Assembly: GCA_019638115.1 (NCBI GenBank)
Contig: JAHBUK010000001.1
Location: forward strand, 638,238 to 702,237
Origin: Flavobacteriales bacterium
Lineage (GTDB): Bacteria; Bacteroidota; Bacteroidia; Flavobacteriales_F; PHOS-HE28
Direction of reading: 5' to 3'
DNA: 64,000 nt
Both the position numbers and the translations under genes were made by a program. Each line of letters starts with the position of its first letter. Positions within the stretch are counted from its first letter, which is position 1. This document shows positions 1 through 64,000 of this stretch, in pieces. The notes under the pieces were generated by a model that was given only the letters and a program-made list of their open reading frames with translations, searched no databases and was not told the DNA's origin.

Positions 1-233
1 GATATGTAATCATCACCGTTATCTGGGTCGAGCTCACCCGCGTAACAAGCCCGACAGTGTTCTCGCGTATCAAGCGCGTGTAGCTTTTCGGATAGGATGT
101 CATCGAATGCGAATATGGATTCCTCGTCCATTGCGGCCAATGCCTGACATGCCGGTTCCATGACCGCATCATCATCTCCGACCTCGTCCCAATCAAATAA
201 CTTGACGACATCCCAGAAGGTGCTCTCGTTCAT
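1..233 (-). CDS. DUF4240 domain protein, N-terminal part
   Basis: The reverse strand opens at an ATG at 233 and stays open to the window edge, giving 77 residues that begin MNESTFWDVV. The start resembles DUF4240 proteins, small acidic cytosolic proteins of unknown function that typically begin with M-N-x-x-x-F-W. The visible part is acidic and contains a CRAC segment near residue 60. The stop codon lies outside the window, so length and C-terminus are unknown. The family call rests on the N-terminal pattern and overall composition; no function can be given. Confidence 0.7.
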   Translation of the reverse strand, partial: MNESTFWDVVKLFDWDEVGDDDAVMEPACQALAAMDEESIFAFDDILSEKLHALDTREHCRACYAGELDPDNGDDYI

Positions 234-273
234 GTGTTATGGATAAGGAGGTTCACCTGTGCGTACATGACCA

Positions 274-630
274 TTACTTCGGCTCCCACAACTCCACCTT
301 GTTTCCCTCCGGATCATACACCCACGCGAAGCGGCCATAGCCCTCATCCTGGCGCTTGGGTTCGATACGCACGCCGTCGGCTTCGAGCTTCTTCAGCAGG
401 CCGTCGAGGTCCTGCACGCGCAGGTTCAGCATGAAGTGCTGTTTGTCGCTGGCGAAGTAGTCGGTGTCGCGCTTGAAGGGTGAGAAGACCGTGGGGCCGG
501 CATCCTGTTGCCAGATGAAGCCGGCCTCATCGTTGTTGATGCCGAAGTGTTCGTAGTACCACTTGGCCAGGGCCTTATGATCATCCGCGCGGAAGAAGAG
601 CCCGCCGATGCCGGTGACGTGTCGGGACAT
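274..630 (-). CDS. VOC (glyoxalase/bleomycin resistance) family protein
   Basis: This 118-residue cytosolic protein has the single VOC-domain layout: a beta strand with GIGGLFFRADD at the N-terminus, an alpha helix KALAKWYYEHFG, and a C-terminal strand ending in DPEGNKVELWEP. That end usually carries the last metal-ligand Glu of glyoxalase-like enzymes. VOC proteins act as dimers in metal-dependent isomerisation, dioxygenation or antibiotic binding, and the substrate cannot be read from this sequence. It is divergent from a second VOC gene 49 bp away, so the two may share a control region. A near-match to the -7 box (TAACTTGG, 650-657) lies 19 nt upstream of the start. Confidence 0.85.
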   Translation of the reverse strand: MSRHVTGIGGLFFRADDHKALAKWYYEHFGINNDEAGFIWQQDAGPTVFSPFKRDTDYFASDKQHFMLNLRVQDLDGLLKKLEADGVRIEPKRQDEGYGRFAWVYDPEGNKVELWEPK

Positions 631-665
631 GTGATGGAGGTTCGCACTGCCAAGTTACACGCGTG

Positions 666-673
666 TAGCTTTG
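666..673 (+). promoter_or_regulatory. Bacteroidota -7 box TAGCTTTG
   Basis: This is an exact match to TAnnTTTG, the known Bacteroidota -7 element. It ends 6 nt before the ATG at 680, so transcription would begin at or next to the start codon. No clear TTG -33 element is visible. Confidence 0.5.
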
Positions 674-679
674 GGCACC

Positions 680-1105
680 ATGCAACCCCGTATCACCCTC
701 GTCACACTCGGTGTTTCCGACCTTGTTCGTTCCAAAGCCTTTTACAATGAGGTCCTGGGCTGGAGCCCCTTCCTCGACAATGGCGGGACCGTGATGTACC
801 AGTTGAACGGGATGATCCTGTCGCTCTTCCCGCAGCCCGAGCTGATGAAGGATGCGGCCGTACCGAATGAGCCCAAGGGTCCCCGCTTCTCCTTGGCGCA
901 ATGCCTTGGTTCAACCCAGGAAGTGGATGCGCTCTTTGCGCAGTTGAAGGAGGGCGGCGTGCACATCACCAAGATGCCGGAACTGGTGTTCTGGGGCGGC
1001 TACAGCGGCTACTTCGCCGATCCGGACGGGCACCTGTGGGAGGTGGCGCACAACCCGTTCCTGGAGATGGATGAGGCTGGCAATGTGTTGGGCATGCACA
1101 CGTAA
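680..1105 (+). CDS. VOC family protein
   Basis: This protein of about 141 residues begins MQPRITLVTLGVSDLVRSKA and has a typical VOC domain: the first strand VTLGVSDL, helix SKAFYNEVLGW, and the final strand DPDGHLWEVAHNP with the conserved Glu. The enzyme type is not specified. The ATG at 680 is preferred over an in-frame TTG at 671, because the TTG would lie inside the -7 box TAGCTTTG. The protein is not closely similar to the divergent VOC protein next to it, so this is not an obvious recent duplication. Confidence 0.85.
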   Translation: MQPRITLVTLGVSDLVRSKAFYNEVLGWSPFLDNGGTVMYQLNGMILSLFPQPELMKDAAVPNEPKGPRFSLAQCLGSTQEVDALFAQLKEGGVHITKMPELVFWGGYSGYFADPDGHLWEVAHNPFLEMDEAGNVLGMHT

Positions 1106-1163
1106 GCCCGCACTGCTCATGGCATTGATCGAACGTTCTTTGCACTTGCGTTTACCGCCGCAC

Positions 1164-2342
1164 ATGATCATGATGCGTTCCCTTGCCAGCACCCTCTTTT
1201 TCGCCTTCGCTCTTGCGGCTTTTGCCCAAGGCACATGGACCCAGGTAACCTCGCATCCCAGCCAATGGTATGCGCAAGCCTCGTTCAGCGTGGGTGGCAA
1301 AGGCTACGTATGCACCGGCTACAACGCCAGCCAGAACACCGCCCGCTTGTGGGAGTACGAACCCGCAACGGATGCATGGACGGAGAAAGCCCCGCTACCC
1401 GGTGGTGCACGCCAGTACGCCAGTGCCTTCGCCATTGGCGATACCGGCTACGTGATGTGCGGTTGGAACAACTCCACCTCCACGGACTACAACGACCTCT
1501 GGGCCTATCACCCCGCCACCGACACGTGGGTTCAGAAGGCTTCGCTGCCGGGTCCGCCACGTTCTGCCGGTGTGGCCTTCAGCATCGATGGCATCGGCTT
1601 CTACGGAACGGGGGCTGCCAACGCAACGTGGTACAACGACCTCTATGCCTTCGACCCAACGACCAATACATGGGAGCAGAAGGCGAATTTCCCCGGCAAC
1701 GGAAGACGCTGGGCCGTGGGCTTTGCAGCGGAAGGCAAAGGCTACATCGGCACCGGTGAAAGCAGCGGCGTGCGCTACCGCGACTTCTACGCCTACGATC
1801 CGGCTGCCAACACGTGGGAGCAACGGGCCATGCTGGGCAACACCAACCGTCGCCAAGCTTATGCGTTCACGATCAACGACCAAGGCTACGTAGGTGGTGG
1901 CGTCGATTTCGTGGAGAATTGGAACGACTTCCACCGCTACGATGTGGCTGCCAACGCGTGGGTCCCCGTGAGCAGTTTTCCCTTGGCGGCGTGCAAGAAC
2001 GGAACCTGTTTCAGCACCGGCGAAGAGGCCTTCATCGTGGGCGGCAATGGGCAGGCGCCCGTCCTGTCGCACACCTGGCGCTTTTCACCGGCCATCTCCA
2101 CCGGGCTGTTGAACGCGTTTGAACATACACCCACACCCTACCCCAATCCCACCCGCGACCACTTGTACATCGACCTTGCGCAAGTGCAGCCCTACACCGT
2201 GCTGGATGCTGTGGGTGCGGTGGTGGCCCGTGGCACGGCGCAGCGCTCGGTGGATGTATCGGCTCTGGCCTCGGGCCTCTACACACTCCGCTTGGGTGGC
2301 GCGACCTCTCACAGCACCGTACGTTTCGTAGTGGAGCGTTAG
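1164..2342 (+). CDS. Kelch-repeat protein with T9SS C-terminal sorting domain
   Basis: The protein is secreted. Candidate starts at 1164, 1170 and 1173 precede a clear signal peptide (MRSLASTLFFAFALAAFAQG). The mature part has about six Kelch-type repeats, seen as recurring D-x-W-x-x-K/R-x-x-x-P and G-Y-V/I-G-x-G segments, which predicts a beta-propeller. The last 80 or so residues are a type A T9SS sorting domain: PYPNPTRDHLYIDL, then DAVGAVVARG, then SGLYTLRLGG. Such domains direct export through the type IX system and are removed at the cell surface. The propeller probably binds a ligand or partner, which is unknown. Earlier in-frame starts would put non-signal sequence in front and are not favoured. 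Confidence 0.85.
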   Translation: MIMMRSLASTLFFAFALAAFAQGTWTQVTSHPSQWYAQASFSVGGKGYVCTGYNASQNTARLWEYEPATDAWTEKAPLPGGARQYASAFAIGDTGYVMCGWNNSTSTDYNDLWAYHPATDTWVQKASLPGPPRSAGVAFSIDGIGFYGTGAANATWYNDLYAFDPTTNTWEQKANFPGNGRRWAVGFAAEGKGYIGTGESSGVRYRDFYAYDPAANTWEQRAMLGNTNRRQAYAFTINDQGYVGGGVDFVENWNDFHRYDVAANAWVPVSSFPLAACKNGTCFSTGEEAFIVGGNGQAPVLSHTWRFSPAISTGLLNAFEHTPTPYPNPTRDHLYIDLAQVQPYTVLDAVGAVVARGTAQRSVDVSALASGLYTLRLGGATSHSTVRFVVER

Positions 2343-2368
2343 GCACTTCGTGTGAAGGGCGCGGTCCG

Positions 2369-2376
2369 TAGCTTTG
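2369..2376 (+). promoter_or_regulatory. Bacteroidota -7 box TAGCTTTG
   Basis: This exact TAnnTTTG match lies 40 nt upstream of the aldehyde-dehydrogenase-like gene start at 2417, in the short gap after the Kelch gene. A -33 element is not obvious. Confidence 0.4.
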
Positions 2377-2416
2377 GCTACTGTATGGCGGTTCGCATGC
2401 CGTACGACCGAAGCCG

Positions 2417-3403
2417 ATGGCCAAGACCCTTTCCAAGCCCGCATCCGTAAAAGCCGTCCCGGCATCCACCGGGATGAACGGCCACAGCACCAACGGCACC
2501 GCCAGGAAGGCCGAGCGGCTTCCGGTGATGAAGACCTACAAGATCTTCATCGGCGGCAAGTTCCCGCGCACCGAGAGCGGACGGTACTACCAACCGAAAG
2601 GGGCCGATGGCAAGCCGCTGGCCAACGTGTGCCGCAGCAGCCGCAAGGACATGCGCGATGCCGTGGTGGCCGCGCGTGGTGCGGTCGGCGGTTGGGCCGG
2701 GCGCAGCGCCTTCAACCGCGGACAGATCCTCTACCGCATCGGTGAAATGCTCGAGGGGCGCAGCGCCCAGTTCGTGCATGAGCTGGTGTTGCACGGCGCC
2801 ACGCAGAAGCAGGCCGAGGCCGAGGTGGCCGCCGCCATCGACCTGTGGATCCATTACGCGGGCTGGTGCGACAAGTACCAGGCGCTCTTCAGCAGCGTGA
2901 ACCCCACCAACAGCAGCCACTTCAACTTCAGCGTGTACGAACCCACCGGGGTGGTGGGCATCATGGCGGGCGGCAGCAACGGCCTCTTGGAACTTGTGAG
3001 CCTGATCGCTCCGGTGATCGCGGGCGGTAACACCTGCGTGGTGGTGGCCAGCGAGAAGCACCCGTTGCCGGCCGTCACCTTCACCGAAGTGCTCGCCACC
3101 AGCGATATGCCCGGCGGTGTGGTGAACCTGATGACGGGATTCCGCAGCGAACTGTTGAAGCCTCTGGTCGCGCACATGGACATCAATGCCGTGGTGGTGG
3201 CCCCCTTCGACTCCGCTCAGGGTGTCCACCACGATGAGCGCGTGATGCTCGAGACCGAGGCCACCTGCAACTTGAAGCGTGTGGTGTACCGGAATGTCGC
3301 CCCGAGCGCGGTCGAGGGGCCGTACGCGATCCTCGACACGCAGGAGGTGAAGACCACCTGGCACCCGATCGAACGGGGGCAGGGTGGGGGTGGGGGGTAT
3401 TGA
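2417..3403 (+). CDS. Short aldehyde-dehydrogenase-like protein lacking the catalytic half
   Basis: This 328-residue protein matches only the N-terminal, NAD-binding part of the aldehyde dehydrogenase fold: IFIGGKFPRTESGR, then VYEPTGVVGIMAGGSN and VIAGGNTCVVVASEKHP. Full ALDHs are about 480-500 residues and carry a catalytic Cys after this point; it is absent here. Bacteroidota commonly encode such short ALDH relatives next to a full-length partner, but no partner is adjacent here. The C-terminus ends in the family tail ILDTQEVKTTWHPIE, followed by a Gly-rich stub. Two segments near the end, FDSAQG and APSAVEG, are encoded by small palindromic repeats that seem inserted in frame. An enzymatic role is doubtful; a role as a partner subunit is inferred. 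Confidence 0.75.
   Translation: MAKTLSKPASVKAVPASTGMNGHSTNGTARKAERLPVMKTYKIFIGGKFPRTESGRYYQPKGADGKPLANVCRSSRKDMRDAVVAARGAVGGWAGRSAFNRGQILYRIGEMLEGRSAQFVHELVLHGATQKQAEAEVAAAIDLWIHYAGWCDKYQALFSSVNPTNSSHFNFSVYEPTGVVGIMAGGSNGLLELVSLIAPVIAGGNTCVVVASEKHPLPAVTFTEVLATSDMPGGVVNLMTGFRSELLKPLVAHMDINAVVVAPFDSAQGVHHDERVMLETEATCNLKRVVYRNVAPSAVEGPYAILDTQEVKTTWHPIERGQGGGGGY
3203..3319. repeat. Pair of dispersed palindrome-like repeats inside a gene
   Basis: Two 20-bp elements lie here: 3203-3222 (CCCTTCGACTCCGCTCAGGG) and 3300-3319 (CCCCGAGCGCGGTCGAGGGG). The reverse complement of the second matches the first at about 16 of 20 positions, so they form an imperfect inverted pair. Similar TTCGACTCCGCTCAGG elements are known as dispersed repeats in many bacterial genomes. 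Both lie in frame inside the ALDH-like gene. Confidence 0.6.
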
Positions 3404-3416
3404 TGCTTGAACGCTC

Positions 3417-3896
3417 ATGCGCGTCCTATTCCTTCTGATCGCTGCTTGTGCGCTGCCGTTCGGCGGATCTGCGTGCAGTTGTATCGGGGAGGAGGATGTG
3501 TCAACGGCCAGACGACGAGCGGATGGTGTGTTCATCGGACGGGTCATCCGTGCGGAACGCTTCGAGGTGAGTTCGCTTGGGTCATTGACGCACTTTCAAC
3601 ATTTCCAGATGCGATACACCTTCGCGGTGGAGCGAATGTTCAAGGGTCGTGCGCTGGGCAGGTCGGCTGATGATGCCATGGATACGTTAGTGGTGTTCAC
3701 GGGCCTGGGCGGAGGGGACTGTAGCGTCCGTTTCGAGGTCGGTCAGCGATATGTCGTGTACGGCGCCGATGGACATTCTTGGTCAGGAAAAATGTTGGCG
3801 GAAGTCCCGCTGCGTGGTCGCGGGATCTATTGGACCTCCATCTGCACGCGTACCAGGCCTTACGAGGAGACGGAGGTGAAAGCGTTGGAGGATTGA
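3417..3896 (+). CDS. Secreted Cys-rich protein with TIMP/NTR-like N-terminus
   Basis: This 159-residue protein begins with a signal peptide (MRVLFLLIAACALPFGGSA). If cleaved after SA, the mature protein starts with CSC. A mature N-terminal Cys-x-Cys, followed by ADGVFIGRVI and later by further Cys residues (GDCSVRF, SICTRTRP), is the pattern of netrin/TIMP-like (NTR) domains. The sequence before the Cys is not a good lipobox, so signal peptidase I cleavage is more likely than lipidation. It lies 13 nt after the ALDH-like gene and 10 nt before the next gene, so co-transcription is likely. The similarity to TIMP is a fold-level guess and the function is unknown. Confidence 0.6.
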   Translation: MRVLFLLIAACALPFGGSACSCIGEEDVSTARRRADGVFIGRVIRAERFEVSSLGSLTHFQHFQMRYTFAVERMFKGRALGRSADDAMDTLVVFTGLGGGDCSVRFEVGQRYVVYGADGHSWSGKMLAEVPLRGRGIYWTSICTRTRPYEETEVKALED

Positions 3897-3906
3897 CCCG
3901 TTCGCC

Positions 3907-4443
3907 ATGCGCATCCTCTGGCGTCCGCTCCTGTTCTTCCTTTTCCTGATGGTCCTACTGTGGTTGTGTCGTGCCGCTGCTTTCCGCGCACTGGTGCACT
4001 ACAAGGTCATCGGTCAACGCTTGCCTGTTCCGGCTTTGACGCTGCACACGACCGCGCCATTGGAGCTGGAAAGTGCCATGGAGGTCGCATTGGACTCGAC
4101 CGCTGCCCGCCTGCATTTCTCCACCGGCAAGGTGAGTAGCGACCCTGCGCTCTTGCTGCAAGGTGGTCCGGCGAATTGCATCGGCTATGCCGCGTTATGC
4201 GCCGCCCTGCTTAAAGGTCAACTCGATGCCGCAGGCTTGGGTGATCGGTATGTGGTGGATCCGGTCATTGGCAAGTTGTACGTGGGCGACCAGGACCTTC
4301 ATGCATTCATTACAAGTCCGTTCTGGAAGGACCACGATGTAGTGCGTATAACGGACCTTGCGAGCAACGAGGTTGTCGTGCTGGACCCTACGCTGTACGA
4401 CCATGTTGGAATAGGCCGCGTGTCCTACAGGTCGAAGAACTGA
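3907..4443 (+). CDS. Membrane-anchored transglutaminase-like protein
   Basis: This 178-residue protein has one N-terminal membrane segment (LLFFLFLMVLLWLCRAAAF) and an extracytoplasmic domain. Three motifs occur in the order expected for the transglutaminase/cysteine-peptidase triad: Cys in GGPANCIGYAAL (about residue 92), His in DLHAFITSPF (about 127), and Asp in VVLDPTLYD (about 157). This suggests a papain-like transglutaminase core. It sits between the TIMP-like gene and csaA with gaps of 10 and 8 nt. The substrate is unknown; protein crosslinking, peptide cleavage or peptidoglycan-linked roles are all possible. The family was assigned by eye from the triad. Confidence 0.55.
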   Translation: MRILWRPLLFFLFLMVLLWLCRAAAFRALVHYKVIGQRLPVPALTLHTTAPLELESAMEVALDSTAARLHFSTGKVSSDPALLLQGGPANCIGYAALCAALLKGQLDAAGLGDRYVVDPVIGKLYVGDQDLHAFITSPFWKDHDVVRITDLASNEVVVLDPTLYDHVGIGRVSYRSKN

Positions 4444-4451
4444 ATACCATC

Positions 4452-4787
4452 ATGAACCCCATCACCTGGCCTGACTTCGAGAAGGTCCACCTCTGTGTGG
4501 GCACCGTGCTTTCCGCGGAGGACCTGTCCAACGCCCGCAAACCAGCCTATGTGCTCACTATCGACTTCGGTCCGCATGGCGTGAAGCGCAGCAGTGCACA
4601 GATCACCGTTCACTACACCAAGGAGGAGTTGATCGGACGACAAGTGGTGGCGGTGATCAACTTCCCACCGAAGCAGATCGGGAGCGTGATGAGCGAGTGC
4701 CTGGTGACGGGCTTCCCGGACGCGAATGGCGACATCGTGCTCACGAGCGTGGAGCGGCCCTTGCCGAACGGTGCGCGCCTGATGTGA
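4452..4787 (+). CDS. csaA: CsaA-type tRNA-binding domain protein
   Basis: This 111-residue single-domain protein has the OB-fold tRNA-binding pattern of CsaA: an N-terminal WPDFEKVHLCVGTVLSAEDL, then RKPAYVLTIDFGPHGVKRSS and INFPPKQIG, and a C-terminal SVERPLPNGARLM. CsaA proteins form dimers in the cytosol, bind tRNA, and have been linked to chaperone and secretion activity in Bacillus. The length is normal. It is the last gene of the run starting at 3417 and faces the convergent DUF4239 gene with only 3 nt between stop codons. Confidence 0.85.
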   Translation: MNPITWPDFEKVHLCVGTVLSAEDLSNARKPAYVLTIDFGPHGVKRSSAQITVHYTKEELIGRQVVAVINFPPKQIGSVMSECLVTGFPDANGDIVLTSVERPLPNGARLM

Positions 4788-4790
4788 GAC

Positions 4791-5567
4791 CTATCTTCCG
4801 CTGGCGCGGAGGCTTTCCAGCAGGCGCACCAAGTTCTCCTGTTCGGGCTGGATGCCACCGCGATACGGGTTGTTCATGTCGAGCACGGTGCGGATGGTGA
4901 ACAGCACGATCACCAGGAACAGCAGGGAGGTGATCATCTGCCGCAGCTCCACGCCGCCGATGCCGTTCATGAAACCCACCAGCAGGCCGATGAGCATGGA
5001 GCTGAACAGCAGCAGATCGATCATCAAGCGTGGGATGCGCTCCTCGTAGCCGTAGTAGCTCCGGTAGTAGGTGGAGGAGAGCGCGTTCAGGTCGCGCAGA
5101 ACGGCCGGTGCGTGCATGGCCAGGCTGCTGTCGGCAGCGTAACCCTGCACCTGTGAAACGAAGCCGCCCATCAGCCCCTCCATGCGGTCGTGCACCACTT
5201 CGCGCCGATCGAAACGGGTGCTGTCCATGCGCAGTTGGATGGACAGGTGCGCATGCAGGAATTGCCGTGTGTCATTCTTGATGCGTTCAGGAAGCAGCAG
5301 GCTGTTGCGGCGCATGTTGGCAATGGCATCGGCGTGCTCATGCACCATGTGGTTGCGCTCGCGCGTGGCGTTGTGCGCGGCCAGGAAGGTGAAGGAGAGC
5401 ATGAGGCCGAAGAGCCCGATGATGGCCGCCTCGGTGCCCGTGGGTCGCCAGTCGCGCTGTTTGCTGTGGAACTGGTAATGCGCCAATGCGAAGCCCCCGG
5501 CAACACTGCCTACCAACAGCACGGCGTACACGAAGAAATACCACGGGTGGTCGAAGTAGAACTGCAT
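4791..5567 (-). CDS. DUF4239 (bestrophin-like) membrane protein
   Basis: This protein of about 258 residues starts at 5567 with MQFYFDHPWYFF. It has two N-terminal membrane segments (FFVYAVLLVGSVAGGFALA and AAIIGLFGLMLSFTFLAAHN), a long charged middle helix region (RERNHMVHEHADAIANMR), and two C-terminal membrane segments around LLLFSSMLIGLLVGFMNGIG and SLLFLVIVLFTIRTVLD. This is the DUF4239 layout, distantly related to bestrophin channels. The in-frame sequence upstream of 5567 lies in the divergent promoter region and looks non-coding. A -7-like TATCTTTC (5589-5596) lies 21 nt upstream. Confidence 0.75.
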   Translation of the reverse strand: MQFYFDHPWYFFVYAVLLVGSVAGGFALAHYQFHSKQRDWRPTGTEAAIIGLFGLMLSFTFLAAHNATRERNHMVHEHADAIANMRRNSLLLPERIKNDTRQFLHAHLSIQLRMDSTRFDRREVVHDRMEGLMGGFVSQVQGYAADSSLAMHAPAVLRDLNALSSTYYRSYYGYEERIPRLMIDLLLFSSMLIGLLVGFMNGIGGVELRQMITSLLFLVIVLFTIRTVLDMNNPYRGGIQPEQENLVRLLESLRASGR

Positions 5568-5641
5568 GGTTCCTGCTCGTCTTCCGTCGAAAGATAACCG
5601 GGGCACGAACACCGGTGCACCCCGCGGCAGCGCTCCTCCCC

Positions 5642-5649
5642 TACCTTCG
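5642..5649 (+). promoter_or_regulatory. -7 box TACCTTCG of the methyltransferase gene
   Basis: TAnnTTCG ends 6 nt before the ATG at 5656, suggesting a leaderless or nearly leaderless transcript. The same box with short spacing occurs before several other genes in this window. Confidence 0.5.
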
Positions 5650-5655
5650 GCGCCG

Positions 5656-6816
5656 ATGTCCGACCGCCTCTTCCACATGACCGCCCAGACCATGTTCGGC
5701 ATGGAGGACCTGCTTGTTGCCGAGCTGCGGGACATCGGCGCGCAGGACATCGAGAAGCACAACCGGGCCGTGGCTTTCCGGGGCGATGAGGCCTGCATGT
5801 ACCGCGCGAACCTCTGCCTGCGCACCGCCCTGCGCGTGCTGGTGCCCATCAAGTCCTTCGTGGTGGAGCACGAGGAGGACCTCTACTACGGCATCAAGCG
5901 CATCCGCTGGGAGCAGTTCATGGATGTGGACGACACGCTGGCCGTGCATTGCTCGTTGCATTCGGAGCGCTTCAACCACAGCCAATACCTGGCCCTGAAA
6001 GCGAAGGACGCCATCGTGGACCGCTTCCGCGAGCACTACGGCCGTCGGCCCAACGTGGAGCTGGAGGACCCCACCCTGCGCATCCACCTGCATGTACACG
6101 GCGACAATTGCCTGGTATCACTGGACAGCAGTGGCGGCTCCCTGCACAAGCGCGGCTACCGCGACCGCACGAACCTGGCGCCGATCAACGAGGTGCTCGC
6201 CGCCGGACTGGTGCTGCTGAGCGGCTGGGATGGGCGGAGCAACTTCGTGGACCCCATGTGCGGCAGCGGCACCATCCTCATCGAAGCGGCCATGATCGCC
6301 GGCCGGATACCGCCGGGCATACACCGCCAGCAGTTCGGCTTCCAACGCTGGAAGGACCACGAACCCAAACTCTGGAAAGCCGTGCGCGAAGAGGCCGTGG
6401 CGGGCATCGACCACCAGGCACGTCCGCTGATCATGGGCGGCGAGATCAGTCCGCATGTGGCGCGCAAGGCGGAAAGCAACATCGCCAGCGCGGGCTACAA
6501 GGACCGCATCCGCATCGTCAACTCGGCCTTCGCGGATCTGGCACCGCCACCCGGTGGCGGCGTGCTGCTGCTGAACCCGCCCTACGGCGAACGCATGGAC
6601 AAGGACGAGGACATCAACGCGGTGTACAAGATGATCGGTGACACACTGAAGAAGAACTGGGCCGGGTGGACGGCCTGGATGATCACCAGCAACCTGGAGG
6701 CCGCCAAGCACGTGCACCTCACGCCCAAGCCCAGGATCAAGGTCTTCAACGGGGCCTTGGATTGCCGATTTATGCGGTATCAGATGTACAGTGGGACAAG
6801 GCCGAGGCCGGAGTGA
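5656..6816 (+). CDS. THUMP-domain class I RNA methyltransferase (RlmL N-domain/COG0116 type)
   Basis: This 386-residue protein starts at 5656 (MSDRLFHMTAQTMFGMED). The N-terminal half is a THUMP-type RNA-binding region. The C-terminal half is a Rossmann SAM methyltransferase: the SAM-binding loop is FVDPMCGSGTILIEAAMIAG and the catalytic NPPY motif is LLNPPYGERM. This N6-adenine or N2-guanine methyltransferase family modifies 23S rRNA (RlmL acts on G2445) or tRNA. The shorter COG0116 form lacks the RlmK half of the E. coli fusion. It is expected to be cytosolic. The exact target base cannot be told from sequence. Confidence 0.88.
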   Translation: MSDRLFHMTAQTMFGMEDLLVAELRDIGAQDIEKHNRAVAFRGDEACMYRANLCLRTALRVLVPIKSFVVEHEEDLYYGIKRIRWEQFMDVDDTLAVHCSLHSERFNHSQYLALKAKDAIVDRFREHYGRRPNVELEDPTLRIHLHVHGDNCLVSLDSSGGSLHKRGYRDRTNLAPINEVLAAGLVLLSGWDGRSNFVDPMCGSGTILIEAAMIAGRIPPGIHRQQFGFQRWKDHEPKLWKAVREEAVAGIDHQARPLIMGGEISPHVARKAESNIASAGYKDRIRIVNSAFADLAPPPGGGVLLLNPPYGERMDKDEDINAVYKMIGDTLKKNWAGWTAWMITSNLEAAKHVHLTPKPRIKVFNGALDCRFMRYQMYSGTRPRPE

Positions 6817-6825
6817 GGGGCAAGG

Positions 6826-6951
6826 CTAAGAAGGGTGACTATGCAAGTTACCCAACACCACCTGCTCGTGCAACTGCACCTGCCGGTTCGTGACGCGCAG
6901 CACGTACAATGCCTTGGTACTGCAGCCAGTGGTTTCGGACAATTCGAAGTA
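6826..6951 (-). pseudogene. Remnant of a T9SS sorting domain
   Basis: The reverse strand between a TGA (6952-6954) and a TAG (6826-6828) encodes 41 residues containing TTGCSTKALYVLRVTNRQVQ and then HEQVVLGN. The LYVLRVT strand followed by a closing QVVLG strand is the end of a type A T9SS sorting domain. No start or export signal is present, and it lies just downstream of an intact T9SS gene on the same strand. It is probably a decayed copy of a neighbouring gene tail. The segment is short, so the evidence is modest. Confidence 0.4.
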
Positions 6952-6964
6952 TCAGCAAACCATG

Positions 6965-7882
6965 CTACGGGCGTTGCACCACCAAGCGCACCGATCGCCG
7001 ACCCTGTGCCGTGGTAACAACTGCCATGTACAACCCAGCCGGGTGCGCAGAGAGATCGAGCGAGGAATCGTGGGTACTCAATACCTCGCGGCCATGGGGG
7101 TCGAAGACGATGACTTCGAACGGAAGTGTAGGACCGGACAACGTGAACAGGCCTGTCCCCGGATTCGGCGCAACCACGGTCTGAACGGCTCTGAGCTCCG
7201 TCACACTATTGGGCGAACAATTCCCTGGCTCTCCTACCGGCCCCCACGCCCACCACACCGTGTCGTTGCTGCTCATGCATTCGATACCATATACCACATC
7301 CAAGATCGGCTCACCTATGGTTTCCAGTAATCCATCCGAACCTCCTATTCCCTGTATCCACCAGTGCCCAGATGGCCCACCCATGGAACTTAGGTTCTGA
7401 ACGCCAATTCTTTTTCTTTCTTGGCCACCGATTGAAATGGTATCTACTCCAGATATGTACATCGTGGTCGTATCGCCGAAGGCCGGAACCGAAGGGACAA
7501 CCCAAATCCCATGTATTGTGTCACCCGCAGAAACGTCAAAGTCGTATAGAAGATACTCTTGATCCGTATTCGGATGATAGTAGAATACTTGGCCTGATCC
7601 ACTCTCCCGTAGCGCTCCCCCAAAATCTCCTGGCCACGTTCCGGTGTCCCAGTACCATGTCAATGACCGGTAGGCCAGGCCGTTGATCGTCGTATCCGGC
7701 TGTCCAGAGAGGAGATAGGTCCTTCTATCATCGAACAGGCCTTGCCAAGTGTCATACATTCGGAAGTTCCAGATCGCAGCTGAATCTGGCAACGCCAGGA
7801 ACTGGGCTTTCAGGGTCATGGTGGGAAGCATGCACCCAACTGATGACACCACAATACTCAAGGCCAAATGGTACGTCTTCAT
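6965..7882 (-). CDS. T9SS type A sorting domain-containing secreted protein
   Basis: This 305-residue protein has a signal peptide (MKTYHLALSIVVSSVGCMLP, ending near LKAQ), a middle region with no recognised domain (YDTWQGLFDDRRTYLLSG, VSAGDTIHGIW), and a C-terminal T9SS type A domain (VAPNPGTGLFTLSG, IVFDPHGREVL, HPAGLYMAVVTT, VRLVVQRP). It is likely exported through the outer membrane and attached to the surface or released. The ATG at 7882 overlaps the TGA of the upstream gene as ATGA, which supports both this start and translational coupling. The function of the middle region is unknown. Confidence 0.85.
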   Translation of the reverse strand: MKTYHLALSIVVSSVGCMLPTMTLKAQFLALPDSAAIWNFRMYDTWQGLFDDRRTYLLSGQPDTTINGLAYRSLTWYWDTGTWPGDFGGALRESGSGQVFYYHPNTDQEYLLYDFDVSAGDTIHGIWVVPSVPAFGDTTTMYISGVDTISIGGQERKRIGVQNLSSMGGPSGHWWIQGIGGSDGLLETIGEPILDVVYGIECMSSNDTVWWAWGPVGEPGNCSPNSVTELRAVQTVVAPNPGTGLFTLSGPTLPFEVIVFDPHGREVLSTHDSSLDLSAHPAGLYMAVVTTAQGRRSVRLVVQRP

Positions 7883-10800
7883 CGCTCGATGCATACGTGC
7901 CCGACTTTTACTGTTCCATCTGCGAACTCTACCCTGAGCATATAGATGCCCATCTCAGCACGTAGCTCCACCTGGCATTCATCTTCGTTCGACGCAATCT
8001 GCAGCGAGATGGGAATAGACCGGCCGGTTTGATCGAAGGCCTGTACGGATGCGATCTCCGAGCCTTGCTGCGACCGAATTCTGAAACTGCCTGTGGAGGG
8101 GTTGGGGAATATCAAAAGCCCTTGTGCAGCTACTCCTTCGTTAGCGCTCCACAATGACTCATTCTCGTTGCCTGCCGCAAGGCTCTTAAAGCTGTTGCCA
8201 GGCATGTCACAGGGATGAATAAAGGCATGGAACTCGGCGCCCGCTAATGCATGGAAGCCCGGGGTCAGACGGATCTCGCTCCCAGCCCGATAGGAAACAT
8301 CAAACCCTGGATCAACAACCGCTTCGGAGGTGATCGTACTGGTCACCTCCACAAAGGCGTTGCTGGTATGAGGAGACGCAAAGGTCAGGTCCTCATCCTC
8401 CGGACACCACAAGTTGTGTTCCCACAGGCCCCTACCGACCAGACCGGCCCTGATCCGATTGGCTTGATAACTGATCTCCAAACCCTTGCAGTTCACATGG
8501 GGCAGGTTCGTCCCTACCAATTGCCAGCCATCACCACTGGTTTTCAGCTTTTCATTCAGGAAGTACACCCCTACGTCAGTGGCAACGTACATGCCTCCAT
8601 CGCTGCCGCGCTCCAACGTAAAGCTCTCCCAGTCAACCCCAGTGTTCGGCAGTGCGCCCCACGTGTTGGTTGAGCCGGTCAGGTCGGTGACAATCACGTT
8701 GTTCATATCGTTGTAGTCGACCCTGAAGATCATCTCGGTCCCTTCTGGAAGGCCAGAGAAGAAGGAGCTTGAGGAGTAGGTGAAGTACAGGATGTCCGGA
8801 TCCTCGAAGTCTGTGTCTATGTCTGCGGCCCAAACATCCGTACGGGGGATCGATGGCATCTCCTGCCAACTTCCCTGCACCAAGACTGCTGCACCCCTGG
8901 CCATCGTGGTTCGGTAGAGTTTTTGACTACCCGCGAAGTAGGCATACAGATAATTCGGATCGGACCACGCGGAGTGGAGCCGCCAAATGCCATTGCCTCC
9001 AGGACCGATCAATGTCGCAAAGTCCGAGATCCACTCGAACGACCCTGTGGCCCCATGAGCAAGGGACCGGCGGATCTCGTTCGGCTGGGTCGACGATATC
9101 GCCCCCGGGATGTAGATCGCTGCAGGACGCCCTCGATCAATGGTCCCTTCTGTATTCCAATCGGGAACGCCCCATCCTCCAATCATGGCGCTTGTCGTTC
9201 CTCCTCCGTCTGAAGATTTAAACCAACTGTAATTCTGGTCCGACCAATACATGTATTGGCTCTCCCAAGGATCGATCATGGCTTGCTGGCCATCAGCTCT
9301 ACCGAGTTGCTTCCAATCAGGAGCCCAACCCGGGCCATGGGCACCAATGGTCAGGACATTACCATCATGGTACAGACCCAGGATCACATCGTCAGCCGTG
9401 GAATAGGATTCTCCCATGCGATGCACTTCCGCCACGCCCAAACCCTTGCCGCGCCATTCCCATGTGACCCCATGGTCCAGGGACAGATGCACCCCGCCAT
9501 GATTGGCCATCCACCAACGTTCGCCTGAGGTTGTCGGTTGACTGACGAAATCCTCCATGTCCACATGATACTGTTCCTCATTTGGCTCATTCATACCATA
9601 ATCTTCCCAAGTGCCAGAGATGTAGGTACTGTATCGCCCTAATTCTAATGCACTGTTCTCAATCATGATATCCTGTCCATTCTCTTGGGAGACCCCGAAA
9701 CTGTTTCCTGCGCCGTAGTCATGTTTAAAACTATCTCGTAGAGGTAACCCCCACATTCCTCCAATAGCATCGTCTACTCTGTAGAGTTCGTCGACTGCCC
9801 CTGTCTGCGGTAAATCATAGAACACATGCAGCGCATCCTCGCTTCCTGCTGCCTTGCTCACCTCAATGGTCACATGGTCTGCGTTGCGGTCCCACTTGAG
9901 ATGCTCCCTGTTCGCACCTGGCACTCCCGGCCTGAATGTATGCATCGGCTGGTTCGGCATTTCGGTCCAGGTCGCCCCACCATCGAGGGTCCTCATCAAT
10001 CGCCAGAAACGGACCTGATCGTTCTCCGAGTAGGACGCCTCATAGCGGACCGTAGCGTATAGCACATTGGAATTCGTGGGATGCATTTCCAGGTCGTAGA
10101 CGCGGCGTCCATCTATGAACGGATAGGATCCGTACGTAGCGTGGTTCAACACCGAAGGAGGTATTGGGATCGGGATCGGTTGCCAGGTGGGGTCGGTGTC
10201 GTTTGCGTTCGATGTTCTCCAGAGGGTGTGAGAAGTCGCTGCGTACAGAACATCTGGATCGTTGGGATCCGTAACGAGCTTAAAGATCTCAGACCATACG
10301 CCACCATTCGAGCTAAAGTCCTGCTGGTCAGCGATCCTATTCCAAGTTATCCCGTTATCGGTTGTCCGGTGTATACCGCCCGACCAGAAGATGTAGCCCG
10401 CGCTTGCTGCGAACCACGCGTCCGTGTCGCTGGTCCCGGTCTTGAACACGGCATGCCTACATCCGGACCGCTCCCACTGTTTGTCGCTGCCTGCATTGCT
10501 CCAGTTCAGCCCGGCATCGTCCGTATAGTAGATGCCGCCGATCACTGACCCACAGAGCATCACGTCTGGATCATTCGGATTGGTTGTTATGAAGTGAATC
10601 GGCCCAATGCCAGGTTGGGAGCCTTGCCCAATGCTCGTGAGTCCCAGATCGGGCTTGTCCGTGGGGCCCACTTCGTGCCAGTCACCTGAATTGCTGGTGT
10701 TGGCTTTAGACTGCATCGCCTGCAGTGCCGCTTGATAAGCTGAATAATACGCTTCGAAAGTATCGCCATCCTTTAGGCGGACGGTCCAGAAATCTTCCCA

Positions 10801-10995
10801 TTTCTTGAACGTTACGTAATCCCCGCCTTCATGGAAGTCGCTGCTGTCACCGGCTGCCACCAAGCTATCATAATGGCTCCGTAGCTGTGTCCTTAACTGG
10901 AAGAAGTCCTTTCCAGCATAGTCGACCGGCTTTTGCCCTTGCGAGTTGCTTGCAACTAATGCAAGCACCCAGAAAATGATCTTCGTCCCTTTCAT
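7879..10995 (-). CDS. Large T9SS secreted protein with BNR/sortilin-like propeller repeats
   Basis: This 1038-residue protein begins with a signal peptide (MKGTKIIFWVLALVASNSQG). Its body contains many BNR/VPS10-type Asp-box repeats, seen as repeated S/T-x-D-x-G-x-T-W segments such as TTDNGITWNRIA, TLDGGATWTEMP and SLDHGVTWEWRG; this predicts one or two beta-propellers. Near the C-terminus a segment with GSEIRLTPGFHALAGAEFHA resembles the linker domain often seen before sorting domains. The end is a T9SS type A domain (IFPNPSTGSFRIRS, IYMLRVEF). It is the second gene of a three-gene minus-strand operon, 10 nt after the SprB-like gene and overlapping the next by 4 nt. Such proteins may act as surface glycosidases or adhesins; neither is proven here. 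Confidence 0.85.
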   Translation of the reverse strand: MKGTKIIFWVLALVASNSQGQKPVDYAGKDFFQLRTQLRSHYDSLVAAGDSSDFHEGGDYVTFKKWEDFWTVRLKDGDTFEAYYSAYQAALQAMQSKANTSNSGDWHEVGPTDKPDLGLTSIGQGSQPGIGPIHFITTNPNDPDVMLCGSVIGGIYYTDDAGLNWSNAGSDKQWERSGCRHAVFKTGTSDTDAWFAASAGYIFWSGGIHRTTDNGITWNRIADQQDFSSNGGVWSEIFKLVTDPNDPDVLYAATSHTLWRTSNANDTDPTWQPIPIPIPPSVLNHATYGSYPFIDGRRVYDLEMHPTNSNVLYATVRYEASYSENDQVRFWRLMRTLDGGATWTEMPNQPMHTFRPGVPGANREHLKWDRNADHVTIEVSKAAGSEDALHVFYDLPQTGAVDELYRVDDAIGGMWGLPLRDSFKHDYGAGNSFGVSQENGQDIMIENSALELGRYSTYISGTWEDYGMNEPNEEQYHVDMEDFVSQPTTSGERWWMANHGGVHLSLDHGVTWEWRGKGLGVAEVHRMGESYSTADDVILGLYHDGNVLTIGAHGPGWAPDWKQLGRADGQQAMIDPWESQYMYWSDQNYSWFKSSDGGGTTSAMIGGWGVPDWNTEGTIDRGRPAAIYIPGAISSTQPNEIRRSLAHGATGSFEWISDFATLIGPGGNGIWRLHSAWSDPNYLYAYFAGSQKLYRTTMARGAAVLVQGSWQEMPSIPRTDVWAADIDTDFEDPDILYFTYSSSSFFSGLPEGTEMIFRVDYNDMNNVIVTDLTGSTNTWGALPNTGVDWESFTLERGSDGGMYVATDVGVYFLNEKLKTSGDGWQLVGTNLPHVNCKGLEISYQANRIRAGLVGRGLWEHNLWCPEDEDLTFASPHTSNAFVEVTSTITSEAVVDPGFDVSYRAGSEIRLTPGFHALAGAEFHAFIHPCDMPGNSFKSLAAGNENESLWSANEGVAAQGLLIFPNPSTGSFRIRSQQGSEIASVQAFDQTGRSIPISLQIASNEDECQVELRAEMGIYMLRVEFADGTVKVGHVCIER

Positions 10996-11005
10996 GGTGA
11001 ACGGA

Positions 11006-12241
11006 TCAATGCAATGCCTTCTCCAAGCGCTTCACCCTCTCCTCCAACTCCAGGATATACAAAGCCTGCTCCTCAACTGTCCTCACTAGGTTCCGCTGCA
11101 TCTCGCCCAAGGCCACACCACCTTGTTCCTCCAACATCGCCGCCGATGGTATCCCAGGCAGGTGCTTATTGCGCTTCAGGAACTCGCGTAACTCGCTCAG
11201 TGGCATGAGCCGGTAGCTGTCAGCGAATACATAGTCCGGCCAGTTACCGAGCTTCACCAACACATCGCGAGTGGCAATACCGTCCTCTACGAAGAGGCGG
11301 TATTCGTCCACAGGGCCCCCAGGCGGCTCCGTTCCGATGCCCACCTTGCCGCTTGTGCTGATCACCATACGCTGCACGTTGTTCGTATGGAAAGGCAGCC
11401 TCACGTTATTGACCGTCCCGATGAAGTTCGTGCCGTTGGTGTTCACGATATTCCCGCAGGTATACCAGGCCGATACACCATCACTACCGGGCTCCAAGCA
11501 CCATGGCTTATCGAAAAGGCTACGTAGCTCACCATTTTCATCCAGACCAAGCACACCGCTGCTCAGCCCCATTTTGATGCCACCACTAGCCAGCAAGCGC
11601 AGCTGTTCGGTACCCCCGGCCTTCAATACGAAGTCCGTGCTATCCGCAGTACCCAAGTAATGTGTTGAGGCATCCGTACCACTATTGCCGCCTTTCAACC
11701 AGCCTTCCTGGTCAGGCTGTGTCAGGTTGATCCGTTGTGACTTCACTTCACATCCGTTGGCGTCCACCACCACCACCATGTATCCGAATTTGTGGCCAAG
11801 CCCGGTCCGGGTCGAGGTAACAGCCCCATCGTTCCATTCATATTGATAAGGCACCACGCCACCCGTCACTGCGGTTTGCAGCGAGCCATTGAAGCAGTTC
11901 CAGCAACTGATGTTGTAATCGTTGGGATAGAGCGATGGGGTCAGGTTCACTTTAAGCACCGGCGGTTGCATCAGCGTGATGTCCACCTCCACTCGGCCCG
12001 TGTCCGAATCCAGAACGATCAGTTTATAATAGCCCGCTGGCAAGTTGCTTACCTGCGCCACCGAATCACCGTGCGACCAGGCGTAAGCGTACGGCGGTGT
12101 TCCCCCGGATACGTTGGCAGTGATACTCCCATCACTTTCCCCGAAACAACTGATGGCAAATCCGTTGTTATCGCTGGGCGTAAGGCTTGCCGACAAGGCC
12201 TGCGCCGCTGCTCGCTCAGCACTGAACAGCAACAGCGCCAT
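11006..12241 (-). CDS. SprB-repeat surface protein with C-terminal coiled-coil tail, start possibly phase-variable
   Basis: From the ATG at 12241 the protein has 411 residues. After the export signal there are SprB-type repeats (ISCFGESDGSITANVSGGTP, then YAYAWSHGD, and ISCWNCFNGSLQTAVTGGVV with YQYEWNDG). A tail-fibre-like region follows (GNSGTDASTHYLGT, GIKMGLSSG, GKVGIGTEPP), then a C-terminal segment (YRLMPLSELREFLKRNKHLP, GEMQRNLVRTVEE) and a coiled coil ending RVKRLEKALH. No T9SS domain is seen. Starting at 12241 leaves only a 14-residue signal peptide. The longer signal, including WKLIAM, would need the ATG at 12287, which is out of frame by one base across a 15-C tract. Likely role: adhesin or gliding-type surface protein. 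Confidence 0.75.
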   Translation of the reverse strand: MALLLFSAERAAAQALSASLTPSDNNGFAISCFGESDGSITANVSGGTPPYAYAWSHGDSVAQVSNLPAGYYKLIVLDSDTGRVEVDITLMQPPVLKVNLTPSLYPNDYNISCWNCFNGSLQTAVTGGVVPYQYEWNDGAVTSTRTGLGHKFGYMVVVVDANGCEVKSQRINLTQPDQEGWLKGGNSGTDASTHYLGTADSTDFVLKAGGTEQLRLLASGGIKMGLSSGVLGLDENGELRSLFDKPWCLEPGSDGVSAWYTCGNIVNTNGTNFIGTVNNVRLPFHTNNVQRMVISTSGKVGIGTEPPGGPVDEYRLFVEDGIATRDVLVKLGNWPDYVFADSYRLMPLSELREFLKRNKHLPGIPSAAMLEEQGGVALGEMQRNLVRTVEEQALYILELEERVKRLEKALH

Positions 12242-12260
12242 GGCGATCAGCTTCCACGGT

Positions 12261-12275
12261 GGGGGGGGGGGGGGG
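12261..12275. repeat. 15-bp poly-G/C tract at the start of the SprB-like gene
   Basis: Fifteen consecutive G on the plus strand (C on the coding strand) lie between a candidate ATG (12287) and an internal ATG (12241). With 14 or 17 bases the upstream ATG would be in frame with the gene; with 15 it is not. The tract also sits next to TATATA, so it could alternatively alter promoter spacing. Confidence 0.85.
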
Positions 12276-12604
12276 TATATAATGCATGGTGATGCGATAT
12301 GGAGTCTCGAACCTAATACACATTTGCCCGGTCCCGACGATCGGGGCAGCAAATTGCTGGTGGAAGTATACAGCCCCGATAGCTCTTGCAGCAGTTCCTG
12401 CGCATAGGTTTCCGCACGGCCCTTGGGCCATTCCAAGAAGACCGCTGCCATTCAGGACAAGCAACAGAGACCTGACCTATTGGCCGCTGCGCACTGATGG
12501 ACAAGAATGATCAACGGGAACGCGACCGGCTCAGCTATCAGATCAATAACATACACGGTCGATGGTGTAGGCGGTCGCACGACGATGCTATCAACTGATG
12601 GCAT

Positions 12605-12612
12605 CAAAGGTA
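12605..12612 (-). promoter_or_regulatory. Candidate -7 box TACCTTTG upstream of the SprB-like operon
   Basis: This exact TAnnTTTG on the minus strand lies about 318-364 nt upstream of the candidate starts. The long leader makes the assignment uncertain. Apart from this box, a hairpin (12621-12645) and the G tract, I see nothing recognisable in 12288-12665. Confidence 0.3.
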
Positions 12613-12620
12613 GCTTCCGA

Positions 12621-12645
12621 CCTATGTTCGTGCATCGAACATAGG
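12621..12645 (-). terminator. Perfect hairpin downstream of ruvB
   Basis: CCTATGTTCG and CGAACATAGG form a perfect 10-bp stem with a 5-nt loop (TGCAT), 20 nt after the ruvB stop. No T tract follows on the minus strand, so it may be an RNA-stabilising hairpin or a protein site rather than an intrinsic terminator. Confidence 0.45.
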
Positions 12646-12665
12646 CCTACCGGACAGCGATCCAC

Positions 12666-13691
12666 TCACTCGAACAAACTCCCCGGCTTCACGCTGGGTG
12701 CGCGGCCCAGGTGGCGGTAGGCCCGCTCGGTGGCCAGGCGGCCACGCGGGGTGCGCTGCAGGTAGCCTTCCATGATCAGGAAGGGTTCGTACACCTCCTC
12801 GATGGTGCCTGCTTCCTCCCCCACCGACGTGGCCACGGTGGTAAGGCCCACAGGACCGCCACCGAACTTGTCGATGATGGCGCCCAGGATGCGGTTGTCC
12901 ATCTCGTCCAGGCCATGGGCATCCACGTTCAGGGCTTTGAGGGCGTGTTGGGCAATGGCCAGGTCGATGGTACCGTCGCCTTGGATCTGTGCGAAATCGC
13001 GTACACGGCGCAGGAGCGCGTTGGCGATACGCGGGGTGCCCCGGCTGCGGCGCGCGATCTCATCGGCCGCCTCGTCGATGATGGGCACGTTCAGCAGGCC
13101 CGCGCTCCGCTTGATGATGCCTTTGAGCGTATCGCTGTCGTAGTAGTCCAGGCGGCTGTTGATGCCGAAACGCGCGCGCAGGGGTGCGGTGAGCAGGCCG
13201 CTGCGCGTGGTGGCCCCCACCAGTGTGAAGGGGTTCAGTGCGATCTGCACGGTGCGCGCATTGGGACCGGCATCGATCACCAGGTCGATGCGGTAATCCT
13301 CCATGGCGCTGTAGAGGTACTCCTCGATCACCGGGGTAAGGCGGTGGATCTCGTCGATGAAGAGCACATCATGCGGCTCCAGGTTGGTGAGCAGGCCGGC
13401 CAGGTCGGCGGGTTTGTCCAGCACAGGCCCGCTGGTGATGCGGATCCCCACGCCCATCTCGGCCGCGATGATGTTGGCCAGGGTGGTCTTGCCCAGGCCG
13501 GGCGGGCCATGCAGCAGTACATGATCGAGCGCTTCGCCACGCTGTTTGGCGGCCTGCACGAAGACCTTCAGGTTGTCGGTAACGGCCTTCTGCCCGGCGA
13601 ACTCCCCGAACTGGCGGGGACGCAACACCTGTTCCAGCTCCTTGTCGGAACTGCTGCGCTGTTCGCGGCGTACGTCGAAAGGCTCTGACAT
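12666..13691 (-). CDS. ruvB: Holliday junction branch migration DNA helicase RuvB
   Basis: This 341-residue protein has the normal RuvB length and order: an N-terminal [20 protein letters not shown], Walker [14 protein letters not shown], Walker [12 protein letters not shown], sensor 1 GATTRSG, and a C-terminal winged helix ([29 protein letters not shown]). RuvB is the hexameric ATPase that drives branch migration with RuvA during recombination and repair. The ATG at 13691 ([10 protein letters not shown]) is chosen because a -7 box TACCTTTG ends 6 nt upstream; longer in-frame extensions run through that promoter. No ruvA or ruvC is next to it. Confidence 0.97.
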
Positions 13692-13697
13692 GGTGGG

Positions 13698-13705
13698 CAA
13701 AGGTA
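13698..13705 (-). promoter_or_regulatory. -7 box TACCTTTG of ruvB
   Basis: Exact TAnnTTTG on the minus strand with 6 nt between the box and the ruvB ATG, implying a leaderless or nearly leaderless mRNA. No strong -33 element is seen. Confidence 0.5.
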
Positions 13706-13798
13706 CATGCGACGTTGTGCCGGGGAGCGATCGTGGGGCGTTGTTCGGGAGGTGTGTTGGAAGGGCGAACGGGGGAGCCTGAACAACGGGGGTTGACC

Positions 13799-14110
13799 CA
13801 CATGCCGTCCCTACGGGACTGGGTGACTGATGCGTGGATGTATCGGTGCTAACCATATGCCGTCCTTACGGGACTGGGTTAACGGTTCGTGGGTACATCG
13901 GTGCTATCCGTATGTCGTCCATGCGGGACTCGGTTTTCGGTACGTGGATACATCGGTGCCAACCATATGCCGTCCCTACGGGACTGGGTTAACGGTTCGT
14001 GGGTACATCGGTGCTAACCATATATCGTCCATACGGGACTGGGTGACTGATGCGTGGATGTATCGGTGCTAACCACATGCCGTCACTTCGGGACTGGGAA
14101 GCTGCGTGTG
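13799..14110. repeat. 55-bp tandem repeat array, six units, with internal palindromes
   Basis: The conserved word GGGACT occurs at 13815, 13870, 13925, 13980, 14035 and 14090, an exact 55-bp period. Units share the pattern CATATGCCGTCCCTACGGGA, then CTGGGTTAAC, then a CGTGG-TACATCGGTGCTAAC segment, with scattered substitutions. GTCCC-TAC-GGGAC in most units can form a hairpin. The period is not a multiple of three, so no continuous protein repeat is encoded. The array fills the gap between the outer-membrane-protein gene stop (14147) and the ruvB promoter. Confidence 0.9.
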
Positions 14111-14146
14111 CGGTTAGTACTGTCGACCGAATGGGGTCTCTGTACA

Positions 14147-14776
14147 CTACTCCTCACTTGGGCGCAGGTCCTTCCAGAGGTCGCCGAAGAAAACGCGCAG
14201 GCCGAAGGTGTAGATGGGGGCATTGAGGTTCTCGCCCAGCTTGTCGCCGGTCTGCAGCACCAGGCGGAAGCCCCAACCAGCGCCCACGCCGAGGTACTTG
14301 AGAAAGCGGTACTGAACGGTCATGGCCGGCTCGTAGATGAGCAGGCCGGTGCGTTGGTAGCGCTGTTTACGACCTGTCGCATCGCGGTATATGGTGGAGG
14401 CGCCACCTATTCCGAACTGCACGGGCAACCGCACTTCCCAAGGCCCACGTTGGTAAAAGGCATAGTCCACGTACGGCGAGATGTAGCCTACGCGGAGGCG
14501 AAGCGAAGTGGCACCGATCCCTGGGAGGTCCCGCACACGTTCCACGGGGGTGTAGAGAAAGCTGTAGCCAAGTCCGTATTGGAAACGCCTACCATGCTCC
14601 AACCCCACTTTTGCGCCCATGATGCGCACGTTCCGGTTGTTCACGAAGCTGCCGCGTATATCCAGCTTCACCACCAGCTTGGGCGGCTCCGCGGCGAAGA
14701 GCGCGATGCTGTCCAGCAACTGGCCCTTCCCCACCGTGGAAGCCGCGACCAACAGGATGGAAAGGAATACACGCAT
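14147..14776 (-). CDS. Outer-membrane beta-barrel-like protein
   Basis: This 209-residue protein starts at 14776 with a signal peptide (MRVFLSILLVAASTVGKGQ). The mature part alternates hydrophobic and polar residues in short strands rich in Tyr and Gly: FQYGLGYSFLYTP, LRLRVGYISPYVDYAFYQ, LGVGAGWGFRLVLQTG, YTFGLRVFFGDLWKDL. This suggests an 8-10-strand outer-membrane barrel of unknown function. No pfam-level match is recognised. It begins just downstream of the terminator of the oxidase operon on the same strand, so it likely has separate transcription. Confidence 0.65.
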   Translation of the reverse strand: MRVFLSILLVAASTVGKGQLLDSIALFAAEPPKLVVKLDIRGSFVNNRNVRIMGAKVGLEHGRRFQYGLGYSFLYTPVERVRDLPGIGATSLRLRVGYISPYVDYAFYQRGPWEVRLPVQFGIGGASTIYRDATGRKQRYQRTGLLIYEPAMTVQYRFLKYLGVGAGWGFRLVLQTGDKLGENLNAPIYTFGLRVFFGDLWKDLRPSEE

Positions 14777-14783
14777 GCTCCGG

Positions 14784-14821
14784 AAAAAAGGAATGTCCGC
14801 GACCAAAGGTGCGGACATTCC
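14784..14821 (-). terminator. Rho-independent terminator of the act-cox operon
   Basis: On the minus strand GGAATGTCCGC and GCGGACATTCC (14811-14821 and 14790-14800) form a perfect 11-bp stem with a 10-nt loop, followed at once by six T (14784-14789). It lies 34 nt after the subunit I stop codon, which fits it as the end of the long respiratory transcript. Confidence 0.9.
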
Positions 14822-14855
14822 CGGTGATCGGCCGTAGGACCGGATCGCGTTCGAA

Positions 14856-16649
14856 CTAGTGTTCCTCTTCGCCTTCGCTGAGGGGCACGGTCTGGGGCAC
14901 GTAATCCTCCTCCTTGCCAGGCTTGCTGTAGTCGTAGGGCCAGCGGTACACCACGGGCAGCGGGCCGGGCCAGTTGCCGTGGATGTGCTCCACCGGGGTG
15001 GTCCACTCCAGCGTGTTGCTCTTCCAGGGGTTCTGCACCGCCTTGGGACCGCGGTACATGCTGTAGAAGAAGTTGTAAGTGAAGATCACCTGGGCCATGG
15101 CGCCGATGATGGCGAACACCGTCACCAGCACGTTCAGGTCCATCACGCCATCGAACATGGCGAACTCCGTGTAGTTGTAGTAACGACGGGGAGCGCCGGC
15201 CAGGCCGATGAAGTGCATCGGGAAGAACACCCCGAAGGCGCACACGAAGGTGATCCAGAAGTGTGCGTAGCCGAGCTTGGTGTTCATCATGCGGCCGTAC
15301 ATCTTGGGGAACCAGTGGTAGATGCCCGCGAACATGCCGAAGATGGCGCTCATGCCCATCACGATGTGGAAGTGCGCCACCACGAAGTAGGTGTCGTGCA
15401 CGTTGATGTCCAGCGCGCTGTCGGCCAGGATGATACCCGTGAGACCGCCCGCGATGAAAGTGGCCACCAGACCGATGCTGAAAAGCATGGCCGGGGTGAA
15501 GATGATGTTACCGCGCCACAGGGTGGTGAGGTAGTTGAACACCTTCACGGCACTGGGGATGGCGATGAGCAGGGTGGTGAACACGAACACGCTTCCGAGG
15601 AAGGGGTTCATGCCGGTGAGGAACATGTGGTGACCCCACACGATGAAGCTCAGGAAGCCGATCGCCAGGATGGACCCGATCATGGCACGGTAGCCGAAGA
15701 TGGGCTTGCGGGCGTTGGTGGAGATGATCTCCGAGGTGATGCCCAGTGCGGGCAGCAGCACGATGTACACCTCCGGGTGACCGAGGAACCAGAACAGGTG
15801 CTGGAAGAGGATGGGACTGCCACCCATGTTGTCCAGCGCTTCACCGGCGATGTGGATGTCGCTGAGGTAGAAGCTGGTGCCGAGGGAACGGTCCAGGAGC
15901 AGGAGCAGTGCGGCGCTCAGGAGCACGGGGAAGCTGAGGATGCCCAACACCGCGGTGAGCAGGATGGCCCACATGGTCAGCGGCATGCGGGTCATCTTCA
16001 TGCCCTTGGTGCGCAGGTTGAGGATGGTGGCCACGTAGTTGAGGCCGCCCATCAGCGAGCTGGCGATGAAGAGGGTCATGCTCACCAGCCAGAGCGTCAT
16101 ACCGGCACCTGAGCCGGGTATGGCCTGGGGCAGCGCGCTCAGCGGGGGGTAAACGGTCCAACCGCTGGAAGCCGGGCCACCTTCCACGAAGAGGGAGGCC
16201 AACATCACCACGCTGCTGAGGAAGAAGAACCAGTAGCTCAACATGTTGATGAAGCCGCTGGCCATGTCGCGGGCGCCGAGCTGCAAGGGGATGAGCAGGT
16301 TGGCGAAGGTGCCGCTCAGGCCACCCGTGAGCACGAAGAACACCATGATGGTGCCGTGGATCGTGACCAGCGCCAGGTACATGTTCGGGTCCAACACACC
16401 TTCAGGCGCCCACTTGTCGCCCAGGAAGAAGTTGCTGAACGCGAAGCCTTCACCCGGCCAAGCCAGTTGAAGACGGAAAAGCAGGGACATGATCACCGCC
16501 ACCCAGGCCATCACGATGGCCGTGACCAGGAACTGCTTCCCGATCATTTTGTGGTCGTGCGAGAAGATCCACTTCGAAATGAAGCTCTCCTCGTGGTGGT
16601 GGTGAGCGTCGTGGCCGTGGTGGCCGGCGTGTGCGGTAGTGGCACCCAT
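14856..16649 (-). CDS. ctaD: Cytochrome c oxidase subunit I (A-type heme-copper oxidase)
   Basis: This 597-residue polytopic inner-membrane protein has the hallmarks of heme-copper oxidase subunit I. GHPEVYIVLLPALGIT holds a CuB His and the His-Tyr crosslink pair. WGHHMFLTGMNP holds the other two CuB His residues. HDTYFVVAHFHIVMG provides the heme ligands. The GHPEVY form indicates an A1-type D-channel Glu. It reduces oxygen to water and pumps protons. It follows subunit II by 22 nt and is the last gene of the act-cox operon, just before the terminator. No subunit III or IV gene follows, so other subunits must be encoded elsewhere. Confidence 0.97.
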   Translation of the reverse strand: MGATTAHAGHHGHDAHHHHEESFISKWIFSHDHKMIGKQFLVTAIVMAWVAVIMSLLFRLQLAWPGEGFAFSNFFLGDKWAPEGVLDPNMYLALVTIHGTIMVFFVLTGGLSGTFANLLIPLQLGARDMASGFINMLSYWFFFLSSVVMLASLFVEGGPASSGWTVYPPLSALPQAIPGSGAGMTLWLVSMTLFIASSLMGGLNYVATILNLRTKGMKMTRMPLTMWAILLTAVLGILSFPVLLSAALLLLLDRSLGTSFYLSDIHIAGEALDNMGGSPILFQHLFWFLGHPEVYIVLLPALGITSEIISTNARKPIFGYRAMIGSILAIGFLSFIVWGHHMFLTGMNPFLGSVFVFTTLLIAIPSAVKVFNYLTTLWRGNIIFTPAMLFSIGLVATFIAGGLTGIILADSALDINVHDTYFVVAHFHIVMGMSAIFGMFAGIYHWFPKMYGRMMNTKLGYAHFWITFVCAFGVFFPMHFIGLAGAPRRYYNYTEFAMFDGVMDLNVLVTVFAIIGAMAQVIFTYNFFYSMYRGPKAVQNPWKSNTLEWTTPVEHIHGNWPGPLPVVYRWPYDYSKPGKEEDYVPQTVPLSEGEEEH

Positions 16650-16671
16650 GGGTCGGTACTCCGGATTACGT

Positions 16672-17916
16672 TCAGTTCATACCCAGGACAGCCTGGGTGT
16701 CGGATGTTGCTGCTGGCTCTTGGGCATCGGCTTGGGGAGCTTCATCGGCAGCTTCGAAAGGCTTCTTCACCAGATCGGCATACCATGCCTCGTACTCGGA
16801 GGCGCTGGTCACCGTAAGGGGCATCTGCATGTTGTAGTGGCTCGATCCGCAGATCTTGTTGCACAGCAACACGTAGTCGAACTTGGGGTCCTTCAGCTCG
16901 GCGCGCATCGCCTCTGTGGTGATGGTCGGCGTCATCTTGAAGGTGGTGGTCATGCCCGGTACGGCGTTCATTTGCGCGCGCATGTGGGGCAGGTACATGC
17001 TGTGCAGCACATCGCGGCTCCGGATCACCAGTTTCACTTCGTTGTCCACCGGCAGGTAGAAGTCCTTGGTCACTACATCGTCCGATCCGGCCAGGTAGAT
17101 GCTGGCACCGCCGTTCACGGCAATGTCCTGCTCCATCACTTGGCGCAGGTTGATCACGCGGGCAATGTGGCGACGCAGGCGCTCGGCACCGGCGTTGAGC
17201 TCGCTCACCTTGCTGTCGGGCAGGATGTTATTGGCCACGGTGTTCTCCATTTCGGCCAGGGTCTCCTCCATCTCGGCGAGGCTGGCGGCCACGGAAGCAC
17301 GGGTTACAATGCCCAGCGGGTTGGTGCCGCTGATCAGACGGTAGTCGGTGGCTCCAAGCACACCGTCCTTACCGGGGTAACGCGCGGTCCAATCGAACTG
17401 CTTGGCGTACAGCTCCACCTGCACGGCTTCTGCCGTGGCGGGGGCGGTGATCTTGTTCCAGGTGTTCAATCCGTAGATGATGATCACGGCGAGCACCAAG
17501 GCGGGGATCACGGTCCAGATCAGTTCCAGCTTGTTGTTGTGCGGTTGCCAGAAGGACCTGCGGTTCTTGTCGTACACGTACTTGCCGGCGAAGTAGAACA
17601 GCAGCACGTTGGTGAGCACGAAGGCGATCAGCAGGATGATCCAGTTGAAGTTCAACAACCAATCGGTCTCCACACCATGCGCGCTGGCGGCTACGGGCAG
17701 CATCTTGTCCTTGTAGCGGATCACCAGCCACAGGAAGAAGCCGAAATACACCACGCAGAACAGCCACATCAGGCGGGCGTTCATGCGGTTATCGGCCGGG
17801 GAGATGTCCTCCTCGCGTTTGCCCCGCAGGCGGGAGCTCAATTCGTACACCCTTACCAGCTGGGCGATCGCCAGGATGCCCAGTACCAGTACGAGCAGGA
17901 TCAGCAGCTTCATCAT
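16672..17916 (-). CDS. ctaC: Cytochrome c oxidase subunit II
   Basis: This 414-residue subunit II has an N-terminal hydrophobic segment (LILLVLVLGILAIAQLV), two further membrane helices (LMWLFCVVYFGFFLWLVI and NWIILLIAFVLTNVLLFYFA), and a periplasmic cupredoxin domain. The CuA site is CNKICGSSHYNM (Cys-x3-Cys-x3-His-x2-Met), with the upstream His in SRDVLHSMYLPHMRAQMNAV. A long insertion of about 110 residues between the helices and the CuA domain makes it larger than the usual 250-350 residues. It has no fused cytochrome c domain, so electrons should come from ActE or a separate cytochrome. Confidence 0.95.
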   Translation of the reverse strand: MMKLLILLVLVLGILAIAQLVRVYELSSRLRGKREEDISPADNRMNARLMWLFCVVYFGFFLWLVIRYKDKMLPVAASAHGVETDWLLNFNWIILLIAFVLTNVLLFYFAGKYVYDKNRRSFWQPHNNKLELIWTVIPALVLAVIIIYGLNTWNKITAPATAEAVQVELYAKQFDWTARYPGKDGVLGATDYRLISGTNPLGIVTRASVAASLAEMEETLAEMENTVANNILPDSKVSELNAGAERLRRHIARVINLRQVMEQDIAVNGGASIYLAGSDDVVTKDFYLPVDNEVKLVIRSRDVLHSMYLPHMRAQMNAVPGMTTTFKMTPTITTEAMRAELKDPKFDYVLLCNKICGSSHYNMQMPLTVTSASEYEAWYADLVKKPFEAADEAPQADAQEPAATSDTQAVLGMN

Positions 17917-17928
17917 CGCTTCGTTCTA

Positions 17929-18069
17929 TCAACCCCGATCGTGGGGGCGTTGTTCTTTGGGGATACGCACAGGCACTGGTTCCGGCTGGGCTGATCCAAG
18001 CGCACGCTCGGCGGCGGCCTTCAGGCGCGCCAGGGCGTTTCGCAGGGTGGATCGGAGCACGGATGCCAT
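17929..18069 (-). CDS. Possible small basic ORF between actF and ctaC
   Basis: An ATG at 18069 opens 46 residues (MASVLRSTLRNALARLKAAA then ERALGSAQPEP...), 12 nt after the actF stop and 12 nt before the ctaC start. The spacing matches the tight packing of this operon, and without it there would be an unusual 165-nt gap. The first half is an amphipathic basic helix; the second is Pro-rich. No family is recognised. It could be a small assembly or accessory protein, or simply untranslated sequence. Confidence 0.35.
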   Translation of the reverse strand: MASVLRSTLRNALARLKAAAERALGSAQPEPVPVRIPKEQRPHDRG

Positions 18070-18081
18070 TGCTGTTCTTGT

Positions 18082-19290
18082 TCAGATCTGGTGATGTACG
18101 CTTTCCTCCAGATAGGGGTGGTTCACCGGTGTCAAGGGCGCCTGGGTAAGCGCCTTCAGCACCACGGTCATGAAGGCACCCACGAAGAGCGTGAACATGC
18201 CCACTTCCAGAAGACCGATGTGGTGGAAGTGATGGCCCAGGGCACCAGGCATCACCATCAGGATCACATCCAGCCAGTGGCCGATGAAGATCACTGCGCC
18301 CACGCCGATCAGGAAACGGGGGTTGCGCTTGGCATCACGGCTCATCAGCAGCACCATGGGCACCGCGAAGTTGATGAAGAACACGGTCCACAGGAGCACG
18401 GGGTGGTGGTCGATGCGGGCCATGAAGTAGGTGACCTCCTCGGGGATGTTGCTGTACCAGATCAGCATGAACTGGCTGAAGTACAGGTAGCTCCACAGGA
18501 AGCTGCTGGCGAACACCCATTTGCCCATGTCGTGGATGTGGCTGTTGTTGACCTGGGGCAGGTAACCCTTGCGCTTCAGGTAGAGCACCATCACAACACC
18601 GGTCACCATGGCGCTCACCCACATGCCACTGAACACGTACCAACCATAGAGGGTGCTGAACCAGTGGGTGTCGATGCTCATGAGCCAATCCCACGCGAGG
18701 GTGGTGCTGAACACGGCGAAGAACACCAGGAAGAGGGCACTGCGGCGGTAGATGAGCAGGTGGTTGCGCACCAGGCTGTCACCGCTCAGTTGGTCGAGCT
18801 CCAGGCTCTTCTTGCGGAACCAGCGTGCAAAGAGGATGAACACCGCGAGGTAGACCAGGGTACGCACCCAGAAGAAGGGCAGGTTGAGGAAGGCCTTCTT
18901 TCCGGCGATGATGGGGTCGAAGTGCTCCAGGTTGGTGGGGTCGAACACCCGCTTGTCCATCCAGTGGTAGATGTGGTGCAGGCCCATGCTACCGGCCAGA
19001 AGCACCACCACCAGCACGATCGCGCCGATTGGCAGCCAGGCCATCACCCCTTCATACACGCGCTTCACCAGCACGGACCAAGCCGTTTCGGTGGCGTTCT
19101 GCAAAGAGTAGAAGAAGAGTGCACCCAGGCTGATGCCCAGGAAGAAGAATGCGTTTACGAGCAGGTTGGCCCAAGTGCGCTGGTGGTGGTCGGTGTGGTC
19201 ACCGATAATGCCCACGAGCATGGCCGCGGCACCCAGTACGATCAGCGCCATGCTGAGCGTCCGTGCCCGTTTGCTGAAGGTGAAGTTCAT
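18082..19290 (-). CDS. actF: Alternative complex III subunit ActF
   Basis: This 402-residue multi-pass inner-membrane protein (about ten helices) begins MNFTFSKRARTLSMALIVLG. Motifs seen include WANLLVNAFFFLGISLGALF and FYSLQNATETAWSVLVKRV in the N-terminal half and HDMGKWVFASSFLWSYLYFS in the C-terminal half. ActF is a quinol:cytochrome c oxidoreductase membrane subunit related to ActC and NrfD. It is thought to anchor the complex and may form a proton path. An alternative TTG start at 19320 overlaps the actE stop, but the ATG at 19290 matches the usual family N-terminus. It is the sixth gene of the act operon. Confidence 0.93.
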   Translation of the reverse strand: MNFTFSKRARTLSMALIVLGAAAMLVGIIGDHTDHHQRTWANLLVNAFFFLGISLGALFFYSLQNATETAWSVLVKRVYEGVMAWLPIGAIVLVVVLLAGSMGLHHIYHWMDKRVFDPTNLEHFDPIIAGKKAFLNLPFFWVRTLVYLAVFILFARWFRKKSLELDQLSGDSLVRNHLLIYRRSALFLVFFAVFSTTLAWDWLMSIDTHWFSTLYGWYVFSGMWVSAMVTGVVMVLYLKRKGYLPQVNNSHIHDMGKWVFASSFLWSYLYFSQFMLIWYSNIPEEVTYFMARIDHHPVLLWTVFFINFAVPMVLLMSRDAKRNPRFLIGVGAVIFIGHWLDVILMVMPGALGHHFHHIGLLEVGMFTLFVGAFMTVVLKALTQAPLTPVNHPYLEESVHHQI

Positions 19291-19316
19291 CGCTGCTGTT
19301 GCGTTGTCGTCCGTGA

Positions 19317-19970
19317 TCAATTGCCTGCTGCCACTGCGTTCTCACGCTGGAGCTTACCGCCGTTCTGCAGATACTGCACGTAGCGGGTCACCAACCAGCG
19401 TTCCTCCTTGTTCAACTGGGAGGCATGCGAGCCCATGGCCACGTTCTTTCCGTACACCAAAGAGTGGAAGATCTTACCCTCGGGCAGGTCCTTCAATGCA
19501 CCGGTGTAGCTGGGCGGCGTAGGGTACTGACCGTTGGTAACCACACCACCATCGCCTTCGCCCGTGGCACCGTGGCAGTGCAGGCAGAACTTGTCGTAGA
19601 TCACCTTGCCTTGGTCCACCACCTCCTGGCTCATGCCAATGGGTGCCTTCAGCTCAGCTCCGGCACGCTCGTAACCTTCCGGAGTGGCCGGGTACGCGTA
19701 AGGCATGTTGAAGCCCGCTTTGGCGGGATCCTTCGCAAAGGGGATGGTACCCTCGGCAGGCTTGCGCGCGCTGGGGCGCTCACGTTGCTCGCGGGCTTTC
19801 TCCTCGGTGAAGTAGTACGGGTCCTGGCCGTAGTCCACGTAGGCTTCCACGGCCGGGCTGCGGTACATGTCGGGCATGTATTCCACACCGGGGCTGTTGT
19901 GGGTGTTGTTGCAACCGACGGCCAGCAGAAGCAGGGCGGCGCTTGCGGGGATGTGCTTGATGAGGGTCAT
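19317..19970 (-). CDS. actE: Alternative complex III subunit ActE, monoheme cytochrome c lipoprotein
   Basis: This 217-residue protein starts at 19970 with a lipoprotein signal (SAALLLLAVGCNN). The cytochrome c site is FCLHCHGATGEGDGG, and the later GSHASQLN segment likely supplies the axial Met (VAMGSHA). ActE carries one heme c and passes electrons out of alternative complex III towards the oxidase or a soluble carrier. It faces the periplasm and is tethered by lipid. It is 7 nt downstream of actD, and actF follows. Confidence 0.93.
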   Translation of the reverse strand: MTLIKHIPASAALLLLAVGCNNTHNSPGVEYMPDMYRSPAVEAYVDYGQDPYYFTEEKAREQRERPSARKPAEGTIPFAKDPAKAGFNMPYAYPATPEGYERAGAELKAPIGMSQEVVDQGKVIYDKFCLHCHGATGEGDGGVVTNGQYPTPPSYTGALKDLPEGKIFHSLVYGKNVAMGSHASQLNKEERWLVTRYVQYLQNGGKLQRENAVAAGN

Positions 19971-19977
19971 CGGCGGC

Positions 19978-20511
19978 TCAGTACTGGCGTTCGTTGATCT
20001 CGAACACGGGGGTTTCGCGCAGCAGGCCGGTGATGGCCTCGGCACTGTGGCCGTGGTTCTCGGCGGTGCGCACCTCAATGATGAACTTATCGTCGGTGCT
20101 GCGCGGATCGGGGTTGCGTGCCGGCATGCCGGGCAGGGTCTTGTTGCGGATCAGGTAGGTGATGGCCATACCGTGGGCCGCACAAAGCACGGTGAACTCG
20201 AAGGTGACCGGGATGAAGGCCGGCAGGTTCTTGTACAGGGCCTGGCTCGGTTTGCCACCGATGTTCATCGGCCAATCGAAGATGTTGAAGTACCAGATGC
20301 CGAGCAGTGCCAGGCAGGTGCCCGTGATGCCGAACATGAAGCTCACGATGCCCAAGCGCGTGCGCTTGATCCCGATGATGGGGTCGATGCCGTGCACGGG
20401 GAAGGGTGAGAACACGTCCTTCACCTTGATGCCGTTGGACACCAGCTTGCGCGCGCCGTCCTTGAGCTGTTCCGGGTCCTCGTAGACCGCGTAGATGACC
20501 TTGTTCGCCAT
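19978..20511 (-). CDS. actD: Alternative complex III subunit ActD (DUF3341)
   Basis: This 177-residue protein matches DUF3341. A cytosolic N-terminal domain (VIYAVYEDPEQLKDGARKLV, then FSPFPVHGID) is followed by two membrane helices (LGIVSFMFGITGTCLALLGI and PVTFEFTVLCAAHGMAITYL) and a short tail. ActD is a structural subunit of alternative complex III that packs against ActC and ActF. Length and order are normal. It lies 6 nt after actC. Confidence 0.93.
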   Translation of the reverse strand: MANKVIYAVYEDPEQLKDGARKLVSNGIKVKDVFSPFPVHGIDPIIGIKRTRLGIVSFMFGITGTCLALLGIWYFNIFDWPMNIGGKPSQALYKNLPAFIPVTFEFTVLCAAHGMAITYLIRNKTLPGMPARNPDPRSTDDKFIIEVRTAENHGHSAEAITGLLRETPVFEINERQY

Positions 20512-20517
20512 GGTCGC

Positions 20518-21906
20518 TTAGTGGTGATGGTGGTTTGCAGCGTCGCGCTTGTAGCTCTCGCCGCTCACTTTCAGGATGGACTTCACCTCGTTCAGCGCCA
20601 GCACGGGGAAGTAACGGGCGAAGAGCAGGTAAAGGGTGAAGAAGATGCCGATGGTGCCGATGAACACGCCCACGTCGACCCAGGTGGGGTGGAACATGTT
20701 CCAAGCGCTGGGCAGGTAATCGCGGTGCAGGCTGGTCACGATGATCACGAAGCGCTCGAACCACATGCCGATGTTCACGATGATGCTCATGAAGAAGGTG
20801 AAGCCCAGGTGGGTGCGCAGCTTCTTGAACCAGAACAGCTGCGGGCTGATCACGTTGCAGGTCATCATGCTCCAGTACGCCCACCAGTAGGGGCCCGTGG
20901 CGCGGTTGATGAAGGCGTAGCTCTCGTACTCCACACCGCTGTACCAGCTCACGAACAGCTCGGTGATGTAGGCCACACCCACGATCGAACCCGTGACGAT
21001 GATCACGATGTTCATGTACTCCACGTGCTTCACCGTGATGTAGTTCTCCAGGTGCATCACCTTGCGCATCACCAGCAGTAGCGTCTGCACCATGGCGAAT
21101 CCGCTGAACACGGCACCGCTCACGAAGTAGGGCGGGAAGATGGTGGTGTGCCAACCGGGTACGATGGAGGTGGCAAAGTCGAAGCTCACCACGGAGTGCA
21201 CCGAGAACACCAGCGGGGTGGCGATGCCGGCGAGCACCAGGCTCACTTCCTCGAAACGGGTCCAGGCCTTGGCGTTACCGGTCCAGCCGAAGCTGAGGAT
21301 GCCGTAGACCTTCTTCATGCCGGGCTTGGCCACTTTATCGCGGATGGTGGCGAAGTCGGGAATAAGGCCGATGTACCAGAACACGAGCGACACGCTGAAG
21401 TAGGTGCTGATCGCGAACACGTCCCACAGCAGGGGCGAGTTGAAGTTCACCCAGAGGCTTCCGAACTGGTTGGGCAGGGGCAGCACCCAGTAGCTCATCC
21501 AGATCCGGCCCATGTGGATGCCGGGGAAGGTGGCCGCCATGATCACGGCGAAGATGGTCATGGCCTCCGCCGAGCGGTTGATGGCCATGCGCCACTTCTG
21601 GCGGAACAGGAGCAACACGGCGCTGATCAGGGTGCCGGCGTGGCCGATACCCACCCACCAAACGAAGTTGGTGATGTCCCAGGCCCAGTCCACCGTCTTG
21701 TTCAGACCCCACACCCCGATGCCTTTGCTGATCAGGTAGAGGATGCAGCCCGTGCCATAGGCTGCAATGATGCTGGCGATGCCCATGAGCACGTACCAGC
21801 CCGTGGGGGCCTTGTTCTCAATGGGCGCTACGATATCGTTGGTGATATCGCCGTAGGTCTTGTGACCCAGGATGAGCGGTTCGCGGATCGCTGCTTCTGA
21901 ATGCAT
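20518..21906 (-). CDS. actC: Alternative complex III subunit ActC (NrfD-like)
   Basis: This 462-residue NrfD/PsrC-like inner-membrane protein has about ten helices. It begins MHSEAAIREPLILGHKTYGD and ends in a His-rich tail (ANHHHH). Characteristic segments are NFVWWVGIGHAGTLISAVLL and PNQFGSLWVNFNSPLLWDVF. ActC provides the quinol-oxidising site near the ActB iron-sulphur centres and is proposed to couple to proton movement. It follows actB by 24 nt. Confidence 0.95.
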   Translation of the reverse strand: MHSEAAIREPLILGHKTYGDITNDIVAPIENKAPTGWYVLMGIASIIAAYGTGCILYLISKGIGVWGLNKTVDWAWDITNFVWWVGIGHAGTLISAVLLLFRQKWRMAINRSAEAMTIFAVIMAATFPGIHMGRIWMSYWVLPLPNQFGSLWVNFNSPLLWDVFAISTYFSVSLVFWYIGLIPDFATIRDKVAKPGMKKVYGILSFGWTGNAKAWTRFEEVSLVLAGIATPLVFSVHSVVSFDFATSIVPGWHTTIFPPYFVSGAVFSGFAMVQTLLLVMRKVMHLENYITVKHVEYMNIVIIVTGSIVGVAYITELFVSWYSGVEYESYAFINRATGPYWWAYWSMMTCNVISPQLFWFKKLRTHLGFTFFMSIIVNIGMWFERFVIIVTSLHRDYLPSAWNMFHPTWVDVGVFIGTIGIFFTLYLLFARYFPVLALNEVKSILKVSGESYKRDAANHHHH

Positions 21907-21930
21907 GGGGTCCTCTTTATCCTCCGTCGT

Positions 21931-24900
21931 TTATGCCGTGGCCTCCTCTTCGGTGTTGCGCACCTTCACCAGGTAGTTCACGTTGGGCTGTACGCCGATC
22001 TCTTCAAGCATGTGGTAGCTGCGGTCGCTGGTGGCCAGGCCGCGCACCTTGCTGGTCTTGTCGTTCAGGTCGCCGAACACGATCGCGCCGGTACCGCAGG
22101 CTGCGCTGCAGGCGGTCTCGATGTCGCCGTCCTTCACCGGACGACCGGCTTTCTTGGCCTCCAACTTGCCGGCTTGGATGCTCTGCACGCACATGCTGCA
22201 CTTCTCGATCACACCGCGTGCACGCACGGTCACATCCGGGTTCAACACCATGCGGCCCAGGTCGTCCCATGCAGGGTTCACCTCACCGAACTTCTCGGTG
22301 GTGTAGTTGAACCAGTTGAAGCGACGCACCTTGTAGGGGCAGTTGTTGGCGCAGTAACGAGTACCGATGCAACGGTTGTAGGTCATTTGGTTGAGACCCT
22401 CGTTGCTGTGCGTGGTGGCGGCCACCGGGCACACCGTTTCGCAGGGAGCGTGATTGCAGTGCTGGCACATCACCGGCATGAAGACCATGCTGGGGCTGTT
22501 GCTGGGCACCTCCATCTTGCGATACAGCTCGATCTTGCTCCTGCCTTCGGCACGGCCCTCGGCCCACTTGGTGTCGGAGCTGAAGTAGCGGTCCACACGC
22601 AGCCAGTGCATTTCGCGACTACGACGCACCTCGTCCTTGCCCACCACCGAGATGTTGTTCTCGCTGTTGCAGGCCGTTACGCAAGCTCCGCAGCCGATGC
22701 AGCTGTTCAGGTCGATGCTCAGGCCCCAACGGTGCCCAACACCTTCCACCGGATGCTCCTCCCACAGATCGAATTCACGCACGGGCTTCTTGTCACGTGC
22801 ATCGATCGCGCCATCGCCGTTCACATCCTCGTGCACGGCCAGCAGGTGGCTCGGGTTGTACGCTTCCTTGTCGCCCGCCTTGTACACGCCCACGGAAGTC
22901 TCCTTCACCACGCTGTGGCGGTCCATGTGGGTGAGGTGGGTCTGCGTGATGGCCAGCGGGTAGGTAGCTCCGGTGAATGCCACCGATGCTGCCGCGCTGT
23001 AGCTCATGGTACCGCCGTTCATGGCAGTGAGCGGGTAGGCATTGCGGCCCACGGGCTTCCACTCGCCGTTGTGGTCGGTAACGCATGCGGCACGGCCCAC
23101 GCGCTCCCCATTGGCACCGCGTCCGTAGCCCAGGGCGATCGCCAGGGTACCGGATTTCTGGCCGGGGGAAGGCACGGCAGGCAGTTCGAGCTCAACGCCA
23201 CCCACGGTCACCTTCACCAGTTTGGCCGGGCTGGCCTCGCCGATGTACAGGTCGCGGAAGTCGTCGCTCTTCAGTATGGTGAGCATGTCCGCAGGGCTCA
23301 TGCACACATAGTTGTCCCAGGTCACCTTGGTCACCGGGTCGGGCATTTCCTGCAGCCAGGGGTTGTTGGCGTGCTGGCCATCGCCGATGGCTTCGGTGGT
23401 GTAGAGCACCACCTCCCATTCGCCGGCCTGGGCGGCCTTGCGGGCGGTGGCAGCTGCCGCGTTCACATCGCCGGAGAAGGCGGGAGCAGCAGCGGCCGTT
23501 GCAGCAGCACTGTACACGCCGTTGTGCACGGCCATGTTCCAGGTATCCTCGAAAGCGGCGCTCATGCCACCGCGCGCGGCCAGCTCACGCTGCCAGGTAC
23601 CTTTCACATAGGCATGCCAGGTGCTGTCATTGCCGGACCAGCGCAAGAGGCTCTCGCCCCACTGGCGGGTCTTGAACAAAGGACGGATGGCAGGCTGGGC
23701 CAGGGCGTACTCACCCACTTTGGGCATGAAATCGTTCCAGCTCTCCAGGTAGTGGTTGTCCGGGCAGATGTAGCTGCACAGACTGGCGGTCTCATCGGCG
23801 TAAGCGCTGAAGCTCACGCTCAGGGCCACCTTGGCAAGCCCGGCCTTGAATTCCTCGGCATTGGGCAGGCTGTACATGGGGTTCACACCAGCGATCAACA
23901 GGGCGCCAATGGAACCAGCGTTCATGTCCTTCACCAGTTGGGCCACGGCCGCATCATCACCCTGCTTGAAGAAGGTGTGGTTGGCCAGGTCGATGGTGCT
24001 TCCGTAGTTGCCCAGCATGCTGTTGATGCTGTTCACCAGCACCTGCGTGCCTTCGTCGTTGCTGCCGCAGAGCACCACGCTCTTGCCACGGGCACCCAGC
24101 AGGGCGTCGGCAGCGCGCTTGGTGGCCTCGTCCATGTCGGAGCCGCCACCCACGGCGGCACCGCCGGTGCGCTTGGCGATCTGGTCGTGCAGGCTGATCA
24201 CCGCGGTGGCCAGTTCGCTCGGCTTGATGGCGGTGCGCTCATCGGCATTGGCGCCCGAAAGGCTCATGCGGCTCTCGAACTGGAAGTGCCGGTTCATGCT
24301 GCCATCCGGGTTGCGGCGGCTGGCGTACTGCCAGGTGTGCTCGGTGCTGCTGCCCCAGTTGCTGAGGAAGTCGGCATCCATGCTCACGATCACGTCGGCC
24401 TTGGTCAGGTCGTAGCTGGGCATCACCCGTGCGCCGAAGCTCTTGGCGTTGGCGTTGGTGAGGCCGCTGTAGCTGATGGCATCATACTGCACATGCTCCA
24501 CCGTGGCGTACTTTGCCTTCAGCTCGGCCACTGCGGCCTTGATGCTTGGGCTGATCACGGTGTTGGTGAGCACCACGATGCGCTTGCCTGCACCGGCGGC
24601 GGCGGCAAGTCCCTTGGCAACCGCTTCATCCACCTCGCCTTCCGGCGCGCTCACCATGCCCTCTCCGGACTTCATCATGAAGCCCTTCAGGCGCTCGTTG
24701 TCATAGAGCGACAACACCGAGCTGTTGATGCGGGCATTGATGCTGCCCTTGTCCAGCGCGGGGTTGCGGTTGATGCCGAAGCGGGGGTTGCCCTTGATGT
24801 GGATGGGACGGCCCTCGCGGGTCTTCACCAGCACACTGGCGAAATCCTGCCCATCATAGAAGGTGGATGCGTACCAGTTGGCCACACCGGGGGTGATGTC

Positions 24901-25152
24901 CTCCGGCTTGTTCACATACGGAATGGACTTCACCACCGGGGTCTCGCAGGCGGCCAGGGTGGCGGCGCCCAGGGAGAAGCCCAGGAACTTGAGGAAATCC
25001 CGACGGCCGGTGGAAGCTCCTGCAAATGACTGATCGCCCAGTACCTGGTCGATCGCCATCTCCTGTGGGAACTCGTGTTCACGGCCCTTCAATGCCTCGG
25101 TGTCCTGGTGCAGTTCACCGAGGTCTTTCCAGTATCGCTTCGTGCTCGACAT
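21931..25152 (-). CDS. actB: Alternative complex III subunit ActB (molybdopterin-like and Fe-S domains)
   Basis: This 1073-residue protein has a twin-arginine export region near residue 49 (STGRRDFLKFLGFSLGAATL). The first two thirds resemble molybdopterin oxidoreductases but in this family bind no molybdenum cofactor. The C-terminal part is a ferredoxin-like domain with four Cys clusters: CIGCGACVTACNSENN, CQHCNHAPCETVCPV, CIGTRYCANNCPY and CSMCVQSI. It faces the periplasm and relays quinol electrons through Fe-S clusters to ActA hemes. The length is normal for the family. It lies 21 nt after actA. Confidence 0.96.
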   Translation of the reverse strand: MSSTKRYWKDLGELHQDTEALKGREHEFPQEMAIDQVLGDQSFAGASTGRRDFLKFLGFSLGAATLAACETPVVKSIPYVNKPEDITPGVANWYASTFYDGQDFASVLVKTREGRPIHIKGNPRFGINRNPALDKGSINARINSSVLSLYDNERLKGFMMKSGEGMVSAPEGEVDEAVAKGLAAAAGAGKRIVVLTNTVISPSIKAAVAELKAKYATVEHVQYDAISYSGLTNANAKSFGARVMPSYDLTKADVIVSMDADFLSNWGSSTEHTWQYASRRNPDGSMNRHFQFESRMSLSGANADERTAIKPSELATAVISLHDQIAKRTGGAAVGGGSDMDEATKRAADALLGARGKSVVLCGSNDEGTQVLVNSINSMLGNYGSTIDLANHTFFKQGDDAAVAQLVKDMNAGSIGALLIAGVNPMYSLPNAEEFKAGLAKVALSVSFSAYADETASLCSYICPDNHYLESWNDFMPKVGEYALAQPAIRPLFKTRQWGESLLRWSGNDSTWHAYVKGTWQRELAARGGMSAAFEDTWNMAVHNGVYSAAATAAAAPAFSGDVNAAAATARKAAQAGEWEVVLYTTEAIGDGQHANNPWLQEMPDPVTKVTWDNYVCMSPADMLTILKSDDFRDLYIGEASPAKLVKVTVGGVELELPAVPSPGQKSGTLAIALGYGRGANGERVGRAACVTDHNGEWKPVGRNAYPLTAMNGGTMSYSAAASVAFTGATYPLAITQTHLTHMDRHSVVKETSVGVYKAGDKEAYNPSHLLAVHEDVNGDGAIDARDKKPVREFDLWEEHPVEGVGHRWGLSIDLNSCIGCGACVTACNSENNISVVGKDEVRRSREMHWLRVDRYFSSDTKWAEGRAEGRSKIELYRKMEVPSNSPSMVFMPVMCQHCNHAPCETVCPVAATTHSNEGLNQMTYNRCIGTRYCANNCPYKVRRFNWFNYTTEKFGEVNPAWDDLGRMVLNPDVTVRARGVIEKCSMCVQSIQAGKLEAKKAGRPVKDGDIETACSAACGTGAIVFGDLNDKTSKVRGLATSDRSYHMLEEIGVQPNVNYLVKVRNTEEEATA

Positions 25153-25173
25153 GCGGCGCGTGGTGTTCAGGTC

Positions 25174-26505
25174 TTAGTAGTGGCACTTGGCGCATTCCCA
25201 GCCGCCAAGCTCCTTCACGGTGATCTTTCCGTCCTCCAGGTAGCTCTTCAACTCGCGGTGGCCGATCTCGTTGTTGTGCAGGCGGGCCATCGTCTCGTCG
25301 TAGTAGCCGTTGCCAGCCATCTGCACTTCGCGTTGGCCGTGGCAATCGATGCACCAGCCCATGGTGAGGGGCGCCCACTGCTCGGCCACGTCCATCTTCT
25401 CATCAATGGGACCATGACACTCCTGGCATTCGATTTTGCCCACGGCCACGTGCTGTGCGTGGTTGAAGTAGGCGTGATCGGGCAGGTTGTGCACCTTCAC
25501 CCAGCGGATGGGCTCCTCCTCGCCGGTGTAGGCCAGTTTCTCGGGATCCCAGCCCACGGCCCGGTAGATCTTGGCGATCTCCGCAGTGCCCTCCGGCGTG
25601 CGCCCTTCACCTACGGCCTGGTGGCAGTTCATGCAGATGTTGGTACTGGGGATGCCGGCGTGCTTGCTCTTCTCGGCGCTGCTGTGGCAGTATTGGCAGT
25701 TGATGGCCAGGTTGCCTGCCTCCACCTTACCGGCGTGCAGCGTGTGGTTGAAAAGAATGGGCTGCTCGGGCTTGTAGTTCTGCGCCACTTCATCACCACC
25801 GTAAATACCGATGGTCCACAGGGCGTTCCAACCCTGAAGCAGCAGCCACACCACGAAGAAGAGGCCGATGAAGCTTGCCGCGATCTTGTTGTTCCAAGCC
25901 CAGTTGCCGATGTGCTGCAGAATGCTGCGGTCCTGTGCCGGTTTGCGCCCTTCAGCATCGCGCACGGCGCTGTCCAAGCTGCGCTTTACACCGCTCAAGG
26001 AGATGGTGACCACCAGGAAAAGCAGGCCCAGCACGATCAACCATGGCCAGGCATCCGTGCCTTGTACAGGCGTCGGAGCTGGTGGTGTTTGGTCATCCTT
26101 AACCTGCAGTGGGCCAGGGAAGTTGTCCGCGTAGTAGAGGATGGCGTCGATCTCCTCGTCCGAAACCGCTTGGGCGGTCATCACACTACCCTTCCAATCG
26201 GCGAAAAGCTTGTTCGCATATGCGTTGCCGGTCTTCAGGTAAGCAGAGCTGTTCTTGATCCAGGCATAGATGTCGCCTTGACCTTCCCAACGGGCGCGCG
26301 ATCCGGCGAGGGCAGGGCCGGTCAGGTTCTTATCAGGCTTATGGCAAGCTCCGCAGTTCCCTTTGAAGAGCTTTTCCCCTTTGGTATAGAGTGCCTCATC
26401 GAAGCCCTGGGCATGGGCATTCGAGAAAGACAGGACCAATAGGACGGCGAGGGAAGCGTGGAGGAGCCCGGGGAAACGTTCTGAAATCCTTGCTGCAAGC
26501 GACAT
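25174..26505 (-). CDS. actA: Alternative complex III subunit ActA, multiheme cytochrome c with N-terminal monoheme domain
   Basis: This 443-residue protein starts at 26505 (MSLAARISERF) with a signal peptide ending near NAHAQG. There are six CxxCH motifs: one in an N-terminal cytochrome c domain (NCGACHKPDKNLTGPALAG) and five in the C-terminal multiheme domain (CQYCH, CMNCH, CQECH, CIDCH, CAKCH, the last at the C-terminus). Two membrane helices separate the parts (WPWLIVLGLLFLVVTISLSG and SFIGLFFVVWLLLQGWNAL). ActA receives electrons from ActB. It is the first gene of the operon; a -7 box TATTTTTG lies 41 nt upstream, and a 23-bp palindrome lies further upstream. Confidence 0.94.
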   Translation of the reverse strand: MSLAARISERFPGLLHASLAVLLVLSFSNAHAQGFDEALYTKGEKLFKGNCGACHKPDKNLTGPALAGSRARWEGQGDIYAWIKNSSAYLKTGNAYANKLFADWKGSVMTAQAVSDEEIDAILYYADNFPGPLQVKDDQTPPAPTPVQGTDAWPWLIVLGLLFLVVTISLSGVKRSLDSAVRDAEGRKPAQDRSILQHIGNWAWNNKIAASFIGLFFVVWLLLQGWNALWTIGIYGGDEVAQNYKPEQPILFNHTLHAGKVEAGNLAINCQYCHSSAEKSKHAGIPSTNICMNCHQAVGEGRTPEGTAEIAKIYRAVGWDPEKLAYTGEEEPIRWVKVHNLPDHAYFNHAQHVAVGKIECQECHGPIDEKMDVAEQWAPLTMGWCIDCHGQREVQMAGNGYYDETMARLHNNEIGHRELKSYLEDGKITVKELGGWECAKCHY

Positions 26506-26546
26506 TCCGGACAGTTTAGGGGGACCACGTACCGCTGGTCCGGCCG

Positions 26547-26554
26547 CAAAAATA
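26547..26554 (-). promoter_or_regulatory. -7 box TATTTTTG of the act-cox operon
   Basis: Exact TAnnTTTG on the minus strand, 41 nt before the actA ATG. Its centre is 69.5 nt from the centre of the palindrome at 26609-26631. No clear -33 TTG is seen. Confidence 0.5.
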
Positions 26555-26608
26555 ACCGGAGCAGCGAACTGCGGATAAGCTCTCGATCCTGTTGTCACAG
26601 GCTTGTCC

Positions 26609-26631
26609 TTATTTAGAACTGTTCTAAATAA
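26609..26631. promoter_or_regulatory. 23-bp perfect palindrome, candidate operator
   Basis: Half-site TTATTTAGAAC, a central T, then its exact reverse complement: 11 matched positions on each side. The inner part, TTAGAAC-T-GTTCTAA, has the 7-1-7 layout known for Fur-family operators; the regulator is not identified. It sits midway between two divergent TATTTTTG boxes. Confidence 0.7.
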
Positions 26632-26684
26632 CAAAGGGCCTGCATACGCTTCATTTCCAGCGCTATCCCGCAGAACGTGCGGCA

Positions 26685-26692
26685 TATTTTTG
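26685..26692 (+). promoter_or_regulatory. -7 box TATTTTTG of the SPOR gene
   Basis: Exact TAnnTTTG on the plus strand, 27 nt before the ATG at 26720 and 68.5 nt (centre to centre) from the palindrome. It is identical in sequence to the divergent actA box. Confidence 0.5.
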
Positions 26693-26719
26693 GCACCCCA
26701 CCGAGTCCTTCCGCTTTCC

Positions 26720-27196
26720 ATGTCCATTCCGACCCGCTTCCTCCTCCTCTTCATGTTGATCGCGGTCCTTCCCACCCGCCTGTTCGCCCAGGTGGATGAA
26801 GCGGACCCGGTGCGTGTGTTCACACCATACACCACACCCCCTCCCCCGGCCGTGGATACACCAACGGTGCCCGGCAGTGTGAACCTGCGGACGGAACCAG
26901 GCATTGATGGGCTTATGCAGGATTTCTCCTCCAACGCCCAAACCACCAAGGGTTATCGGGTGCAGATCCACCTCGGCGAGCGAAAGGCGGCCGAGGATGT
27001 GAAACGTGCCTTCCTCTTGAAATACCCGGATGTGCCCGCCTACCTCAGCTGGCTGCCGCCCAACTTCCGGGTACGTGTAGGCGATCTGCGCACCCGCGTG
27101 GAGGCCGAACGCTTGCTGCGCACCCTGAAAGCGGAGCATCCGGGCAGCTACATCGTGCCGGACGACATTGAATTGCCCGCGCTGGCCAAACCTTGA
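26720..27196 (+). CDS. SPOR-domain exported protein
   Basis: This 158-residue protein has a signal peptide (MSIPTRFLLLFMLIAVLPTR, ending FAQ), a Pro-rich linker (TPYTTPPPPAVDTP) and a C-terminal SPOR domain of about 80 residues. SPOR motifs are KGYRVQIHLGERKAAEDVKR and NFRVRVGDLRTRVEAERLLR. SPOR domains bind denuded glycan strands of peptidoglycan, often at the septum. It is divergent from the act-cox operon across a symmetric control region, and the DinB-like gene starts 1 nt after its stop. Confidence 0.85.
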   Translation: MSIPTRFLLLFMLIAVLPTRLFAQVDEADPVRVFTPYTTPPPPAVDTPTVPGSVNLRTEPGIDGLMQDFSSNAQTTKGYRVQIHLGERKAAEDVKRAFLLKYPDVPAYLSWLPPNFRVRVGDLRTRVEAERLLRTLKAEHPGSYIVPDDIELPALAKP

Positions 27197-27197
27197 A

Positions 27198-27734
27198 GTG
27201 ACCGTGGCTGAACGGACCCGGCTGGTGGAGCGCTTCGCAGCGTTGGAAGTGGAGCGGCACCAACTGCTCGGAACATTGGCACAGCATGGCGCAAAGCAGC
27301 TGGAGCAGGTTCCCGGCCCAGGGCAATGGAGCGCTGCACAGGTCATTGTCCATTTCGCGGTTGTGGAGGAAGGCCTGCTCGCTTACCTGCGGAAGAAGGT
27401 GCAATACGGCGGGCATGGACCGGTCAGTGCCAATGCGCCTTTCCGCCTAGCCCTGCTTAACCTTGCGCTACGCTCTCCGCTGAGATTCAAGGCGCCCGCC
27501 GTGGTGGCGCACGCCCCACAGGTGTCCATGACGGAAGCCCAGGACCGCTGGGAACGCTCCCGCGCAGCACTGTATGAAGCCTTCGGATCATTGCCCGATG
27601 AAGCCTTGGGTCACGGCCTGATCAAACACCCCACCGCGGGTCGCTTCACCCCCCGGCAGGGCCTGTCCTTCATCAGTGCTCACATCGGCCACCACAAGCG
27701 GCAACTGGCGCGCATCCTGCGGAAAGCGAAGTAG
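27198..27734 (+). CDS. DinB-like superfamily protein
   Basis: This protein of about 178 residues starts at a GTG (27198, or 27204) directly after the SPOR gene stop. The four-helix-bundle DinB pattern is visible, with His residues at the expected metal positions: GQWSAAQVIVHFAVVEEGLL in the N-terminal half and FISAHIGHHKRQLARIL at the end. Members bind divalent metals; some are thiol transferases or damage-induced proteins. Its specific role is unknown. Co-transcription with the SPOR gene is likely. Confidence 0.75.
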   Translation: MTVAERTRLVERFAALEVERHQLLGTLAQHGAKQLEQVPGPGQWSAAQVIVHFAVVEEGLLAYLRKKVQYGGHGPVSANAPFRLALLNLALRSPLRFKAPAVVAHAPQVSMTEAQDRWERSRAALYEAFGSLPDEALGHGLIKHPTAGRFTPRQGLSFISAHIGHHKRQLARILRKAK

Positions 27735-27768
27735 CCCTCGTCAACGCCTTCCTACCTTGCCTGCTCCC

Positions 27769-29664
27769 ATGCGCTCCGCAACGCTGCTATTGGCCCTGCT
27801 GCTCGCGAATTTCCTGCTCGCCCAATGGGACATCCGTGTGCCCGGCGAACAAGGCGATGCCCGCTGCAACGACTGCCTGCGCAACATGGACAACAAGCCC
27901 AAGGAGGTGCTATTCGGCTTCGTGGTGGACCCCCGCAACGAGATCTGGTTCGCCATCAACGACATGCGCTTCTTCGACGCGCTCTTCAAACGCTCCACCG
28001 ATGGGATCGCGGTGGACGTGGTGCCGCGCGACCGCTATGCCTGTGGCCGATCGGTGCCGGAGCACGAGGGCCTGAGCAAAGGCACCCTGCTGGAACCCGT
28101 GTACCTGCCCGCACTGAAACGCAACATGGAACAGGATGAGCTGGGTGTGACCTACCTGAAGGTAGGCAAGCTGCCGGCGCAGTTCGTGAACAAGCCCGTG
28201 GAATTGAACCTGGTGGTCCTGCAGGACCGGACCGCCTGCTACTACAACAACTTCTACGACCTCCGCTCCTACCGCTGGGACCTGTTGAACATGGGCCTCT
28301 TCATGGACAGCCTGCGCTACCAGGATGCCATCGACACCACCCGCTCCCCCATCGCGGCTTCGGTGCTCCGACGCAAAGCCTTGCACTTCACCATCCCCTT
28401 CGAGCGTGGGCGCACCACCTACCAAGCCCGCGACCTGCAACCACTCTATGATTCGCTGCGCCTCACCAACTTCACCATCAAACACATCGACATCCGCGCA
28501 TACAGCAGCGTGGACGGTCCCGAGGCCACCAACATCGCCCTGCAGGAGGAGCGCGCCAAAGCCATCGTGGCCGCCCTGCAATCCTTCCAGTCGCCCACCA
28601 TCCGCACCACCGTTTCAGCCAGTGAGAACTGGGTGGAATTCCTCAACGACATCAGCGGTTCCAAGTATGAGTACCTGGGCAGGCAGAGCAAGGACGAAGT
28701 GAAGGCCGCTCTGCGCGACCGCAGTCTGCTGAACGCTTTGGAACCGCAACTGGCCCGGCACCGCAAAGCCGTGGTGACCTTGGAACTGCAACGCCGCACG
28801 GAGTTCTCCGATGCCTCCGACAACGATCTGGTGGAACGCTTCGAGCGCTCGCTGGCCGAGCAGAACATGGAGCAGGCCATGCGCATCCAACATGAGGTCT
28901 TCCAACGCGTGCTGGACCACGACCTGCCCACGTCCTTCCTGGATCGGCTGGATGTGCCCAACAAGAAGGAGTATGCCCTGCTGCTGAACAGCCGCGCCGC
29001 ATACCGCCATTTCCTGGACCCCGCCGATGTATTCGCCACCTACCTGGCCCTGCAGGACCTGGACCGGCTGGCACCCGGCAACGGACGCATCAAGTACAAC
29101 CTCTGTGCAATGAAGTTCCGCGTGTGGCTGCTGGGCGCACAAGCGGTGGACCCGGTGGCCTTCGGCAAGGAGATCGACCGGCTGCGCAGCTATGGCATCG
29201 CCGACAACCTGGTGACGCGCATGCACATCAACCGCAACATCATCCTGGCGGAACAGCACATGCGCGCCGGCGACTACGCCCGCAAGGACGAGGCCTTGAA
29301 GTACATCCACCGCAACTACCGGCAGGTGGACCTGAGCGACAGCGACCTGCTGAGCCTGGCGCAGTACTTCACCTCGTTCGGCAACCACGAGTGGGCCTTG
29401 GAAGTGATCGCGCCCAAGCTGAGCCGCATCGATGTGGACCGCGACCTGCTCTTCTATTACCTGAACCTCACCCTGGTGGAACCCGAGCTCACTGCGGATG
29501 CCCAGTACCGTAAGGTGCTGCTCAACGCCATCAACCTGGACCGCCGCCGCTTCTGCAACCTTTTCAGGCCCTATGGTAAGGGAGGCATCACCTTCCAGTT
29601 GCTGGACAACCCCTACCTGCACACCGTGTACTGCGAGAATTGCACGGGCACCTATGGCATGTGA
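27769..29664 (+). CDS. OmpA-like domain exported protein
   Basis: This 631-residue protein starts at 27769 with a signal peptide (MRSATLLLALLLANFLLAQ). An N-terminal region has a CNDC pair. A middle segment around residues 200-270 resembles an OmpA-type peptidoglycan-binding core: LHFTIPFERGRTTY, then IKHIDIRAYSSVDGPEATN and LQEERAKAIVAALQ. The long helical C-terminal part is rich in Leu, Arg and Tyr and ends in CENCTGTYGM. The SSVDGPE motif parallels the OmpA core but is diverged. A role in the cell envelope is likely; details are unknown. A -7-like TACCTTGC ends 8 nt before the start. Confidence 0.65.
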   Translation: MRSATLLLALLLANFLLAQWDIRVPGEQGDARCNDCLRNMDNKPKEVLFGFVVDPRNEIWFAINDMRFFDALFKRSTDGIAVDVVPRDRYACGRSVPEHEGLSKGTLLEPVYLPALKRNMEQDELGVTYLKVGKLPAQFVNKPVELNLVVLQDRTACYYNNFYDLRSYRWDLLNMGLFMDSLRYQDAIDTTRSPIAASVLRRKALHFTIPFERGRTTYQARDLQPLYDSLRLTNFTIKHIDIRAYSSVDGPEATNIALQEERAKAIVAALQSFQSPTIRTTVSASENWVEFLNDISGSKYEYLGRQSKDEVKAALRDRSLLNALEPQLARHRKAVVTLELQRRTEFSDASDNDLVERFERSLAEQNMEQAMRIQHEVFQRVLDHDLPTSFLDRLDVPNKKEYALLLNSRAAYRHFLDPADVFATYLALQDLDRLAPGNGRIKYNLCAMKFRVWLLGAQAVDPVAFGKEIDRLRSYGIADNLVTRMHINRNIILAEQHMRAGDYARKDEALKYIHRNYRQVDLSDSDLLSLAQYFTSFGNHEWALEVIAPKLSRIDVDRDLLFYYLNLTLVEPELTADAQYRKVLLNAINLDRRRFCNLFRPYGKGGITFQLLDNPYLHTVYCENCTGTYGM

Positions 29665-29718
29665 CCGCATTCGGAGATGGCCAGAAGAACATAGTGGCCA
29701 CCAATGCGTTCCTTGAAC

Positions 29719-29955
29719 ATGCGACCAGTACCTGTTGCCGTGCATGCCGCCACCGGAGTGCTGCTGGTGAATATGCTCATCGCCGCCGTGGGTGGTCCGG
29801 GCTGGCTGATCGGAATCCTTTTCCTGGCCGGTCCCGTGCTGGTGGTGGCCATGGTATGGAGCGTATTGAAGGACCGTACAGTGCCCATGGATGAACTGGC
29901 AGAGGGCCAGGAATGGGGCTATCAGGACCGCCGCGATCTGCGTCCCTTGGAGTAG
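29719..29955 (+). CDS. Small membrane protein with two helices
   Basis: This 78-residue protein (from MRPVPVAVHAATGVLLVNML) has two predicted membrane helices, VAVHAATGVLLVNMLIAAV and WLIGILFLAGPVLVVAMVWS, and a charged C-terminal tail (DELAEGQEWGYQDRRD). No family is recognised. Codon use resembles the neighbours and the gap to each neighbour is short. The in-frame start at 29704 would add five residues. Confidence 0.55.
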   Translation: MRPVPVAVHAATGVLLVNMLIAAVGGPGWLIGILFLAGPVLVVAMVWSVLKDRTVPMDELAEGQEWGYQDRRDLRPLE

Positions 29956-30006
29956 TGCCGCATGGAGCACGGGCGCCGCTGTAACTTGCCCGCAGTGTTA
30001 CACACC

Positions 30007-31695
30007 ATGCGCCGCCTGTTACTCGCCCTCGCCACTCTTTTGTTGATCCCTGCATTGCATGCCGAACACCTGCCCGGTGGCACGCTCAGCTACACTTGTC
30101 AGGGTGGCGGCTTCTACGAGTTCCGCCTGTTGCTTTGGCGCGAATGCAGCGGTGCGGCCATGATCCCGCAACAATTGAAGTTCCAGAACACCTGCGGAAC
30201 AGAGTTCACCATCGGCAACCTCACACCCACCAGCGTGGAGGAAGTATCCCCGCTGTGCGAACCGCAACTGCCCAACAGCACCTGCAGCGGCGGTCCCTTG
30301 GTGGGTTTGCAGGCGTATACCTATCTGCGCAGCGTGTTCCTCTCGCCCTGCGAGTTGTGGATCGTGAGCTGGAGCGTGTGCTGCCGGAACGGTTCGCTCA
30401 ACCTGCAGAACGAGCCCGGCCTCTACATCGAAACGCAGCTGAACAACGTGGTGGAAAGCTGCAACTCCTCCCCGCGCTTCACCGAGGCGGGGATCCCCTT
30501 CGCGTGCGTAGGTCAGGCGGTGAGTTATGATGCCGGTGTGGTGGAGGACGATGGACACCGCCTGCGCTACCGCTTCATCGATGCCCGCTTCGCAGCGCCC
30601 GAACCCACCGTGGTCAACTACGTGTTCCCCATTTTCGGAGGCGAGCCCTGGCCAGGCATGACGGTGGACAGCCTATCCGGAAATATCAGTTTCACCCCCA
30701 CTCAGCAAGGCTACATCGTGGTGGTGGTTGAAGTGAACGAGTTCAATGAGCAAGGGCAGTGGCTGGGCAGCGTGATGCGCGATTTCCCCTTCGTGGTGAC
30801 CGCCTGCGACAACACCACACCCAATGCGTCTTCGGGCTTCATCGTGGGCGTCAGTGGCACAGGCAGCCAGAGCGCACCGCGCGGATACCGGGCCTGCTCC
30901 AACGGCACCGTGTGCATGCAGGCCCTCTTCACCGACCCCAACGCGGGCCAGAGCCTGAGCTTCTCCTCCAACGCTGGCATCGTGCTGCCGGGTGCCACCT
31001 TCAGCGTTAGCGGCACCAACCCCGCCACGCTCACCATCTGCTGGGATGCCACCGGTGCCGCACCCGGTCTGCGCTCCTTCCTCATCACCGCCATGGACGA
31101 TGCCTGCCCCGTGGTGGGCATGCAGAACTACACCTACACCGTGCTGGTGGAGGATGCCCCTTATGCCGGTCTGGACGGCAATGCCACGGCCTGCCTGCTC
31201 ACCCCGCCCTTCAACCTCTTCGACAGCCTGGCCGGCGATCCGCCAACCGACGGTGTGTGGCGCGGCCCGGATGGCACGGTGCGCCCCGCCACCTTCAACC
31301 CTGCCGTGGATGTGGCCGGCGACTACACCTACACCGTGAGCAGTTTCGCCGGGTGCTCCAGCAGCGCAACGGTGACCGTGGAAATACTGCCGGAGGATGA
31401 GCAGGAGTGCATCCTACTTGGCCTGCCCGAACTTCAGCAGGTACACCTACAACTGGCGCCGAACCCCAGCAGCGGCACGCTCTTCCTGCAAACAAGGCCG
31501 GTGCTGCCCGGCACCGGCATCCTGCTGCACCTGCTCGATCTCCAAGGCCGCGAGCTGGCGCCCTTGCTCGCCCAACCCCAAGGGGAAGGCTCGCGCATCG
31601 AACTCCCGGCCGGCATCGCCGATGGCAGCTACCTGCTGCGCCTGCGACTGCCCGATGGCCAGCTGCGCGCACTGCGCTTCCAGCTGATGCGGTGA
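30007..31695 (+). CDS. Secreted protein with T9SS C-terminal sorting domain
   Basis: This 562-residue protein has a signal peptide (MRRLLLALATLLLIPALHAE). The mature N-terminus (HLPGGTLSYTCQGGGFYEFR, LLLWRECSG) is a pattern found at the start of large Bacteroidota adhesin-like proteins with PKD or Ig-like domains. Several Ig-like segments and many Cys residues follow. The C-terminus is a T9SS type A domain (LAPNPSSGTLFLQT, LLDLQGRELAPL, DGSYLLRLRLPDG). The protein is probably surface-exposed or released. Its binding partner is unknown. Confidence 0.8.
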   Translation: MRRLLLALATLLLIPALHAEHLPGGTLSYTCQGGGFYEFRLLLWRECSGAAMIPQQLKFQNTCGTEFTIGNLTPTSVEEVSPLCEPQLPNSTCSGGPLVGLQAYTYLRSVFLSPCELWIVSWSVCCRNGSLNLQNEPGLYIETQLNNVVESCNSSPRFTEAGIPFACVGQAVSYDAGVVEDDGHRLRYRFIDARFAAPEPTVVNYVFPIFGGEPWPGMTVDSLSGNISFTPTQQGYIVVVVEVNEFNEQGQWLGSVMRDFPFVVTACDNTTPNASSGFIVGVSGTGSQSAPRGYRACSNGTVCMQALFTDPNAGQSLSFSSNAGIVLPGATFSVSGTNPATLTICWDATGAAPGLRSFLITAMDDACPVVGMQNYTYTVLVEDAPYAGLDGNATACLLTPPFNLFDSLAGDPPTDGVWRGPDGTVRPATFNPAVDVAGDYTYTVSSFAGCSSSATVTVEILPEDEQECILLGLPELQQVHLQLAPNPSSGTLFLQTRPVLPGTGILLHLLDLQGRELAPLLAQPQGEGSRIELPAGIADGSYLLRLRLPDGQLRALRFQLMR

Positions 31696-31978
31696 TGGGA
31701 GGAATGATGTGAAGATGGGAGGATGTGTAGATGTGTAGATGACAGGATGAGAAGATGTGTTGCTTCGCTCGCAATGACAGATGTGAAGATGGTGAGGGAG
31801 GTGAGGGAGGTAAGGGAGGCCGCCGTCCTTCACCACTTTCTCGTCACATACGTCGCCTCCCTTACCTCCCTCTCTTCCCTTTCCTCCCTCACCTCCCTCT
31901 CTTCCCTCTCTTCCCTCTCTTCCCTCTCTTCCCTCTCCTCCCTCTCCTCCCTCTCCTCCCTCACCTCCATCCCGCAGT
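31690..31978. repeat. Low-complexity inverted repeat and 9-bp minisatellite
   Basis: This stretch between genes holds degenerate GATGTGAAGATG-type repeats (31700-31790), a copy of a widespread GTCATTGCGAGCGAAGC-type repeat (31759-31778, reverse orientation), three 9-bp GGTGAGGGA units, and an array of 9-bp CCCTCTCTT or CCCTCTCCT units to about 31970. GGGAGGTAAGGGAGGC (31805-31820) is an exact inverted match to 31855-31870, with a 34-nt loop. The array reads open in some frames only because the unit is 9 bp; I do not call a gene here. Confidence 0.85.
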
Positions 31979-32037
31979 TCTGTTGATCTTCCGTTAATGC
32001 CGGGAACAGCTCGGCGCCCTGCGTGTTCCTTTGTTGC

Positions 32038-32940
32038 ATGTCCACCATCCTCATCACTGGCGCTACGGGCCTCATCGGCACTGCGCTGCAAAAAAGCCTC
32101 CGGGCCAAGGGCCACCAGGTGCGCACGCTTGGCCGTGGCGCTGGCGATGGTGTGCACACCTTCCATTGGGACCCCGACAAAAACGTACTGGACGATCGCG
32201 CGCTGCATGGCGTTGAGCACATCGTGCACCTGGCCGGGGCGGGCATCGCGGACCAGCGCTGGACGTCCGCACGTGTGCGTGTGCTCACGGAAAGCCGCAC
32301 ACGCACTGCCCTGCTGCTCCTGGAGCGCGTCAAGGCTTTGGGCATGAACCCCCAAAGCTTCGTAAGTGCCGCCGGCATCAACTACTACGGGGCCATCACC
32401 AGCGATCGCATCCACGTGGAGAGCGACCCAGCAGCCACCGACACCATCGGCCGCATCAGCAGCGCTTGGGAACTAGCCGTGGACCAATGGGCGGATCATT
32501 GCCGCGTGGTGAAACTGCGCACACCCGTGGTGCTTTCACCGCATGGTGGTGCCTTGGCGAAACTGGCTGCACCCGTGCGTTTCGGGCTGAGCGCAGCGCT
32601 GGGCAGTGGCAGGCAGTGGATGCCCTGGGTACACCTCGATGACCTGGTGCGCATCTACGAGCAAGTCCTCAGCGACACGCACATGCAAGGCGCCTACAAC
32701 GTGAACGCCAGCGAACACGTGAGCAATGCCACGCTTATGCGCACCGTGGCGCGGGTGCTGGGTAAGCCTTTCTTCCTGCCTGCCGTACCGGGCGTTTTGC
32801 TGAAGATTGCGCTCGGCGAATTATCGGCCATTCTGCTGGAAGGCAGCCGTGCTTCCAACGAGCGTTTGCTCGCAAGCGGCTTCCGTTTCGAGCACGATGA
32901 GCTGGAAGGAGCGCTGCGCCACTTGTTGGCGAAGCACTGA
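32038..32940 (+). CDS. TIGR01777 family NAD-dependent epimerase-like protein
   Basis: This 300-residue protein is an atypical SDR of the YfcH/TIGR01777 family. The cofactor site is ILITGATGLIGTALQKSLRA, followed by the family hallmarks FHWDPDKNVLDD, HIVHLAGAGIADQRWTSARV and VSAAGINYYG, and a C-terminal DUF1731-like domain (PFFLPAVPGVLLKIALGELS, then LLASGFRFEHDELEGAL). Members bind NAD(P); the substrate is unknown, although plant relatives act at plastid division. The ATG at 32038 gives the usual start. It lies convergent to the polyprenyl synthase gene. Confidence 0.9.
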   Translation: MSTILITGATGLIGTALQKSLRAKGHQVRTLGRGAGDGVHTFHWDPDKNVLDDRALHGVEHIVHLAGAGIADQRWTSARVRVLTESRTRTALLLLERVKALGMNPQSFVSAAGINYYGAITSDRIHVESDPAATDTIGRISSAWELAVDQWADHCRVVKLRTPVVLSPHGGALAKLAAPVRFGLSAALGSGRQWMPWVHLDDLVRIYEQVLSDTHMQGAYNVNASEHVSNATLMRTVARVLGKPFFLPAVPGVLLKIALGELSAILLEGSRASNERLLASGFRFEHDELEGALRHLLAKH

Positions 32941-32948
32941 TCCGTCGC

Positions 32949-33893
32949 TCAGTACACGCGCACCATCAGTTGTGCGGCCAACTGGCGCAATGGCGCTTTC
33001 CGTTCTTCGGGCACGGCAAGGTGGTCCAGGGCGGCCAAGGCCAGCGCATCGTGGCGGGCCACTTCCGCTTCGGCTTCGGTGCGTACGCCCAAGGCTTCCA
33101 GCGTGCCGATCATCAGGGGCACATCGCGGCTTTCCGCAGGGCGTGCCAGTTGGTCGCGCAACAGGGTGCTGCCTTGGGTGGCTTCCAACTCCAGACCACG
33201 GATCAGCAGCCAGGTCTTTTTTCCTGCACGCAGATCACCACCTTGTTGCTTGCCCACCAACTGGGGATCGCCGAAGGCATCCAAGAGGTCATCGCGCAGT
33301 TGGAATGCGAGCCCGAGGTGCTCGCCCACGGAGCCGAGGCGTTCCATATCCTCTGCAGGTGCATTGGCGCACTGCGCACCCACCTGCAGGGCACAGCTCA
33401 GCAGCACGGCGGTCTTCAGGCGGATCATTTCCGTGTACTCGGCCAGGCTCACGGTGGCGCGCTGCTCAAAGGCCATGTCCAGCTCCTGGCCTTCGCATAC
33501 CTCCAGCGCATAGCGACTGAAGAGCTGTGCCACGCGTGCATCGCGGCCCATGAGTTGGTAGGCCTTCACCAGCATGGCGTCACCGCTGAGTATGGCGGTG
33601 TTGGTGTTCCACTTCACATGCACGGTGGCCTTGCCACGGCGCAGCGGTGCAGCGTCCATGATGTCGTCGTGCATCAGGGTGAAGTTGTGGAAGAGCTCGA
33701 TGCCCAGGGCTTCATCGAGCACCGAGCGGGGATCGGCACCGAAAAGATCGGCACCCATGAGCACGGCGGCAGGTCGGATGCGCTTGCCGGGCAGGCGCAT
33801 GAGGTAGGCCATGGGCGCATACAGGTCGCTTTGCGGCAGAGCGTCGCACCACTGCTCAATGCGTTCCTCGATCAGCTTGCGGAGCTGCTCCAT
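32949..33893 (-). CDS. Polyprenyl (geranylgeranyl-type) diphosphate synthase
   Basis: This 314-residue cytosolic enzyme has both Asp-rich metal motifs of trans-prenyltransferases: DDIMD in FTLMHDDIMDAAPLRRG and DDLLD in LAFQLRDDLLDAFG. It also has GKRIRP near the N-terminus and GKKTWLL near the end. These enzymes condense allylic diphosphates with IPP to make FPP, GGPP or longer chains; chain length is uncertain. The ATG at 33893 overlaps the TGA of the thymidylyltransferase gene by one base, so the two are translationally coupled. It is the last gene of the operon. Confidence 0.93.
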   Translation of the reverse strand: MEQLRKLIEERIEQWCDALPQSDLYAPMAYLMRLPGKRIRPAAVLMGADLFGADPRSVLDEALGIELFHNFTLMHDDIMDAAPLRRGKATVHVKWNTNTAILSGDAMLVKAYQLMGRDARVAQLFSRYALEVCEGQELDMAFEQRATVSLAEYTEMIRLKTAVLLSCALQVGAQCANAPAEDMERLGSVGEHLGLAFQLRDDLLDAFGDPQLVGKQQGGDLRAGKKTWLLIRGLELEATQGSTLLRDQLARPAESRDVPLMIGTLEALGVRTEAEAEVARHDALALAALDHLAVPEERKAPLRQLAAQLMVRVY

Positions 33894-34768
33894 CACACGC
33901 GTCCTTCAGCCACGTCCTGCAGGTACACGCCGTAGCCGCTCTTGCGCAGGGGCTCGGCCAAGGCCTTCAACTGGGCGGCATCGATGAAGCCACGGCGGAA
34001 GGCGATCTCCTCGATGCAGCCGATCCTCCGCCCTTGGCGTTCCTCGATCACCTGCACGTACTGCCCGGCCTGCATCAGGGAGGCGAAGGTGCCGGTATCC
34101 AACCACGCGGTGCCGCGGTCCAGCACCTGCACTTTGAGACGACCCTGGCGCAGGTACTCGCGGTTCACATCGGTGATCTCGTACTCGCCGCGTGCGCTCG
34201 GCTTCAGCGAAGCGGCGATGTCCAGCACGCTGTTGTCGTAGAAATAGAGGCCCGGCACGGCGTAGTTGCTCTTGGGCTTTTCAGGCTTCTCCTCAATGCT
34301 GAGCGCGCGGAAATCCTTGTCGAACTCCACCACACCATAACGCTCGGGATCGCTCACGCGGTAGGCGAAGACCAGTCCGCCTTCCACCGCATTGTGGTCC
34401 TTCAGACGGGTGCCCAGGCCGGTGCCGTGGAAGATGTTGTCGCCCAGGATCAGCGCCACCTTGTCGTTGCCCACGAATTCGCGGCCGATGACGAAGGCCT
34501 GCGCAAGTCCGTTGGGAACGGCCTGTTCGGCGTAGCTGAAGGAACAGCCCAGGTTGGCGCCATCGCCCAGCAGCTTGCGGAAGTGGGGCAGGTCGTGCGG
34601 GGTGCTGATGATGAGGATCTCGCGGATGCCGGCTGCCATGAGCGTACCCAGCGGGTAGTAGATCATGGGCTTGTCGTAGACCGGCATCAACTGTTTGCTC
34701 ACCGCCAGGGTGAGGGGATGCAGGCGCGTGCCGGACCCGCCGGCGAGGATGATGCCTTTCATGGTCAT
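33893..34768 (-). CDS. rfbA: Glucose-1-phosphate thymidylyltransferase RfbA
   Basis: This 291-residue enzyme has the classic nucleotidyltransferase signature [16 protein letters not shown], then [46 protein letters not shown] and [11 protein letters not shown]. It makes dTDP-glucose from dTTP and glucose-1-phosphate, the first step to dTDP-rhamnose and other deoxysugars. No rfbB, rfbC or rfbD gene is in the window, which is unusual for this gene. It overlaps the upstream transporter gene as ATGA (34765-34768) and the downstream prenyl synthase gene by one base. Confidence 0.95.
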
Positions 34769-37164
34769 TTATCGGACTGCTCGTTACCGTTGCTGGAGTC
34801 GTCCAGTTCAGGCGAATCGATGGCCTGTTCTTCGTCCATCATGTCCAACACGGGTTCCTCGAAAGAGGGGGTGGTGGCCAGGCGCTCAAAGCTGAGCAGC
34901 AACGAAGGCATGATGAGCAGGTTGGTGAACATGGCCACCATGAGTGTGAAGGAGACCAGCAGGCCCAGCGCCTGGGTGCCGCCGAAATCGGAGAACACGA
35001 AGAGGCTGAAGCCGCAGAAGAGCACGATGCTGGTGTAGATCATGCTCACCCCTGCTTCGCGGATGGCTTGGAAAACCGATGCCCGGATGTCGTGCCCGGT
35101 GAGCTTCAGCTCCTGCCGGTACTTGGCCAGGTAGTGTATCGCGTCATCCACCGATATGCCGAAGGCGATGCTGAACACCAGGATGGTGCTGGGCTTGATG
35201 GGGATGCCCAGGTAGCCCATGAGGCCGGCGGTCATGATCAGCGGCACCAGGTTGGGCGCCAAGGAGATCAGCACCATGCGGAAGGAGTTGAAGAGCAGGG
35301 CCATGATGCCGGAGATCAGCACCACGGCCAGGATCAGCGAGATGGCGAGGTTCTTCACCATGTACTTGCTGCCTTCCAGGAAGACCACGCTGGAACCGGT
35401 GAGCACCACCCGGAAATTCTCAGGATCGAAGATGCTGTCGATCTGGTTGCGGATGTCGTGCAGCAGCACATCCATGCGAGCCGTGCCGGCATCGGCCACC
35501 TGCATGGTGATGCGCGTAACGCTGCGCTCCTCGTCCATGAAACCGCGTGCCAGGCCACCCTGCTCGCGGGCGTTCTCCAGGTAGGGAAGGATGAACTGGT
35601 CCGGGCCGCTGCTGCGCATCAACTGGTAGCGCTCGGGGTCGCCTCCGTAGAAGGCCTGCTTGGTGAACTTCACGGCATCGGCCACGGAGATGGAACGCGA
35701 GAGCTCTGGGTAGGTGGCGAGCGAATCCTGCAGGCGTGCGATGCGGCGCAGGTTGGCCTCCTTCAGCGCCTGGCCCTTCTTGCGGGTGTCCACCATCACT
35801 TCCAGCGGCATCACCCCGTTGAACTCCTGCTCGAAGAAGCGCAGGTCCTGCATCACGGGGTCTTCCATGGGCAGGTCGTCCACCACGCGGCTTTCGTTCT
35901 TCAAACGCGAAACGCCGATGAGGCCGATGACCACGAAGAAGGCCGTGAAGGCATAGACCAGCGGCCTGCGGTGCTGCACGATGTGGATGAGCCGCTCGGT
36001 GCTGCGGTCCACCCATTTGCGCTCCAGGTGCGCCAAGTGCCGGTCCTTTGGCGTGCCTTGGTAACTGAAGAGGATGGGCACCAGCAGGATGCTGAGCACG
36101 AAGACGGCCATGATGTTGAGCGCAGCCACCACACCGAACTGGCGCAGCACATCGCTGTAGGTGAGCACGAAGGTGGCGAAGCCCGTGGCCGTGGTGGCGT
36201 TGGTGATGAAGCTGGCCTTGCCCACGCGGTACACCACCCGCGAAAGCGCCTTGATGCGGTTGCGGTGCTGGGAATACTCGTAGTGGTACTTGTTGATCAG
36301 GAAGATGCAGTTGGGGATGCCGATCACCACGATCAATGGCGGAATGATGGCCATCACCGAAGTGAGCTTGTAGCCCAGCAGCCCGATGGAGCCCACGGCC
36401 CACACCACGCTAACGGCCACCACCAGCAGGCACACCAGCATCACGCGCCAGCTCTTGAAGAACAGGAGCAGCAGCAGCGATACCACGATCACCATGAGCA
36501 CCACGAAGAATTGCATCTCCGTGCGTGTGCGGCCGGTGACCACCGTGCGGATGAAGGGCAGGCCACTGCGCCGCACCTGGAAGCGCCCCTCGCTGAAGGC
36601 ATCCACCACGGCGGTGATCTGGTCCACCATGTCGCCGCGCTGTTCGCTGTTGAAGCGCTCGGCGTTCACGAAGACCATCATCAGGCTGGTGCCCTGATCG
36701 TTGTAGAGCAGATCGCGGTAGAAAGGCAGGTCGCGCACACGCTGCTTGATGCTGTCCACCTCGGCCTGTGTGGCGGGCATGTGGGGCACCACGGCACCCA
36801 GCTGGAAACGCTTGAGGCTATCGTTGCGCAACAGCTCGAAGACGTGGGCCTCGGAGAACACCGAATCCACGCCGGGCAGGGCCTTCAGATCAAGGCCCAG
36901 CTGGTACCAACCTTGAAAGTGGTGCAGTTCGTAGAGCGCCGGGTCCTTCACGCCCAGCACGATCACGTTGCCGTCCTCGCTGAACTTGCTGTGCAGCTCC
37001 TCGTAGTGCACGTAGGCACTGTCCGTCTTGGGCAGCAGGCCACCGAACTTGTAGCTCATCTGCACCTTGCGCATCTGCGTACCGAAGAAGACGGTAAGCA
37101 GGGCCAGCACCACCAGGATGCCGAGGCGATTACGAAGGATACGACTGGAAAGCCAGGCCCACAT
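34765..37164 (-). CDS. MMPL/RND superfamily transporter
   Basis: This protein of about 799 residues (from [20 protein letters not shown]) has twelve membrane helices in two similar halves with large extracytoplasmic loops. The loops follow the first helix ([20 protein letters not shown]) and the seventh. The helix 2-6 block ([20 protein letters not shown], and [20 protein letters not shown]) and its repeat ([40 protein letters not shown]) match MMPL-type exporters, which move lipids or hopanoids to the outer membrane. Starting at 37209 would add 15 residues without clear support. The gene is 75 nt after the DUF5686 gene. Confidence 0.9.
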
Positions 37165-37239
37165 CTGCTCTTGGGAGAAGCCCCGTTGCAGCACCGGGCA
37201 CTTCGGCACAAAGGAACGAGATCCCCGACAAGGGCCCGC

Positions 37240-39666
37240 TCAGCGTCCGAGGCCGAGGGTGAGCTTCACCGCCAGGTTGTCGGTGGCATCGGGCAGGCTG
37301 TTGGGGCCAAGCCGGTAGTAGGCACCCACCCCGAAGCCGGTGGATCCCGAACGGAGGAGATTGTCGATCTGCAGGCCGGCCTCGTAATAGCCTCCGCTGA
37401 TGGGCGTGAAGGTGTAGCCGCGGTGCCGCTCGGGCTCATCCAACGCGCCCCAGGCCGCATTCGCCACCAGCACCGGCACCGGCTTGAACTTCTTGCTCTT
37501 GAAAAGCAGGTTGCCGAAGCTGTGTCGCAGGTGCACGCTCAGGTACCGGTCCGCCAGGAACTCGTTGGGGCGCATGGTCTCGAAGGTGTTCTGCGCCGCA
37601 ATGGGCAATTTCGGATCGAAGGTGCCGCGCAGGTTGTAGAGGTAGGGATAGGGTGCCTTCGGATCGGCCATACCGGCCATCAGACGCAGCCCCGTCTCAC
37701 CCAGCATGCGCAGGCGGAAGGTCTTCTCCAGCATGGCGTTCACGCGCCACAGCTCCAGGTCGCCCTCCCACAGCCCGGGCACGGCCTGCATCACGTTGAG
37801 GTAGAGCACGGGCCAGCGTGTGCCCAGGCCGAACTGCCGGCCGGGCAGGCTGGCCACCTGTTCGCGGAAGGCGAAACGCAGGCCCATCGAAATAGAGCCG
37901 GTAACGAAGCGGTCCGTGAGCAGGGTGACCTGTTCGTTCTGTGGATCGGCATATTGGTAGCCGATGAGGTTGCGGAGATCGGCGCGCTCACTGCCCACCC
38001 ACATGCGCAACGAGCTGTTCACCCGGAACGCCAGCTCCGCCCCTGCCCGCTCCACCTGGTCCATGCGGTCCACGTAGAGCATACGGTAGCTCTCGCTGCT
38101 GAACGAACGGCGCAGACCTTGGAAGAACACGCCTCCGCTTTCAGCCACATCCAGCGCGTAGTAGCCACGCAACACCGGGCCGCGCGCGGCCCAGGGCTTC
38201 AACGTCAGATCGCCGCCGTACTTCCAAGCTTTGTCCTGAAAGCCATAGGCACCGTATCCGCCGAGGGAGAAATAGCGCGACACCTTGTCGTTGGTGGCCA
38301 GCCCGGCGCCCAGACGAAATCCCTCGTAACCGTTGTAGGCGAGCAGCTTGTCCAGCAGGATGTCCACCGGGCCCAGTCCTGCGCGGCCACTGGCGAGGTA
38401 TCCCAGCCAACGCACTTTGCGCTCCAGACCCTCCGCCTCGAACAAACTGTCGATGGTGAAGTAGGTCTGCAGCTCCTTGGCCTCCAGCGGATCGGTGCGC
38501 AGGCTGTCCCAGAAGACCTCCGTGCGGCGGGTGGCCACCTGCTCCAGCACGAACTCGGGGCCGCGCAGTTCGCGCTTGGCAATGGGTTCATCCAATTGGA
38601 TGTCCTTCAAGTAGGTGCGGCCCATGCCGAACACCTTGAACTTGTTCACCTGCACGCCATCGAAGTAGATGAAAGTGTTGAGCTGCACCGGGAACCAGGC
38701 GCGGCCATCCACCTTGCGGAACTGCTGTTGCAGCTTGATGCTGACGTTGCCTTCGCGTTCAACCGGTTCGGCGATCACGTTCTGCAGCGCATAGCCATCC
38801 GTGTTCACGTAAAGCACGCCCTGCAAAGCATCGAACTTGCGGCCACTGCGCGGGCGGTAGCTGATCACGAAAACGCTGTCGGCACCTTGGTACAGGGTGT
38901 CCTCCAGTTGGAAGAGGTAACGATCGGTGCTGTTGGGGCCGATGGGGCTCAGGTATGACTTCTCCCCCATTGGGATCTGTGCCTCGTAGATGGAGAAGGT
39001 CTTGGTGGAGGCGGCAAGCCCCAGCAGCGAGGGGTCCTTCAGGCCGCTTACGCGCATGGCCAACACCTCCTCCTTCTCACTGGCCGGTGGGCTGAAGGTG
39101 CGCTTGGTGGCACTCTCGATGAGCAGCAGATGCTGCTTCTCCAACCAGTCGTAGGCACGCCGGTCGCTGCTGTCCAGCGCGGCCAGTTTCTCGGGGTTGC
39201 CCACCACGGCACTGTCCAGGTCGGCCGTGAAGATGGTCTTGCTGTAACTGGTGTAGCGGTGCGCGCGGTTGCGCAGGCCATCGTTCACCTTGCGGTTGGC
39301 GTGCACGCGCTGGATGATGCGGTGAGCCGGGTTCTCGCCCGGATAGACCACCACAGGCACCAGTTCCAGCTGCGCCCGCTCCAGACGAACGGAATTGGAT
39401 GCCGTGGTGGATACCTCCACTACGGCCATGCGGTAGCCCACGTAGCTGAAGCGCAGGCGCACGGGCAAGCGCGCCACGGTAAGGGTGAAGCGCCCGTCGA
39501 TGTCCGTGGTGGTGCCTTCACGCTCCCCTTCCGGAACCACGTGCACGAAGGCCAGCGACTCGTTGGTGCGATCGTCCACCACGCGGCCCTGCACGACCAC
39601 CTGGGCCTGGGTGGCCAAGGCAAGCAGCGCGAAGAACAGGGCAAGGAGGTGCGGCAGGGCGCGCAT
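37240..39666 (-). CDS. DUF5686 outer-membrane protein with carboxypeptidase-like regulatory domain
   Basis: This 808-residue protein starts at 39666 with a signal peptide (MRALPHLLALFFALLALATQ). Residues 20-110 form a CarboxypepD_reg-like domain (VVVQGRVVDDRTNESLAFVH, TTDIDGRFTLTV, LRFSYVGYRM), as found in SusC-type receptors. The rest matches the DUF5686 pattern: HRIIQRVHANRKVNDGLRNR, RHRYTSYSKT-like strands, and a C-terminal beta-barrel ending LAVKLTLGLGR. The function is unknown but it is a conserved Bacteroidota outer-membrane protein. It is the first gene of the operon leading to the MMPL transporter and rfbA. Confidence 0.85.
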   Translation of the reverse strand: MRALPHLLALFFALLALATQAQVVVQGRVVDDRTNESLAFVHVVPEGEREGTTTDIDGRFTLTVARLPVRLRFSYVGYRMAVVEVSTTASNSVRLERAQLELVPVVVYPGENPAHRIIQRVHANRKVNDGLRNRAHRYTSYSKTIFTADLDSAVVGNPEKLAALDSSDRRAYDWLEKQHLLLIESATKRTFSPPASEKEEVLAMRVSGLKDPSLLGLAASTKTFSIYEAQIPMGEKSYLSPIGPNSTDRYLFQLEDTLYQGADSVFVISYRPRSGRKFDALQGVLYVNTDGYALQNVIAEPVEREGNVSIKLQQQFRKVDGRAWFPVQLNTFIYFDGVQVNKFKVFGMGRTYLKDIQLDEPIAKRELRGPEFVLEQVATRRTEVFWDSLRTDPLEAKELQTYFTIDSLFEAEGLERKVRWLGYLASGRAGLGPVDILLDKLLAYNGYEGFRLGAGLATNDKVSRYFSLGGYGAYGFQDKAWKYGGDLTLKPWAARGPVLRGYYALDVAESGGVFFQGLRRSFSSESYRMLYVDRMDQVERAGAELAFRVNSSLRMWVGSERADLRNLIGYQYADPQNEQVTLLTDRFVTGSISMGLRFAFREQVASLPGRQFGLGTRWPVLYLNVMQAVPGLWEGDLELWRVNAMLEKTFRLRMLGETGLRLMAGMADPKAPYPYLYNLRGTFDPKLPIAAQNTFETMRPNEFLADRYLSVHLRHSFGNLLFKSKKFKPVPVLVANAAWGALDEPERHRGYTFTPISGGYYEAGLQIDNLLRSGSTGFGVGAYYRLGPNSLPDATDNLAVKLTLGLGR

Positions 39667-39805
39667 GCAGGTGGGACGGACGATGAGGCCCAAAGTAACA
39701 GCGGTGGGCCGAGTGCCGGGGTCGTTGTGATGAGAGGCGATGCCGTGGTGCCGTCGGCATGCAGACTGTTCGAAGCCCTGCGCCGGAGCGCGCTAACTTT
39801 CCCCC

Positions 39806-40828
39806 ATGTTAGCCCGCAGCCGCGATGCCTTTGAGTGGAGCCGCAAGGCCACCCCGCGCCGGCTGCGCAATGCTTTGGGGCTTTGGACGAGCTTCCAACG
39901 TGCCAAGCGCAGCAAAGAACCGCGCATCGGCGGCCTGCCCTTCAGCATCAGCTTCGAGCCCACCACGGCCTGCAACCTGCGCTGCCCCGAATGCCCCAGC
40001 GGCCTGCGCAGTTTCACACGCCCCACGGGCAACCTCAAGCAGGACCTCTTCACCCGGGTCATCGACGAACTGGCACCCGACCTCTGGGCCCTCACCTTCT
40101 ACTTCCAGGGCGAGCCGTACATCAACCCCGGTTTCCTGGACATGGTGCGCTACGCCCATGAGAAGGGCCTGTATACCGCCACCAGCACCAATGCCCATTT
40201 CCTGGATGATGCCAAGGCGGAGGCCACGGTGCGCAGCGGGCTTTCGCGCCTGATCATCTCGCTGGACGGCACCACACAGGAGACCTATGCGCAATACCGC
40301 CGTGAAGGCGAGCTCGCCAAGGTGATCGAGGGTACCAAGCGCATCGTGGAATGGAAGCGCCGCTTGAAAAGCCGCACGCCGCACGTGGTCTTCCAGTTCC
40401 TGGTGGTGAAGCCCAACGAGCACCAGATACCCGAGGCGCGCGCACTGGCCAGGCGGCTGGGCGTGGACGAACTGTGGCTGAAGACCGCGCAGATCTACGA
40501 CCCCAAGGACGATCACCCGCTGATCCCCACGCAGGACAAATACGCCCGCTACCGGCGCAATGCCAGCGGCATCTGGGAAGTGAAGAACAAGCTGGAGGAC
40601 AACTGCTGGAAGATGTGGCACAGCTGCGTGATCACCTGGGATGGCCGCGTGGTGCCCTGCTGCTTCGACAAGGACGCGCACCATGTGCTGGGCGACCTGC
40701 GTACGCACAGCTTCAGGGAGTTGTGGCACAGCGATGCCTACAACGCCTTCAGGCGCTCCTTGCTGCACTCCAGGAGCAGCATTGAGATGTGCAGGAATTG
40801 CAGCGAAGGGAGCCCGGTGTGGGCGTAG
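39806..40828 (+). CDS. Radical SAM protein with SPASM domain
   Basis: This 340-residue protein has the radical SAM cluster motif CNLRCPEC (Cys-x3-Cys-x2-Cys) in FEPTTACNLRCPECPSGLRS near residue 55. A C-terminal SPASM/Twitch domain follows, with Cys residues in NCWKMWHSCVITWDGRVVPC and MCRNCSEGSP, and the typical phrase LGDLRTHSFRELWHSDAYNA. Such enzymes use S-adenosylmethionine and auxiliary Fe-S clusters for peptide or small-molecule modification. No precursor peptide gene is visible next to it. A -7-like TAACTTTC (39794-39801) ends 4 nt before the ATG. The GIY-YIG cassette begins 5 nt after its stop. Confidence 0.9.
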   Translation: MLARSRDAFEWSRKATPRRLRNALGLWTSFQRAKRSKEPRIGGLPFSISFEPTTACNLRCPECPSGLRSFTRPTGNLKQDLFTRVIDELAPDLWALTFYFQGEPYINPGFLDMVRYAHEKGLYTATSTNAHFLDDAKAEATVRSGLSRLIISLDGTTQETYAQYRREGELAKVIEGTKRIVEWKRRLKSRTPHVVFQFLVVKPNEHQIPEARALARRLGVDELWLKTAQIYDPKDDHPLIPTQDKYARYRRNASGIWEVKNKLEDNCWKMWHSCVITWDGRVVPCCFDKDAHHVLGDLRTHSFRELWHSDAYNAFRRSLLHSRSSIEMCRNCSEGSPVWA

Positions 40829-40832
40829 GCCC

Positions 40833-40864
40833 CTTGTCACTCCGGGCTTGACCCGGAGTCGCAC
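40833..40864 (+). repeat. Left 32-bp inverted repeat of the GIY-YIG cassette
   Basis: Starts CTTGTCACTCCGGG and ends CCCGGAGTCGCAC. It is the exact reverse complement of 41288-41319 and of the orphan copy at 41459-41490. Confidence 0.9.
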
Positions 40865-40892
40865 GAATGCCCACCCACCCTACCTTCGATTC

Positions 40893-41282
40893 ATGACCCG
40901 CATCCATCAATACTGGGTGTACATCCTCACGAATAAAGGCAGAACAACGCTTTATCTGGGCGTGACGAACGACCTGCAGCGCAGGCTCTTCGAGCACCGC
41001 ACAGGAAAAGACAAGAACTCCTTCGCTTGGAACTACCAATGCTGGACGCTCGTGTATTTCGAGCCGTTCAAGTATGTGAAACAAGCGATCGCAAGAGAGA
41101 AGCAACTCAAGAATTGGAAGCGGGAGTGGAAGGTTGCGCTCATCGTCAAGGAGAACCCATCCTGGTCGGACCTCAGCAATGACTGGGACTACCGCGGGTG
41201 GTTCGACCCGAACGACCCACCGCCAGGGTTCTTCTCCCAACACAGGGTGGAGCAATGGGGAAGCCCTGAGGGGCAGCGATAA
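40893..41282 (+). CDS. GIY-YIG nuclease family protein
   Basis: This 129-residue protein has a single GIY-YIG domain: WVYILTNKGRTTLYLGVTND (the GIY and YIG motifs appear as VYI and YLG), DLQRRLFEHRTGKDKN with the catalytic Arg, and the family tail AIAREKQLKNWKREWKVALI. The general base Tyr and the Glu of REKQLK are present, so activity is plausible. Small free-standing GIY-YIG proteins of this type are common but uncharacterised; relatives include UvrC and homing endonucleases. A -7-like TACCTTCG (40881-40888) ends 4 nt before the ATG. It is flanked by perfect inverted repeats. The last 34 or so residues lie within a region that is tandemly duplicated downstream. Confidence 0.9.
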   Translation: MTRIHQYWVYILTNKGRTTLYLGVTNDLQRRLFEHRTGKDKNSFAWNYQCWTLVYFEPFKYVKQAIAREKQLKNWKREWKVALIVKENPSWSDLSNDWDYRGWFDPNDPPPGFFSQHRVEQWGSPEGQR

Positions 41283-41526
41283 GACCTGTGCGACTCCGGG
41301 TCAAGCCCGGAGTGACAAGCCTATGGCGCCATCACTTTGCAACTGTGCAAGGACTGGGACTACCGCGGGTGGTTCGACCCGAACGACCCACCGCCAGGGT
41401 TCTTCTCCCAACACAGGGTGGAGCAATGGGGAGGCCCTGAGGGGCAGCGATAAGACCTGTGCGACTCCGGGTCAAGCCCGGAGTGACAAGCCTGTGGCGC
41501 CATCACTTTGCAACTGTGCAATGACT
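41176..41526 (+). repeat. 171-bp tandem duplication including the tail of the GIY-YIG gene
   Basis: The segment from 41181 repeats from 41352 with a 171-bp period and only about two or three base differences. It contains the 3' end of the nuclease gene and the right inverted repeat, giving an extra repeat copy at 41459-41490. The 9-mer GCAATGACT bounds it at 41176-41184 and 41518-41526, with a one-mismatch copy at 41347-41355, which fits slippage between short direct repeats. Confidence 0.9.
41288..41319 (-). repeat. Right 32-bp inverted repeat of the GIY-YIG cassette
   Basis: Perfect inverted match to 40833-40864, starting 5 nt after the nuclease stop codon. A third identical copy in the same orientation lies at 41459-41490. 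Confidence 0.9.
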
Positions 41527-41605
41527 TCAAAGCACACCTTCAGGCTCAAAGGTTCGATCCATGCCGCTACGCGGGATGGTCATATGAACGCATGGGCACA
41601 AGCGA

Positions 41606-42166
41606 TCACACCTTCATGATGTCCCTTTCCTTGGCCTCGAAGAGCGCATCCACCTTCTTGTTGTAGGTGGCGGTTAGCTTCTCCACGTCGGCCTCCAAGG
41701 CTTTGGCGGCATCTTCGGGCAGGCCGTCCTTCTTGGCGGCCTTGATGGCTTCCATGGCTTTCTGGCGGCTGCTGCGGATACCCACCTTGGCGTGTTCGGC
41801 CTCCTTGCCGGCGCCCTTCACCAGGTCCTTGCGGCGCTCTTCGGTGAGCATGGGCACGTGGATGATGATGCTCTCCCCGTTGTTGCTGGGGTTGAAGCCC
41901 AGGTTGGCACCGATGATGGCCTTCTCGATCGGGTCGATCATCTTCTTCTCCCAGGGCTTCACGAAGAGCGTGCGGGCATCACCCGTGTTCACGGCCGCCA
42001 CTTGGGAGAGGGGCACCATGCTGCCGTAGTAGTCCACCTTCACGGTATCCAACATGCCGGGGTTGGCGGCACCCGCGCGGATCTTGGTCAGCTCGTGGTC
42101 CAAGTGCTCCACGGCTTTGTTCATGTGATCTTCACACTGTTGGATGGCGATGTTGGCTTCGGACAT
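41606..42166 (-). CDS. frr: Ribosome recycling factor
   Basis: This 186-residue protein matches RRF in length and motifs: MNKAVEHLDHELTKIRAGAA, NPGMLDTVKVDYYGSMVPLS, KPWEKKMIDPIEKAI, LTEERRKDLVKGAGKEAEHA and VGIRSSRQKAMEAIKAAKKD. RRF splits post-termination 70S ribosomes together with EF-G. It is the last gene of the translation cluster, separated from pyrH by a FlgO/CsgG-like gene. A -7-like TAAATTCG (42201-42208) lies 34 nt upstream, so it may have its own promoter. Confidence 0.97.
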   Translation of the reverse strand: MSEANIAIQQCEDHMNKAVEHLDHELTKIRAGAANPGMLDTVKVDYYGSMVPLSQVAAVNTGDARTLFVKPWEKKMIDPIEKAIIGANLGFNPSNNGESIIIHVPMLTEERRKDLVKGAGKEAEHAKVGIRSSRQKAMEAIKAAKKDGLPEDAAKALEADVEKLTATYNKKVDALFEAKERDIMKV

Positions 42167-42229
42167 GGTGGTACAGGGTGTGCAGGATGAGTAGCGGGCG
42201 CGAATTTAGCCGAACCCGGCGTGGTCGCA

Positions 42230-43771
42230 TCACCGGAAGCGGAAAGCGAAGCCCATCATCAGGTGGCTCGTTTCCAAAAAACGCGAAACACCATTGCCAC
42301 GGATGGTAGTGCCGGCACCACCTTCCTCCACCGCACGTTCGCGCTCCAGGTCCAGGGCACCGAATCGCACAATGCCATCGCGCTGCAGATCGGAAAGGGT
42401 ACGTGTATCGCGATCCGCACCGGCCAGCAATGGAAGGGCCAGTATGTTGCCACGAACCCGGTCGTAGCTCCGGCCCATGTCGGTGAACGTGGTGGAAAGC
42501 AGGTACTTGCCTTGCAGGAATAGGTTGAAGCGCCCCATCTCCACGCCACCACCGAAACTGGCATGGGTCAGCAACAGATTCTGTGGCACATCACCGCTCA
42601 GTGGTTTGTGGCCACCATAGTAACCCGCACTGGTCACATACTCCTGCTCGATCTGGTCATACACCATCAAGACCGAGCGGCCTTCGTAATCAGCTTTGGT
42701 GGTGAGCAGATCCAAGCCCATCCCAACCTCCATGTACAGCCTTGGCAGACCGAAGCGACCATTGCCGAGGTACCAACGCAAGGGAATGTTGAAGCCGCCC
42801 ATGCTCATGCGCATGTTGGTCATGGTGTACACATCGAGCTCCAGCACCTCCGTGCCCTGAAAACCGTTGTTGGACATGGGTTGGAAGCTGATGGGTACCC
42901 CAGCGCGCGACATGAGGAAGACCTGGCCTTGGGAGACATCCACGTTGCCGAGGCGGATCGTGGGGCTCAGGAAGTCACTGCCACGCACCTCCAACTGCCG
43001 CAAATGACCGAAGTCGAACGGCAGGGTGGACCAACTGCCCACGTTGTGCCAGTAGGCCAGTTGGAAGCCGATGGACACGTTGCCGCGCTGGCGACCATCC
43101 TCACCCAAGGTCCGGAAGGAAGCTTCCAACATGCCCCCTGGCACATTGCGCTCATAGAAGGAATATCCCAATAGCGCAGCGCGTAGTTCCAAATGGCCCG
43201 CTTCATCGGGTGTTGGCTCCTGCGCCCTCTGGCGTGTTGGCTCCGCAGGCTTTCCCGGATCCTTGCCCTTGGGGAAGTCCGTGAAGGTCTCCGTGCTGCC
43301 GATCAGGATACCGGTACCGGTATCGAGCATGCGCACGATCAGGTGCATGCGCTTGTCCACCCGGTAAACACTGCCGGTAATGATCGCATCGGCGGCGAGC
43401 AAGCGCCCCAACTCAATGGCCGAACGCTCATCGAAGGAGCCAGTGGCAGTTCGCCGTTGCTCTTCCATGACCTTGTCCAGTCCGCGTCTCTCCAATACAG
43501 TGATGCCGGGTGCCTGTACCAGGCGTGAGATCAGCAGCTCTTCCACGTAGGTGAGCAGGGCTGGTTCCATGCTGCGCGAAGGATCGGTCAGTTCGGCCAC
43601 GGCCACCCGGGGACGTTCGGCCAGCACCAAGCGCTTGGCCACGCGATCGGCAAGCTGGTCCAGGCTATCGTTGAAGGCCCGCTGGGCCATGGCCCCCGGA
43701 GCGCCGAGCAGGCCCAACAAGAGCGCAGATACAATGCTTAGGGGAGTGCTCGGGCGCATGGCCCACGCCAT
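42230..43771 (-). CDS. FlgO/CsgG-like outer-membrane-associated protein
   Basis: This protein of about 513 residues (ATG at 43771, alternative at 43759) has a signal peptide (SIVSALLLGLLGAPGAMAQ). Residues 30-170 resemble FlgO/CsgG: RPRVAVAELTDPSRSMEPAL, then LVQAPGITVLERRGLDKVME, LLAADAIITGSVYRVDKRMH and MLDTGTGILIGSTETFTDFP. The C-terminal half has beta-barrel-like strands ending LMMGFAFRFR. A role in the outer membrane or in surface secretion is likely. It sits between pyrH and frr, genes that are usually adjacent, with gaps of about 60 nt on each side. Confidence 0.7.
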   Translation of the reverse strand: MAWAMRPSTPLSIVSALLLGLLGAPGAMAQRAFNDSLDQLADRVAKRLVLAERPRVAVAELTDPSRSMEPALLTYVEELLISRLVQAPGITVLERRGLDKVMEEQRRTATGSFDERSAIELGRLLAADAIITGSVYRVDKRMHLIVRMLDTGTGILIGSTETFTDFPKGKDPGKPAEPTRQRAQEPTPDEAGHLELRAALLGYSFYERNVPGGMLEASFRTLGEDGRQRGNVSIGFQLAYWHNVGSWSTLPFDFGHLRQLEVRGSDFLSPTIRLGNVDVSQGQVFLMSRAGVPISFQPMSNNGFQGTEVLELDVYTMTNMRMSMGGFNIPLRWYLGNGRFGLPRLYMEVGMGLDLLTTKADYEGRSVLMVYDQIEQEYVTSAGYYGGHKPLSGDVPQNLLLTHASFGGGVEMGRFNLFLQGKYLLSTTFTDMGRSYDRVRGNILALPLLAGADRDTRTLSDLQRDGIVRFGALDLERERAVEEGGAGTTIRGNGVSRFLETSHLMMGFAFRFR

Positions 43772-43831
43772 GCGATCATCGTGCCGCAAAGGGCCATTCA
43801 ACGGGCTTTCCGAGCACTTCACCGCCTCGGG

Positions 43832-44545
43832 TCAAAGCTCCACCAGAGTGCCCACCTTCTCACCGGCGATCAAGCGGGCCAGGTTGCCGGGCTTGTTCAT
43901 GTCGAACACGATGATGGGCAGCGCATTCTCCTTGCAAAGGGTGAAGGCCGTAAGGTCCATCACGTTGAGGCCTTTTTCGTAGACCTCATCGAAGGAGATG
44001 CGTTCGTATTTCGTTGCCGTCTTGTCCTTCTCGGGATCGGCGGTGTAGATGCCGTCCACGCGGGTCCCTTTCAAGATCACGTCGGCTTCGATCTCGATGG
44101 CGCGCAAGCTAGCTGCGGTATCGGTGGTGAAGTAGGGATTGCCGGTGCCGGCCCCGAAGATCACGATGCGGCCTTTCTCCAAGTGGCGCACTGCACGGCG
44201 ACGGATGAAAGGTTCGGCGATCTGCTCCATCTTGATGGCGCTGAGCAGGCGCGTCTTGTGGCCCTGGGCCTCCAGCGCGCTCTGCAGCGCAAGGCTGTTG
44301 ATCACCGTGGCCAGCATGCCCATGTGATCGCCCTGCACACGGTCTATGCCGCTTCCTTCGGCCTGCATACCCCGGTAGATGTTGCCCCCGCCGATCACCA
44401 CGGCCACCTCCACACCCTGTGCAGCCACGGCGATGATCTCGCTGGCGTAGCTGCTCAACCGTTTGCTATCGATGCCGTAGGCTTGGTCGCCCATCAGGCT
44501 TTCGCCGGAGAGCTTCAGGAGGATGCGCTTGTAGGTCTTGGACAT
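43832..44545 (-). CDS. pyrH: UMP kinase
   Basis: This 237-residue protein begins [23 protein letters not shown] kinase motifs are [80 protein letters not shown] and ITAFTL-like [20 protein letters not shown]. It phosphorylates UMP to UDP and is hexameric in the cytosol. It lies downstream of rplM-rpsI-rpsB-tsf, separated from tsf by a hairpin terminator. Confidence 0.97.
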
Positions 44546-44608
44546 GGGCTTGCTTGGCTGGGCGAAAAATACGTTGTGCAACCCTTGGCACAGGGTTCCA
44601 TTCAACAC

Positions 44609-44638
44609 AAAGGCCCCGTCCGTTTGGACGAGGCCTTT
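44609..44638 (-). terminator. Hairpin between tsf and pyrH
   Basis: AAAGGCC and GGCCTTT arms (7 bp), one mismatch, then CGTCC and GGACG (5 bp) around a GTTT loop. It lies 24 nt after the tsf stop. The following T run is weak, so it may only attenuate transcription into pyrH. Confidence 0.6.
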
Positions 44639-44661
44639 GCGAATGCGGGGTTGAACGTAAC

Positions 44662-45492
44662 TCAGATGGTGAGCGAGTGGCGGGCGAAGCCGGTGGCGGT
44701 CAGGTCCTTGTCCTGGCTCTTCAGGTACTGCTCCACGCTCATCTTGTTGTCCTTGATGAACTCCTGTGCGAGCAGGGTGCTCTCCTTGAAGAACTTGCCC
44801 AGGCGACCCTGAGCGATCTTCTCGGCCATCTCGGCGGGCTTGCCCTCCTGGATGGCGAGTTCCTTGCCGATCTCCACCTCCTTGTCGATCACGCTCTGGG
44901 GAACGCTCTCCTTGTTGAGGGCCACCGGAGCCATGGCAGCGATCTGCATGGCCACGTCCTTGGCAGCGCTTTCGAAACCGGGCTTATTGAGGCCCACGAG
45001 GCTGGCCACCTTGTTGCCGGGGTGGTTGTAAGCGTAAACGAACTCAGCGGTGACCTGCAGGCAGGCGCTGGCGTCGATCTTCTCACCGATCACACCGGTC
45101 TGCTCCACCAGCTTCTCAGCGATGGTCTGGCCGTTGCTGTCGTAAGCGGCGGCTTTCAGCGACTCCACATCGGCCAGTTGCTTCTCCAGGGCGATGTCGG
45201 CCACACGCTCCACCATGGCGGTGAAGTCGGCGTTCTTGGCCACGAAGTCGGTCTCACAGTTCACGCAGACCAGCACGCCACGCTTGCCATCGGCACTGGT
45301 CTTGGCGATCACCAAGCCCTCGGTGGCGTCACGGTCGGCGCGCTTGGCAGCCACTTTCTGGCCTTGCTTGCGCAGGTAATCGATGGCGGCATCGAAGTCG
45401 CCATTGGCCTCGGTGAGGGCCTTTTTGCAATCCATCATGCCTGCGCCGGTGATCTGGCGCAGCTTGTTCACGTCAGCAGCTGTGATGGCCAT
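44662..45492 (-). CDS. tsf: Translation elongation factor Ts
   Basis: This 276-residue protein begins [22 protein letters not shown]-Ts motifs are [40 protein letters not shown], and the core-domain repeats ([20 protein letters not shown] and [20 protein letters not shown]). EF-Ts exchanges GDP on EF-Tu. The ATG at 45492 is preferred; another in-frame ATG at 45501 adds MST. It follows rpsB as in most bacteria. Confidence 0.97.
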
Positions 45493-45575
45493 GGTACTCA
45501 TTTGTCTGGACGGGAGGATCCCGCCTGGGTTGGGGTTGTGGTCGTGCAACGGACGAGGGGAAGCTCGCCGCTGGC

Positions 45576-46358
45576 TCAGTTGGTCTCGGCAGCGTCGTCG
45601 TTGGTCACCACTTCGTCAGCGGCTTCCTCGACACCTTCCTCCGCGGGTTCGTCCACGGCGGTCTTGTCGTTCTTGCGCTCCTCCACACCTTCGTTGATCG
45701 CAGCGATCATGGTGTTGAGGATGAGCTCGATGCTCTTGGTGGCATCGTCGTTGGCCGGGATCGGGTAGTCCACCAGGGTGGGGTCGCTGTTGGTATCCAC
45801 CATCGCGAAGGTGGGGATGTTCAACTTGCGGGCCTCGGCCACGGCGATGTGCTCCTTGGTGATGTCCACGATGAACAGTGCGCTCGGGAGACGGGTGAGC
45901 TCGGCGATGCTGCCGAGGTTCTTCTCCATCTTCTCGCGCTGACGGCTCACCTGCAGGCGCTCACGCTTGCTCATGTTGTCGAAGGTACCATCGGTCTTCA
46001 TGCGATCGATGGTGGACATCTTCTTCACCGTACGGCGGATGGTGCCGAAGTTGGTGAGCATGCCGCCGCTCCAACGCTCGGTGATGAAAGGCATGCCGGT
46101 GGGCTTCACCTTCTCGGCAACGATATCCTTCGCCTGCTTCTTGGTGGCCACGAAGAGGATCTTCTTGCCACCGCGGGCGATGTTCTTCATGGCAGCCGCA
46201 GCTTCCTCAAGCTTGGCGGCGGTCTTGTTCAGGTCGATGATGTGGATCCCTTTCTTCTCGGAGAAGATGTAGGGAGCCATGTTGGGGTTCCACTTGCGCT
46301 TGAGGTGTCCGAAGTGTACACCTGCCTCGAGCAGTTGGTTGAAATCCGTACGGGCCAT
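45576..46358 (-). CDS. rpsB: 30S ribosomal protein S2
   Basis: This 260-residue protein begins MARTDFNQLLEAGVHFGHLK and has the S2 motifs RKWNPNMAPYIFSEKKGIHI, FVATKKQAKDIVAEKV, ERWSGGMLTNFGTIRRTVKK, and IVDITKEHIAVAEARKLNIP. An acidic C-terminal tail (EEGVEEAADEVVTNDDAAET) extends beyond the core. It lies 144 nt after rpsI; the gap holds a 12-bp palindrome, CGGTGATCACCG (46423-46434), of unknown meaning. Confidence 0.98.
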   Translation of the reverse strand: MARTDFNQLLEAGVHFGHLKRKWNPNMAPYIFSEKKGIHIIDLNKTAAKLEEAAAAMKNIARGGKKILFVATKKQAKDIVAEKVKPTGMPFITERWSGGMLTNFGTIRRTVKKMSTIDRMKTDGTFDNMSKRERLQVSRQREKMEKNLGSIAELTRLPSALFIVDITKEHIAVAEARKLNIPTFAMVDTNSDPTLVDYPIPANDDATKSIELILNTMIAAINEGVEERKNDKTAVDEPAEEGVEEAADEVVTNDDAAETN

Positions 46359-46502
46359 GCTTTACTGGTTTGTTACTGGGTCCACTTTCCTTTTCCCGTT
46401 TTGCAGGCATTCAGGCGGTAGCCGGTGATCACCGAGTCCGACCGAATTGGATGCTGAACCCACCCGGACGAAGGCCAAGGCAGGTCCGCAAGCGCAGGGA
46501 TG

Positions 46503-46889
46503 TTAACGCTTGCTGAACTGGAAGCGCTTACGCGCCTTCTTCTGACCGAACTTCTTGCGTTCCACGGCGCGCGGGTCGCGCGTCATGAGCTCCTCGGCCT
46601 TGAGCTTGGGCTTGTGGTCGGCGTCCACCAGCACCAAGGCGCGGGCGATACCGAGGCGCACAGCGTCCACCTGGCCGGTGATGCCACCGCCGTCCACACG
46701 GGCGATCACATCGAACTTGCCCACCGTATCGGTGAGCTTGAAGGGCTGTTGCAGCTTGAACTGCTGCATGGTGATGGGGAAGTACTCCTTCGCATCACGT
46801 CCGTTGATGATGACCTCGCCGGTTCCTTCGGTGAGGGTTACGCGCGCCACGGAGGTCTTGCGGCGGCCGAGGCTGATGACAGGCTCCAT
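46503..46889 (-). CDS. rpsI: 30S ribosomal protein S9
   Basis: This 128-residue protein has the S9 pattern: SLGRRKTSVARVTLTEGTGE, IINGRDAKEYFPITMQQF, GGITGQVDAVRLGIARALVL, and the basic C-terminal tail KKFGQKKARKRFQFSKR. The tail reaches the P-site tRNA. It starts 1 nt after the rplM stop, the standard arrangement. Confidence 0.98.
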   Translation of the reverse strand: MEPVISLGRRKTSVARVTLTEGTGEVIINGRDAKEYFPITMQQFKLQQPFKLTDTVGKFDVIARVDGGGITGQVDAVRLGIARALVLVDADHKPKLKAEELMTRDPRAVERKKFGQKKARKRFQFSKR

Positions 46890-46890
46890 C

Positions 46891-47346
46891 TTACTTGATC
46901 GTGTTCAGGTCCAACGAACGAGGCTTCTGCGCCTCATGCTTGTGCTCGCTGCCCACCACCACATGGAGGTTGTTGAACAGCTCACGGCCCAGGCGGTTCT
47001 TGGGGAGCATACCGCGTACGGCGATCTCCACCATGGCCTCGGGCTTGCGGACCCGCAGGTCCTTGGCCAGCTCCACGGTACGGCCACCGGGGTGCCCGCT
47101 GTAGCGCTGGTATTCCTTGTCGGCGTTCTTGCTGCCGGTGAGGCGCACCTTCTCGGCGTTGATCACGATCACGTGGTCGCCGCAGTTCACATGCGGGGTG
47201 AAAGTGGGTTTGTGCTTGCCGCGAACGAGCATCGCCACCTTGCTGGCGAGGCGGCCAAGTACTTCATTCTCAGCATCCACGATCAGCCATTCAGGCTGCA
47301 CGGTGGCCGCATTGGCCATGCTGGTGGTGTGTGTCGTAGAAGCCAC
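46891..47346 (-). CDS. rplM: 50S ribosomal protein L13
   Basis: This 151-residue protein has the L13 motifs [60 protein letters not shown] and [20 protein letters not shown]. An N-terminal extension ([17 protein letters not shown]) precedes the usual start, and an internal ATG could also be used. It is the first gene of the rplM-rpsI-rpsB-tsf run; a -7 box TATCTTCG lies 42 nt upstream. Confidence 0.97.
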
Positions 47347-47388
47347 GTGAGTGTGCTTTTAAGGGGGTACTCTCCCGGAAATGGGCTG

Positions 47389-47396
47389 CGAAGATA
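47389..47396 (-). promoter_or_regulatory. -7 box TATCTTCG of the rplM operon
   Basis: TAnnTTCG on the minus strand, 42 nt before the rplM start. The resulting leader of about 35 nt could hold a translational operator, but none is recognised. Confidence 0.45.
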
Positions 47397-47449
47397 GATC
47401 CTTTTCCCGGAAACCAACACCTCCCTGTGAATGACCCTTCGGAAATCAT

Positions 47450-47605
47450 GGAATGTGAAGATGTGAGAATGTGGGAATGTGAAGATGTGGAGATGGGAGA
47501 ATGTGAAGATGGGGGAATGTGGAGATGAGGGGCGATGTGAAGATGTGGGCGTCCTTCACATATCCACATCCTCACATCTCCACATCGATCTTATTTCCAC
47601 ATCCT
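47450..47605. repeat. Low-complexity inverted repeat of GATGTGAAGATG type
   Basis: The left half is a degenerate array of GAATGTGAAGATGTG-like units. The right half has the complementary CCACATCCTCACATC. GATGTGAAGATGTGG (47534-47548) pairs with 47564-47578 with one mismatch. The loop contains CGTCCTTCAC, which also occurs in the loop of the repeat near 31.8 kb. No gene is present between rplM and kbl. Confidence 0.8.
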
Positions 47606-47611
47606 GCTCCC

Positions 47612-48802
47612 TCAGATCACCCCCAACTCCTTCCCCACCTTGGCGAAGGCGGCCAGGGCCTGGTCGATGTGGGCCTCGCTATGGGCCGCACTGAGCTGCA
47701 CGCGGATGCGCGCGGTGTCCTTGGGAACCACGGGGTAGAAGAAGCCGATCACGTAGATGCCCTCCTCCAACAGCTTGTCGGCCATCACCTGGCTGAGCTT
47801 GGCATCGCCCAGCATAACGGGCACGATGGCGGCACCTGCCCCTCGGGTCTTGAAGCCAAGGGCCTCGATCCCGCTGCGGAAACGGTCCACGTTCTTCTCC
47901 AAGCGGTCGCGCAGGGCGGTGCTGGCGCTGAGCAGGTCGATGACCTTGATGCTGGCACCCACGATGGCCGGCGCGAGGCTGTTGCTGAAGAGGTAGGGAC
48001 GGCTGCGCTGGCGGAGCATCTCGATGATCTCCTTGCGGCCGGTGGTGTAGCCGCCCATGGCGCCACCCAGCGCCTTGCCCAAAGTACCGGTGATGATGTC
48101 CACGCGGCCCATCACACCGCAGTGCTCCACACTGCCCCGGCCGGTCCTGCCGATGAAACCGGCGGCGTGGCACTCGTCCACCATCACCAGCGCCTCGTAC
48201 TTGTCCGCGAGGTCACAGATGCCTTTCAGGTCGGCCACGATGCCGTCCATGCTGAACACACCATCGGTGACAATGATGATGTGGCGGGCACCATCGGCAC
48301 GGGCGGCCTTGAGCTGCTGCTCCAGGTCGGCCATGTCGTTGTTGGCGTAACGGTAGCGCTTGCTCTTGCAGAGGCGCACCCCGTCTATGATGCTGGCGTG
48401 GTTGAGCGCATCGCTGATGATGGCATCCTCCTCGCCCAGCAGCGGCTCGAACACGCCCCCGTTCGCATCGAAGCAGGCTGCATACAGGATCGTATCGTCC
48501 GTGCCGTGGAAGGCGGCCAATTTCGCTTCCAGCTCCTTGTGGATGTCCTGCGTGCCGCATATGAAGCGCACACTGCTCATGCCATAACCGTGCGTATCCA
48601 GGGTGGCATGAGCGGCCTGCACCACCTCCGGATGCGAGCTCAGGCCGAGGTAGTTGTTGGCACAGAAGTTCAGCACCTGCCGACCGTTCACCGTGATCTC
48701 GGCGCCCTGCTCGCTGGTGATGATGCGTTCACGCTTGTAGAGGCCGGCCTGTTCGATGGCCGCGAGTTCCTGCTGGAGGTGCTGTTGGAGCTTTCCGTAC
48801 AT
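47612..48802 (-). CDS. kbl: Glycine C-acetyltransferase (2-amino-3-ketobutyrate CoA ligase)
   Basis: This 396-residue PLP enzyme of the alpha-oxoamine synthase family begins [20 protein letters not shown]. Motifs are [60 protein letters not shown] and the PLP-lysine region [17 protein letters not shown]. It converts 2-amino-3-ketobutyrate and CoA to glycine and acetyl-CoA in threonine breakdown. The threonine dehydrogenase gene is not in the window. The paralogous AONS (BioF) is an alternative, but the N-terminus and HxDIHKELE motif favour Kbl. A -7 box TACCTTCG lies 18 nt upstream (48821-48828). Confidence 0.92.
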
Positions 48803-48923
48803 GGTGGTTGCTATGGGCGGCGAAGGTAGAATGCCGCGCATCGGGAACAGGCATGTTCGAGCGGCGGAATGGAACCTGGATCCTATCCTGCCGTTGAAGG
48901 GTCCTATTTTCGTCCGCAACAGC

Positions 48924-49790
48924 ATGAAAAACTTCGTCACCCGCTATCCGGTACTCACCTTCGTGTTCCTTACCCTGGCCTACCAGTTCGCCATCGTGGC
49001 GATGGTCTGGTTTCGTATACCGCCTGGGGAAGAGCTGCACGACGACCCTACCACGTGGATGATCTTCCGCTTCCGGGTGTTCGGTCCCTTATTGTTCTGC
49101 GTGCTGCTTACAGCTTACCTGGAAGGTGGTGCCGGCATCCGTAAGTTGTTCATCGGCTTCACCAAATGGAGGGTCCCCGCCAAGTGGTACTTGCTCGCCT
49201 TCTCGTGGAAATTCGTGTTCACCTGGGTGGGCATCTCAGTTGTCGCCTTGTTGGGCATCCGCGCATTCCCCGGTTTCGTGGTGGACAATTTCTTCGGCGG
49301 CACCTACGAGGCATTCTCAGCATTGATGAAGACGGGCATGCCCTTCATAATCGGTATCGCATTCGTGGAAGAGACGGCTTGGATGAAGTTCTCCGTGACC
49401 CGCTTGCAGGAGCGCTATTCCGCCCTGACTTCCTGCCTGCTTGTTGGCATCTCGTGGGCCTTGTGGTACCTGCCCATGCTGCTGATAGGCGAAGGCACTC
49501 CCGACGGATATCCGGTACACGTGTTCATGCTAAGCATGGTTTGCCTGACGGTTTTCCTAGGCTGGGCCTATAACATGACCCGCAGCGGTGTTGTGCTACT
49601 GGTGATGCAAATCGTGAGCAACTGCGCCTTCTTCGTGATCCCGGTGCTTCCAGGTTGGCACGACCTCGACCCCACCTTCATCAATGCCTTCGTGGCTGTG
49701 AACTTCCTATCGGCAACAACCATCGTATTGGTCTATGGTTGGCGGGAATTGGGTGTTCGCAAGCGGGCGATGTGGAGTGACCCGGAGTAG
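48924..49790 (+). CDS. CPBP-family membrane protein with lost catalytic histidines
   Basis: This 288-residue inner-membrane protein with about eight helices begins [20 protein letters not shown]. It has the CPBP (Rce1/CaaX protease) layout. The EE motif is kept in [20 protein letters not shown]. The second motif, usually WALWH, reads [11 protein letters not shown] (His to Tyr). The third, usually HxxxN, reads [13 protein letters not shown] (His to Gln, Asn kept). The arginine of EExxxR is Lys. These changes argue against protease activity. It is divergent from kbl and not in an obvious operon. Confidence 0.75.
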
Positions 49791-49965
49791 CCGGTGACCC
49801 CGAAAAGCCTGCGCTGGCATCGGATCCGACTTGACCGCTACGCGCCGTTCATCCGTGAAGATGTCCGGTGGGGGGCCGAGGGCATTCGATCCACGTATGG
49901 TCCTGACGTTTGATCTGCGGGCTGGTCGATCGGATCATCTACGAAGGATCCGACCGCAACGAGTA

Positions 49966-52290
49966 TCAGTAGGTCAACGTCATCCCCACCCCCCAGCCCA
50001 TGTCGCTGTCGTAGTGCGTGCGCAGGGCCCAGGTCTTGTCCAGCACGTAGCGCAGACCCGCCATGTACTCGTAGTCGCTGTTGCCCATCAGGTCGAGGCG
50101 AAGGCGAGGCGTCAGCGGGATATCATGGCGCATCAGTTGGGTCCGTAGCCTGCCGTCCGTATCGATACGGGCATCAAGCACCAGCAGCATGGGCAGGGTG
50201 TACTGGAAACCGATGTGCGCCACGCTGCGGCTGTTCTTGGTGTTGCGCTGCCGGAACATATTCTCCTCCGGGCTGTCCGTGTGCCCTTCACGTGTGCGCC
50301 AGTCGATGCCCACGTTCGGGAACCACCACTGCATTTTGCCGAAGTAGCGACCGAAGTGCGCCTCCACCTCCTGCCCATGCATCGCGGTGTAGCCCAGGCG
50401 CCATTCCGCCTGCAAGGCCCAGCGCTTGTTCATCAGCATGGCCTCGCCGTCGATGCCGTTCGTGGCGAGATCGCTCATGGCCATGCCATGCCAGGCCTTG
50501 TCCTCACGCAAGAAGTGGCGCCACGCCTTGGCCGGGTCGGGCAGCACGGGGTTCGGCTCCGGGGCCGGGTTCACGAACACGCGGCCCATGCCGCTCATCA
50601 TGTGGTAGAGGATGTGGCAGTGGAAGAACCAGTCGCCCTCCTCAGTGGCGGCGAACTCGATGGTGTCGGTCTCCATGGGCATGATGTCCAGCACGTTCTT
50701 CAGGGGCGCATGGTCGCCCTGGCCGTTCACCACCCGGAAGAAATGCCCGTGTAAATGCATGGGGTGGCGCATCATGCTGTTGTTATACAGGATAATCCGA
50801 ACATTCTCGCCCTTGCGGATGAGGATGCGGTCGGTCTCCGATACGGTCTTGTTGTCAATGGCCCAGAGGTAGCGGTTCATGTTGCCCGTAAGGGTGAACT
50901 TCAGCTCCTTCACTGGCCCGGGCGGCAGCGCGGTGGGTGCGGGGGAGCGCAGCATGGCGTAGTTGAGCGTCACGATGTCCGACAGCGTATTGCTGTTGTA
51001 TATGTTGCCGTTGTCCATGCCCTCATACCCCTCATGCCCGGCCTTCCCACCCTTCTTCACTTTTTCTCCTCTTCTCTTCTCCTCACCCGTGATCTCAGGA
51101 TACATCACCACGTTCATGTCCATCTGCTGGAGGCTCATGTGCATGCCCATGTCGTCGAGGTCACCGTTCATGCGCATCATGTCGTTCATCATCTTCATCC
51201 CCTCGAAGTACTTCAGCGGTTGCAGGGGCGCAGCGAGCTGGCGGATGCCAGAGCCGAGCCATACCGAGGTGGAGCGCACGCGGTCCTCGCTCGTGGCGAG
51301 CAGCTCGTAGGCCGTGCTGTCGGCGGGGATGGTGACGATGATGTCATAGGTCTCGGCCACGCCCATGATGAAGCGGTCCACCTCCACGGGCTCCACGTCC
51401 ATGCCGTCGCTCGCCACCACGGTCATCTTCCCGCCCGCATAGGTGATCCAGAAGTAGCTGCTCGCGCCACCGTTGATCAGCCGCACGCGCACCTGGTCGC
51501 CGGCCCTGAGCTGCGGGGCCTCGTCCACCGGCCTGCCGTTCGCCAAGAGTCGGTCGTAGTACACGTCGCTAACGTCCATGGCGTTCATCCGCTTCCACTC
51601 GTTGGTGAGCTTCACGCCCAATGCGCGCTGTCCTATCGCATCGCTGTAGCTCTGCACCGTGCCGGGTCGCATGCGGTGCTTCTTGATCGCGCTCCAGTCA
51701 TTGGCCGCATGCAGCCGGCGGTGCACCTCCTTCGGCTTCATGTCCGTCCACTCGCTCAGGATCACCACGTGTTCCGGCATCACCGGAGCCTCGCGCTTGT
51801 GGATGATGAGCGCGCCATGCATGCCGTTCTGTTCCTGTACGTTGGTGTGCGAGTGGTACCAGTAGGTGCCGCTCTGCACCAGGGGGAACTTGTACACCTG
51901 GGTCTCGCCCGCCTTGATGGGCGCGGTGGTGAGGTAGGGCACCCCGTCCAGGTGGTAGGGCAGGATGAGCCCATGCCAGTGCAACGAGGTCTCCTCCTTC
52001 GCCATGGCGTTGCGTACCACGATCATCGCCGTGTCGCCCTCGGTGAAGGTGAGCGTGGGCATGGGGATGCTCCCGTTCACCGCATAGGCCTTCCGGGGTT
52101 TGCCCGTGTAGTTGACGATGGTGTCGGTGATCACCAGGTCGTAGCGCGTCACCTGCGGGGTGAAGCCGCTCGTGAGGCGCGAGGTCCCCAAGGCCTGGTG
52201 CTGCGCGGATTGCGCCATGAGGCGACCGGCGAGCAGGAAGAGGAGCACCACGAGGTGGACCAGCAAGCGGATCATGCGGAGAGCGTACAT
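49966..52290 (-). CDS. CopA-type multicopper oxidase with C-terminal beta-barrel-like domain
   Basis: This 774-residue periplasmic protein begins with a signal peptide (MIRLLVHLVVLLFLLAGRLM). Multicopper oxidase copper ligands are seen as HWHGLILPYHLDG and WYHSHTNVQEQNGMHG in the N-terminal domain, and MRHPMHLHGHFF and WFFHCHILYHMMSGMGRVF in the third domain; the HCH with nearby Met is the type 1/3 site. A Met-rich segment (MKMMNDMMRMNGDLDDMGMH) suits Cu(I) oxidation. The last 160 or so residues (RWALQAEWRLGYTAMHGQEV to WGVGMTLTY) look like beta-hairpins of an outer-membrane or CopB-like domain. It is the last gene of the copper operon, 13 nt after the DUF3347 gene. Confidence 0.9.
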   Translation of the reverse strand: MYALRMIRLLVHLVVLLFLLAGRLMAQSAQHQALGTSRLTSGFTPQVTRYDLVITDTIVNYTGKPRKAYAVNGSIPMPTLTFTEGDTAMIVVRNAMAKEETSLHWHGLILPYHLDGVPYLTTAPIKAGETQVYKFPLVQSGTYWYHSHTNVQEQNGMHGALIIHKREAPVMPEHVVILSEWTDMKPKEVHRRLHAANDWSAIKKHRMRPGTVQSYSDAIGQRALGVKLTNEWKRMNAMDVSDVYYDRLLANGRPVDEAPQLRAGDQVRVRLINGGASSYFWITYAGGKMTVVASDGMDVEPVEVDRFIMGVAETYDIIVTIPADSTAYELLATSEDRVRSTSVWLGSGIRQLAAPLQPLKYFEGMKMMNDMMRMNGDLDDMGMHMSLQQMDMNVVMYPEITGEEKRRGEKVKKGGKAGHEGYEGMDNGNIYNSNTLSDIVTLNYAMLRSPAPTALPPGPVKELKFTLTGNMNRYLWAIDNKTVSETDRILIRKGENVRIILYNNSMMRHPMHLHGHFFRVVNGQGDHAPLKNVLDIMPMETDTIEFAATEEGDWFFHCHILYHMMSGMGRVFVNPAPEPNPVLPDPAKAWRHFLREDKAWHGMAMSDLATNGIDGEAMLMNKRWALQAEWRLGYTAMHGQEVEAHFGRYFGKMQWWFPNVGIDWRTREGHTDSPEENMFRQRNTKNSRSVAHIGFQYTLPMLLVLDARIDTDGRLRTQLMRHDIPLTPRLRLDLMGNSDYEYMAGLRYVLDKTWALRTHYDSDMGWGVGMTLTY

Positions 52291-52303
52291 GGCGTTGCGT
52301 CGA

Positions 52304-53164
52304 TCACTTCACGATGGTCTCCTTTACGCTCCCGCAGGTCATCATCTGCGCGCCGTAGAACGGATTGCGGATGGCCTTGTCGCGGCTCAGCCAGTCGGAC
52401 CCCCCTTCGTACATGGGGCAGTGGTCCAGGTAGATCGGTACGGAACCGGGCCGGGTTCTCACCAGCGCGAGCATCGGTTCGGTCAGTTCGGCGAAGGCCT
52501 TGCGCTGGGCCTGCAGATCCTTAGCTGCACCTATGGCGGCGGCGGGGTTCGCCAGCGGCTCCATCACCTGCATCCATACCGTGTGCACCTCCGACCCGAG
52601 GGTGCCCATGTCCACCACCCGGACGGCAGCATCCAGACGCTCTGCGGCGGCCTTCGCCTTGGCCGCATCGGAAGCGACGAGCGCGTCCTTCAGCTGGAAG
52701 TAGGCCTCGAACACAGGTGTCAGCGGATCAGGCTTGGACTCGGTGGCCGGCTGCTGTGCCGCAAGCGCGTGGCCCGCATGATCATGTCCCTGTGCGTTCG
52801 CTTCGGCGTGTTGCGGCTTCCGCTTGAAGCCGCGTTCGTACTGGCAGCATCCAGGCAGGGCGGCGTAGGCCGCGTCGGGGGCCAGATAGCGCTCGCTGTC
52901 GTAGCCCGCGTGGGCGATGCGTTGGAGCACCGCGTCCAGCGTGGTGCGCGTGCTGTCGAAGGTTATCCGTGCCGTCTTGGCGTCCACGTCCCAGTCGGCC
53001 TCGGCCTCACCCTTCACGTAGGCGGCCTTCTCGATGGTCTTCTCGCACATCGGGCAATCGCCGTCGATGCGTACGGTGGTGGTCTGCGCATGCTTGAGTT
53101 GTGCGCTGCAGCTGGCCAGCACGAGCATTGCGGCCAGTGCCATTATGGTGTTCAAGGTTTTCAT
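52304..53164 (-). CDS. HMA and DUF3347 domain lipoprotein
   Basis: This 286-residue protein has a lipoprotein signal (LNTIMALAAMLVLASCSAQ). Residues 30-95 form a heavy-metal-associated domain with the Cys pair in GDCPMCEKTIEKAAYVKGEA. A His-rich linker follows (AEANAQGHDHAGHALAAQQP). The C-terminal region is DUF3347 (VFEAYFQLKDALVASDAAKA, VPIYLDHCPMYEGGSDWLSR), with the Cys-Pro-Met found in copper-handling proteins. It probably binds copper in the periplasm. It overlaps the copA frame by 158 nt, and the multicopper oxidase gene follows. Confidence 0.85.
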   Translation of the reverse strand: MKTLNTIMALAAMLVLASCSAQLKHAQTTTVRIDGDCPMCEKTIEKAAYVKGEAEADWDVDAKTARITFDSTRTTLDAVLQRIAHAGYDSERYLAPDAAYAALPGCCQYERGFKRKPQHAEANAQGHDHAGHALAAQQPATESKPDPLTPVFEAYFQLKDALVASDAAKAKAAAERLDAAVRVVDMGTLGSEVHTVWMQVMEPLANPAAAIGAAKDLQAQRKAFAELTEPMLALVRTRPGSVPIYLDHCPMYEGGSDWLSRDKAIRNPFYGAQMMTCGSVKETIVK

Positions 53165-55646
53165 GTGCTTGTGTTCTTGTCGGTTCGTGTATTCTCTTGT
53201 CCAGTCGCGCCCAGCGGAGCCGCAGGCTGTTGCTCACCACGCTCACGCTGCTGAGGGCCATGGCCGCACCGGCGATCATGGGATCGAGCAGGAAGCCGTT
53301 GAAGGGGTACAGCACCCCGGCGGCGATGGGGATGCCGATGATGTTGTAGATGAAGGCCCAGAAGAGGTTCTGGCGGATGAGCGACACGGTGCGCCGCGAG
53401 AGCTGGATGGCGCGCGGGATGGCGAGCAGGTCGGTGCTGATGAGCGTCATGCGCGCCACGTCCATGGCGATGTCGCTGCCCTTGCCCATGGCGATGCTCA
53501 CATCGGCCTTGGCGAGCGCTTCGCTGTCGTTGATGCCATCGCCCACCATGGCCACCACGTGCCCCTGTTGCTGTAGACCGGCCACGAAGGCGCCCTTGTC
53601 CTTGGGCAGCACCTCGCTGCGGAAGTCGTCGATGCCCACGGCCTTGGCCACAGCCTGCGCGGTGCGCCGCGCATCACCGGTCTGCATGTACACCTTGATG
53701 CCCGCCTTCCTCAGCCGCGCGATGGCTTCGGCCGCCGAAGGCTTGATGCGGTCGGTGATGGCGATGGCGGCGCGTACCTGCTTGTCGTCCGCGAGCCACA
53801 CCACGGTGTACGCGGCCTCCTGCCAGCGCTGCTCGTGTTCGCGCCATGCGCCGGCGATGGCCACGCCGTGCTCTTCGAGCAGGCGGCGGTTGCCCACCAG
53901 CCAGGTGGTGCCGCTGATGGTGGCCTTGACGCCTTTGCCAGTGATGTCCTCGAAGTGCGCCAAATCCCCAGGGCCGTTACGGTCGACCCGGTGGGTCGAC
54001 GCTACGGCATCGCTGTTCAGATGCCGTACCACGGCCTCCGCTAATGGATGCTTGGACCGCGATTCGATCCTCAACAACGCGCCAGCTACCTCGGTATCGT
54101 CCAGGCCAATGGCCTCTAGCACATCGGGCTTCCCCTCCGTGATGGTACCGGTCTTGTCCAGGACGATGGCCGTGATGTGGCGCGCGCGCTCCAGGCTCTC
54201 CGCGTCCTTGATGAGGATGCCGTTCTCGGCGCCCTTGCCCATGCCGGCCATGATGGCGGTGGGCGTGGCGAGGCCCAGGGCGCAGGGGCAGGCGATCACA
54301 AGCACGGTGACGAGCGCCAGCAGGCCCTGCGTGAAGGCGTGCTCGCCGCCGAAGATCCACCACACGATGGCGCTCAGGATGGCGATGCCGATGACGATGG
54401 GCACGAAGACAGCCGCCACCTTGTCCACCAGCTGCTGCACCGGGGCCTTGCTGCCTTGTGCCTGCTGCACGGCGCGCACGATGTTCGCCAGCAGCGTCGC
54501 CGCACCGACTTTCTCGGCCCGCATACGCAAGCTGCCCTTCTGGTTGATGGTGCCGGCCAGCAGCTTGGCGCCAGGCGTCTTCGCCACGGGCACGGGCTCG
54601 CCGCTCAGCATGCTCTCATCCACATAGCTGTCGCCGCTCAGCACCTCACCATCCACCGCGATGCTCTCGCCGGGCCGCACCACGAGGATGTCATCCATGT
54701 TCACATTGGCGATGGGCACCTCGCGGGTGGAGCCGTCGGCCGTTTCGCGCAGCACGGTGTTCGGTCGAAGGCCCATCAGCTTCTTGATGGCGCTGCCGGT
54801 GCCGGCCTTGGCGCGCTCCTCCAGGAACTTGCCCAGCAGGATGAAGGCGATGACCACGGCCGCGGCCTCGAAGTACACGTGCGGCATCAGACCGCGACTG
54901 GTCCAGAAGGACGGATAGGCGGTGTTGAAGACACTGAAGAGGTAGGCCACGCCGGTGCTCAGGGCCACCAGGGTGTCCATGTTGGCGCTGCGGTGCTTCG
55001 CCTGCTTCCAGGCGTTGATGAAGAAGGGCCGTCCGAAGAAGAGCACCACCGGTGTGCTGAGCGCCCACATCACCAGGTTCGCCCACGGTTCGTGCATCAG
55101 GAACATGCCGATGACCACGAGCGGGATGCTCAGCGCCAGCGAGGCCCACAGTCGTCGCTTCAGGTCGGTGAGGCGCTCACGCTGGATGGCTTCCATGTCC
55201 GCTGCGGCATCCTGCTCCTCGCCGATGAGCAGGTCGTAGCCGATGCTTTGGATGGCCTGCCGCATGCCGCGCTCATCGATCACGCCCGGCACGTACTCCA
55301 CCTGCACGGTGTTGGTGGCCAGGTTCACGGCGGCCTTGAGCACGCCGGGCGTCGCGAGCAGCATGCTCTCCACGCTGGCCACGCAGCTGGCGCAGGTCAT
55401 GCCCGTCACCGGGAAGGTGCGCTTGCGCGTGGGCACATCGTAACCGTTGTCGCGGATGACCTGCACGGCATGCAGCACGGCCTCCACGGGCCGGGTGCTG
55501 CTGAACACCGCGCGGCGGTTGTTCAGCTCCACGTGGTGGTCCTGCACCTCGGGCACGGCCCCCACGGCCTTGTCCACGATCAAGGCGCAATGCTCGCTGT
55601 CCATGTTCTCCACGGGCAGCAGGACGGTGGTCTTTTCGGTGGGCAT
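53007..55646 (-). CDS. copA: Copper-translocating P1B-type ATPase
   Basis: This protein of about 879 residues begins MPTEKTTVLLPVENMDSEHC. The first HMA-like domain lacks CxxC (it has MDSEHC); the second has GMTCASCVASVE. P1B-1 motifs are the ion site VIACPCALGLATPTAIMAGM, phosphorylation site VLDKTGTITEGKP, TGDARRTAQAVAKAVG, and AMVGDGINDSEALAKADVSI, plus the HP motif SKHPLAEA. Helix 8 SNSLRLR marks the usual end. It exports Cu(I). After SNSLRLRWARLDKR the frame runs on for about 60 unrelated residues into the next gene; a one-base shift would restore a stop overlapping the next start as ATGA. Confidence 0.94.
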   Translation of the reverse strand: MPTEKTTVLLPVENMDSEHCALIVDKAVGAVPEVQDHHVELNNRRAVFSSTRPVEAVLHAVQVIRDNGYDVPTRKRTFPVTGMTCASCVASVESMLLATPGVLKAAVNLATNTVQVEYVPGVIDERGMRQAIQSIGYDLLIGEEQDAAADMEAIQRERLTDLKRRLWASLALSIPLVVIGMFLMHEPWANLVMWALSTPVVLFFGRPFFINAWKQAKHRSANMDTLVALSTGVAYLFSVFNTAYPSFWTSRGLMPHVYFEAAAVVIAFILLGKFLEERAKAGTGSAIKKLMGLRPNTVLRETADGSTREVPIANVNMDDILVVRPGESIAVDGEVLSGDSYVDESMLSGEPVPVAKTPGAKLLAGTINQKGSLRMRAEKVGAATLLANIVRAVQQAQGSKAPVQQLVDKVAAVFVPIVIGIAILSAIVWWIFGGEHAFTQGLLALVTVLVIACPCALGLATPTAIMAGMGKGAENGILIKDAESLERARHITAIVLDKTGTITEGKPDVLEAIGLDDTEVAGALLRIESRSKHPLAEAVVRHLNSDAVASTHRVDRNGPGDLAHFEDITGKGVKATISGTTWLVGNRRLLEEHGVAIAGAWREHEQRWQEAAYTVVWLADDKQVRAAIAITDRIKPSAAEAIARLRKAGIKVYMQTGDARRTAQAVAKAVGIDDFRSEVLPKDKGAFVAGLQQQGHVVAMVGDGINDSEALAKADVSIAMGKGSDIAMDVARMTLISTDLLAIPRAIQLSRRTVSLIRQNLFWAFIYNIIGIPIAAGVLYPFNGFLLDPMIAGAAMALSSVSVVSNSLRLRWARLDKRIHEPTRTQAHENLEHHNGTGRNARAGQLQRTTQACADHHRTHRRRLPDVREDHREGRLREG

Positions 55647-55658
55647 GTTCCTTCGCAC

Positions 55659-55898
55659 TTAAGCGGCTTGGGGGATGAGCCCGTAGCCGGCGGGTTTGAG
55701 GGCGGTGAGCAGGTCGTCGAGCGCTATGGACCCCTTCACAATGTCCACCTCGGCCGTGTTGGTGGTGGCATCCACGCGCACGGCCACCACACCAGGTAAA
55801 TGCTTAAGGATGGTGCCGGCCTTGTTGGCGCAGCCTGCGCAGGTGATGCCTATAGTGGAGAAACGAAGGGTCTCGGTGGGGGTGCTCGTGTGGTCCAT
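55659..55898 (-). CDS. HMA-domain copper chaperone (CopZ-like)
   Basis: This 79-residue protein (from MDHTSTPTETLRFSTIGITC) is a single HMA domain with the metal motif GITCAGCANKAGTILKHLPG (CxxC) and the family ending ALKPAGYGLIPQ. CopZ-like proteins carry Cu(I) to CopA. It lies between the AraC regulator and copA, 12 nt before copA, which fits a chaperone role. Longer in-frame sequence upstream is not supported. Confidence 0.85.
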   Translation of the reverse strand: MDHTSTPTETLRFSTIGITCAGCANKAGTILKHLPGVVAVRVDATTNTAEVDIVKGSIALDDLLTALKPAGYGLIPQAA

Positions 55899-55976
55899 CG
55901 TCTTTTGCGTATTGACGGTACAAAGCACCGACGACCACCGTCCCTTCGCGTTACATCCTCTTCGGTAAGGTTTACA

Positions 55977-56573
55977 TCAGCCCCCCACCTGGTCCAGCGG
56001 GGTGCGTCCCAGGCCCATGGCCTTGAAGGTCGAAGGCGTCATACCGGTGAGCTTCTTGAACTGCGCGCTCAGGTGGGCCACGCTGCTGAAGCCCGTGCGG
56101 TCGGCGATCTCGCTCAGCGTGAGCTCATCGTACTTGATCAGCTCCTTCACGCGCTCCAGGCGCTGCAGCAGGAAGTACTGCTCGATGGTGATGCCCTCCA
56201 CCTGGGAGAAGAGCGCGCTGAGGCCCGAGTACTCGTGGTGGAGGGCGTCGCTCAGGTGCTCGCTCAGCTTCAAGCGACCTCCACCGACCTCGCTGTGATG
56301 CACCAGCTTCACGATGGCCGCTTTGATGAGGGCGATCATCGCCGCCTCGCGGCTGTCCACCAGTTCGAAGCCTTCGGCCTCCAACAGTGCACGCGCCCCT
56401 TCAAGTTGCGCAGGGTCAGGTTCGCGCTCAAGCTCCACCTCGCCCAGGTCCACGTGCTTCACGGCCATGCCCTGTGCATCGAGCACGCGCCTCACCACTG
56501 CGCGGCAGCGGTCGCAGACCATGTTGCGTACCACCAAACGGAGCGGTGCCTTGTGTTCAGAACGCACGTGCAC
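55977..56573 (-). CDS. AraC-family regulator with N-terminal CxxC domain
   Basis: This 198-residue protein appears to use a GTG start at 56573 (MHVRSEHKAPLRLVVRNMVC). The first 70 residues resemble a degenerate HMA/ferredoxin-like fold with the metal-type pair MVCDRCRAVVRRVLDAQG. The C-terminal half is an AraC/XylS domain with two helix-turn-helix motifs: LSEIADRTGFSSVAHLSAQF and the ending FKKLTGMTPSTFKAMG. It is the first gene of the copper cluster and 78 nt upstream of the CopZ-like gene. It is likely to sense copper directly and switch on the operon; this is inference from domains and position. Confidence 0.85.
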   Translation of the reverse strand: MHVRSEHKAPLRLVVRNMVCDRCRAVVRRVLDAQGMAVKHVDLGEVELEREPDPAQLEGARALLEAEGFELVDSREAAMIALIKAAIVKLVHHSEVGGGRLKLSEHLSDALHHEYSGLSALFSQVEGITIEQYFLLQRLERVKELIKYDELTLSEIADRTGFSSVAHLSAQFKKLTGMTPSTFKAMGLGRTPLDQVGG

Positions 56574-56660
56574 AAAGTTGCATGCTGAAGAGAGTTGTAC
56601 TCACTGATCGAGGCTCATCGCGTCCGCCGCACCTTGAGCACATTGGACGAATGACCTCCG

Positions 56661-57392
56661 TTAAGCCTTGCGCACGAAGCCATGCGAACATGGACCACCG
56701 TTCAAAGGCCGCATCTTCTCCGGCTTGTCCGCAAAAAAAGCTGTCGCTGCCTTCGTGGCTCCAGGATTGGAATCATTTCCCTTGACCGTAACACCGGGCA
56801 AATGGAAATCCATCAGTACGATGATCCCCCCTTTCGATAGTCGCGGATACACTAGCTCCATTGCGTGCAATACCAAGCGTTCATGAAGGGCTATCTCACC
56901 CCCCACACCCAGGTCTATGTGAGCAAAGGCGATCGCTGAGGGCAGGTCTTCCGGAGTAAGGCCGAACACATCACCTTGATGAATTATGGGCATTGGCACG
57001 TTTACCCTTCTGAGACGTTCTTCGAATTCCTCCCGCACGCCGATCACCCTGCCCAACTCAATATCGAAGCGGTCGAACACGTGCAATTTTCGCGTATCGC
57101 CATGTGCGTGCAGCATTCTGGCAAGAACAGCGGCAGTATGTCCTGTATAGCATCCCAGTTCGACCACATCACCAGTTATGTTCCGGGACAGGACCTCATC
57201 CATCAGGAGATCGAAGTTGACGACCTGTTCGGCGCTTACCATTTCATTATGGTGGTCAAAGCGCCTATGAAGCTCCACTGGCACGCCTAGTTTCCCCAAT
57301 ACCTTATTCGCTATCCGCATCCACGGATAAGGTCCGGCCGAAGGTATTCCTCGTTCAAGGGCAACTTGTTGAATTCTCTTTTCGTTGGTCAT
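56661..57392 (-). CDS. TylF/MycF-like O-methyltransferase
   Basis: This 243-residue protein begins MTNEKRIQQVALERGIPSAG. It has a Rossmann SAM-binding motif, GDVVELGCYTGHTAAVLARM, followed by FAHIDLGVGGEIALHERLVL and GGIIVLMDFHLPGVTVKGND, the region that in TylF-type enzymes holds metal-binding Asp residues. TylF methyltransferases act on sugars of macrolides; chromosomal homologues have unknown substrates. It lies between the copper cluster and a small Cys-containing protein gene. Base composition is slightly more AT-rich than its neighbours. Confidence 0.75.
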   Translation of the reverse strand: MTNEKRIQQVALERGIPSAGPYPWMRIANKVLGKLGVPVELHRRFDHHNEMVSAEQVVNFDLLMDEVLSRNITGDVVELGCYTGHTAAVLARMLHAHGDTRKLHVFDRFDIELGRVIGVREEFEERLRRVNVPMPIIHQGDVFGLTPEDLPSAIAFAHIDLGVGGEIALHERLVLHAMELVYPRLSKGGIIVLMDFHLPGVTVKGNDSNPGATKAATAFFADKPEKMRPLNGGPCSHGFVRKA

Positions 57393-57464
57393 GATCGACA
57401 GAATGGTTGAATGGTACAGCACATGAGCTTCGTCAAGCCAGTTGGCTCGATGAAAGGCCACTTC

Positions 57465-57857
57465 CTATACCAGTAACCTCCTGTATAAGATGCCAATGTC
57501 CCGCCCAGAGCGTGGGAGTGGAGGGGGCCTCACCAAGGCTGCACCGACAAGGCTTCCTTCCGCAATGGATCGATGCAGGGCCGCGGTCACAAATGGAGTA
57601 AAGCCTACCTCAACGACCTGTAGGTCATCCTGCCCCAGAAAACTTACGACCCCACTGAACACATGGCTAAAGGTGCAGCAGCGCGCCTCGAACGCATCCG
57701 GAACACCAGCCTCCGTGGGTGCGCAACGCTCTGCTGTACCCCACGACAGGACGGTGCGACCATTGGTCATGCAGTCCATCCTCCATAAAGCTGGAATAGA
57801 CTGCATTGCCACTAACAACAGGGCCGCAAGGATGGATATGACCTTAGAACGTATCAC
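57465..57857 (-). CDS. HYC_CC_PP-like small exported protein
   Basis: This 130-residue protein has a signal peptide (VISILAALLLVAMQSIPALW), the segment MDCMTNGRTVLSWGTAERCA, a CC pair in FEARCCTFSHVF, and a Pro-rich end RPPPLPRSGRDIGILYRRLL. The Cys, CC and PP pattern resembles the HYC_CC_PP family, small Bacteroidota proteins often found near metal-efflux genes. It may bind copper or another metal in the periplasm. A -7-like TACCTTGC ends 9 nt upstream (57867-57874). The family match was made by eye. Confidence 0.5.
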   Translation of the reverse strand: MIRSKVISILAALLLVAMQSIPALWRMDCMTNGRTVLSWGTAERCAPTEAGVPDAFEARCCTFSHVFSGVVSFLGQDDLQVVEVGFTPFVTAALHRSIAEGSLVGAALVRPPPLPRSGRDIGILYRRLLV

Positions 57858-57866
57858 TGTAGAGTT

Positions 57867-57874
57867 GCAAGGTA
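57867..57874 (-). promoter_or_regulatory. -7-like box TACCTTGC
   Basis: TAnnTTGC lies 9 nt upstream of the ATG at 57857. The same variant precedes the OmpA-like gene at 27769. The match is weaker than TAnnTTTG. Confidence 0.3.
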
Positions 57875-58228
57875 ATACCCGCCCCTGCCGGGTCCATGCA
57901 AGGCGGCGATATTGATCTTCACAATGGCACGTGCATCCCGGACTGCATGGTTGTGATCAGGGGGCAGCGCAGACCACGGCTAACTATTCAACCTTCTTCG
58001 ACCGAGTGACGAAGCCCTATGGGTATCTCGAACCACCTCGAACGGAAGTCTTGCAATCATTGTCGTATCGGACGAGGCGCCACCACGTGAGGATACTGGA
58101 CGATGCATATGACCGAGGGGTAACTTACTGAGGCCGGGCGACAGCAAGTTCCCGCTATCTCGCATGTTGTATGGGATGCAGCCGGAACGAGGTGCTACGA
58201 GGCACCCCTTATCCGCCTTTGGACGCCT
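57875..58228. other. Gene-free stretch
   Basis: These 354 nt lie between the small exported protein and gatC. I see only short open frames without coding character and one weak hairpin (GGTGC and GCACC) near 58190-58205. No known RNA was recognised. Confidence 0.5.
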
Positions 58229-58525
58229 TTATCCCTTGTCCACCACGCGCGGCACCTTGAAGTAGTCGCTGTCCTTCACCGGACTGTTCTTCAAAGCCTC
58301 CTGCTTGGTGATGGTGGTCTCGGCGATGTCCTCGCGCAACACATCGAGCTCCTCGGTCATGAAGATCAGGGGTTCCACGCCGGTGGTGTCCACCTCATTG
58401 AGCTTCTCCACGAAACCGAGCACCCGTTCCATGTCGGCAAGAATGGCCTTGCGCGCTGCGGGATCGCTGTAGTCCAGCTTGGCCAGTTCGGCAATGCGGT
58501 CCAAGGTGGCGTCGTCGATCTTCAT
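58229..58525 (-). CDS. gatC: Aspartyl/glutamyl-tRNA amidotransferase subunit C
   Basis: This 98-residue protein begins MKIDDATLDRIAELAKLDYS. GatC motifs are the N-terminal helix, EKLNEVDTTGVEPLIFMTEE and the tail TKQEALKNSPVKDSDYFKVP. GatC stabilises GatA in the complex that makes Gln-tRNA or Asn-tRNA by transamidation. gatA and gatB are elsewhere. It follows plsC by 58 nt on the same strand. Confidence 0.95.
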   Translation of the reverse strand: MKIDDATLDRIAELAKLDYSDPAARKAILADMERVLGFVEKLNEVDTTGVEPLIFMTEELDVLREDIAETTITKQEALKNSPVKDSDYFKVPRVVDKG

Positions 58526-58583
58526 GGGGCGTGGCGGATGGGAACTGCGCGACAAAGATGGGAAGGAGAGCCGAACGGGAGTT

Positions 58584-59420
58584 TCAGGGGTTATCCGCCA
58601 ACAATGGGCCTTCAATGGTGGCATACACGGCGCGGCGCAAGTCAGGAAGGTCCGTGAGCGTCATCCCCTTGGTGGGAATGGGCGGATGCACCACGACCCG
58701 CGCAATACCCGGACGGGCACGACTGAGGAGTTCGGTGGGCTCACCGAACAGGCGCCAATGGTCCAGAAAAGTGACGGGTACGATGGGCACCTGCTTCTCG
58801 ATCGCCAGGCGGAAGGCGCCGTCCTTGAAGGGTTTCATGCGGGGCGTGAAAGCCGGGATGGTGCCTTCGGGGAAAAGGGCGATGCTGGTGCCCCGATCGA
58901 TCGCCTCCGCCGCACGTCGGAAGGCCTTGGCCGCTTCAACGTGGCTGCCGCGGTTCACGGCGATGTTCATCCCGTGGAAGAAGATGTTGAAGAGCGGCCA
59001 CTTCAAGAGCTCGTACTTGCCCATGAAGAGGAAGTACTCCGGGATCACGTTGTACATCTGGATGATGTCCAGGTAGCTGCCATGGTTGCAGCAGATCACG
59101 TAGGGAGCCTCAGGCAGCGGGGCCAAGCGCGTCACGCGTACCGGTACCAGGCTGGCCCACTGCAGATAGTTGGCCCAGGCGCGCTTCAGGCGGAAGGCCC
59201 GCTGGTAGCGCTGCGGCTTGAAGAGGAGCACGCGGAAGGGGATGTACAACGCGACCAACGAGGTGAAGAACACCAACGCGAAGTACAGCTTGTACAACCA
59301 GCGGAAGGGTAGGAAGAGCCACTTGGCCACGGGGTTGCGGCGGCTCTCACCGTCCACGATACGATGCTTGGTGGACCGCTCCTCCAGCGCATGCTCGGTA
59401 TCTCGTTCGTGGCGGGACAT
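58584..59420 (-). CDS. 1-acyl-sn-glycerol-3-phosphate acyltransferase-like protein
   Basis: This 278-residue membrane protein (from MSRHERDTEHALEERSTKHR) has an N-terminal hydrophobic region (LYKLYFALVFFTSLVALYIP), the acyltransferase motif NHGSYLDI (HxxxxD) and ALFPEGTIPAF (FPEGT). PlsC enzymes add the second acyl chain to lysophosphatidic acid in phospholipid synthesis. The charged 50-residue N-terminal extension is longer than in E. coli PlsC. A -7 box TACCTTCG lies 13 nt upstream. It is divergent from trpS. Confidence 0.88.
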   Translation of the reverse strand: MSRHERDTEHALEERSTKHRIVDGESRRNPVAKWLFLPFRWLYKLYFALVFFTSLVALYIPFRVLLFKPQRYQRAFRLKRAWANYLQWASLVPVRVTRLAPLPEAPYVICCNHGSYLDIIQMYNVIPEYFLFMGKYELLKWPLFNIFFHGMNIAVNRGSHVEAAKAFRRAAEAIDRGTSIALFPEGTIPAFTPRMKPFKDGAFRLAIEKQVPIVPVTFLDHWRLFGEPTELLSRARPGIARVVVHPPIPTKGMTLTDLPDLRRAVYATIEGPLLADNP

Positions 59421-59433
59421 AGAAAAGGGATGG

Positions 59434-59441
59434 CGAAGGTA
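59434..59441 (-). promoter_or_regulatory. -7 box TACCTTCG of the acyltransferase gene
   Basis: TAnnTTCG on the minus strand with 13 nt to the ATG at 59420. The divergent trpS box (59534-59541) lies across a small inverted repeat. Confidence 0.45.
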
Positions 59442-59450
59442 GTCGGGGGA

Positions 59451-59528
59451 AGTGGCGAGTAGTGAGTGGCGAGTGCCTTCTGCACATTCAGCCACTCATC
59501 ACTCGCAACTCATCACGCGCCACTCGCC
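59451..59528. repeat. Imperfect low-complexity inverted repeat
   Basis: AGTGGCGAGTAGTGAGTGGC (from 59451) is mirrored by CACTCATCACTCGCAACTC and CGCGCCACTCGCC (to 59528), forming an imperfect stem between the divergent acyltransferase and trpS promoters. It is like the low-complexity inverted repeats near 31.8 and 47.5 kb but with a different unit. Confidence 0.7.
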
Positions 59529-59533
59529 TCTCC

Positions 59534-59541
59534 TAACTTCG
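59534..59541 (+). promoter_or_regulatory. -7 box TAACTTCG of trpS
   Basis: TAnnTTCG ends 6 nt before the trpS ATG at 59548, again implying a leaderless or nearly leaderless transcript. Confidence 0.45.
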
Positions 59542-59547
59542 CCGCCC

Positions 59548-60516
59548 ATGGCCCGCATCCTTACCGGCATCCAGAGCACAGGCACGCCCCATTTGGGCAA
59601 TGTGCTGGGTGCCATCCGCCCGGCGATCGCACTGAGCAGCGATCCCGCCAACGAGTCCTTCCTGTTCATTGCCGATCTGCATTCCCTCACCCAGATCAAG
59701 GATGCGGCGCTCTTGCGCGAGAACACTTACGGGGTGGCGGCCGCGTGGTTGGCCTGCGGACTGGACACCGGGCGGACCGTGTTCTACCGTCAGAGCGACG
59801 TTCCGGAAGTGACCGAGCTGGCCTGGTACCTCAGCTGCTTCTTCCCCTACTCACGCCTGGCGCTGGCTCACAGCTTCAAGGACAAGGCCGACCGCCTGGA
59901 GGATGTGAACGCAGGGCTCTTCTCCTACCCCATGCTGATGGCCGCGGACATCCTGCTCTACGATGCGCATTTCGTGCCCGTGGGCAAGGACCAGAAGCAG
60001 CACCTGGAGATGACACGCGACGTGGCCGAACGCTTCAACCACCAATTGGGCGAGACCTTCGTGCTGCCCGAAGCGCGGATCGATGAGCAGGTGATGATCG
60101 TGCCCGGTGCCGACGGTGAGAAGATGAGCAAGAGCCGCAACAACCTGCTGCGGATCTTCGCGCCGGAGAAGGAACTGAAGAAGGAGGTGATGGGCATCGT
60201 GACCGACAGCACGCCCATGGAAGCGCCCAAGGACCCCGAGGAGAACTCGGTATACAAGCTCTTCAAGCTGGTGGCACCGCCCGATGCAGTGGCGGACATG
60301 GCAGCCAAGTTCCGCGCCGGCAACTACGGGTACGGGCATGCCAAGAAGGAACTGCTGGAGGCCCTGCTGGACGGCTTCCGCAACGAGCGCGAGACCTTTG
60401 CCCGCCTGATGGAGGACCGCACCGTGATAGAGGCGGAACTGCGCAAGGGCGCGGACAAGGCGCGCACCATTGCACGCCAGGTGCTGGACCGCACGCGCTC
60501 GAAACTGGGTTACTGA
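59548..60516 (+). CDS. trpS: Tryptophanyl-tRNA synthetase
   Basis: This 322-residue class I synthetase begins MARILTGIQSTGTPHLGNVL, where TPHLGN is the HIGH-type motif. KMSKS occurs in GADGEKMSKSRNN. Other Trp-specific motifs are FLFIADLHSLTQI, FSYPMLMAADILLYDAHFVP and VGKDQKQHLEMTRDVAERFN. It charges tRNA-Trp in the cytosol. The length is normal. Its stop overlaps by 7 nt the 3' end of the convergent gene at 60510. Confidence 0.97.
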   Translation: MARILTGIQSTGTPHLGNVLGAIRPAIALSSDPANESFLFIADLHSLTQIKDAALLRENTYGVAAAWLACGLDTGRTVFYRQSDVPEVTELAWYLSCFFPYSRLALAHSFKDKADRLEDVNAGLFSYPMLMAADILLYDAHFVPVGKDQKQHLEMTRDVAERFNHQLGETFVLPEARIDEQVMIVPGADGEKMSKSRNNLLRIFAPEKELKKEVMGIVTDSTPMEAPKDPEENSVYKLFKLVAPPDAVADMAAKFRAGNYGYGHAKKELLEALLDGFRNERETFARLMEDRTVIEAELRKGADKARTIARQVLDRTRSKLGY

Positions 60517-61718
60517 TCGCGCGCGGCACGGCGGCGGAGCAGTAGCTCCGGCAGGGCAAGCAGCGCGAGCAACAGGGCGGACCAGCCATGGAAGCGCAGG
60601 AAGCGCGGAGCTTGGTGTAGTTCCGCTGATACGTTTGGCGGCATGGCGCGGCACCATGCGATGAACAGATCCGCGATGGACAACACGCCGAAGAGATACC
60701 GGGGCCGTTCACCGCCGGTGATGAAGCCCCAGGCATCCACCGTGCTGGCGAACTCCAAGGCATGCAAGACATCCCCATTGCGGCGCGCAGCACCGGCCGC
60801 AACGATGGTGGCCGCTGGGCAAATTCCCATGATCAAGGGACCTGAATCGATGTCGCCTGCGCCGGAAGTGCCGTGCGGATGTTCGCGCACAGCTGGCAGG
60901 CCGAAGCGTTCAGTGTAGAAGTGACGCTGGAAGAGCGCGTATTGCTCTGTGGCCAATGCAGCATCCACATCCGGCAGGAACACGTTCATCAGCGCCATGG
61001 AACTGCCGCGTGCCGGGGTGCGGAGGTCATCGAACAGCGGATCCCAAGCGTGGGGCAGCATGCCTTGCGTATCCAGCCGTAGCCGTGTTTCCCGTACCCA
61101 GGCAGCAAGCGTTTCGGTGTGGCGTGCAGGCAAGAGGCGATCGTGCAGTGCGAGCGCTGCCATTGCCACGGTAACGTCCGCTGGCCAGGCCTGCCCGCCG
61201 TACGACTCCAGAAAAGGCGAAGCCGACTGCGCCAAAGCCTCCTCAATTGCCGCGCAGCGTTCCGCGAAGAGCTGAAGATCCTCTTCGTTCAGTGCAGCAC
61301 TTGTTTCGATCAGCTTGCCGTGCAGGTAGGCCGACCAACCCGCGTGGAACACCCCGAAGGCCGGTTCCAGATCGCTCGGGAAGCGGGAGGTGACGGCATC
61401 ATCGCCCAACCGCTCCAATGCCCAGCGTGCTTCCTGTAGGGCCTGTTCCTGCTGCTCATGCTGCAGGCGCGGCTGCAATTCGCACCAAGCAAGTCCATAA
61501 AGGGCATAAGCGAAGGGCGCTCCTTCCGGAAAAAGCGCCTGCATGTTCCGCGGAATGTCCCCGTGCATGTCGGGGCGCAGGGCTTGGAGCAAGGCCAGGG
61601 TGTGTGCATCCTCAGCAGGGCTACCCGGCCGTGGAACACGATGTAGCGCGGTATTGACCCACAGCAACAGGGCCGCTACCAGCACAACTACCACACGATA
61701 TGTCCAACGCAATTTCAC
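60510..61718 (-). CDS. Uncharacterised exported or membrane protein
   Basis: This protein of about 402 residues probably uses the GTG at 61718 (VKLRWTYRVVVVLVAALLLW). It has one membrane helix at each end: VVVVLVAALLLWVNTAL and WSALLLALLALPELLL. The large middle region is alpha-helical, rich in Trp, His and Ala, with AWPADVTVAMAALALHDRLL, SMALMNVFLPDVDAALATEQ and GAGDIDSGPLIMGICPAATI. The helical pattern and a DIDSGP motif suggest an alpha/alpha-toroid like glycosidases or terpene-type enzymes, but no family is certain. It follows the next gene by 76 nt. Confidence 0.6.
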   Translation of the reverse strand: MKLRWTYRVVVVLVAALLLWVNTALHRVPRPGSPAEDAHTLALLQALRPDMHGDIPRNMQALFPEGAPFAYALYGLAWCELQPRLQHEQQEQALQEARWALERLGDDAVTSRFPSDLEPAFGVFHAGWSAYLHGKLIETSAALNEEDLQLFAERCAAIEEALAQSASPFLESYGGQAWPADVTVAMAALALHDRLLPARHTETLAAWVRETRLRLDTQGMLPHAWDPLFDDLRTPARGSSMALMNVFLPDVDAALATEQYALFQRHFYTERFGLPAVREHPHGTSGAGDIDSGPLIMGICPAATIVAAGAARRNGDVLHALEFASTVDAWGFITGGERPRYLFGVLSIADLFIAWCRAMPPNVSAELHQAPRFLRFHGWSALLLALLALPELLLRRRAARDQ

Positions 61719-61794
61719 AGGCCCACTGGTCTGCTCACGCGGAAGCCAACGCAGCGCGGATGAGGCAAGTATGCCATCCGGGAACGTACCGCGA

Positions 61795-62577
61795 TCACGG
61801 CTTGCCCAACTCCAACAACACCTTGGCTTCGCGACGCTCAAGACCGCGCATGAGGAAACCGGCGCAAAGTATCAGCCCGCTCATCTCCATCATCTCTTCC
61901 ATGGTGTAGAGTGCCACATAAAGCGGATCAGCATAAAGCATGCACTGCCCTGCCGGGTATGCGTGACATGGTATGGACGGGTGATCCGCGGGGTTCCAGG
62001 TGTTGCTGACGATCCCCGCCGCCACATTGCCGCTGAAGGACTCCATGAAGACCGCACCGAAGACGAAGATGGCGCCGCTCAAGAGGAGCCCCCAGCGCAG
62101 TTGTGCTTCCAAGCGCAGCAACCATCTACCCAACACGCCAAACAACACTACCGCTGCGATGAAATAAGGAATGATCCACGCGTAGTACAGGAAACCCATT
62201 TCCGCTCCCGTGGTGCCATCATGGCCCATCAAGCGCAGGGTGAACAACATGAAGCGCTCATGGATCTGGGAACCTTCATCCACGCCCAGAAAGATGAATG
62301 CGAACACCATTAACCGCCACGCCCAGCGATCGCGACCTTGTTCCGCGCGGCCGAGCAAATAGAACAGAACCGCTCCGAGAAAGAACAGCAATACGTTGAA
62401 GAGCGTGGGCACATTGGCTTCGCGGTCCATATCGAAAAGGACCGTCAAGGCACTTACTTCATTCTGGAAGACCAAGTGCGAAAGAGCCACGAACGTGTGC
62501 ATTGCCAGCAAGCCCGCCAAAACGGCGAAAAGGACGAACACCACGGGTTTGGCATGAAGACGAAGGGTGATCTGCAT
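61795..62577 (-). CDS. Uncharacterised multi-pass membrane protein
   Basis: This 260-residue inner-membrane protein (from MQITLRLHAKPVVFVLFAVL) has about six or seven helices. Two conserved-looking acidic/His motifs lie at helix edges: FLGVDEGSQIHERFMLF and MEEMMEMSGLILCAGFL. A loop between helices has two Cys (SIPCHAYPAGQCMLYADP). The DE-x4-IHE pattern suggests metal binding, but no family is recognised. It lies upstream of the toroid-like gene in the same direction, so the two may work together. Confidence 0.65.
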   Translation of the reverse strand: MQITLRLHAKPVVFVLFAVLAGLLAMHTFVALSHLVFQNEVSALTVLFDMDREANVPTLFNVLLFFLGAVLFYLLGRAEQGRDRWAWRLMVFAFIFLGVDEGSQIHERFMLFTLRLMGHDGTTGAEMGFLYYAWIIPYFIAAVVLFGVLGRWLLRLEAQLRWGLLLSGAIFVFGAVFMESFSGNVAAGIVSNTWNPADHPSIPCHAYPAGQCMLYADPLYVALYTMEEMMEMSGLILCAGFLMRGLERREAKVLLELGKP

Positions 62578-62697
62578 GATTTTCACGCCAACACTACAAG
62601 ACAAAAGGGAGGGTTGGCATCAGCTAATCTAATGCACCTGGCAGACCCATCACCTTCGATGCGCCTCCCCGATATCAGCATTCCATGAAAGGCAAGC

Positions 62698-63990
62698 CTA
62701 TTTCAGCTTGCCGGACCCACTCTGGTAGCGCTCGAAGTGCTGCTTGTACAACTGCTTTTGGTGATCGTCCAACACGATCGCACGGCCTTGGATGAAGGCG
62801 TGGGTGAGGTTGTTGCTGCGCATGTCCAATGCATCGCCGGTGGAGACGATAAGCGTGGCGTCCTTGCCCACGGCAAGGCTGCCCAAGCGGTCATCGACAC
62901 CGAGGATGGCGGCGGCATCGAGGGTGATGGCGCGCAGGGCATCCTCCGGAGACAAGCCGTATGCGGCTGCGGTCCCCGCGTTGAATGGCAGGTTGCGAAG
63001 GCCCATGGCCTCCATGTCGCCCGCGCGGTCCAGGCAGAAGCGCACGCCCTTCTCCTTCAGCAGCGCCGGCAAGCGGTAAGGCAGATCGATGTCGTCCTCC
63101 GGCCGCAAGGGCAGGCTGTGCAGGCGGTGCAGGATAACGTCCACCTTGTTCTCGCGCAGCAGATCGGCCACGCGCCAGGCATCGTAACCGCCCACGATCA
63201 CGGTGCGCTTCACGCCTTCCGCCTTGGCGAACTGCACCGCCTCGGTGATCTCACGTGCAGCACTGGCGTGCACGTAGAGCGCTTTCGACCCGTTGAACAA
63301 GCCACGCATGGCCTCCAGGCGCAGGTCGACCTTTTCGGGTGCGGAATTGCCGGCATAGGCCTTCGCCTTGCGGAAGAAGTCGCGGATCTCCTGGATCCGC
63401 TCAGCACGCTCATCCTTCTTGCTTTGGTCCGTTTCGCCGGGTTCGGCCCACCAGCCGCGGCGCTCATAGGCAGCAGGCCAGTTCAGGTGTACGCCATCAT
63501 CGGCACGCACGGCCGCCGCCTCCCAATCCCAAGCGTCCAGCTGCACCACGCTGCTGGTGCCGCTGATGGTCATACCGCGTGGCACCACTTGTACAACGAG
63601 CACGCCGTTGGCACGTACCGTGGGCGTCACCTTGGAGTCGGCATTGTATGCGACCAACGACCGCAGCTCGGGTTCCAGTTTGCCGATATCCGCACGATCC
63701 ACGCTGGCGCGCACCGCCTCCACCTCGGCCAGGCCAAGCGTGGTGTTGGCGCCTATGAAACCGGGGTACACGTGCTGCCCAGCCACGTTGATGGTGGTAT
63801 CGTAGGTGGTCTTTACACCATAGCTGAAGCCTACGTAATCGATGCGCCCATCGCGGAAGCCCACGGCACCTTCGTCGATCACGCGGCCATCGCCGGTGTG
63901 TACCGTGCCGCCGGTGATGAGCACGGAGCGGGATTGCGGCGGTGCGGGTGTGGGGCGCTGTGCCGTGGTGTTGGTCAGCAGGGATAACAT
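62698..63990 (-). CDS. Amidohydrolase-family protein lacking the HxH metal motif, N-terminus incomplete
   Basis: The visible part covers 430 residues from an ATG at 63990, but the frame stays open to the window edge and the signal peptide looks cut (MLSLLTNTTAQ), so the start probably lies beyond. The sequence has the imidazolonepropionase/amidohydrolase layout: LITGGTVHTGDGRVIDEGAV near the start and LGSLAVGKDATLIVSTGDAL near the end. The usual HxH of the metal site is replaced (YPGFIGANTTLGLAEVEAV). Bacteroidota often encode such exported pairs, one with and one without metal ligands. An active partner may lie outside the window. It is likely periplasmic. Confidence 0.85.
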   Translation of the reverse strand: MLSLLTNTTAQRPTPAPPQSRSVLITGGTVHTGDGRVIDEGAVGFRDGRIDYVGFSYGVKTTYDTTINVAGQHVYPGFIGANTTLGLAEVEAVRASVDRADIGKLEPELRSLVAYNADSKVTPTVRANGVLVVQVVPRGMTISGTSSVVQLDAWDWEAAAVRADDGVHLNWPAAYERRGWWAEPGETDQSKKDERAERIQEIRDFFRKAKAYAGNSAPEKVDLRLEAMRGLFNGSKALYVHASAAREITEAVQFAKAEGVKRTVIVGGYDAWRVADLLRENKVDVILHRLHSLPLRPEDDIDLPYRLPALLKEKGVRFCLDRAGDMEAMGLRNLPFNAGTAAAYGLSPEDALRAITLDAAAILGVDDRLGSLAVGKDATLIVSTGDALDMRSNNLTHAFIQGRAIVLDDHQKQLYKQHFERYQSGSGKLK

Positions 63991-64000
63991 GACGAAGACG

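Follow-up and report, generated by a model that had tools for sequence, protein, structure and literature searches.

The window analyzed here is a stretch of 64,000 nucleotides from the genome of a Flavobacteriales bacterium. Within it, an open reading frame at 40893-41282 that encodes a GIY-YIG protein of 129 aa (Pfam PF01541, E 2e-16) is bracketed by two perfect 32-nt inverted repeats, CTTGTCACTCCGGGCTTGACCCGGAGTCGCAC, the left of which starts 4 nt past the stop codon of a radical SAM/SPASM gene (stop at 40828). Both the coordinates and the Pfam match agree with an earlier, sequence-only reading of this DNA, in which identical 32-bp inverted repeats around a single small nuclease gene were described at this place. 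Every one of the 32-nt repeats is a hairpin by itself, ACTCCGGG-CTTGA-CCCGGAGT. A further identical repeat, also pointed out in that reading, is indeed present at 41459-41490 but is not an independent copy. It lies in a 171-bp tandem duplication, the two units of which are 98% identical and in which the 3'-terminal part of the nuclease gene, the right repeat and some downstream DNA are copied. We considered and rejected the possibility that the third repeat is a piece of a larger composite, given that the tandem duplication accounts for it. The features of the locus are as follows.

39806..40828, + strand: radical SAM/SPASM gene, a conserved neighbor that marks the insertion junction, outside the element
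40833..40864, + strand: left CGTC-type REP, with TTGTC tag, stem ACTCCGGG/CCCGGAGT and loop CTTGA (consensus per PMC3733652)
40893..41282, + strand: GIY-YIG nuclease gene, 129 aa, with Y10, Y21, R31, H35, E69 and N88 conserved in the family
41176..41346, no strand: first 171-bp tandem unit, containing the 3' end of the gene and the right REP
41288..41319, - strand: right CGTC-type REP, inverted with the tag outward
41347..41517, no strand: second 171-bp tandem unit (98%), containing a gene remnant and the third REP
41459..41490, - strand: third, identical REP copy, within the duplicated unit
41606..42166, - strand: frr-like gene (name read from sequence), a convergent neighbor outside the element

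The arrangement of the repeats at this locus is not due to chance. The palindrome also occurs beyond the cassette, dispersed over the 4.06-Mb window genome in 18 places at 3 or fewer mismatches (versus 0 for the reversed control), and the intact GIY-YIG gene is present in a single copy. In this multicopy dispersal, as well as in structure, the repeats resemble the CGTC-tagged REPs that were defined by Di Nocera et al. in 2013 and include dRS3 and RPE-4/RPE-6 (PMC3733652). The unpaired tag, which is CGTC, TGTC or CCTC in that class, is TGTC in the window and CGTC or TGTC at most of the loci; the stem, ACTCCGGG, is 8 bp long, with A in position 1 and C instead of T in position 2, and closes on the loop CTTGA; and the tail, expected to be near CCA, is CGCAC in the genus of the window and CCA-like in others.

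In the enclosed protein, the catalytic Tyr, Tyr, Arg and Glu of the GIY-YIG nucleases are present as Y10, Y21, R31 and E69, which are invariant or nearly so; no NCBIfam model matches the window protein. The AlphaFold model (pLDDT 87) resembles UPF0213 proteins, to which the solved structures nearest in both sequence and fold belong (PDB 1zg2, 1ywl), and, weakly, Slx1. The latter is a nuclease that acts on branched DNA, and recognition of hairpins by the window enzyme would be plausible. The dN/dS values of seven pairs of relatives range from 0.05 to 0.19, which shows that these relatives evolve under strong purifying selection.

The association between such genes and tagged hairpins extends far beyond the window genome. 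One scan comprised 80 GIY-YIG relatives from Bacteroidota, Proteobacteria, Firmicutes, Patescibacteria, Elusimicrobia and other groups, which were found by protein motif alone, so that their flanks are unselected. GTCA-tagged hairpins are located within 250 bp of 76 of these 80 genes, on both sides in 56. Near the gene, the density of these hairpins is 6.43/kb, approximately 8-fold above that in the other intergenic DNA (0.84/kb), whereas the coding DNA of the same loci has 0.16/kb, with coding regions approximated by long ORFs; the remaining four-letter tags occur near the gene at 0.2-0.7/kb. An even spread of the repeats, which the sequence-only reading had named as an observation that would count against it, is thus not what is seen. 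Among the four exceptions are two loci, L063 and L095, where variant tags accompany long inverted repeats, and one, L023, where a REP-like stretch is repeated. Flanking palindromes were detected at none of six bona fide UPF0213/YhbQ-type GIY-YIG genes, where the longest inverted repeat is 7-9 nt. Whether the repeat flanks orthologous genes at different loci was among the checks proposed in the earlier reading, and the repeat class does accompany GIY-YIG relatives at various loci across many phyla. CGTC-tagged palindromes flank such genes in Azospirillum lipoferum, Novosphingobium aromaticivorans and Neisseria gonorrhoeae (dRS3), all from lineages named in the 2013 survey (PMC3733652), and likewise in Rhizobium, Sphingobium and Aeromonas.

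Several individual loci deserve mention in their own right. On plasmid AZO_p3 of Azospirillum lipoferum 4B (L251), a REP-GIY-YIG-REP unit sits between sufB and sufC, within the suf cluster. On plasmid p1 of Planktothrix agardhii (L254), a GIY-YIG gene has an MmeI-type restriction gene on one side and drmA, the DISARM helicase gene, on the other, and its flanks contain GTCATTCTGAG repeats that the hairpin test did not call. At three loci (L172, L173 and L174), distant GIY-YIG genes adjoin incomplete tRNA gene copies, and in two of these copies a CCTGCCTGCC palindrome is present.

A second class of palindromes, with the center GAGCGNAGYCGA, flanks other clades of GIY-YIG genes. Mapped onto a phylogeny of 143 proteins, palindrome class requires 2 changes over 113 labeled rows (92 of class I and 21 of class II), and in a comparison of three groups (I, II and none) the class II label requires 8 changes versus a shuffled mean of 19.9, results that, with few columns and many weak forks in the tree, speak to clustering. 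The window genome contains 68 class II palindromes (YYGAGCGNAGYCGARR), although a GIY-YIG gene of class II was not detected there; another genome of the same genus, G050, has 52 class II palindromes and no GIY-YIG match. Within the genus, class II counts show no more than a weak association with the gene of that class (means 16.1 versus 8.6, p 0.018).

The number of class I palindromes also follows the gene. Among 45 genomes of the genus, the 7 that encode a close homolog (60% or more identity) have a mean of 11.0 class I palindromes versus 2.2 in the other 38 (p 1.7e-4). In a set of 296 genomes from the class, class I palindromes average 15.0 with a close homolog, 3.8 with an intermediate one, 0.54 with a weak one and 1.2 with none (close homolog against all others, MWU p 1e-15). 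The effect holds in permutation within families (p about 5e-5; 20 families in favor, 2 against) and persists (p 0.004) after subtraction of 4 flank copies per positive genome. Under the strict pattern, a class I match is absent in 33 of 80 genomes that carry a close homolog, a few genomes are rich in palindromes (65, 25 and 11 copies) without a detected gene, and gene matches reach 17 per genome. The link between repeat and nuclease that had been surmised from a single locus is supported by the agreement of palindrome class with GIY-YIG clade and by that of repeat number with the gene within families.

Traces of mobility are apparent at several levels. In relatives from the same genus, the junction between the radical SAM gene and the frr-like gene is empty (3-55 bp) in 7 genomes, and in 5 genomes it is occupied by other GIY-YIG genes of 39-65% identity, in either orientation and with palindromes of their own. 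The comparison of empty sites that the sequence-only reading had proposed hence did reveal junctions that are empty or otherwise occupied, but not the target duplications that were to be sought there: none was clear in homologs of MoaE, LeuRS and DapD, and similarities in the flanks, such as AATGC, look like ends of the elements. In the window genome, REPs are inserted in frame within genes resembling DapD, LeuRS, AlaRS, MoaE and a polyketide synthase (names read from sequence), and the DapD loop concerned contains different palindromes in other species and none in yet others. The in-frame REPs at these five loci (L001, L006, L008, L010 and L012) add about 12 residues, e.g. GATPGQARSDNA. Palindromes are inserted into palindromes as well: two genomes that are 97% identical in this region, G039 and G010, are distinguished by a REP that has entered the loop of a second REP, and the window genome has five cases of a palindrome interrupted at its loop by another.

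Plasmids provide further comparisons. In Sphingobium, the cassette form is REP-gene-REP, and a sister plasmid without the cassette has a single palindrome exactly at the cassette place, in which the left arm equals that of the left REP and the remainder, loop and right arm, equals that of the right REP, so that the two outer halves are combined. A cassette-free site in S. meliloti also has a lone hairpin. The empty sites of Shinella, one of the three plasmid lineages examined, have no lone REP, and we therefore rejected a lone REP at the empty site as a general pattern. The ends of a Sinorhizobium GIY-YIG cassette (L273, approximately 1307-1430 and 1793-2136) match repeats that are dispersed over the S. 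meliloti replicons, which suggests that those repeats may be non-autonomous, RIME-like derivatives.

What kind of element could account for these observations? We consider it probable that the locus is a REP-gene-REP element in which the repeats are CGTC-tagged REPs and the stand-alone GIY-YIG nuclease is the cognate enzyme of this repeat class. As far as comparison of sequences can establish them, the constant pairing, its clade specificity, the dispersal of the repeats, the presence or absence of the cassette at fixed junctions, the insertions inside genes and palindromes and the purifying selection on the relatives can all be taken as given. The REP/RAYT-like logic with a GIY-YIG enzyme, which was put forward in the sequence-only reading, gains support from the sequence comparisons that it had proposed; cutting and mobilization are inferred. 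In such a scenario, the nuclease would recognize the tagged hairpin, either extruded or single-stranded, and nick it at or near the loop or the base, whereupon repair of the break would copy a REP, or the entire REP-gene-REP unit, into the site. The outcome would be the spread of REPs to intergenic spacers, to tolerated in-frame positions in genes and into palindromes already in place, at their loops. Both the nesting within loops and the solitary palindromes at some cassette-free sites suggest, although they do not prove, that the cut falls at the center of the hairpin. GIY-YIG enzymes are hydrolases that are not known to perform strand transfer, so mobilization would have to rely on host repair.

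The same observations have to be weighed against other scenarios. The GIY-YIG gene might be a homing-type parasite of REPs, which would spread by other means and serve it as landing and cutting sites; the single palindrome built from the outer REP halves at the cassette place in the Sphingobium sister plasmid, and the lone hairpin at the empty site in S. meliloti, speak for this. However, the Sphingobium pattern could also have arisen by deletion between copies of an 8-bp direct repeat, ACCCCGGG, the Shinella cassettes are inserted where no REP is seen, and a pure passenger would not require that the genome-wide number of REPs track the gene within families or that the palindrome class track the nuclease clade, so that we regard this scenario as unlikely. 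Even less probable, in our assessment, is a role in host maintenance, whereby the GIY-YIG protein would resolve REP hairpins during replication and the flanking REPs would be regulatory, with no mobility involved. The strong purifying selection and the weak fold match to Slx1 are compatible with such a role, whereas the patchy presence, the same-genus junction that is empty or holds different GIY-YIG genes in both orientations, the up to 17 gene matches per genome and the insertion between sufB and sufC in Azospirillum all argue against it. Finally, CGTC-REPs could be moved by a RAYT or another transposase, the association with GIY-YIG genes being a by-product of shared intergenic sites, inasmuch as placement near convergent gene ends is common to the GTAG-REPs (PMC3733652). 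This we deem very improbable because the 2013 survey saw no transposase gene flanked by CGTC-REPs and concluded that they have no dedicated transposase (PMC3733652), and because the enrichment near the gene over other intergenic DNA is clade-specific and UPF0213-type genes lack the association.

Returning to the REP-gene-REP element with its cognate nuclease, we lean, if with some hesitation, toward a broader proposition, namely that GIY-YIG nucleases may drive the short mobile palindromes of an entire superfamily (CGTC-REPs, dRS3, RPE-4/6 and related repeats) via hydrolytic cutting of hairpins combined with host repair. If this is the case, the mode of spread of these palindromes differs from those of the known bacterial transposons and REP/RAYT elements. 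CGTC-REPs are known from several phyla, including dRS3 of Neisseria and the RPEs of Rickettsia, and yet no enzyme was found for them in the 2013 survey; the constant, clade-matched nuclease partner makes their spread directly testable with one protein of about 100 aa and a 30-nt hairpin. A role is thereby suggested for many genes that carry no annotation beyond 'GIY-YIG nuclease family protein' or, for one of the genes here, 'excinuclease ABC subunit C', and the pairing connects the biology of REPs with palindromes inserted in frame and with nucleases of the homing type. The earlier reading knew of no described mechanism for this pairing; we likewise found no report of it in the openly licensed literature, and a search of the GIY-YIG superfamily paper for mention of palindromes found none.

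The element can be compared with several known systems. Among GIY-YIG proteins, the UPF0213/YhbQ family includes the nearest solved relatives, yet its six bona fide members examined are not flanked by palindromes. The homing endonucleases of the I-TevI type are similar in that the nuclease gene may sit in its own target, with a lone site in some cassette-free relatives, but the present element has no intron, and its enzyme has no extra DNA-binding domain and would act on a palindrome present in many copies instead of a unique site. The Rickettsia palindromic elements in coding genes are, by their description, comparable through in-frame insertions in conserved genes; they were described without a dedicated enzyme. 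A parallel in organization is the GTAG-REP/RAYT (TnpAREP) system, or REPtron, in which, as here, tagged palindromes of a genome-dispersed type surround one enzyme gene and many dispersed copies are non-autonomous. The RAYT, however, is an HUH/Y1 tyrosine transposase whereas the window enzyme is an unrelated GIY-YIG nuclease (PF01541), so the element falls outside that group despite working in a REP/RAYT-like way. With the CGTC-tagged REPs, finally, the repeats share the (C/T)GTC tag, the 8-9 bp stem, the 4-5 nt loop, the short tail, the dispersal and the location, frequently where convergent genes end and within genes; these REPs were described without an enzyme (PMC3733652), and here a GIY-YIG nuclease gene is their constant partner.
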